A stretch of DNA of 25,664 nt from a virus, in the IMG/VR virus record IMGVR_UViG_3300020445_000062, positions 1 to 25,664 of that record, one strand, 5' to 3'. The notes under the pieces were generated by a model, which did not search any database, was not told where the DNA came from, and saw nothing but the letters and a program-made list of their open reading frames with translations. Positions 1 through 25,664 of the stretch are shown piece after piece. The translations under genes were made by a program, and so were the position numbers. Numbering within the stretch: position 1 is the stretch's first letter; each line of letters begins with the position of its first letter.

Positions 1-71
1 CCTCTCGATAACCCACATTAGGGATACCAAAAAGGACCCACCCTACCCCCATATATAGTGTGTGCCTAATG

Positions 72-881
72 CTAGTAGAGCCAAGGGTTTACGTGGCGTT
101 TCCATGAGGACTCGAAGTACTTAGCCCATCGTCTATCTATTACTTTACGCATTACCTTTTCTGCATGGTATATCTTGTCATAGTCTGCCTTAGATACAGC
201 TGTGAATACATTGATGAGCTTCTTATTGTTATTACTTCTCGACCATACCCCAGGAGCACGGCTCTTATACTTAGGCGTACCCACTAAGAATGAACGATCA
301 CTTATTACACCCTTGCTCTTGATGCTTACCTTAGTAGCTGTAAGACTTGACCTTTGATTCGTACGTTTAGTTGTGGCTACATGCTTATATATATAGTCCC
401 AAGACTTAGCCGTTACGTTGCCATATTGATCCATGCTTACACCTGGCACGCCTTTAATGTTCTTTTCATGGGGTACTAATCGACTGTCTTTAGGAATATC
501 CCCAGCCATAGGATGATTAAGTAATCTGGCTTCACCCTTCTTTTGGTAACGCTCAAAGCCGAATATATGAGGGGCTATATATCTATACATTTTAAAGGGC
601 CTATCTTTTAAATCAATCACAGCCTCTAGCCTATTAGGGCTTGCATATTGCTTATCAAACCATGCATCTTGCACGGCCTTCTTAGGCTTATGCAGGAAGT
701 CTTTGCTAGCCCCTTTCAATGCGTCCTTAATGCTATTACCTTTAGAGCCTTGAATATTCCTAGACCCCATAAGAGTGGCATTAAGAGCGGTCTTAGTAAT
801 AGGTTTAATATTTAATTCTATAGCTTTCAATAGTCTTCCTGTCTGCTCTAATCCTTTAGGATCTACCTTGATGTTAATCAT
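72..881 (-). CDS. Phage structural protein, probably head-tail/tail completion
   Basis: 269 residues, lysine/arginine rich and lacking a signal peptide or membrane segment. The order of features resembles a conserved family encoded between head and tail genes of many siphoviruses and often labelled minor tail protein: an N-terminal helix with an ALNAT segment (about 32-36), an RPFKMYRYIAPHIFG block (about 94-108), and a C-terminal IYHAEKVMRKVIDRRWAKYF helix. I recognise the pattern but not a named family with certainty. The gene is on the minus strand and points off the left edge, the same direction as the tail operon at the right end, which fits a circular or permuted phage map. The start is ATG, with 18 bp between it and the excisionase-like gene. 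A role in head-tail joining is inference. Confidence 0.55.
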   Translation of the reverse strand: MINIKVDPKGLEQTGRLLKAIELNIKPITKTALNATLMGSRNIQGSKGNSIKDALKGASKDFLHKPKKAVQDAWFDKQYASPNRLEAVIDLKDRPFKMYRYIAPHIFGFERYQKKGEARLLNHPMAGDIPKDSRLVPHEKNIKGVPGVSMDQYGNVTAKSWDYIYKHVATTKRTNQRSSLTATKVSIKSKGVISDRSFLVGTPKYKSRAPGVWSRSNNNKKLINVFTAVSKADYDKIYHAEKVMRKVIDRRWAKYFESSWKRHVNPWLY

Positions 882-899
882 GCTAAAAGGATAGCTAAT

Positions 900-1109
900 T
901 TAAACTTCTAAAGGAGTTGAGCAAAGTCTATTAATAGTTTTTTCACAGGCTTCTAAATCGTATAAAACAATTTTGCTAACAGGTGATTTTCTTCTGTAGT
1001 GCTTTCCTAAAGAAAGGAAATTATCTTTATTCCTCCACCTCTGAAGGGTGCTAATGCTCACACCGAGGGTCTCAGATGCGACCTGTTGAGAAACCCATTT
1101 AACAGCCAT
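900..1109 (-). CDS. Excisionase-like HTH protein
   Basis: 69 residues with one helix-turn-helix at the N-terminus: WVSQQVASETLGVSISTLQRW (about 5-25) is the classic MerR/excisionase pattern, followed by a basic wing (GKHYRRKSPVSK, about 35-46) and a YDLEACEK helix. The size, the HTH_17-type fold and the position in the same module as a tyrosine integrase and attP suggest a recombination directionality factor that bends DNA and favours excision. Similar small proteins can also be plain repressors. The ATG overlaps by 1 bp the left arm of a 9-bp inverted repeat (1109-1117), so the gene may share an operator with the divergent plus-strand cassette. HTH call firm; Xis function inferred from context. 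Confidence 0.6.
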   Translation of the reverse strand: MAVKWVSQQVASETLGVSISTLQRWRNKDNFLSLGKHYRRKSPVSKIVLYDLEACEKTINRLCSTPLEV

Positions 1110-1162
1110 TGCTATTGACGCTTAACTATAGATACCTTACTATGTTCACATAGCAATAGCAA
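1109..1162. promoter_or_regulatory. Nested operator-like inverted repeats in the divergent region
   Basis: TTGCTATTG at 1109-1117 is perfectly inverted as CAATAGCAA at 1154-1162. Inside it, CTATGT (1140-1145) and ACATAG (1148-1153) form a second perfect inverted repeat with a 2-bp centre, overlapping the -10 box of the plus promoter. The arrangement sits exactly between two divergent genes and looks like a repressor binding region. The binding protein is unknown; the 69-residue HTH protein next to it is a candidate. Confidence 0.55.
1115..1143 (+). promoter_or_regulatory. Sigma-70 type promoter for the accessory cassette
   Basis: TTGACG (1115-1120), a 17-bp spacer, then TACTAT (1138-1143). 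Both hexamers are close to consensus and the spacing is ideal. The predicted start site lies near 1150, about 55 bp before the first ATG at 1206, which has a GGAGG ribosome site. The -10 box lies within an inverted repeat. Confidence 0.55.
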
Positions 1163-1205
1163 GCATGACCCAAAGAATTAATTCTCACAATGGAGGCATT
1201 AAGCA

Positions 1206-1505
1206 ATGACTAAAGAGAATCACGAACTTGATTTTAATCTCTTAAATGATTTAGTAATGCAATTAGAGTTTAAAGAAGCTCTTAAAAATGGAGATATGGC
1301 TCAAGTTGTTCATTTTCTTAAACAACTAACGAGAGTAATTAGCTCAATAATGGAAATGCAAAGAGGCGAAATGAATGGGAGCTTATCTTTTTGTGAGGTA
1401 ACAACAAAAGCCATTGCATCTGTTACTGATAGATCTATGAAACAAGATGAACTAATTTTAGAACTAGCTGAAAGAATAAATATATTAGAGGAGGCGAAAA
1501 AATGA
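1206..1505 (+). CDS. Hypothetical protein, cassette gene 1
   Basis: 99 residues, mostly helical by eye, with an acidic N-terminus and a C-terminal heptad-like stretch (DELILELAERINILEEAKK). There is no signal peptide, membrane segment or motif that I recognise. The ATG is preceded by a strong GGAGG ribosome site, and the gene ends with a 4-bp overlap (ATGA) onto the next, so the two are probably translationally coupled. It is the first gene of a three-gene AT-rich operon lying between the excisionase-like gene and the integrase, the usual place for lysogenic-conversion cargo. Function unknown. Confidence 0.7.
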   Translation: MTKENHELDFNLLNDLVMQLEFKEALKNGDMAQVVHFLKQLTRVISSIMEMQRGEMNGSLSFCEVTTKAIASVTDRSMKQDELILELAERINILEEAKK

Positions 1506-2209
1506 CTGTCAAAACTCCTTTATATCCTAAATACAAACTATATTTTAATGAAGAGGATAAAACATATAATTTAGAGTTTGATGCTGAATCTTTAACTACA
1601 ACCTATCGACTTGTATTAAGTGATATTGGATCTGAGGCAATCAAAACGGCTTTATGCAATCTTCCTATATACAAAACTTTTGGGGCTTTTTGGGGTTACA
1701 AAGATCAGCTTGCTAATAAAGAGTTATGGAATTGTGAAGCCCCAGAAGAAGGGTCGGTACTTGTGCAGTTAAGTAGTAAAGATGAGGAGGCATTAATAGC
1801 TGTGGCTAATCACCTAAGTGACGCTAGCTGCTGGAGAATAAAATATAGTGAGCCTTTAAGACCTGGTGACATAGTGCCAATCCCAACTCCTGCAAAATGG
1901 GGAGATTGGCATTTTAATAAATCAAATTTATGTTTGAATTTATTGCCTTACCCTTCCTGTACTCATAAATATCCTTTTTATCAAATTGATTTAGAACGTG
2001 TTAACAGTAATTCAGAAATACTTGATTGGATTTTCCAAATCAATCATAAGAACTTAAACCTTTACGGTAAAAATGTAGTGCGAGATTTAATTAATGCTTT
2101 TGATGATATTTTGGACCCACAAAATAACTGCTGTTCATCGGGTAAAAATAAAGTTTTTTCAGGATCAGAGCTTGCTAAAAAATATGCGGAGGCTTTGAAA
2201 AATGACTAA
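1502..2209 (+). CDS. Hypothetical protein, cassette gene 2
   Basis: 235 residues. No catalytic motif is obvious. The C-terminal 75 residues (ILDWIFQINHKN ... DILDPQNNCCSSGKNKVF) resemble a short conserved segment that I have seen at the C-terminus of uncharacterised phage and plasmid proteins, with the pattern WIxQxxxKx(n)DLxxAxxDILxPQxxxC; this is recall and not a database result. The middle holds a tryptophan/proline-rich patch (PTPAKWGDWHF). The start is ATG with GAGGAGG upstream; it overlaps gene 1 by 4 bp and gene 3 by 8 bp. Soluble, probably cytoplasmic. A defence, exclusion or lysogeny role is conceivable from position only. Confidence 0.7.
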   Translation: MTVKTPLYPKYKLYFNEEDKTYNLEFDAESLTTTYRLVLSDIGSEAIKTALCNLPIYKTFGAFWGYKDQLANKELWNCEAPEEGSVLVQLSSKDEEALIAVANHLSDASCWRIKYSEPLRPGDIVPIPTPAKWGDWHFNKSNLCLNLLPYPSCTHKYPFYQIDLERVNSNSEILDWIFQINHKNLNLYGKNVVRDLINAFDDILDPQNNCCSSGKNKVFSGSELAKKYAEALKND

Positions 2210-2465
2210 AGAAAACTTTCAGCAATTATTAGAAGAAGAATTAAGGCAAGAGAAAGCTATTTTACAAGCTAAAGCAGATTTAAAAAACGCTGTAGATCTT
2301 TTAATTGATTGCGTCTCTGATGAATACAAGAAAGAAATTCTTGATGTATATAAAACTGATGGGAAAGATCGTAGACGTGCTCAAAAGCTATACAAATTAA
2401 TTGATAAGTTATTTTATCCCCTTATATTGTCAAACAATAGAGCTTCTAACTCTTTCAAATGCTGA
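2202..2465 (+). CDS. Hypothetical small helical protein, cassette gene 3
   Basis: 87 residues, highly charged, with a long N-terminal coiled-coil-like helix (QLLEEELRQEKAILQAKADL) and a basic patch (KDRRRAQKLYKLIDKLF). The ATG overlaps the end of gene 2 by 8 bp and has GCGGAGG upstream. The 3' end runs 36 bp into the 3' end of the integrase gene on the other strand, so the two converge and overlap. I recognise no family. The tight spacing with genes 1 and 2 implies one functional unit. Confidence 0.65.
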   Translation: MTKENFQQLLEEELRQEKAILQAKADLKNAVDLLIDCVSDEYKKEILDVYKTDGKDRRRAQKLYKLIDKLFYPLILSNNRASNSFKC

Positions 2466-3638
2466 TTGAGTTGTTTCAGAAGTAGCCCACGGATATTCTC
2501 TTAAATGGCATTCCAACGAATGACCCATTGCATTAGCCATACTGCCTGAGTCAATCCCTAAGCGATGACCTCTAACGCTGTAAGAGTGACGAAAACTATA
2601 AGTTCCTAATTCTTCCTTTCTTGCTTTTACTTTTGCTTTTAATGATGTCCAAGCTTTGCGCCTTTCTAAATATTTCCTGATTTGCTCAGCGACCCCGTTA
2701 CCCTCTGCGGATAATTTAGGCAATTCTAATAATCCAGCCTCTAATAAAGATATTAATTTCCAATTAGTGCCTTCTATTGGTAAAGGTTCTAATCTTCTAG
2801 GTTTTGTGATACCACCGCCTGACCTCTTTTCATAAGAACACCATAAATATTTTTCACCTTTTGGCGTTTGTCTTACATGAAGATGGGTCAATTCAACAGG
2901 TCGAAGGCCGTAAACGGTTAAGAGCTTAAGAGCATTCCCCCATCTACTTCCCGCCTCAGTTGTTTGTAAATCTTCTATAAGGGTCAATATTTCCTGATCT
3001 CTTAAAGGTTGTTTTTTTTGGCTTTTTGTATTTGCCGCCTTACGTCCTATTTGTAACTTTCTTTCTTTTGGTGGCATCCATGAAGTTGGAACATCTTCTC
3101 TAAGGACGCAATATTCTAGGAATTGGCATAGTGAATTAGTACGCCGTCTACGTGTTTCCGTTCCTGGAGGCCAATCTTTAATACAAAGTTCTATTAGATC
3201 AGTGGTTGTTGTTGGTGGATCTTTACTTTCTAAAAGCTTTACAGCATCTTTTAAAACTTTCTTATAATCTTTTTTCCAGGTTTTCTCAACAATTGCGTTC
3301 TCATGTTTTGTCTTGTATTGCTTAAAGTTTTCTAAACACGCCGTCCAATCCCGCTCAATTTTAGGGGCCTTGCCTTCTGCGATGAGAGCGGCTGTTTTTA
3401 AATTATGCCCCTCTAAAGTTAAGTTATAAATATTGCTTATACGGGTTGTGGCTGCCTTTCTTAAATTCTCAGCCCATGCAAAGGGCAAAATGATTTGTTG
3501 GTCTTTTTGATTTGGAACGTTACGCCATCTCAAACGCATTTTCTCCCTGTCTTCCGCAACGCTCCACCCATGCCCTAAACTTCTTACATCTTCTTTTAGG
3601 GTTTCTTCCCATCTAGCTTTTCTTTTTTTCTTTGGCAT
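2430..3638 (-). CDS. int: Tyrosine-family site-specific integrase
   Basis: 402 residues, a usual length for a phage integrase with an arm-binding N-terminus, a core-binding SAM-like domain (about 95-185) and a C-terminal catalytic domain. Catalytic residues visible: Arg246 in LLTVYGLRPVEL, a lysine near 271 in the CSYEKR beta-turn, Arg350 in TYSFRHSYS, His372 in AMGHS and the nucleophile Tyr382 in LREYPWA. Box II reads Y-S-F-R, with Tyr347 where H-x-x-R enzymes have His, a known variation among distant members. The gene lies beside attP (tRNA-Pro half at 3739-3779), so integration into host tRNA-Pro is expected. GCGGCCTA arm repeats begin 8 bp upstream of the ATG, which could give autoregulation. 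Confidence 0.92.
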   Translation of the reverse strand: MPKKKRKARWEETLKEDVRSLGHGWSVAEDREKMRLRWRNVPNQKDQQIILPFAWAENLRKAATTRISNIYNLTLEGHNLKTAALIAEGKAPKIERDWTACLENFKQYKTKHENAIVEKTWKKDYKKVLKDAVKLLESKDPPTTTTDLIELCIKDWPPGTETRRRRTNSLCQFLEYCVLREDVPTSWMPPKERKLQIGRKAANTKSQKKQPLRDQEILTLIEDLQTTEAGSRWGNALKLLTVYGLRPVELTHLHVRQTPKGEKYLWCSYEKRSGGGITKPRRLEPLPIEGTNWKLISLLEAGLLELPKLSAEGNGVAEQIRKYLERRKAWTSLKAKVKARKEELGTYSFRHSYSVRGHRLGIDSGSMANAMGHSLECHLREYPWATSETTQSAFERVRSSIV

Positions 3639-3645
3639 TGGTCTT

Positions 3646-3664
3646 GCGGCCTAGTTGCGGCCTA
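3646..3664 (+). repeat. Integrase arm-type repeat pair, left
   Basis: Two direct copies of GCGGCCTA at 3646-3653 and 3657-3664, 11 bp apart (one helical turn). The same pair with the same 11-bp spacing recurs at 3843-3861, on the other side of the tRNA-derived core. Paired direct repeats flanking the core are the hallmark of arm sites bound by the N-terminal domain of tyrosine integrases. The repeat is seen directly; the function is inferred. Confidence 0.7.
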
Positions 3665-3672
3665 AGAATAGC

Positions 3673-3698
3673 ATGCATGCCTAATCATGGCCATGCAT
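3673..3698. promoter_or_regulatory. Inverted repeat in attP, possible accessory-protein site
   Basis: ATGCATG at 3673-3679 and CATGCAT at 3692-3698 form a perfect 7-bp inverted repeat with a CATGGCCATG palindrome overlapping its right half. It sits between the left arm repeats and the core, where excisionase or host bending proteins bind in other phages. No direct evidence for which protein uses it. Confidence 0.35.
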
Positions 3699-3738
3699 AG
3701 AAAAGCATAAAGTTAGTGAGAGCCTGAAAAAGCAGTGA

Positions 3739-3779
3739 CGGGGCGTGGCGCAGTTTGGTAGCGCGGGTGCTTTGGGAGC
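3739..3779 (+). other. attP: attP core: 5' half of tRNA-Pro(UGG)
   Basis: About 41 nt read as a tRNA from its first base: acceptor strand CGGGGCG, D-arm GCGC-AGTTTGGTA-GCGC, 5' anticodon stem GGTGC and loop TTTGGGA with anticodon TGG (3773-3775). After 3779 the 3' anticodon stem no longer pairs, and no T-arm or acceptor 3' strand follows. It is therefore not a working tRNA but a phage-borne copy of a host tRNA-Pro 5' half, enough to restore the host gene after integration. Phage genes lie on both sides, which marks it as attP and not attL/attR. Crossover is likely in or near the anticodon arm. Confidence 0.8.
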
Positions 3780-3842
3780 CGTAGGAGCTAAGGGCCAGAA
3801 GCCAGTCAGAGACTAAGTTTATAGATTTCCTCTAAATCAAAT

Positions 3843-3861
3843 GCGGCCTAAGCGCGGCCTA
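3843..3861 (+). repeat. Integrase arm-type repeat pair, right
   Basis: Two direct GCGGCCTA copies at 3843-3850 and 3854-3861, 11 bp apart, matching the pair at 3646-3664 in sequence, orientation and spacing. The pair starts 5 bp beyond the sigma-factor stop codon. Together with the left pair it brackets the tRNA-Pro core, as expected for a P/P' arm arrangement. Confidence 0.7.
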
Positions 3862-3865
3862 GGAT

Positions 3866-4783
3866 TTATTTTTGCTTTAGTCCTTGTCTTCTTTTATGCA
3901 TCTTTTGGCGCATTCTCTTTAAGCAAAGTTTCTCAACTTGCCGCACTCTTTCCCTGGATATATCCATAATTTCCCCGATCTCGCTATAAGTCATCGGCTG
4001 CTTTCCTTCTCCAGTAATTCCAATTCCATAACGTAACTCCATAATTTTTAAATCACGATGAGGAAGAATTGATAAAAGGTCTTCCAGCTGCTCTAACCCA
4101 TTTTGAATTTCTAGCTCTTCCTCTGGAGAAAAATCTTCAGAAGCAAGGACATCTAATATTGTTTTTTCTTGAGTACTTTCTGACCCTCCATAATGACTAG
4201 TTAAACGATCTAAACTAATAGGCCTGCTTGAATGATTTAAATAATGCTTAAGCGTTGGGAGCGTTACCCGTGAAACTTCTGCTATTTCTTCCAGCGTTGG
4301 ATTCTTGCCATGAGTGTGTTTATATTCATCAATAAAAATTGCTGCGCGTTTTTGAACATCCTGAGCGCAAACAGGTAAACGAATAGTTCTTTCTAAATTA
4401 CCTATTGATCGATGGATACCTTGCTTAATCCACCAATAGGCATAAGTGGAAAACTTATAACCACGGCCAGGATCAAATTTTTCAACACCTCTATTCAATC
4501 CAATGCAACCCTCTTGAATTAAATCTAATAGGGTCATATGGGTCATAGTTTGCTTTAAATGTTTTTTGGCAATATGACAAACCAAACGCAAATTAGCTTT
4601 AATCATGCGCTCTTTTGCTTTCTTACCACGCCTAATAACTCTTAACTGATCACGATTTGGGTTTTCTATTGGCAATAAGGATTGCCATGCTTGTACTTGA
4701 TTTCCAAGCTCTATTTCTTCAGCAGGCGACAACATAGGAATACGTGCCGCCTCCTTTAGAAAAAAGCCTACGCCGTCCTCCAT
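3866..4783 (-). CDS. Phage-encoded group 2 sigma-70 family factor
   Basis: 305 residues, the size of cyanobacterial group 2/3 sigma factors. Region 1.2 (about 3-34, FFLKEAARIPMLSPAEEIELG); region 2 (about 60-127) with NLRLV, LLDLIQEGCIGL, EKFDPGRGYKFSTYAYWWIKQ, the full set for core binding, -10 recognition and melting; region 3 with GKNPTLEEIAE; region 4 (about 225-297) ending in MTYSEIGEIMDISRERVRQVEKL, an intact -35 binding HTH. Region 1.1 is absent, as in alternative sigmas. It should bind host core RNA polymerase and redirect it, perhaps to late phage genes. It is the last gene of the early minus operon, abutting the SSB-like gene with no gap. T4-like cyanophages carry a different, short sigma (gp55). 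Confidence 0.92.
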   Translation of the reverse strand: MEDGVGFFLKEAARIPMLSPAEEIELGNQVQAWQSLLPIENPNRDQLRVIRRGKKAKERMIKANLRLVCHIAKKHLKQTMTHMTLLDLIQEGCIGLNRGVEKFDPGRGYKFSTYAYWWIKQGIHRSIGNLERTIRLPVCAQDVQKRAAIFIDEYKHTHGKNPTLEEIAEVSRVTLPTLKHYLNHSSRPISLDRLTSHYGGSESTQEKTILDVLASEDFSPEEELEIQNGLEQLEDLLSILPHRDLKIMELRYGIGITGEGKQPMTYSEIGEIMDISRERVRQVEKLCLKRMRQKMHKRRQGLKQK

Positions 4784-5014
4784 TTAAAAAGGCATATCGT
4801 TCTGCTTTGGAGGCTCTTTAATAGTGTCCTCTGGCTTAGGTCTTTGGTCTACAAAAAGATAATGCGAAGGTTGAGTATCACCTTCTACTTTTTTTCGGTT
4901 AGCTCTGATAGTCCAACGAATACCGCCGTTACTACCGCTAAGGATTTTTGCACCATCGTCAAATGTCTTAGTCCATAGACCAGAAACAAGGACGCTTGAA
5001 AATTGATCACTCAT
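4784..5014 (-). CDS. Small SSB-like protein with DMPF tail
   Basis: 76 residues ending in PPKQNDMPF. The last four residues imitate the acidic/hydrophobic tip (D-I-P-F) that bacterial single-stranded DNA-binding proteins use to recruit partners. The preceding 60 residues (KTFDDGAKILSGSNGGIRWTI..., then SHYLFVDQRPKPED) could form a small beta barrel, but I cannot confirm an OB fold by eye. The neighbours support a ssDNA role: an annealase lies two genes upstream. It overlaps the upstream gene by 8 bp and abuts the sigma gene. If not an SSB, it may be a decoy or partner that mimics the SSB tip. The DMPF tail is observed; function is inferred. Confidence 0.55.
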   Translation of the reverse strand: MSDQFSSVLVSGLWTKTFDDGAKILSGSNGGIRWTIRANRKKVEGDTQPSHYLFVDQRPKPEDTIKEPPKQNDMPF

Positions 5015-5258
5015 ATTTTTTTAAAAGAGGGTGGGAATGAATCAGGTAGTTAATACCTGAGTTGTTATTAAAACCAGTTTCTTCTTTAAATAATTCCCAT
5101 TTATGATTATTAGGCTCTGTTAGTTTTGCTGCAACATGACGTCTATTTTTCCATTGATTAGCACTAACTTCTATAGGTCTTCTCCTAGGTGTTCTTTGCC
5201 ATCCAAGACGGCTAATAGATTTAGCTCTTTCGTTAGCATTAAATTCATTTTCACTCAT
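5007..5258 (-). CDS. Hypothetical small basic protein
   Basis: 83 residues, rich in Asn, Arg and Lys (GWQRTPRRRPIEVSANQWKNRR about 19-40), no membrane segment or known motif. It sits between the Sak3-type annealase gene (2 bp away) and the SSB-like gene (8-bp overlap), so it belongs to the same recombination operon and may bind DNA or the annealase. That role is guessed from position and basic charge only. Confidence 0.6.
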   Translation of the reverse strand: MSENEFNANERAKSISRLGWQRTPRRRPIEVSANQWKNRRHVAAKLTEPNNHKWELFKEETGFNNNSGINYLIHSHPLLKKYE

Positions 5259-5260
5259 AA

Positions 5261-5932
5261 CTAACCTATGTAACCAGCGATAAAATCACGGTGTTTAGGC
5301 TCTTGTATAAAATCGCTTAGTTTATCGTTTTTATTCAGTTTGAATTTATTTCTAAAATCAGAATCAAAGGATTTAAATTTAGGTTGATCATGTTCATATA
5401 AGTTTTGAATCATATCTAATGAAAATTCTCTATCTTCTTTTGTTAGAGGAAGTCTTTCTAAAGGTTGATCAATCGTATTAGATTTAGGCGTAGGAATTTT
5501 TCTCCATCTGTTATTATCTACCGCTGGCTCATTGCTTTCTATTTCTTCCTGTGCCCACAATTGAAAACCTAATGAAAATTGATTGCAACAGGCAGCACAA
5601 AAGCCTCTCCGAGATGAATCTGCAACATCTCTAGCTGTAATTCTATCTATTGGAATTGCATTATTTCTATTATCCATAATTGCATAAGGGAAATCCGAAT
5701 ATTCTTTTCCATCTGGATCTTTAAAGTAAAGGCAAAGGAAAGCGCCTGTTGGTGCGTGCCAAATTAAAGAGCCTTCTTTGCTAGGCCTTAAATGGAATGT
5801 CCACCCTTTGCAATGTTCGTTGAATAGTTGAGCGACCTTGGCCCATGCCATGTACTTAGCCCTAAAGCCTGTCGTTCCTTTTTCCTTTACGTCTTTAGCT
5901 TCTATAACGCCTGCAAGATATGGGATATTCAT
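5261..5932 (-). CDS. Sak3-like single-strand annealing protein (DUF1071 type)
   Basis: 223 residues. The N-terminal half follows the Sak3/DUF1071 plan: a YMAWAKVAQLF helix (about 28-38, where family members have YLSWA), a short beta meander ending in YFKDPDGKEYSDFPYAIMDNRNNAI (about 69-93), then an R-x-V-A-D-S-S-R-R helix and the C-terminal SLGFQLWAQEE (about 120-130), equivalent to the GLGLYIYAGED ending of relatives. The family anneals complementary ssDNA in phage recombination and replication, like Red beta. The tail after about 135 is polar and probably binds partners. The gene overlaps the upstream acidic-protein gene by 4 bp (ATGA). A matching exonuclease is in the plus operon at 8601-9248. 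The family call rests on pattern reading. Confidence 0.7.
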   Translation of the reverse strand: MNIPYLAGVIEAKDVKEKGTTGFRAKYMAWAKVAQLFNEHCKGWTFHLRPSKEGSLIWHAPTGAFLCLYFKDPDGKEYSDFPYAIMDNRNNAIPIDRITARDVADSSRRGFCAACCNQFSLGFQLWAQEEIESNEPAVDNNRWRKIPTPKSNTIDQPLERLPLTKEDREFSLDMIQNLYEHDQPKFKSFDSDFRNKFKLNKNDKLSDFIQEPKHRDFIAGYIG

Positions 5933-6183
5933 TCTTCTTCCTCTTCTAGTTCTTCTTCTAGTTCTTCTTCAATAACAGGGTATCTCATAAATTCAAGAGC
6001 TTGCTTCGTGCCTTCCTCCCATTCGTTAAGAGCTTCTATCTGATCAGGACTTAGATGATCAAATTGTAGGTTCCCTCTACCAAGCCTAAACTTCTCCTGA
6101 AGGTGTTCCAAGTCCTGCATGATATTGCCATGCATGTTCATTAACTGTCCATATAAAGGGTTGTAATCTCTTGTATCTTCCAA
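5929..6183 (-). CDS. Acidic small protein with Glu-repeat tail
   Basis: 84 residues: a helical N-terminus (MNMHGNIMQDLEHLQEKF) and a C-terminal tail of repeated EEEL units encoded by a 12-bp tandem repeat (about 5935-5970), a tract that can change length by slippage. First gene of the early minus operon, 4-bp overlap with the annealase gene. Very acidic tails in phage early proteins often mimic DNA or act as inhibitors, but nothing specific supports that here. Two copies of the candidate operator lie just upstream. Confidence 0.65.
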   Translation of the reverse strand: MEDTRDYNPLYGQLMNMHGNIMQDLEHLQEKFRLGRGNLQFDHLSPDQIEALNEWEEGTKQALEFMRYPVIEEELEEELEEEEE

Positions 6184-6224
6184 AGAAAATGATTCCCGTG
6201 TGAGTTAAAGTTAATAGACAAACG

Positions 6225-6278
6225 TAGCGGAGTCAACCCCTATTTTGTCGTAACGGATACACCAGATGTAGCGGTGTA
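6225..6278 (-). promoter_or_regulatory. Candidate operators upstream of the early minus operon
   Basis: TAGCGGAGT at 6225-6233 and TAGCGGTGT at 6269-6277, 44 bp apart in the 102-bp gap between the repressor-like gene and the early operon. A third copy (TAGCGGAGT, 7051-7059) precedes the repressor-like gene. The second copy lies in an inverted repeat, TACACC (6258-6263)/GGTGTA (6273-6278). On the minus strand a TTGACT overlaps the first copy and could be a -35 box. Probably repressor binding sites over the early promoter. Confidence 0.5.
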
Positions 6279-6285
6279 ATAAATG

Positions 6286-7020
6286 TTACCTAGCTAAAGC
6301 AAGTAATTTTTTGTTTTCCCTTGTCAGCATTGAGATGTCTACAGGTTCCTCGTCTGATTTATTTGCTAGAAGTGATAAGCCCCGATAACAAGGACATTCG
6401 CCTTCCCCCAAATCTAGACACCAAACAACCTCATCGGCTGTTAGATCATGCTCTCCTCTAAGAATATCCTTACAGACAGCTTGATAGGTCTTATTTTGCG
6501 GCCAGTCTTTTGTTTTTGCTAATTCATCCCAGGTCTTTTTAGGTGATAACAAACGTTCATGAGCAATTTTATTAAATGTACGCTCTAAGGAATGACCATA
6601 TTTGGAACAGATCTCATCAGTTAATTCTCCAACCTTTAAATACTCTTCCCTTATAGGTTGCTCACCAACAAACATAGTGAATATATCCCCAGCAGTTGCA
6701 ACGTTGCCATCATGTGTGAGAAAGGGTTTTGCCTGTTGGAAACGTTTTCTTGTTACTTCTTTAGTAATGAATTTAAAACCGTTAGGACCTTCTTCTTGAA
6801 TATCTTTCATTAATTGGCGTAACCCTATATAAAAAGCAGATTTAGCATCTAATAAACCTCTTTCTAAATACGCACATTGACTATTAAAGATATTTACTTT
6901 TCTGCATTGGCCGTAGTGATGAATATCTTGCTGGCTTAATCCGTTAGCTTCACGCCAAAACTTAAAACCTTTTCCAAGTTCTATTGCAAATTCTGATACT
7001 GGTTCGTTATGAGCAGCCAT
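6286..7020 (-). CDS. XRE-like HTH protein, candidate lysogeny repressor
   Basis: 244 residues. The N-terminal 60 form an XRE/Cro-type HTH: LGKGFKFWREANGLSQQDIHHY, then a longer turn and FNSQCAYLERGLLDAK, where S-Q and Y-L-E-R-G match the usual positions. The remainder has no S24 peptidase Ser/Lys pair that I can find, so it would not self-cleave as lambda CI does; induction must work another way. The C-terminal part (about 160-244) may be an oligomerisation or effector domain. A very strong ribosome site (GGGAGG) precedes the ATG. The gene is divergent from the replication operon and is bracketed by TAGCGG(A/T)GT copies, consistent with autoregulation. The repressor role is inferred from fold and place. 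Confidence 0.65.
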   Translation of the reverse strand: MAAHNEPVSEFAIELGKGFKFWREANGLSQQDIHHYGQCRKVNIFNSQCAYLERGLLDAKSAFYIGLRQLMKDIQEEGPNGFKFITKEVTRKRFQQAKPFLTHDGNVATAGDIFTMFVGEQPIREEYLKVGELTDEICSKYGHSLERTFNKIAHERLLSPKKTWDELAKTKDWPQNKTYQAVCKDILRGEHDLTADEVVWCLDLGEGECPCYRGLSLLANKSDEEPVDISMLTRENKKLLALAR

Positions 7021-7050
7021 AACCTCCCGTTAAATGGTATGAGCTGAATA

Positions 7051-7104
7051 TAGCGGAGTTTACTCTGATTGGAATAGCAGAAGAGTACTCAAAGAGTATT
7101 CCTA
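7051..7104 (-). promoter_or_regulatory. Operator-like sites upstream of the repressor gene
   Basis: TAGCGGAGT at 7051-7059 repeats the elements at 6225 and 6269. Next to it, the palindrome GAGTACTC (7085-7092) lies inside a nearly concentric inverted repeat GGAATA (7071-7076)/TATTCC (7099-7104). All are within 85 bp of the repressor ATG, so both autoregulation and control of an upstream promoter are plausible. Confidence 0.45.
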
Positions 7105-7129
7105 GACACCCTAGATATTCTATTGTGAG

Positions 7130-7291
7130 TTAATACTTATTAGGCTGATACTGGTTTAATTGCTTTCTTAAGCGTTGATTTTCTGTGAGGACCTCAGACA
7201 ATAATTCAAAAGGATCGCTGCAATAACTTAGTTCTTTGCGTAAATCAAGATAATTAGATTTACTGTTTTTTGCCTCGGTGGTCGGGGTCAT
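7130..7291 (-). CDS. Possible small protein upstream of the repressor
   Basis: A short reading frame starts at ATG 7291 (MTPTTEAKNSKSNYLDLRKE...) and contains a helical ELLSEVLTENQRLRKQL segment resembling a short leucine-zipper-like coiled coil. I read about 53 codons; the exact stop near 7130 is my least certain coordinate because it depends on a few bases. Codon use and the amphipathic helix look real, and it would be the first gene in front of the repressor. No family recognised. Confidence 0.4.
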   Translation of the reverse strand: MTPTTEAKNSKSNYLDLRKELSYCSDPFELLSEVLTENQRLRKQLNQYQPNKY

Positions 7292-7312
7292 AAGGCCTCG
7301 CTCTTTGGGTCA
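7285..7312 (+). repeat. Paired GGGTCAT repeats, 22 bp apart
   Basis: GGGTCAT at 7285-7291 and 7307-7313, embedded in a 12-bp near-repeat, two helical turns apart; another GGGTCA is at 7472-7477 and the complementary GACCCA at 7441-7446 and 7451-7456. Likely part of the same protein-binding cluster as the phased CCCA boxes. Confidence 0.4.
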
Positions 7313-7366
7313 TACGGTTATGTTAACAAATAATAAGAGTTTGGCAATATTGCTATTTGAGTGGGC

Positions 7367-7395
7367 TTGACAGCCTTACCCACGGTGGGCATTAT
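7367..7395 (+). promoter_or_regulatory. Promoter of the replication operon with embedded operator
   Basis: Perfect -35 TTGACA (7367-7372), 17-bp spacer and -10 CATTAT (7390-7395). The spacer ends in the inverted repeat CCCAC-G-GTGGG (7379-7389), directly against the -10 box, where a bound repressor would block polymerase. Transcription would start near 7402, which excludes the TTG at 7357 as a start codon and points to ATG 7429 for the first gene. Confidence 0.65.
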
Positions 7396-7456
7396 GCGGG
7401 CGTAGCACTACCCATAGCGCACCCATCTATGCCCAAAGAAGACCCAGCTAGACCCA
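7379..7456 (+). repeat. Helically phased CCCA boxes (iteron-like)
   Basis: CCCA occurs at 7379, 7411, 7422, 7432, 7443 and 7453. The last five are spaced 11, 10, 11, 10 bp, i.e. 10.5 bp, the helical repeat of B-DNA, and the first is about three turns upstream. The boxes fall in different codon phases (CCC-A and xxC-CCA alternate), so protein coding does not explain them. They straddle the start of a replication-protein-like gene, recalling origin iterons inside lambda O, or a phased activator/repressor array. Confidence 0.55.
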
Positions 7457-8088
7457 CTGATGACAGATTAAGGGTCAAGATTGAGCCATCAATTTACAAA
7501 AAAATCAGTAATCAAATGCCCGAACATCAGAAGGGCAGGCCGCTTTCATTTATTGTCAATGATCTACTCTATGCCTACTTCAAAAAAGAGGTTGACAGTA
7601 GCAATAAAATAAGCGGACACCCTGGCCGCTTTTCATATTCTAATTCTTCTAATTCTTTTGAAGAGAGTGTGAGAGAAACTTTTCTTAAGCCTCCTGTGGA
7701 TGTAGATCATTTGGATAAAGCTTTAATGCATCCGATTGATGTCATGAAATGGCAGGATGAGCAAGGAATGAAAGCTAAGAACGAATCACCCGCTTTTTTA
7801 CAGTTTTGGGATGTATATCAAACCGCTCCAAATAAGGCCAGCAACCAATCTAAGAAAAAAGCCGTTCTTGCTTGGAAAGAAGCTTTAAAGAAACAAAAAC
7901 CTCACTTACTCATAGAAGCCGCTAGGAGAGCCGTTGAAGATCAGGTAAGCAAAACTGCCAAGGATGAATGGTCTGCGCCCTTTCCAGACGCTTACAGATG
8001 GCTTAGAGATGAATGTTTCACTGTTCATTTAGAGGCACATATTACGGCTGAGCAACCTAAAGTAATTCCTGGTCAGACTGTCCTATGA
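7429..8088 (+). CDS. Replication-associated protein, O-like
   Basis: 219 residues from ATG 7429; the frame is open to TTG 7357, but the promoter at 7367-7395 lies within that extension. N-terminal part: DRLRVKIEPSIYKKI then GRPLSFIVNDLLYAYF, a ribbon-helix-helix-like DNA-binding pattern. C-terminal part: FLQFWDVYQTAPNKASNQSKKKAVLAWKEALKK... FPDAYRWLRDE, the F/W-x-x-Y-P-x-K...A...W...L...P-x-x-WL-x-x-E signature common at the C-terminus of phage replication initiators and helicase-loading proteins. It probably binds the phased repeats at its own 5' end and recruits the host replisome; no polymerase or helicase gene is present in the window. First gene of the plus operon, 4-bp overlap with the next. 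Confidence 0.6.
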   Translation: MPKEDPARPTDDRLRVKIEPSIYKKISNQMPEHQKGRPLSFIVNDLLYAYFKKEVDSSNKISGHPGRFSYSNSSNSFEESVRETFLKPPVDVDHLDKALMHPIDVMKWQDEQGMKAKNESPAFLQFWDVYQTAPNKASNQSKKKAVLAWKEALKKQKPHLLIEAARRAVEDQVSKTAKDEWSAPFPDAYRWLRDECFTVHLEAHITAEQPKVIPGQTVL

Positions 8089-8417
8089 AACTTTACGCAC
8101 CTGATCTAGCTAATAGCTACGTGTGGCCAATGGTTGCCAAAAATGCAAGAGCTGGGGAGCAGACCACTTTCCAACTAACCAGCGACCCAACCCCAAAAAT
8201 GTGGGAAGAAAGAGGCTATGTACTAGCAGGCCCTTGTCAATCTGGGATGTATGACGAATCTGGATTTTATTGCACTTTTAGGCCTGGAGTTGATGGCAAA
8301 TTCCCAGGTAAGTACTACCGAGTCCTACAGGATAAATACGCCGACAAGGTAAAACAGGATTACGAAAAAGAAAAAATCGAGCGTAGGTATCCCGCAAGGA
8401 ATGGAGCGATTATATGA
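8085..8417 (+). CDS. Hypothetical protein in replication operon
   Basis: 110 residues, with a GDE-poor but aromatic-rich core (MWEERGYVLAGPCQSGMYDESGFYCTF) and a charged helical C-terminus (DKYADKVKQDYEKEKIERRY). No membrane segment, zinc motif or known family. The ATG overlaps the replication gene stop (ATGA), and its own stop overlaps the next start by 4 bp, so it is translated as part of the operon. Confidence 0.65.
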   Translation: MKLYAPDLANSYVWPMVAKNARAGEQTTFQLTSDPTPKMWEERGYVLAGPCQSGMYDESGFYCTFRPGVDGKFPGKYYRVLQDKYADKVKQDYEKEKIERRYPARNGAII

Positions 8418-8767
8418 AAAATCGTCTTCAGAGAGTTTCCACAGAAGAAGGCGCGGCAGAAATTCTTCAGCGCTTAGTTGATTCTGGGAAATGCACTGTG
8501 GAAAACTTTGATAAGCCTTCTAATCACTGGCAAGAAAACTTTGATTTTGCTTCAAAGCATTACCCAGAAATTAAACACCCTGTTTATAAAAATCTTTTAC
8601 GTGAACAAAACAAAACTAGAGATTCCACAGAAGTTGATTCCAGATCCGACTCTGGAGTTTTACCCGAACATACACCGCTACTTCTGCCTCAAGAGGAAAG
8701 CGTATGTGCCAACATCAGTGAGCCAAGTCGTGAAGAAGAGCGACTTCTTAGCCAACGCCCGTTTTGA
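8414..8767 (+). CDS. Hypothetical protein overlapping the nuclease gene
   Basis: 117 residues. Residues 1-70 look genuinely coded (EEGAAEILQRLVDSGKCTVENFDKPS, then YPEIKHPVYKNLLREQ). The last 45 (DSRSDSGVLPEHTPLLL... SREEERLLSQRPF) read like an out-of-frame shadow of the nuclease domain encoded in the +1 frame below. Either this is a true gene with a long 3' overlap, or the two frames are one protein joined by a +1 frameshift. ATG start with ATGA overlap on the upstream gene. Confidence 0.55.
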   Translation: MKNRLQRVSTEEGAAEILQRLVDSGKCTVENFDKPSNHWQENFDFASKHYPEIKHPVYKNLLREQNKTRDSTEVDSRSDSGVLPEHTPLLLPQEESVCANISEPSREEERLLSQRPF

Positions 8768-9248
8768 TGAACACAGAAAAAGGGGCAATGAATTTCATGA
8801 AGCCGTTGCTCAATGGTGGAATACTGGCAAGGCTGGAAGCTCTAAAGATTATCAAGATTGGATTGATACCTTTATCAATTACAAGAACTTGAAAGATTGG
8901 GAGCCAATGGCTGTGGAATACGCTCTAATAGATCGGCGTTATAACATCGCTGGCACTTTAGATCTTCTTTTAAAAAACAAAGAAACTGGACGGATTGCAT
9001 TATGTGATTACAAGACGCAAAAAGACCCTGGGGAAAAAGGGAAGATCAGGAAGGTAAATCATAGAGCACAACTAGGAGGCTACTTATCTCTCCTATGGCA
9101 ACGTTATCCACAGATTCCCGTTCACACTTGCCGCATTTATTACGTCACATCTAAGCAGGTTGTATCTGATGAATATGACCCGACTGATTGTATGACCTCT
9201 TATGAGGCAGCTCGTTCACTTTACTTTGAAAAATTACCCCCTTTCTAA
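8601..9248 (+). CDS. RecB-like PD-(D/E)XK exonuclease
   Basis: 215 residues from GTG 8601; the open frame reaches ATG 8478, but its first 40 residues look like shadow coding. Nuclease motifs: RGNEFHEAV (catalytic-site His, about 75-83 of this start), GTLDLLL (Asp), ALCDYKTQK (the D-x-K core) and RAQLGGYLSL (motif QxxxY), as in Cas4/AddB/RecB-type nucleases. The N-terminal FYPNIHRYF...YVPTSVSQVV is the substrate-side segment seen in cyanophage relatives. Likely resects dsDNA ends to feed the Sak3-type annealase at 5261-5932. TTG 8634 is an alternative start; neither has a clear ribosome site. The stop overlaps the next ATG (TAATG). Confidence 0.8.
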   Translation: MNKTKLEIPQKLIPDPTLEFYPNIHRYFCLKRKAYVPTSVSQVVKKSDFLANARFDEHRKRGNEFHEAVAQWWNTGKAGSSKDYQDWIDTFINYKNLKDWEPMAVEYALIDRRYNIAGTLDLLLKNKETGRIALCDYKTQKDPGEKGKIRKVNHRAQLGGYLSLLWQRYPQIPVHTCRIYYVTSKQVVSDEYDPTDCMTSYEAARSLYFEKLPPF

Positions 9249-9580
9249 TGACTTACTACAACACAACAGACCAAACAGGTGAAGAGCTACAAACGTCTCA
9301 CCAAAAAACCAAGAAACAAGATGAGTTAATTTATGAATATTTTCTCTCTTCTGAAGAGCCTTTAAGTCCTTCAATGGTTCTCAATAATCTAAATTTAACT
9401 TGCCCTATTACATCAGTAAGAAGAGCTATTACCAACCTCACTAAAGATGGATTAATAGAAAAAACTAACTCATACGTAACAGGTAGTTATGGCAAAAAAG
9501 AGCATCTGTGGAAATTAACAGAAGCATCTGAAGAAGTGCAGGTTTGCTTGTCTCTGTTTGCTACGGCTGAGCAACCTTGA
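9248..9580 (+). CDS. Winged-helix DNA-binding protein
   Basis: 110 residues. The central 70 form a winged HTH: QDELIYEYFLSSEEPLSPSMVL (helix 1-2), TSVRRAITNLTKDGLIEKT (recognition helix and start of wing), then a YGKKEHLWKLT beta strand, a pattern like MarR/replication-relaxase-type domains. It may regulate the operon or take part in replication. The C-terminal FATAEQP is short and disordered. Translation probably couples to the nuclease through TAATG. The fold is well supported by pattern; target unknown. Confidence 0.65.
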   Translation: MTYYNTTDQTGEELQTSHQKTKKQDELIYEYFLSSEEPLSPSMVLNNLNLTCPITSVRRAITNLTKDGLIEKTNSYVTGSYGKKEHLWKLTEASEEVQVCLSLFATAEQP

Positions 9581-9621
9581 CAAGTAATGAATATGTCTTT
9601 TAATTCACCTATGGAGGGTTT

Positions 9622-9987
9622 ATGAAATGTCAGAATTTAGAAAAACAATCTTCGTATGGATACCGCTCTGTACTTGCCTTGTTATTAGTTCTTCCCTTTT
9701 ATCTACTGAGCTTCCCCCTTTACCTGATTATGTCTATCTTCCATCGCATCCTGTCGCTATTGGTGAGCAACCGTAGTAAAGATGTTAGGGAGCCAATGAC
9801 TTTTACTAAGGCCCCTGACATACCTAAAAAAAAAGTGCCTGATGATGAATGGAACGATCTATTTATTAATGACTCTGAGGCGTGGACTGTCCTACTAGAA
9901 AACCCTCAAACACTCGGTCTAATGCGTATGCATTTAGATCATTGCCTTGATTACGATGTATCTCCTAATGACAGACAATACGAATGA
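9622..9987 (+). CDS. Small membrane-anchored protein
   Basis: 121 residues. Residues 14-48 form one long or two closely packed hydrophobic segments (SVLALLLVLPFYLLSFPLYL then IMSIFHRILSLLV); the rest is acidic and cytosolic or periplasmic (DDEWNDLFINDSEAWTVLLENP). Strong ribosome site GGAGGG upstream of ATG 9622. A phage membrane protein expressed with replication genes could anchor replication or alter the host envelope; no family recognised. Confidence 0.6.
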   Translation: MKCQNLEKQSSYGYRSVLALLLVLPFYLLSFPLYLIMSIFHRILSLLVSNRSKDVREPMTFTKAPDIPKKKVPDDEWNDLFINDSEAWTVLLENPQTLGLMRMHLDHCLDYDVSPNDRQYE

Positions 9988-10330
9988 AGAAAGGTTTCCT
10001 AACCCACCTCAAAGGTTAGTAAAAGAAATCTTTGCAGCTCAGCAAATCATTAAAGACCAGCAAGAGTATGTCCACAGTTTGAAAAGGGAATTAGATAAAC
10101 ATCTAAGAGTAGGAACTATTACAGACAAAATGATTGTTGACGGTGTTTCATGTGTTAGATGTGAAAGAAAAGGGAAATATATTTATTCAGAATTAGCTGA
10201 TCAATACGCATTGAAATTAAAACAAGACTTAGAGGATCGCTTACAGAAAGAAAGGGAAGACGGAATAGCTGTGCAAGGTGACTCTACTTTTTATTGGACT
10301 GTTAAGGAGACTAGGCTCCATGACACGTAG
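9968..10330 (+). CDS. Hypothetical protein with CxxC
   Basis: 120 residues from ATG 9968 (MTDNTNEERF), chosen over the upstream in-frame ATG 9947 because it overlaps the previous gene less. A long coiled-coil-like helix (QIIKDQQEYVHSLKRELDKHL) is followed by a pair of cysteines in SCVRCERKGKYIY and a charged helix. The single CxxC could hold metal only as a dimer. Similar short proteins occur in marine cyanophages, but I know no function. Confidence 0.6.
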   Translation: MTDNTNEERFPNPPQRLVKEIFAAQQIIKDQQEYVHSLKRELDKHLRVGTITDKMIVDGVSCVRCERKGKYIYSELADQYALKLKQDLEDRLQKEREDGIAVQGDSTFYWTVKETRLHDT

Positions 10331-10481
10331 ACAAAGAGCGCTAGCAGAAGAAGAAACTCCTTTAGGTATCAATATGATTCCCGCTCTAGCTAAAACAACA
10401 CAAGAAAAAATTGACAATGCTGAGAAACGCATTGAAGAGCTGCAACTACTTATTAAACATTGGAGAAAACAAAATGGATAA
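10320..10481 (+). CDS. Short coiled-coil protein
   Basis: 53 residues from ATG 10320 (MTRRQRALAEEETPLG), chosen because the upstream in-frame start would lie deep in the previous gene. The C-terminal half is a strong coiled coil (TQEKIDNAEKRIEELQLLIKH). Overlaps the previous gene by 11 bp and the next by 8 bp. Unknown function. Confidence 0.55.
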   Translation: MTRRQRALAEEETPLGINMIPALAKTTQEKIDNAEKRIEELQLLIKHWRKQNG

Positions 10482-10761
10482 ATATTTTAACCCCACTGAT
10501 TTCACTAAAATGAATCCCGATCACTCAATTAATCGTCAAAAAGAACTTGAGCAAAAAGCCAAAATTCAACTAGAGAATTATGTATTAAAAAAATTAATAG
10601 AGATTACATTAGAAAGACCTAAGAACAATGAAGCACACAAAAAACAAATCGAAGAATGCAAGGAAATTTTAGAATTACTGCCACCATGCCCTATAGATAA
10701 TGAAGAGTTAAAAGGACTTTTAGCCAAGAGTTATATCACTTATTCAGCGCTAAATCCATAA
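10474..10761 (+). CDS. Hypothetical helical protein
   Basis: 95 residues from ATG 10474, which has GGAG at the right distance (the frame extends to 10411 but without support). Almost entirely helical and charged (RQKELEQKAKIQLENYVLKKLIEITLE...), with a PPCP turn near 68-71. Overlaps its upstream neighbour by 8 bp and couples to the nuclease downstream by TAATG. No family recognised. Confidence 0.6.
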   Translation: MDKYFNPTDFTKMNPDHSINRQKELEQKAKIQLENYVLKKLIEITLERPKNNEAHKKQIEECKEILELLPPCPIDNEELKGLLAKSYITYSALNP

Positions 10762-11087
10762 TGAATAAGCATAAAAATAAAGGCGATAAGGCCGAACGTG
10801 AAGCCGCTGAGTTACTAACAGAAGTCACTGGCTACCAAGTAGAAAGACGCTTTGGAGCTGGTCAAGAAAAGGATAAAGGTGATCTAGTTGGTATTCCTAA
10901 TTGTGTTGTACAAGTGGCAAATTATAAAGACACTTCCAGGGCATGTTTAGTTAAACCAAGGGAGGCAGAAGAGCAAAGAAAAAATGCAGGCGTTGACCAT
11001 GCAATGACTATGGTTAGGTGGAGAGGTGGTAACTGGAGAGTTGTATTAACAGTAGAACAATACGCAAGGCTTATATGCCGTTGCTAG
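10761..11087 (+). CDS. Resolvase-like PD-(D/E)XK nuclease
   Basis: 108 residues. The pattern KGDKAEREAAELL (Glu in helix 1, about 7-19), then RRFGAGQEKDKGDLVGIP (Asp of the active site, about 41) and CVVQVANYKD (the E/Q-x-K-like strand, about 48-57) matches small phage Holliday-junction resolvase or VRR-like nucleases. It ends with an FxWR-like strand (MTMVRWRGGNWRVVL). Probably resolves branched replication or recombination intermediates before packaging. Last gene of the plus operon. The catalytic lysine is replaced by Asn in the Q-x-x-N strand, so activity needs confirmation. Confidence 0.65.
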   Translation: MNKHKNKGDKAEREAAELLTEVTGYQVERRFGAGQEKDKGDLVGIPNCVVQVANYKDTSRACLVKPREAEEQRKNAGVDHAMTMVRWRGGNWRVVLTVEQYARLICRC

Positions 11088-11095
11088 TCAAACAT

Positions 11096-11196
11096 GGCTG
11101 GGGATTAGATCGGTCATAGCAAAAACTGTGTTTCACTCCAGCTTTCAACCGCCCTGTCTTTACAACACACCCTAGGGTTCAGGCCCCCCAGCTTTT
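11096..11196 (+). other. Non-coding stretch with long-range inverted repeat, possible structured RNA or terminator
   Basis: The 110-bp gap after the plus operon holds GCTGGGG at 11097-11103 and CCCCAGC at 11186-11192, followed by TTTT. Inside are TGTGTT/AACACA and the palindrome CCCTAGGG. The stretch is GC-rich compared with its surroundings. It could be the 3' end of the operon mRNA folded into a multi-stem structure with a terminator-like end, or a small RNA. Confidence 0.35.
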
Positions 11197-11197
11197 A

Positions 11198-11401
11198 CTA
11201 TTGCGCCCCTTGAAATTGTATTTCCCAATCTTTAAGCGTTGACCATTCTAGAGATTGACCGTTTTCAAGATCTATAGAAATTGAATGATTAACAACATCA
11301 ACAGACACACCCTTTATATAAAATTCTGCGCCGTTGGGGTTAATTAATAGAGCACCTTTGAGGATGTTTATGTCAAAGGAATTGTTAGAGGAAATTTTCA
11401 T
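11198..11401 (-). CDS. Hypothetical small protein
   Basis: 67 residues from ATG 11401 (MKISSNNSFDIN). The frame continues upstream to a TTG, but that extension crosses a hairpin-plus-T terminator, so ATG 11401 is preferred. Alternating strands (GALLINPNGAEFYIKGVSVDVV, SISIDLENGQSLEW) suggest a small beta fold. Convergent with the plus operon. Similar short proteins occur in marine cyanophages; unknown function. Confidence 0.55.
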   Translation of the reverse strand: MKISSNNSFDINILKGALLINPNGAEFYIKGVSVDVVNHSISIDLENGQSLEWSTLKDWEIQFQGAQ

Positions 11402-11426
11402 AGTTATAAAAGCGAAGGAATAAAAA

Positions 11427-11444
11427 AGGCCCAATTAAGGGCCT
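11427..11444 (-). terminator. Rho-independent terminator
   Basis: On the minus strand AGGCCC-TTAATT-GGGCCT followed by TTTTT. Perfect 6-bp GC-rich stem, six-base loop and a T-run, located 7 bp after the stop of the 40-residue gene (11451-11573). Cyanobacteria use such terminators less than E. coli, so strength is uncertain. Confidence 0.7.
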
Positions 11445-11450
11445 AAGTGA

Positions 11451-11573
11451 TTAGGTCAATGCGAAGAATGCGATAGCTGTTAAAGAAGCAATTAACAGTG
11501 ATTGAAATTCCTCTTGACCGTTTTTGTAAGCTTGAAAGATTTCAGCTTTGTTAGTCCGAGTTGTGATTTTCAT
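11451..11573 (-). CDS. Small membrane protein (40 residues)
   Basis: Reads MKITTRTNKAEIFQAY then KNGQEEFQ and a C-terminal hydrophobic segment (SLLIASLTAIAFFALT). ATG 11573; TAA at 11451-11453. The N-terminus resembles small proteins common in picocyanobacteria and their phages (recall, not a search). It is followed by a terminator and preceded by about 100 bp of AT-rich DNA with a possible TATATT -10, so it is probably an independent transcript. No chlorophyll-binding Hli motif. Function unknown. Confidence 0.6.
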   Translation of the reverse strand: MKITTRTNKAEIFQAYKNGQEEFQSLLIASLTAIAFFALT

Positions 11574-11677
11574 TAGATAAATCGTGTGAAACAAATCAGG
11601 AATCTCTCCCTGACCTCTTCAATATATATCTAGTTCCTTGTGGGGTGTACTCTGCTACGTCCTAATATTAACAATCC

Positions 11678-11899
11678 TTAACGTTTCCCGCCTTGAGACC
11701 AAACAGAGAACCAATCAGCACGACTATCTAGAATCATTGGATCAGCCTTTTCTATTGCGTCCTGTAGCCATGTGAGAGCTGCATTGTGGTATGGATCGTC
11801 TGAATCATAGAACTCAAAAAATTCACGGATTGACAAGGGATGTCTTACAGGTTCCACGTTTAAACGATATGGGGCCATATTGGTATTAGTAAGCATCAT
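11678..11899 (-). CDS. Hypothetical small protein
   Basis: 73 residues from ATG 11899 (MMLTNTNMAPYRL); TTG 11908 and ATG 11878 are alternatives. Features: SIREFFEFYDSDDPYHNAALTWL then ADWFSVWSQGG, acidic and aromatic. It starts only 3 bp from the divergent 56-residue gene, so if both are real, ATG 11878 may be the true start or the two promoters overlap the genes. Unknown function. Confidence 0.5.
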   Translation of the reverse strand: MMLTNTNMAPYRLNVEPVRHPLSIREFFEFYDSDDPYHNAALTWLQDAIEKADPMILDSRADWFSVWSQGGKR

Positions 11900-11902
11900 A
11901 AA

Positions 11903-12073
11903 ATGCAAAACCCTTTCGTCTATAGAAGTCCTCGGCTAACAGAAACGGATTTTAAACGCTATTACTTGATGGGTCTCCCAAATAAGCAACTAGAGCAAAT
12001 ACTGGGTAGACGTCTGCACGTCAAGAAAAAGACGTTAGTAGAACTAATTCTAGAGTCAGGAGTCGTCTTTTAA
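11903..12073 (+). CDS. Small HTH-like protein (56 residues)
   Basis: MQNPFVYRSPRLTETDFKRY then YLMGLPNKQLEQILGRRL and KKKTLVELILESG. The segment from residue 15 to 50 looks like a basic helix-turn-helix (T-E-x-D ... N-K-Q-L-E-x-I-L-G-R). ATG 11903, TAA 12071-12073. Its 3' end overlaps the convergent 57-residue gene by 18 bp. No family recognised; a small regulator is plausible. Confidence 0.5.
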   Translation: MQNPFVYRSPRLTETDFKRYYLMGLPNKQLEQILGRRLHVKKKTLVELILESGVVF

Positions 12074-12229
12074 ATCATCTAATAGGTCGTCTGCCATTTC
12101 TTCCAGCCCATCATAATTGTTATACATCGGATGTTCTTTCCTATGCCTACCAGATAGAACTAAAAGCTGTTCCATCCTCAATAATTTTGCTTTTAACATT
12201 TCTAATTTTGCCTTTTCAGATTCTCTCAT
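12056..12229 (-). CDS. Small charged protein (57 residues)
   Basis: MRESEKAKLEMLKAKLLRME then QLLVLSGRHRKEHP and an acidic end (GLEEMADDLLDDLKDDS). N-terminal amphipathic helix or short coiled coil. Downstream partner of the 51-residue membrane protein through an ATGA overlap (12226-12229). Probably part of a three-gene minus cassette (12546 to 12056). Confidence 0.55.
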   Translation of the reverse strand: MRESEKAKLEMLKAKLLRMEQLLVLSGRHRKEHPMYNNYDGLEEMADDLLDDLKDDS

Positions 12230-12381
12230 GTGTCAGTGTCTGTCTGCTTTGGTTTAAGTTTTGCAATTGAATCCACTATCAAAGCCACTAAAGTATTCTG
12301 TTTAAGCTTTGACGCACCAATTAACTCACTAATCAGGGCGAAGGCGGCCCAAAAAATAGGATTGGATAGTAGATCTTGCAT
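12226..12381 (-). CDS. Small membrane protein, conserved in cyanophages
   Basis: 51 residues: MQDLLSNPIFWAAFALISEL, then IGASKLKQNTLVALIVDSIAKL and a polar tail. The NP-x-FW-x-A-x-A-x-x-SE-x-IG pattern with a following SKLK-x-N is one that I recognise from small membrane proteins near lysis/structural genes of marine cyanophages (recall). Two hydrophobic stretches around a polar turn, so a holin-like or envelope protein is possible. The ATG directly follows the stop of the upstream 54-residue gene. Confidence 0.6.
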   Translation of the reverse strand: MQDLLSNPIFWAAFALISELIGASKLKQNTLVALIVDSIAKLKPKQTDTDT

Positions 12382-12546
12382 TTAATTTTTTTTGTAAGGT
12401 TGAATACGTTCCTCTAGTACAAGTACAGATTTTTCTAAGGCGTTTAAGCGCTTAAAAATTTCAATCTTTTGATCTGAGCTTTTGCGTGCCATCATTGAGG
12501 CCCAAACAAGGGAACCGCTGATGATTGCCGCTACTACCTCGTTCAA
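12382..12546 (-). CDS. Small TM plus coiled-coil protein, holin-like
   Basis: 54 residues from TTG 12546: MNEVVAAIISGSLVWASMMA is a single membrane segment, followed by SSDQKIEIFKRLNALEKSVL and VLEERIQPY, a coiled coil. The layout mirrors XhlA-type lysis accessories in reverse. An internal ATG pair at residues 18-19 would lose the membrane segment; the complete helix argues for the TTG start. Stop directly abuts the next gene (12381). Divergent from the gene at 12600 with 53 bp between. Confidence 0.55.
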   Translation of the reverse strand: MNEVVAAIISGSLVWASMMARKSSDQKIEIFKRLNALEKSVLVLEERIQPYKKN

Positions 12547-12599
12547 TTGTTTTTAGAGGAACTATTGTTAGATTAGATGTAATTTGTTATGTAGGCATA

Positions 12600-13010
12600 A
12601 TGAACGAAAAGCCTAAAGGAAAAGAAGTAGTAAAACCCACAAAGGAAGATCAACCCGAATATCAGGAGAAAATAATTTTTCTGGTCTCTACAACTTTTCA
12701 AGCAATTATTGTTAGTTGGTGCTTAATCGTCTTATCTCTTGGTTACGTTAAGTTACCTAATCAACTTTTCGGAGTCGATTTACCAGATCAGCCAAGGATC
12801 GACAATACTTTCTGTGCCGCTTTATTGGGTAATATTCTCGCAGGCTGGGGAATCAGTGTAGGAGCGGGATCTTCTAAGAAAAAGAAAAAAGATAATGAGC
12901 TAGGAGGTGGCGGCGGCCCACATCAAACCATAGTTATAAAACAGCCTATAGAATTAATAACAAAACCAGCAACCGCTACTAAGCTCAACGACCTAGACAG
13001 GATTTCATGA
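12600..13010 (+). CDS. Two-TM membrane protein
   Basis: 136 residues from ATG 12600. Cytosolic charged N-terminus (KPKGKEVVKPTKEDQPEY), TM1 (IIFLVSTTFQAIIVSWCLIV), a short external loop, TM2 (NTFCAALLGNILAGWGISVG), then a K-rich, glycine-linker cytosolic tail. Holin-like topology but longer than most. Possible promoter TTGTTA (12565) 17 bp TATGTA (12588-12593) would start the transcript at or next to the ATG, so the mRNA may be leaderless; no ribosome site is visible. The stop overlaps the next gene by 4 bp. Confidence 0.55.
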   Translation: MNEKPKGKEVVKPTKEDQPEYQEKIIFLVSTTFQAIIVSWCLIVLSLGYVKLPNQLFGVDLPDQPRIDNTFCAALLGNILAGWGISVGAGSSKKKKKDNELGGGGGPHQTIVIKQPIELITKPATATKLNDLDRIS

Positions 13011-13528
13011 AAAGACTACTTCCATTCGCTTTATTGCTAGTTTCTGCGCCTGCTCATGCAGACATCACAGCAAAATTTGTAACGGCTGCAAGCATCAATG
13101 TCAATATGCCTTATAGCCAAACGGTCAGAGGCCCAACGGTTCATTCAATTTCTGGAACGAATATAACCCCATCCGTAACCGTTGGAGATACAACAACTAG
13201 CGGCAAGATAGGCGGTCTTAACTTAGGTTCCCTGACCAATGGGGTTCCAGGCTTAATAAACACAGATACATCTATTACGGTTGCAGCCAGTGCGTTCCAA
13301 AAGCAAGAATCTATTTTATATGGCGATGCTACTCCCAGCGCTGTAGCGCCTAGCTCAGGAATTGCAAGCCTTCCACATTTATCAGGAACAACCACGGTAG
13401 GGAGTGGAGGTGTTTTAGGAAATGGAGTGATTACGTCTCTAAGCTCAGGGGTTCATACTTGCTCAGGTGCTTTTGGTAGTGGTTCTGGATGTACTGCAAG
13501 CACAACGATGACAATAACAATTGACTAA
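13007..13528 (+). CDS. Exported protein with signal peptide, possible virion-associated
   Basis: 173 residues. Cleavable signal peptide: MKRLLPFALLLVSAPAHA then D. The mature part is Ser/Thr/Gly-rich with beta-type repeats (NVNMPYSQTVRGPTVHSISG, TTSGKIGGLNLGSL) and a cysteine pair (HTCSGAFGSGSGCTAS). The style matches exported structural-type proteins encoded by marine cyanomyoviruses in a short cluster. It starts through an ATGA overlap and its stop overlaps the next gene by 8 bp. It probably reaches the periplasm or outer envelope of the host; role unknown. Confidence 0.6.
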   Translation: MKRLLPFALLLVSAPAHADITAKFVTAASINVNMPYSQTVRGPTVHSISGTNITPSVTVGDTTTSGKIGGLNLGSLTNGVPGLINTDTSITVAASAFQKQESILYGDATPSAVAPSSGIASLPHLSGTTTVGSGGVLGNGVITSLSSGVHTCSGAFGSGSGCTASTTMTITID

Positions 13529-13961
13529 AAGATGTCTGCTTTTAATATTACTTTTAACAGGCAACTTACCCGCCTTAAGCCAACCCGTAGTCCCCTCTTT
13601 CAGATCGGGTCAGCTCACTCAAACATCTTCTAGTGAGACATTGATAAATGAGACAATTACCAGTTATCACTATAATCAAGGGTTTACATATAGCGCAACA
13701 GGTCATAACGTTAAACCTATTGAGGGTTCTGCAATTAACCCTAGCGCTGCGCTCACAACAACTCAAACAACAAACGGGGTTAATTATAATTGGGTAGGTG
13801 CATCATTAGAAGCTGTTCCACAGTTTCAAATCGTAGAACCTGGAGCATCTTTCAGCCTGCTAACTTCAATGGACAATCCAGGGCTAGACACAATAACAAT
13901 TATTCAGCGCCAAATTCAAACAAGTACACAAAGCGAGTCAACGTCAATTTTTGGAATGTAG
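13521..13961 (+). CDS. Exported protein, cyanophage-type
   Basis: 146 residues from TTG 13521, the only sensible start before a signal peptide (MTKRCLLLILLLTGNLPALS). The mature part has TxTETINxxxYxxG-like strands (LINETITSYHYNQGFTYSATG) and ends with a Gln/Thr-rich segment (IQRQIQTSTQSESTS) typical of an exported cyanophage family that I recognise loosely. The rare TTG start, inside the stop region of the previous gene, suggests coupled translation. Ends 13961, inside the reading frame of the following gene. Confidence 0.6.
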   Translation: MTKRCLLLILLLTGNLPALSQPVVPSFRSGQLTQTSSSETLINETITSYHYNQGFTYSATGHNVKPIEGSAINPSAALTTTQTTNGVNYNWVGASLEAVPQFQIVEPGASFSLLTSMDNPGLDTITIIQRQIQTSTQSESTSIFGM

Positions 13962-14551
13962 GCTTATTTATATTATTAAATACCCCTCAGATCGCTTTTT
14001 CTAACACGACAGTTTCCAGTCCACAGAGTACAAGTCAAGGGGTCGTAAATAACAATGCTACGATGATAACCCCAGGTTTATGGCCTCAAAACCGCATGTC
14101 TCAGGGCATTCAATGTGTAAGCCCGTCTCTAACAATTAGCCCCTTTGTTTCTAAAACTCATAGCTATGCTTTGCCCCGTGTAGATGTTACTAGATCACCC
14201 GTATACAATGAAGATACAGGAGCAGTTAAATATTATTCAGAGTTACCTAGATTTGAAAAAGACTCTCACAATTTAAACTTTGGCGGTGCAATCCAGTTTA
14301 ATATTCCATTAGGTAGAGGGCAGGATTTATGCCATAAAGCTGTAAGAACAAACATAAAAGCGCAAGAGTTACTAATTACATCAACTAAACTTGATATAGA
14401 ACTTAAGCGCTTAAAAATATGCGCCGAACAAGCAAAATTAGGAGTGACTTTCACAGGTAAGTATGCAATTAGTTGTGAAGGAATAAAAGTAACTATTCCT
14501 CCTGGTCAGGTAAAGCCTCATGTTCATTCTCTTTCTTCTTCTTCGCAGTAA
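13790..14551 (+). CDS. Exported protein, start codon unclear
   Basis: The only canonical start in this frame is TTG 13790, but residues 1-49 from there look like a shadow of the previous gene. Real coding seems to begin near 13937, where a signal peptide (NVGLFILLNTPQIAFS then N) appears with no ATG, GTG or TTG. About 200 residues: Ser/Thr-rich N-part, then HSYALPRVDVTRSPVYNEDTG, NFGGAIQFNIPLGRGQDLC and a helix (LLITSTKLDIELKRLKICAEQ), with four cysteines. ATG 14082 would drop the signal peptide. A single missing base after the ATG at 13956, a -1 frameshift from the previous gene, or a non-standard start are all possible. The 3' end overlaps the convergent gene by 59 bp. Confidence 0.5.
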   Translation: MGRCIIRSCSTVSNRRTWSIFQPANFNGQSRARHNNNYSAPNSNKYTKRVNVNFWNVGLFILLNTPQIAFSNTTVSSPQSTSQGVVNNNATMITPGLWPQNRMSQGIQCVSPSLTISPFVSKTHSYALPRVDVTRSPVYNEDTGAVKYYSELPRFEKDSHNLNFGGAIQFNIPLGRGQDLCHKAVRTNIKAQELLITSTKLDIELKRLKICAEQAKLGVTFTGKYAISCEGIKVTIPPGQVKPHVHSLSSSSQ

Positions 14552-15134
14552 GTTTTTTAACTAAGCTTTTCACCGCTCCTTTGATTACAGGCAATAAAAG
14601 CGGGGATGATGCAGCGATTAGTCCTATTGCCGCTGTGCTGACTGCTGTAGCTGGAGTTGGTAGGTATTGTTCTATAAAGGCTACAGGTTCATAAAGGGTG
14701 ATGCATTCGCCGTCTATGCCTACCTTATGCCCTGATACTCTTTCTAGTTTTTTTTCGTTTCTATAATCGGCCACCCGCTGATCGTTGGGGCCTGGACAAG
14801 GTTTAAACGTTTCTTTCTCTTCTTTCTTTTCTGTCTTTGGTATCTCAGGCTGTTTAGCTTTTGGTAGTTCAGGTTGCGCAGGCTCAGGAGCTGGCTCTTC
14901 TTCTACAACTACAAGATTCTCAGGTTCATAATTCATAGGGTAGAAATGGGGGATCTCTCCAGCGCAGTTATATTGCAAACCTGTTTTGTCTACTAGTAAC
15001 AGATTAGGATTTAGATCTTGATCTCTATGGGTAACAGAACAGCCAGGAATAGAAATCCTTAAGGTAGGAGGCGGCGGTACAGGAGGAATATATACATCAG
15101 GAATATTGATTTCTGGTATCTCTGGAACTTCCAC
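14493..15134 (-). CDS. Proline-rich virion-type protein with C-terminal membrane segment
   Basis: 213 residues from GTG 15134 (no ATG before residue 67). Pro-rich N-terminus (PEIPEINIPDVYIPPVPPPP), a Cys pair region (RISIPGCSVTHRD, LQYNCAGEI), acidic P/E repeats, a conserved CPGPNDQRVADYRNEKKLE block, then a hydrophobic segment (TAVSTAAIGLIAASSPLLLP) and a Lys-rich tail. I recognise this layout from a conserved virion structural protein of T4-like cyanophages, so its presence here would be module sharing. It abuts the small membrane gene upstream and overlaps the convergent exported gene by 59 bp. Confidence 0.65.
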   Translation of the reverse strand: MEVPEIPEINIPDVYIPPVPPPPTLRISIPGCSVTHRDQDLNPNLLLVDKTGLQYNCAGEIPHFYPMNYEPENLVVVEEEPAPEPAQPELPKAKQPEIPKTEKKEEKETFKPCPGPNDQRVADYRNEKKLERVSGHKVGIDGECITLYEPVAFIEQYLPTPATAVSTAAIGLIAASSPLLLPVIKGAVKSLVKKLTAKKKKENEHEALPDQEE

Positions 15135-15347
15135 TTATAGAGGTAGTGCTGGCCCTGTGGCTTTAGGTAGCTTTTGATCAATAGCAGTAGGCATCATCTT
15201 TTTAAGATCTCCCATGATTGCATTTTTTATTTTCGCCATCCCCTGTGGGCTAGTCACGTACTTATAACCAAAGTAAGAACCACCCGCCAAGCCTGCTGAA
15301 AGTAGAAAGGCTAAAACAGCCACGCCGTCTAAGATTTTCCTTACCAT
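15135..15347 (-). CDS. Small exported/membrane protein, cyanophage-type
   Basis: 70 residues from ATG 15347 (MVRKILDGVAVLAFLLSAGL); the frame stays open upstream to 15410, but a 22-residue extension would spoil the N-terminal membrane helix. One TM/signal-anchor segment, then a GGSYFGYKYV turn, a helix (KIKNAIMGDLKKMMP) and a Pro-rich end. The same organisation occurs next to the proline-rich protein in cyanomyoviruses (recall). Likely a two-gene unit with 14493-15134. Confidence 0.65.
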   Translation of the reverse strand: MVRKILDGVAVLAFLLSAGLAGGSYFGYKYVTSPQGMAKIKNAIMGDLKKMMPTAIDQKLPKATGPALPL

Positions 15348-15386
15348 TTTAAAGTAGTTAATATGTCTACATAGTAGAGACAATTT

Positions 15387-15527
15387 ATGTTTGAAGAAGC
15401 CGCCGTACAAAAAGCAATCTTCAAAGCTTTAGGCGTTGGGGTGTTTATGGTTTTAGGTTTAACAGTCTGTTTAACGCCTTTGTATTTAATCGGGTCTAGC
15501 TATTCAATCCAAGTACAAAAGAAATAA
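15387..15527 (+). CDS. Small membrane protein (46 residues)
   Basis: MFEEAAVQKAIFKALGVGVF continues as MVLGLTVCLTPLYLIG, one TM segment, and a polar tail ending QVQKK. ATG 15387, TAA 15525-15527. Plus-strand gene in an otherwise minus-strand block, ending 1 bp before the stop of the convergent fibre gene at 15528. The TGTCT/AGACA inverted repeat (15364-15382) sits between it and the divergent gene. Similar small proteins are familiar from cyanophages; unknown function. Confidence 0.6.
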   Translation: MFEEAAVQKAIFKALGVGVFMVLGLTVCLTPLYLIGSSYSIQVQKK

Positions 15528-16121
15528 TTAACCAGCGACTTCTTCAACCATAATTGCAGACGAACATCTTGGGTATTGTGCTGCGTCTGTATCATCTCCT
15601 GTTTGATTGATGTATGCAGTTGATTGTTGAGCATTCCATTGTAGTTTATAAGTTATTGCGCTTGTAGTGTCAGGATCATCTAAGTAACAAGTAGAAACCG
15701 ATCTAACTTGATAAGGTGGCGATGACTCTCTACCAAATTCTTCTGTCCCCCAGAAACCTTGAGTCCTATTGCTAGCAGCATCGCCAACACCAATTACGGT
15801 GTCACTACCACCAACAGTTCTTACTAAACGCAAATGGATGCTAGCAGTGTAAGAAGCTGCACCTATACGAGCATCAACACTTACTTTAAATTTACTTGTG
15901 ACAGCAGTTGGTGTGATGACTTGAGACATACCACTAACATCCGCCCATGAAGCTGTGCCATAATTTGCTGTATCTGTTTTAACTGTTTGAAGAACTTGAA
16001 TAATAGTGCCAGGACAATAAAGTTTCTTCTCTGCAATACTGACTTTACCAGTGTTATCTAAAACAATGTTGGCTGAACTGGCGCTAGCATGTTGGAACGA
16101 TGTCCCTTTGATCGTTGACAT
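15528..16121 (-). CDS. Tail fibre-like protein, array member
   Basis: 197 residues. Short N-terminal trimerisation-type strand region, then the shared head domain: GTIIQVLQTVKTDT, WADVSGMSQVITPTAVTSKF, a YLDDPDTTSAITYKLQW segment and a VEEVAG end. The same blocks recur in the genes ending at 16915 and 19361. Last gene of the tail operon; ATG 16121 abuts the stop of the chaperone-like gene. Likely a receptor-binding or decoration protein on the tail; specificity unknown. Confidence 0.65.
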   Translation of the reverse strand: MSTIKGTSFQHASASSANIVLDNTGKVSIAEKKLYCPGTIIQVLQTVKTDTANYGTASWADVSGMSQVITPTAVTSKFKVSVDARIGAASYTASIHLRLVRTVGGSDTVIGVGDAASNRTQGFWGTEEFGRESSPPYQVRSVSTCYLDDPDTTSAITYKLQWNAQQSTAYINQTGDDTDAAQYPRCSSAIMVEEVAG

Positions 16122-16295
16122 TTAACTAGGCTTAGGATTGTCTGCTTTTACTTTGTCGATGGCTTCCACCCATTTGTTAGTCCCATTCTTTTTGTCCCAG
16201 TACAACATATCTAATTGAGTCCTTATATCAGGAAAATTAATTGCACGATTTTTAGACCAATCGGGTTCAGTATGAGGGGGATTATATATTGTCAT
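16122..16295 (-). CDS. Small tail-fibre assembly chaperone-like protein
   Basis: 57 residues: MTIYNPPHTEPDWSKNRAIN then FPDIRTQLDMLYWDKKNGTN and KWVEAIDKVKADNPKPS. The (F/Y)P-x-x-x-x-QLD-x-x-YWD core is the signature of small phage tail assembly chaperones (PF16778-like), shared with 19062-19361 and 20029-20343. ATG 16295 overlaps the upstream fibre stop (ATGA). It would help the adjacent fibre fold or trimerise. Confidence 0.6.
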   Translation of the reverse strand: MTIYNPPHTEPDWSKNRAINFPDIRTQLDMLYWDKKNGTNKWVEAIDKVKADNPKPS

Positions 16296-16918
16296 GCTCC
16301 AATCTCCACGGCTATCATTGTTCCTATTGATTGTTTGTCTGGTGATGTGGTCATCCCATTATAATTATAATAACAATAGTTATATTGAGTGTTAGACCAA
16401 AGTTGGTTTTTATAATTTAATGCCTCTACTGTACCGCTTCCACCATAAGGATCGTCTAAGAATACATAACCCCAGTTGCAAGCTCCCCAGGAAGTTCCTT
16501 GTTTATATTGTCCATTTGGTGCAAAAACTTCTGAATAACTACCACTACCTTTCTTCCTTAAAACTCTCATTTCCACATGGCTAGTATTATAAATAATACC
16601 TTGAACACTATTTATAACAATGATTTTACTTGTATTAGCGCTAGGTGTAATTGTCACATTAGGATTAACATCTGTCCAAGTATTATTAGCAGTAGGTGTT
16701 TGAGCATCAGCATTTAATCTACTTTCAACTACTTGGAGAACTTTACCTCCACCTGCTGCCGCCCAAGATAAGACACCTGAGCCATTTGTTTTTAAAAATT
16801 CATTTGCCCCGCCATCATCTACAGGGAGAGTTAAAGCTACATCTGCTCCACCTGTTGTACTAGCAGGAGCATCTATTGATACGCTCCCTGATGAGGAGCC
16901 GTTTAGTTTTAATGTCAT
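16292..16918 (-). CDS. Tail fibre-like protein, array member
   Basis: 208 residues. N-terminal beta-strand region (LNGSSSGSVSIDAPASTTGG, then ALTLPVDDGGANEFLKTNGS) typical of phage fibre shafts, then KVLQVVESRLNADAQTPTAN, VTITPSANTSKIIV and a C-terminal aromatic-rich head ending GTMIAVEIGA. Same overall domain plan as the neighbours but the middle differs, suggesting divergent receptor specificity. ATGA overlaps on both sides. Confidence 0.65.
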   Translation of the reverse strand: MTLKLNGSSSGSVSIDAPASTTGGADVALTLPVDDGGANEFLKTNGSGVLSWAAAGGGKVLQVVESRLNADAQTPTANNTWTDVNPNVTITPSANTSKIIVINSVQGIIYNTSHVEMRVLRKKGSGSYSEVFAPNGQYKQGTSWGACNWGYVFLDDPYGGSGTVEALNYKNQLWSNTQYNYCYYNYNGMTTSPDKQSIGTMIAVEIGA

Positions 16919-17436
16919 ACTGCTATCTCCATTAAGGTTATATAGGAAGTATTAAGGACAGTAGAAACTTGATGTTTTCTATTGACATAAGCTGTACCAG
17001 ATCCAACTCTTCCTTGTATTTTATAAGTAACAGCAGAAGTTGTATTAGGCGAATCTAAATACTCAAAATAGTTTGGAAGAGAATGATGCTCTTCATCAGA
17101 ATCTCCAGTATAACTATAGGTTGTACCACCATGTGCAGTAGCTTGAATATTCCCATATCCAGCACCTCCAATATCTCTTTGTAAGAGTGTTTCTTTATGT
17201 GTTTGTGCGGAACTACCCATCCACACCATATATCTAACTAAGATTTTACTGGAACTAGCGCTAGGTGTTATAGCTTGTGATAAACCAGTTATATCGGCAA
17301 AAGTTGTATCACCACTCCAAGCGTCAGTTTTGACATCTTGGACAATTTGAAGTATTGATCCTGCTGGTCCAGCTGCATCTGCTAATCGGGTCGTTATACC
17401 TGTGATAGACCCGTTTCCATTAATTGTTATTGCCAT
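16915..17436 (-). CDS. Tail fibre-like protein, array member
   Basis: 173 residues. A short N-terminal NGNGSITGIT strand, then GSILQIVQDVKTDAWSGDTT, LSQAITPSASSSKILV, YLDSPNTTSAVTYKIQG and a C-terminal YITLMEIAV, the last matching the LMEVGA end of 20029-19361. No separate shaft region, so it may pair with another fibre for attachment. Overlaps the next gene by 4 bp. Confidence 0.65.
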   Translation of the reverse strand: MAITINGNGSITGITTRLADAAGPAGSILQIVQDVKTDAWSGDTTFADITGLSQAITPSASSSKILVRYMVWMGSSAQTHKETLLQRDIGGAGYGNIQATAHGGTTYSYTGDSDEEHHSLPNYFEYLDSPNTTSAVTYKIQGRVGSGTAYVNRKHQVSTVLNTSYITLMEIAV

Positions 17437-17438
17437 AA

Positions 17439-17726
17439 CTACACTATAGTCCAGGTCTCGCCATCGCCAACTGTAACAGTAACGCCGCTATTAATAGTTA
17501 TAGGTCCTGCAGACATCGCATTTTGTCCGTTAGTTATCGTGTAATCGGCTGTAACGGTTGTGCCGTTTTCCCAAAATATGCGATCAGTGCTACCACCTGT
17601 CGCACCTGCGGAGACATCGGCCCAGGTCATGCCTCCTGTGGCTGAGCTATCTTTTTTTAGATACTGGCCATTAGTTCCCGCATTAGAAACCTTTAGACCT
17701 TCCTCGCCTGCTTGAGTTAATCCCAT
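17439..17726 (-). CDS. Short fibre C-terminal domain protein
   Basis: 95 residues. Begins GLTQAGEEGLKVSNAGTNGQ and ends GPITINSGVTVTVGDGETWTIV-like, the C-terminal beta repeat that closes many cyanophage tail fibres; the 670-residue fibre (21017-23029) ends in a related GPLTINATLTINGRLVIS. It could be a detached fibre tip or the remnant of a longer fibre. It follows the 64-residue gene with a TAATG-type overlap. Confidence 0.6.
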   Translation of the reverse strand: MGLTQAGEEGLKVSNAGTNGQYLKKDSSATGGMTWADVSAGATGGSTDRIFWENGTTVTADYTITNGQNAMSAGPITINSGVTVTVGDGETWTIV

Positions 17727-17920
17727 TAGTCGGCATCCTCTGGTACATTGCCTGCATCTAACCAGGCTTTGTATTCAATATAGTCTCTATTATCTTCAGA
17801 GAATGGTATAACTGCATTATCTGCTTTGCCATCAGAATCTTTAGTTCTTAAGACACATTCGATATAACCAGATACATCAAAAGCCGCTGGTTTGTTGATT
17901 TTTTTATAAGAAAGACTCAT
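17726..17920 (-). CDS. Small fibre-assembly-type protein
   Basis: 64 residues. The C-terminal IPFSEDNRDYIEYKAWLDAG then NVPEDAD follows the IPxDxxNxDYxxYxxWxxxGNxPxPxD pattern seen in many small phage tail-fibre assembly proteins. The N-terminus is a short strand (SYKKINKPAAFDVSG). Lies 2 bp after the 380-residue fibre gene, so it probably serves that fibre. Confidence 0.6.
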   Translation of the reverse strand: MSLSYKKINKPAAFDVSGYIECVLRTKDSDGKADNAVIPFSEDNRDYIEYKAWLDAGNVPEDAD

Positions 17921-17922
17921 GG

Positions 17923-19065
17923 TTAAAGCTCCGCATCGATAGTGAACTCACCACCTGCACCACTATAGGTCGTTCCACTATTATTAGAATAGATATACTG
18001 ACACCAAGGGTCACTACTGCACTGACCAATATAACCAACTGCGTCCGTTACAGCACCTGTTACAATATTACCTACTCTAGTTAGAGTACCTAGATTTCTC
18101 ATTCCTTGAACAGGTACACCTGCATAATTCCAGTTTGCTATCTGATAACCAGTACCAGATCCCCAAATAGTCAAAAAACCTATTCTCTGGAAATAGCGCT
18201 CACATAGCTGCCTCTCAACTCTCATGGATCGGTATTCAAAATCGGTTATATATTCCCCAATTTCAAGCTGAACGCCCGTGAGATAAAAATTGTTATCTGT
18301 ATTATCAAAACAATTTACAGCATGACCATAAGCCCAAGCTCCATCAGAATAGTTAACCCAAGAAGTACTATCTACAGAATTGTAAGTTGAACCAACCATT
18401 AAAAACCAACTCAATGTAAAACCTATTCCATTATCGTTTGCAATACCACCACCTGACGTATCACCATCAAAAGTAATAGTCTTCTTTTCCCAGGTATTAG
18501 CTGCACTTACTGAATAGGTTTTAGTATTTTGTCTATTCGTATTATCTGGTTTATTTATCCCAACAGCATGATTGCCAGTTTTAGGTGACTTTACCCAAAA
18601 ACTTAATGTTACTTTCTTAGCATTAGAAGTGCCATTAGCAATGCACTGTAAATCTTGAGCTTCTATTTTTTGTTGAATAGCTACATAATTTCCGGCAGCT
18701 GGTGAGGCAAGTGCTGTCGTACAATCAAACTTTAAAGATTTAGCAAATCCTTGACCAGCTGGGACATCTGTATCTTGTGACTGGGTAAAAGCTTGACTAC
18801 CATTACCTATACTAGTAAATCTATCTACTGTTTTATAGCCAGTACCTGCCGCTGACGTACCACGTTGAGCAACATTCATCGCACCGTTAATTATTAGATT
18901 TCTATTACTTAAAGCACCAGCACTAGGAAATGGGACACTATTTATTTGAGTGCATGAATTTATTTGTGTAAGATTTGCAGTAGCCGTATTACTACCAGAG
19001 GCCATTGTGATGGCATTACCTGTGCCGTTAGTAGCCTTAATTGCGTTTACTAGTGCTTCACTCAT
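17923..19065 (-). CDS. Tail fibre with carbohydrate-binding-type domain
   Basis: 380 residues. After a short N-terminal region, NRNLIINGAMNVAQRGTSA starts a domain common in phage tail fibres: VDRFTS, SLKFDCTTALASP, VTLSFWVKSPKTGNH, TWEKKTITFDGDTSGGG, then the terminal FYLTGVQLEIGEYITDFEYRSM and RQLCERYFQ. The family is a beta-sandwich of carbohydrate-binding type, so the protein probably binds the cell-surface polysaccharide. Start overlaps the preceding chaperone-like gene by 4 bp. Confidence 0.75.
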   Translation of the reverse strand: MSEALVNAIKATNGTGNAITMASGSNTATANLTQINSCTQINSVPFPSAGALSNRNLIINGAMNVAQRGTSAAGTGYKTVDRFTSIGNGSQAFTQSQDTDVPAGQGFAKSLKFDCTTALASPAAGNYVAIQQKIEAQDLQCIANGTSNAKKVTLSFWVKSPKTGNHAVGINKPDNTNRQNTKTYSVSAANTWEKKTITFDGDTSGGGIANDNGIGFTLSWFLMVGSTYNSVDSTSWVNYSDGAWAYGHAVNCFDNTDNNFYLTGVQLEIGEYITDFEYRSMRVERQLCERYFQRIGFLTIWGSGTGYQIANWNYAGVPVQGMRNLGTLTRVGNIVTGAVTDAVGYIGQCSSDPWCQYIYSNNSGTTYSGAGGEFTIDAEL

Positions 19066-19361
19066 GATGGCTTAGGATAATCACTCTTAACTTTAGCTAT
19101 TGCCTCTTGCCACTTTGTAGTTCCATTTACTTTGTCCCAATATTGGAGATCGAATTGCTCTTGTAGTGAGGGATAGACATCAGCTCTATCTTTTTTATAT
19201 TTAACAGCCGCTGCTTCTGTATCTAAAGTAGCTCTTGCTGTATCTACATCAGATTGAACAATAGTTATTTTATTTCCATCTTTATCAAAAACACCTCTAG
19301 TATCACTAACACTAGTGGCATTTGGATAAGCCTTATAAATAGCTTGATGATCTAATCCCAT
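19062..19361 (-). CDS. Tail-fibre assembly chaperone-like protein
   Basis: 99 residues from ATG 19361 (MGLDHQAIYKAYPNATSVSD), which overlaps the upstream fibre stop by 1 bp (TAATG); the open frame extends 9 codons more. N-terminal DTRGVFDKDGN-type strand, a coiled segment and the C-terminal YPSLQEQFDLQYWDKVNGTT and KW signature of PF16778-like chaperones, nearly the same as the 57-residue protein at 16122-16295. Confidence 0.65.
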   Translation of the reverse strand: MGLDHQAIYKAYPNATSVSDTRGVFDKDGNKITIVQSDVDTARATLDTEAAAVKYKKDRADVYPSLQEQFDLQYWDKVNGTTKWQEAIAKVKSDYPKPS

Positions 19362-20029
19362 TATGCTCCTACCTCCATTAGTGTCCACTCATTGCCACCT
19401 GCATATTCTGAAATAGAACCAGTGTCATCTCGACCAAGATAAATAGTTCCGCTTGCTATTTTCCATTGCAGTTTATAAGTAATTGCTGTACTACCATCTC
19501 CACCAGGAGAAGCATCTAAGTGATGAAAACTTTGATGATAAATTTGGTTGCTTGGATCACTAGAACCTGTATAAGCAGTCATAGTAGAATTAGCACTATC
19601 AGCCCCAGCGGTGTCAGCTACGGCAAGATAAGTTGTTGTACCACTTTTAACTCTTGCGATTCTAAAGTGCATACCTTCATTGTTTGTATGACCTAAGCAT
19701 CCACAGAACATAATTAAGACTTTACTGCCAGTAGCAGGAGTAATATCTAAAGTCATATTTGCCGTGTCAACCCAAGAAGTAGAAGTAGATGAATCTACGC
19801 CTGTCTGGTTAACACTTAATACTTGTAGAATCTTTCCACCACTATCAGCCGCCCATTCAAGTTCTGCGTTTGTCGATGAATGGTTAGCACTCTTAATCTT
19901 AAGGACTTGACCAGCCGACCCAGTGTCAGCGGGTAACTTTAATTTTGTGTTTGCGCTGCTAGTTGGTGGGCCTACAAATGCGGCGGACCCTCCTCCTGAT
20001 GATGCTGTTAGTTGTGCTTCTCCTGGCAT
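19361..20029 (-). CDS. Tail fibre-like protein, array member
   Basis: 222 residues. Shaft-like N-terminus (AQLTASSGGGSAAFVGPPTS, then KLPADTGSAGQVLKIKSA), then GGKILQVLSVNQTGVDSSTS, MTLDITPATGSKVLIMF, AITYKLQWKIASGTIYLG and the end EWTLMEVGA. Closest in design to the 15528-16121 and 16292-16918 proteins. Followed directly by its own chaperone-like gene. Confidence 0.65.
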   Translation of the reverse strand: MPGEAQLTASSGGGSAAFVGPPTSSANTKLKLPADTGSAGQVLKIKSANHSSTNAELEWAADSGGKILQVLSVNQTGVDSSTSTSWVDTANMTLDITPATGSKVLIMFCGCLGHTNNEGMHFRIARVKSGTTTYLAVADTAGADSANSTMTAYTGSSDPSNQIYHQSFHHLDASPGGDGSTAITYKLQWKIASGTIYLGRDDTGSISEYAGGNEWTLMEVGA

Positions 20030-20343
20030 TAGGATTTCGGATGCTTATCTTTGATGGCCTTAATGGTGGCCTTCCAACCATCTACTCCATTATGGTAGAT
20101 GTCATCTAGCTGATCGACTATCAAAGGAAACTCTGCTCTACGTTTGGATTTATAAGAATCATTTTCTAAATCCCAGGCATCTTGTAATGCTTTTAACCCA
20201 TCAGTACATTCTTGTTCAGTAGGTTTAGAGCCACCGTCATGAACTATTAGGTTTGCATAAATTTTATTTCTAGAATCAGACCATCCAAACCATTGTCCAA
20301 TACGAACAGTAGCCAGATAGTTTTCAATATGTGTAGGTCTCAT
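20029..20343 (-). CDS. Tail-fibre assembly chaperone-like protein
   Basis: 104 residues. The C-terminal FPLIVDQLDDIYHNGVDGW then ATIKAIKDKHPKS keeps the chaperone signature; the N-terminal YLATVRIGQWFGWSDSRNKI segment differs from the other two, so it is the most distant of the three. ATG 20343; the start lies 1 bp from the stop of the C1q-like fibre gene. Confidence 0.6.
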   Translation of the reverse strand: MRPTHIENYLATVRIGQWFGWSDSRNKIYANLIVHDGGSKPTEQECTDGLKALQDAWDLENDSYKSKRRAEFPLIVDQLDDIYHNGVDGWKATIKAIKDKHPKS

Positions 20344-20344
20344 T

Positions 20345-21007
20345 TTATGTATCTCCTAATTTTTTAAAGACGGCACATAAAGCATTTGCATTTGTTGATC
20401 CTTCCCATGTTACAGTTCCTGAGCTATATACATAGAATCTCATTTTATGTGTAGAAGTATCTGTGCAATCAAATATATGTGATTGGAAGAATGATCCGTA
20501 TGAATATGTCGATACATTTGGGACAGAGAAATAGGATGATGCAGCTGTAGTGAAATTAGATCCATTATCTACAGTTGGGTTTATATGACCACCTACACAA
20601 GCATCTGAACCAGTATCATTACAGTAACCAAAGAAGTTTATCTCCCATATACCAGTTGAGGGAAACGTAAACACTCCACTACTTTCTGTCATTCCTGTAC
20701 CTAATTTACCGAAACCTGATGTGTCGCATCTTTCCCAATTAGTAGTTAAAATCAAACCACCACTACTTGAAGATAGATGAGCAGTTACTCTCCATATATC
20801 GGCTTCTGTTAAACCTCCAGCAGGTGCTCCCCAAGTCTGATCACCTCTATAAAAAGTACTAGCTCCTGCTGTACCACTAGTAGATTTTAAATCTGCTGAT
20901 GTTACCTTTCCATCAGGTAAGCCACCTTCAGCTAAATTTGTTATGGTTCCATTCGTGCCAAGGTTTAAAACACCTGCCGCACTAGAACCATCGAGAACAA
21001 TTGCCAT
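20345..21007 (-). CDS. Tail fibre protein with C1q-like head
   Basis: 220 residues. N-terminal shaft region (LDGSSAAGVLNLGTNGTITN), a linker, then a globular domain with GVFTFPSTGIWEINFFG and a C-terminal ALCAVFKKLG strand, like the jelly-roll trimer heads of C1q/TNF-type domains common in phage fibres. Four or five Cys in the head could form disulfides or bind metal. Precedes the first chaperone-like gene. The C1q comparison is by eye. Confidence 0.6.
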   Translation of the reverse strand: MAIVLDGSSAAGVLNLGTNGTITNLAEGGLPDGKVTSADLKSTSGTAGASTFYRGDQTWGAPAGGLTEADIWRVTAHLSSSSGGLILTTNWERCDTSGFGKLGTGMTESSGVFTFPSTGIWEINFFGYCNDTGSDACVGGHINPTVDNGSNFTTAASSYFSVPNVSTYSYGSFFQSHIFDCTDTSTHKMRFYVYSSGTVTWEGSTNANALCAVFKKLGDT

Positions 21008-21016
21008 AGTTTTATA

Positions 21017-23029
21017 TTAGCTAATAACTAAGCGACCGTTAATAGTCAATGTCGCATTAATCGTCAACGGCCCCACGCAATGAGCACCCTTCCCTGACGC
21101 AATTGTGTAGTTGTTGCTTAGCGTTCTATCGTTTTCGTATAGGCAACCATCAGCCGTAGCCCCAGCGATACCAGTTAAAGCAGAGCCATCACCTGCAAAA
21201 GACGTAGCCGCTAATTGTCCAGAACTAGAATTAAAAGTTAAGTTTGAACCTGTCTTTGCTGCAAGGTCTCCTGTTGCACCTGTGACAAAAGTAGGGAAGC
21301 AAGTTGTATCAGAACTCTCATCAGCAACCGTTACTGTTGATGCATTGCCTATAGCAATCTGAGTACCCATGTTGACAATAAAGTAATCAGAAGAAGCCGC
21401 AGGAGGTGAATCAAAAATTATATCTGTACCTGATACAACGTATCCCTCGGTCATATCTCCTTGACCGCTACCATCATTAGGCTTTTGCATAATCCCATTC
21501 AATGAGACACGCAAGACTTCAGCATTTACAGGGGTTATGGCTGTAGACGTTCCTTTTGTAACTAGCTTGAATCGGTAGGCTGTACCGTTGAAAGTTGCAG
21601 AGCCTCCACCTGTGCCGCTAGAGCTAGCAATGTCTAATAAATCTGCTGACCCTGTAGCTGCTGATCCTCCTATTTCACCCCATGCGCTGCCGTCAAACCC
21701 TTCGTACTGCTCAAGAGTTGTATTCCATCTGAAATCGCCTACTGCCGCTGAGCCGTCACGTTGGGCTGTGGTTCCAGAGGGGATTCTAATGCTGGATGTG
21801 TAGTTATGAGTAACCTTCCCTGTAAAAGTTCCTCCAGAAACCGGGATTCCGCCACTATCTGTAGCCCAAGTTAAATTAGTTGGCGTACTTGAATCGGCCT
21901 TAAGAATTTGATTAGCTGTAGGAGCTGCGCTAGGGAGGCTAATTGTATAACTTGCATCGCTGCCCTTGTCTGTTGCGCCCTTTATTCCTACATAGGCAGA
22001 GCCATTAGAATCAGCTTCATTAAATCTAACTTCTTTGTCATTATCTAGGACAAGATTGCCAGTCATATCTCCACCAGCTTTCGGCAATGCTGCATTTGCT
22101 GTTGTTGCCGCTGCGTCCGCCGCATCTTTAGCACCCTTAACACTGGCAGGAGTCGCCGCCTTAGTCGTTGAAGTACTTGATGTTGAATCTTCTAACTGAA
22201 CAACACCTTCTGCACTTGTAGTCCCATCAGGAAGATAAGTAGCCGCTATTACTGTTCCCTGCCATGTTCCACTAGCAATAGTTCCTACTGAAGTAAGAGA
22301 AGAGCCAACAACTGTAGAGCCAAGAGTTGTAGCGTTTAAAACTGATGCATTATTAACTTTGAAATCTTTTCCAGTCGCAATGTTTACATGTTCTGAGGAT
22401 GTAAATGCTGTTGTAGAACGTACCCAGTTAAAAGTCTTATCTGTATCTGATCCCGCTTCAATGGTAAGGCCTCCACCATCAGCAGAAAAGTTAGTCGGTC
22501 CACCCGCTGCGAATGTTGCGCCTGTTGCTGATCCTGAGCCGCCAAAGTTAGTGTCTAGCGTAATCTGTGTTGTGCTATCGACTGTTAAAACTTTTGCACT
22601 ACTTAAAGATGTATTACCACCGCCTGAGCTTAGAGTGATAGCGACCCCAGGAGCGAGATTAGTTGTATCACTAACATTCGTAATAGTGGCAGCACTCGCA
22701 GCACAGTTACCAGTAAAAGAACCAGACGCAACTTTTGCTAAATGAATATTGCGATCTTTTGAACTAACATCAACCGAATTAACAGAAGTAGTCGTCCCCT
22801 TAACTGTTAAATTTCCACCTACCGTTAAATTAGAATCTAATAAATTATTGGTATCAGGAATAGGGATATAAACTAAACTATTCCACGCTGTACTTCCATC
22901 ACCAACTTTATATTTTTTGGTGTCTGTCTCATATCCCCACTCAGCAAGCAAAAGCGTAGGGTTATTTGCTGTCCATTGCGAGGCTGTATCACGCCTCATT
23001 TTCTGCTGAGCAGTTAAGGTTATTGCCAT
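21017..23029 (-). CDS. Main tail fibre with tropism-determinant type N-terminus
   Basis: 670 residues. The N-terminal 55 (MRRDTASQWTANNPTLLLAE then WGYETDTKKYKVGDGSTAWN) match the N-terminal attachment domain of Bordetella phage Mtd and many cyanophage fibres. The long middle is a beta-rich shaft (SNLTVGGNLTVKGTTTSVNS, multiple TSSTSTT tracts, an ELEQYEGFDGSAWGEI-like motif near 430-450) and the C-terminus ends GPLTINATLTINGRLVIS. Likely the tail-attached structural fibre onto which the smaller head proteins dock. It is the first of the fibre block and abuts no other gene (gap of 18 bp upstream). Confidence 0.75.
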   Translation of the reverse strand: MAITLTAQQKMRRDTASQWTANNPTLLLAEWGYETDTKKYKVGDGSTAWNSLVYIPIPDTNNLLDSNLTVGGNLTVKGTTTSVNSVDVSSKDRNIHLAKVASGSFTGNCAASAATITNVSDTTNLAPGVAITLSSGGGNTSLSSAKVLTVDSTTQITLDTNFGGSGSATGATFAAGGPTNFSADGGGLTIEAGSDTDKTFNWVRSTTAFTSSEHVNIATGKDFKVNNASVLNATTLGSTVVGSSLTSVGTIASGTWQGTVIAATYLPDGTTSAEGVVQLEDSTSSTSTTKAATPASVKGAKDAADAAATTANAALPKAGGDMTGNLVLDNDKEVRFNEADSNGSAYVGIKGATDKGSDASYTISLPSAAPTANQILKADSSTPTNLTWATDSGGIPVSGGTFTGKVTHNYTSSIRIPSGTTAQRDGSAAVGDFRWNTTLEQYEGFDGSAWGEIGGSAATGSADLLDIASSSGTGGGSATFNGTAYRFKLVTKGTSTAITPVNAEVLRVSLNGIMQKPNDGSGQGDMTEGYVVSGTDIIFDSPPAASSDYFIVNMGTQIAIGNASTVTVADESSDTTCFPTFVTGATGDLAAKTGSNLTFNSSSGQLAATSFAGDGSALTGIAGATADGCLYENDRTLSNNYTIASGKGAHCVGPLTINATLTINGRLVIS

Positions 23030-23047
23030 TAGCTAAAAAACTCCTGT

Positions 23048-23527
23048 CTAATCAATTATATACGTCTGATTTGAGGTAGACGATGTTCCACATTCAACTA
23101 AATACTCCCATGTATCACTAGAGTCAAGACCATCAATAATTAAATCACCTATATCAATAGGAACTGTCTTAAGCTCTACAGAGGCGCTCCACTTAGTAGA
23201 GATCCCATCAGTAATAGTAATAGGGGCCGCATATAACCAAGCAAAGTCAGAAACTAAAGGCACATAAGGAGTTGTTAAACCTGACCAGCACTCAGTAGAT
23301 AGATAGAAGATTTTATAACTACCCTGTTGTCCGTCATAATGATTTCTTAATAGAGTTACTTGCGCCTCTGTTAAGTTTTCATATTCAAGTTGTAATGACT
23401 GTTCAATTCTCCTGTTACCACGTCTAAAACCTGCAACAGATCCCGCTAATGTTGTTTGCACAACAGCAGGGAAATCTCCAGGGATATAAGTCCTAGCAGA
23501 AGGAGTTAGAGCAGGGTAGGTAGCCAT
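23048..23527 (-). CDS. Tail protein, tandem paralogue B
   Basis: 159 residues. Shares YPxLxPxxRxYxxGDFP, then GFRRGNRRIEQSLQLEYENL, LTEAQVTLLRNHYDGQQGSY and an end segment SVELKTVPI with the next gene upstream (23527-23901), so the pair arose by duplication. An extra C-terminal 35 residues (GDLIIDGLDSSDTWEYLVEC) is unique. Small proteins of this form sit between tail-tip and fibre genes in marine cyanophages; probably a tail-tip or fibre-joining protein. Confidence 0.65.
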   Translation of the reverse strand: MATYPALTPSARTYIPGDFPAVVQTTLAGSVAGFRRGNRRIEQSLQLEYENLTEAQVTLLRNHYDGQQGSYKIFYLSTECWSGLTTPYVPLVSDFAWLYAAPITITDGISTKWSASVELKTVPIDIGDLIIDGLDSSDTWEYLVECGTSSTSNQTYIID

Positions 23528-23901
23528 TAGATAGGTACGCTCTCTAAGACTATGCTAGTGCTATAGCTAATTGCCGCTGAGATGCCTACCGTAAATGGCC
23601 CTGTATATCTCCATTGATAATCACTACTACTAACAGGAGCACCGTTAGCATATCCCGCCCAAACTTGAGAAGGTAAATCAAAAGGAATTAAGCTCCCTTG
23701 TTGCTCTTGATAATGATCTAAAAGTAATTTCATTTCAGCTTCTGTTAGATACTCATAGGCAATTGTTAACTTCTGTGCAATTCGGTCTGTACCTTGTAGG
23801 AATCGAACGTTACCACCTGATAATCCCCTATGAATCAACTGGGGATAATCGCCGTAAGTTAGCGACCTTGTGCGTGGTTCCAAGCTGGGGAAATTCGCCA
23901 T
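23527..23901 (-). CDS. Tail protein, tandem paralogue A
   Basis: 124 residues; same framework as paralogue B (FPSLEPRTRSLTYGDYPQLI, RFLQGTDRIAQKLTIAYEYL, LTEAEMKLLLDHYQEQQGS, ending SIVLESVPI) but without its C-terminal extension. Coupled by TAATG overlaps to both the tail-tip gene upstream and paralogue B downstream. Likely forms one hetero-oligomeric ring or trimer with B at the tail end; inferred. Confidence 0.65.
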   Translation of the reverse strand: MANFPSLEPRTRSLTYGDYPQLIHRGLSGGNVRFLQGTDRIAQKLTIAYEYLTEAEMKLLLDHYQEQQGSLIPFDLPSQVWAGYANGAPVSSSDYQWRYTGPFTVGISAAISYSTSIVLESVPI

Positions 23902-25664
23902 TACTGCAACACCGTAAAGGTTCCATTTATAACCTCATTAGAGATCTCTGAAATGCTAGAACCATTGACAGGGAAATGAGTAGCTTCTATTTTTGTCTCG
24001 CCTTCTGCTGTATGTGAAACGCTAGTTACTTGATACCAATTAGTTTCAGTGCGATCAGCGTCATCAGTAGACGATTTTCTAGAACGTGTAACTTTTATGA
24101 TGTCAGTTGGAATTAAAGCAGTAGTTAATAATGGAGTTGATAGAGAGATGTTATGTGTGGAGAATTTGCGCCTTGCTAATTCATACTTTGCATAAATGAT
24201 GGCATGATCTGGGTCAGTGCAAAATTCAGACATATCATATTGTTCCGTTGCGGCATCAATAGAAGTTGTCCCATACCTTACAGAAAGAGTCTTTTGTGAT
24301 CCTATATTTACAGGGTCAGCAGTTCTATAAACACAATTAGCAATGAATCCTTTTCTTTCTTCTGCTGATAAATAAGTTTTAGCGTAAGACCCTGGGATTA
24401 TATTAGATTCTGTAAATGTAAGAGTAGGTGTAAGAGCTGTTACGTCTATTGCATGACTTCCGTTTAAAGGCAAGATTGGAGCAAACTTATAACGCCCACC
24501 ATCAGAAATAAAAGATAATAGGAAGAATGGAGATAGCTTAGAGATATATTCAATAATATTTACCGCCTGAGATATAACCCCATTGAAATATAGTTTATAA
24601 GTCGTGGCGAAGGTAGCTAAATTCTGCAAATTAGTTAAGTTCATAGGCTGAACAATATCAGCGGTATCATTACCAGATGAAAGCTTATATAACTTAAATA
24701 GATGCATTGTTAAATCTACAAATTGATTACTAGCTGCCACGGTATAACTTGACCCAGACAAACCCGCACTATATAGATTCACCTTTGCACCTTGCTCATA
24801 AAAAATACTTAATTGTTCTGTTGATGTACTAAAACTACCTGATGTTGGGACAGGATTAATAGCGCCAACTACCTGGAGGAAAGTGATATCTGCGTAACTA
24901 GAGTTATCGGCTGTAGGAGTGTTAGCAGGGTCTTGGTATGGTGACTGATGCCATTCGGTTTGTGTACCTACAATTGTGTTATCTGTTGCTGGATTTGTTG
25001 CTACTGTTTGAGTGATAATATTAACATTTGAATATTTATAAACAAATCTTTTTCTGCCACCGCTTATAGCATTCCATTCATTTAGCCAAGATTGTGAAAT
25101 GTGGCCATCGTCTACGCTTTGTTGGTTGATTGGTGGTTGCATACCAAGCAAAGAAATAAAATCATCAACGGTTCCAACGGGTTCGCCACCTAATAACTGC
25201 CCTGTGTTGCTGTCGTATCTCCCATTGAGTCTAATAACTGAGCTTGTGCTTCCGCCTGCATAGTTATACCAAGCTGTTGTAATATCGGCTCCTGTTTCTG
25301 CGTCATATACATTTACTAAGTTACATGTAAAGGTAGTATTAGTAAGATCTCCTGTCCCTAAGTTTCTACCGTTAATACCCCACCAATATTTACCAATATC
25401 AACAACTTCTCTATCAGTCCAACCCGCTGTAGCTGTTTCAACTGGCCCTAAATAAGTAAAAGCCTCATGGCCACAAAATAAACCTTGCCCCGCTATTGGA
25501 CAAGTGCCGGGAGACGAGGCCAACGCCGCCGCTGTTGAATACTTATGACTAAGAGTTACCGTTGCGTCAAAAGAGAACTTAAGATTTTTTAGGCCTGAAA
25601 ATGCAAAGAGAACATCAGGACTACTTGCTATCTCGCCAACACTAATTGCATACAAAAACCGACC
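23901..25664 (-). CDS. Tail-tip/hub-like protein, 5' end outside window
   Basis: At least 587 residues; the frame is open through the right edge, so the true start lies beyond 25664 and the TTG at 25655 is only an internal codon. Mostly beta-rich with aromatic/Thr patches; the C-terminal 200 residues (RKGFIANCVYRTADPVNIGS, EQYDMSEFCTDPDHAIIYAKY, LARRKF and ...TDIIKVTRSR) match the pattern of central tail-tip/J-like hub proteins, in which an I-K-V-T-R strand and a D-x-W-Y-Q-V-T-S strand close a barrel domain. Its position before the paralogues and fibres fits a tail-tip protein. Confidence 0.65.
   Translation of the reverse strand, partial: GRFLYAISVGEIASSPDVLFAFSGLKNLKFSFDATVTLSHKYSTAAALASSPGTCPIAGQGLFCGHEAFTYLGPVETATAGWTDREVVDIGKYWWGINGRNLGTGDLTNTTFTCNLVNVYDAETGADITTAWYNYAGGSTSSVIRLNGRYDSNTGQLLGGEPVGTVDDFISLLGMQPPINQQSVDDGHISQSWLNEWNAISGGRKRFVYKYSNVNIITQTVATNPATDNTIVGTQTEWHQSPYQDPANTPTADNSSYADITFLQVVGAINPVPTSGSFSTSTEQLSIFYEQGAKVNLYSAGLSGSSYTVAASNQFVDLTMHLFKLYKLSSGNDTADIVQPMNLTNLQNLATFATTYKLYFNGVISQAVNIIEYISKLSPFFLLSFISDGGRYKFAPILPLNGSHAIDVTALTPTLTFTESNIIPGSYAKTYLSAEERKGFIANCVYRTADPVNIGSQKTLSVRYGTTSIDAATEQYDMSEFCTDPDHAIIYAKYELARRKFSTHNISLSTPLLTTALIPTDIIKVTRSRKSSTDDADRTETNWYQVTSVSHTAEGETKIEATHFPVNGSSISEISNEVINGTFTVLQ

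Follow-up and report, generated by a model that had tools for sequence, protein, structure and literature searches.

A run of five CCCA boxes spaced 11, 10, 11 and 10 bp apart, one per turn of the DNA, crosses the start of rep, the gene of a 219-aa putative replication initiation protein (Rep; 7429-8088, plus strand), in a window which comprises the complete 25,664-base IMG/VR record IMGVR_UViG_3300020445_000062. Judged from its sequence, this array is real, specific to the window, operator-like and probably functional, and it is more likely a set of sites for Rep itself than a conserved origin of replication. Of wider significance and greater interest than the array itself is the exchange of leader and N-terminal domain: phages whose flanking sequences are nearly identical swap, as one unit, the segment from the -35 hexamer of the rep promoter to the linker of Rep, and the whole array falls within the part of the window corresponding to this cassette.

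The virus is probably a temperate, cyanophage-like marine siphovirus. Its genes include those of an integrase, a sigma-70 factor, a Sak-like annealing protein, an exonuclease and a RusA-like resolvase, and the sigma and Sak-like proteins showed their greatest similarity to proteins of Synechococcus and Prochlorococcus siphoviruses. The phage-encoded sigma-70 factor (3866-4783, minus strand) contained regions 1.2, 2, 3 and 4 and resembled the factors of S-CBS1, S-CBS3 and KBS-S-2A. The leftward genes stop at 7291 and the rightward genes start with rep at 7429; GC skew, considered as evidence of an origin, changes sign near 7.3 kb, but it was discarded as the coding strand switches there too. 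Divergent from rep lies a conserved 53-aa gene (7130-7291, minus strand) that is kept in relatives; this neighbour of the repressor gene also turned up close to the Sak-like gene in contigs from another group of cyanophages.

Eight relatives (L120, L121, L123, L124, L125, L126, L127 and L129) were available for comparison, two contigs found via the neighbouring gene o110 and six more by alignment of the Rep proteins of these two. They share the order repressor, small gene, rep, o110 and exo, parts of which are hidden in some by contig ends or divergence, and three types can be distinguished among the N-termini of Rep, A1 (window and L121), A2 (L123-L125) and B (L120, L126, L127 and L129). Rep used as a single-protein query revealed no relatives in phage records, viral contigs or genomes, nor did a three-sequence alignment in a genome scan; a viral scan with the A1 N-terminus matched only L121, the repressor as query found no relatives, integrase and o110 had no matches in phage records, and a DNA search with positions 7000-8100 returned chance matches only. 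Relatives of the Sak-like protein were tried as a comparison set and rejected, the gene being homologous but the replication module different. Matches in two frames to the L126 repressor (2841-3592) and the L127 integrase (1-1000) suggest frameshifts or assembly errors in these contigs.

Six CCCA boxes, all on the plus strand, were confirmed at 7379, 7411, 7422, 7432, 7443 and 7453, with exactly the spacings given in the first-pass annotation. The box at 7379-7382, absent from the relatives, is the left arm of an inverted repeat, CCCAC-G-GTGGG (7379-7389), found in the -35/-10 spacer of the window only. The run itself consists of box 1 (7411-7414, -18 from the ATG), box 2 (7422-7425, -7), box 3 (7432-7435, +3, Pro codon 2 of rep), box 4 (7443-7446, +14) and box 5 (7453-7456, +24), of which boxes 2, 4 and 5 occur in the window only. 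Box 1 recurs at its position in a single relative, L121, and box 3 reads CCCA also in L121 and CCCT or CCAT in L123-L125. Relatives lacking the 10.5-bp spacing had been named beforehand as a finding that would count against a combined replication origin and operator, and this was largely what was found: none of the eight carries the array. Between -75 and +45 of the start codon the window contains six CCCA motifs, L121 two, L125 one and the remaining relatives none, and in the rep start region of the relatives no 4-mer formed a phased run longer than three. In L121, which has the closest Rep N-terminus, the two boxes stand in the register of the window (-18 and +3), 21 bp apart, the latter being the conserved Pro codon. 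That eight relatives keep promoter and gene and not the array shows that a conspicuous phased array in a single genome can be something other than a conserved origin.

The exchange of the surrounding segment was evident from the way in which sequence identity follows the type of the Rep N-terminus. Leader identity averaged 0.79 among phages of one N-terminal type and 0.50 across types (p = 2e-4, permutation), and the promoter spacer followed type more weakly (p = 0.001), these tests being limited by the small sample of nine sequences, some of them closely related. Under the same limits, no tracking of N-terminal type was detected for the upstream region (p = 0.11), the linker (p = 0.61) or the next 500 bp (p = 0.50). 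Pairwise comparisons located the borders: L125 and L127 are 100% identical from -150 to -90, about 40-60% identical from -60 to +150 and 97-100% identical from +180 to +270; L123 and L129 share about 55% across leader and N-terminus and about 95% beyond; and L125 matches L120 fully from -120 to -60, drops to about 50% right at the -35 hexamer and regains its similarity at about +150 to +180, within the linker. Physical linkage alone, between two crossover points, could make leader and N-terminus co-vary. The array lies wholly inside the exchanged segment and so is, most likely, an operator for the N-terminus of Rep itself.

The left edge of the cassette is the rep promoter, TTGACA-17-CATTAT (7367-7395, plus strand), which had been called perfect; its -35 hexamer indeed scores 6/6, but the -10 hexamer only 4/6. 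TTGACA is invariant in all nine sequences and the -10 region is largely kept in all eight relatives, which makes an operator acting on this promoter plausible. A CGTA near the presumed transcription start (7401-7404, plus strand) is likewise invariant (9/9), and the GTGGGC touching the -35 hexamer (7361-7366, plus strand) is mostly replaced by TACGTC, TACGTA or AACGTA in the relatives. In A2-type leaders we observed an 11-bp palindrome, CCGTA-G-TACGG (L124 2903-2917, L125 843-853), with a 5+1+5 layout like that of CCCAC-G-GTGGG. The GGGTCA motifs at 7285 and 7307, earlier taken for half-sites continuing the array, proved to coincide with the start codon and the 5' leader of the gene at 7130-7291 on the minus strand. 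They belong to a conserved leader and promoter region of that divergent gene (7285-7345) common to the relatives whatever their Rep type, and GGTCA/GGGT at its start is kept in most relatives although these have no CCCA boxes. An Rfam search gave nothing beyond a weak MicX match far under the cut-off.

Rep matched phrog_270 (E = 1.2e-4) and the primosomal family phrog_9327 (E = 4.6e-3), the phrog_270 match spanning residues 92-198, the C-terminal part only. Its conserved C-terminal domain (residues 123-202; 7795-8034, plus strand) is common to the Rep-like protein of MED4-184/P-HS2. The exchangeable N-terminal domain (7429-7620, plus strand) shows a strand-helix-helix-like pattern with a putative fold. 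Pfam gave no match to the N-terminus of the window Rep; the best match in the Rep family was to the VapB antitoxin (E = 0.011), under the cut-off and in type B only. AlphaFold predicted helices at residues 20-29 and 39-60 and no strand (pLDDT 66), Foldseek returned no match, and solved-structure and fold searches gave nothing significant. A ribbon-helix-helix fold is therefore a lead and not a finding. The front half of Rep is probably DNA-binding, and its A1 strand-like segment RLRVKIEP, rich in R/K, would suit a G/C-rich site.

The reading we favour, to which we give a little less than an even chance, is that the array serves the N-terminal domain of the Rep encoded directly downstream as an operator specific to this lineage. 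Rep produced from P_rep would bind, through this domain, the CCCA boxes, which line one side of the helix between about +10 of the transcript and codon 9-10, and the CCCAC-G-GTGGG in the promoter spacer along with them; cooperative occupancy would block promoter and leader and so limit Rep, and may also concentrate Rep close to a site at 7624-7690 where the DNA would open within the gene. Leader and N-terminal domain would move together between phages, with the -35 hexamer and the linker as limits. While the array, the conservation of the promoter, the cassette exchange and the linker constraint are observed, Rep as the binder, the repression and any role in replication are what we infer from them. 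Box positions are shared (-18 and +3) with no relative but L121, which has the one other A1 N-terminus, and this argues for Rep as the binder; against it, this closest N-terminal relative keeps only two boxes, one of them a codon, and no DNA-binding family match to the Rep N-terminus was found with Pfam or Foldseek.

About 170 bp downstream of the array, constraint at the DNA level was detected within rep that is absent at the array itself. In this linker block (7624-7690, plus strand; 28% GC over 7630-7690) synonymous sites are conserved: codon identity at conserved residues between the window and the eight relatives was 0.91, as opposed to 0.61 for the gene (p = 3e-4), and the highest contiguous codon-identity windows fall in the linker region. 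It carries a tandem 9-bp repeat, TTCTAATTC x2 (7638-7655, plus strand), and no iterons were found beside this AT-rich block. The block is a better candidate for an in-gene origin than the array, though recombination could also explain its conservation. That the block is kept as a recombination junction and not as an origin, an explanation that concerns the linker alone and does not compete with the models of the array, is a serious possibility, if somewhat short of an even chance: the N-terminal exchange ends exactly at the block, and long tracts of near-identity occur in the linker between otherwise diverged genes, but the conservation also holds when the window is set against each of the eight relatives, none of them close to it overall. 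A broader model, which we consider more probably wrong than right, is that initiator specificity is swapped as a cassette of ~230-250 bp, made up of spacer, leader with cognate sites and N-terminal DNA-binding domain, with the -35 hexamer and the linker, the latter serving as in-gene origin, as its fixed ends; the CCCA array would then be one set of cognate sites, in which the specificity of its N-terminal type can be read. If so, uncultured marine phages would hold a small natural set of matched DNA-binding domains and sites, and could change replication specificity in a single recombination step.

It is unlikely that the conserved Pro codon at 7432, other Pro codons and a few noncoding matches merely chanced into phase, even though the motif is short, the array is confined to the window, box 3 is coding and L121 retains only two positions. 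Five boxes at 10/11 bp arose in 0 of 200 dinucleotide shuffles for CCCA and in 1 of 200 for any 4-mer, and five boxes of any 4-mer at any period of 5-26 in 0 of 60, tests that are post hoc in that the pattern was picked because it is conspicuous. With the same reservation, no run of five copies of any mixed 4-mer at 10/11 bp occurred in 999,511 bases (1.0 Mb) of fetched, mostly related phage loci, where all five runs at this spacing were of homopolymeric 4-mers, and no further run at any period of 5-31 was seen elsewhere in the window. A search of 2.9 million viral contigs found the identical five-box pattern in 14 records, mostly as simple tandem or coding repeats, and none of the 14 encodes a Rep resembling that of the window. 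The earlier statement that coding cannot explain the boxes was supported for the three in-gene boxes taken together (p = 6e-4, synonymous resampling of codons 2-12, likewise post hoc) and failed for the box at 7432, since the codon following the start is Pro in every A-type N-terminus (window, L121 and L123-L125).

Binding of the array by the phage repressor, which would silence rep in lysogeny, appears improbable. The gene at 6286-7020 (minus strand) encodes a putative XRE-type repressor (LSQQDI...NSQ..YLERG), its HTH recognized by motif only and a family search giving no match; syntenic homologues exist in the relatives, where the divergent repressor/rep layout is kept, and the array overlaps P_rep. 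However, the L126 repressor is ~50% identical and has a near-identical putative recognition segment (LYNSQVAYFERG versus IFNSQCAYLERG), yet L126, whose Rep N-terminus differs, lacks CCCA boxes, which makes the repressor an unlikely binder of the array. A better candidate operator is the palindrome GCAATATTGC at 7344-7353, matched at the same relative position upstream of the rep -35 hexamer by a perfect 18-bp palindrome in L126 (3899-3916, ATAGCAAATATTTGCTAT).

Quite unlikely, too, is a combined replication origin and operator in which the phased boxes act as iterons at which Rep binds and opens the DNA: the array does span the start of an initiator-like gene, and three of the 14 five-box records have the pattern in Rep-like linkers (L113, L117 and L119), so that phased repeats do occur in initiator genes, but it is missing from all eight relatives, has 54% GC with no adjoining AT-rich tract and consists of boxes of 4-5 bp, too short for iterons (18-19 bp), and the DNA-level constraint lies elsewhere, in the linker. 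Of this proposal, made in the first-pass annotation, an operator covering promoter and start of rep remains plausible, while the origin part is unsupported. In the three putative replication-protein linkers the phased CCCA arrays are protein repeats, namely SPNDLPS (L113 2482-2527, plus strand), NPTVTQE (L117 3959-4025, plus strand) and NPTETQN (L119 9620-9665, minus strand).

The origin of lambda lies inside the O gene, where the N-terminal half of O binds iterons that come with an AT-rich tract (PMC4488673, PMC3349717), four near-perfect 18-19-bp iterons standing by the AT-rich tract in mid-O (PMC4488673, PMC3349717, PMC7466680). The likeness drawn earlier between the array and lambda O fits the linker block at 7624-7690 better: rep, too, would have an origin-like cis element within an initiator gene, with an exchangeable N-terminal half and a conserved AT-rich mid-gene block, and a candidate cis constraint is present there and not at the array. 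Unlike in lambda, the repeats are 4-bp boxes at the start of the gene with unrelated spacers, and no iterons were found by the AT-rich block. The Prochlorococcus phage MED4-184/P-HS2 protein CPAG_00031 has a C-terminal domain homologous to that of Rep (32% over 81 aa), but its N-terminus is HTH_36/DnaD_N-like and its repeats and AT-rich units are in the linker. That linker (MED4-184, L025 14674-14780) contains direct repeats of 16-18 nt, in two pairs, and after them tandem AT-rich units of 15 nt, and is a candidate for an unannotated lambda-like origin. As to operators of the lambda oR kind, with palindromes tracking repressor type, the palindrome at 7344-7353 corresponds to that of L126 and the CCCA boxes do not.

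The array is not established as an origin; it is operator-like and probably functional. Initiators of iteron plasmids are autoregulated, with binding sites over their own promoter, and rep resembles them as an initiator gene with candidate sites over its own promoter; its boxes are far shorter, direct repeats at 10.5-bp spacing, and their binding is putative. In the ribbon-helix-helix operator arrays of Arc and MetJ, short direct repeats are read by a small N-terminal domain. Although such a fold of Rep is unconfirmed by Pfam, AlphaFold and Foldseek, the array shares with these systems several copies of a short direct repeat regularly spaced over the target promoter, and Rep shares the predicted helices at residues 20-29 and 39-60.
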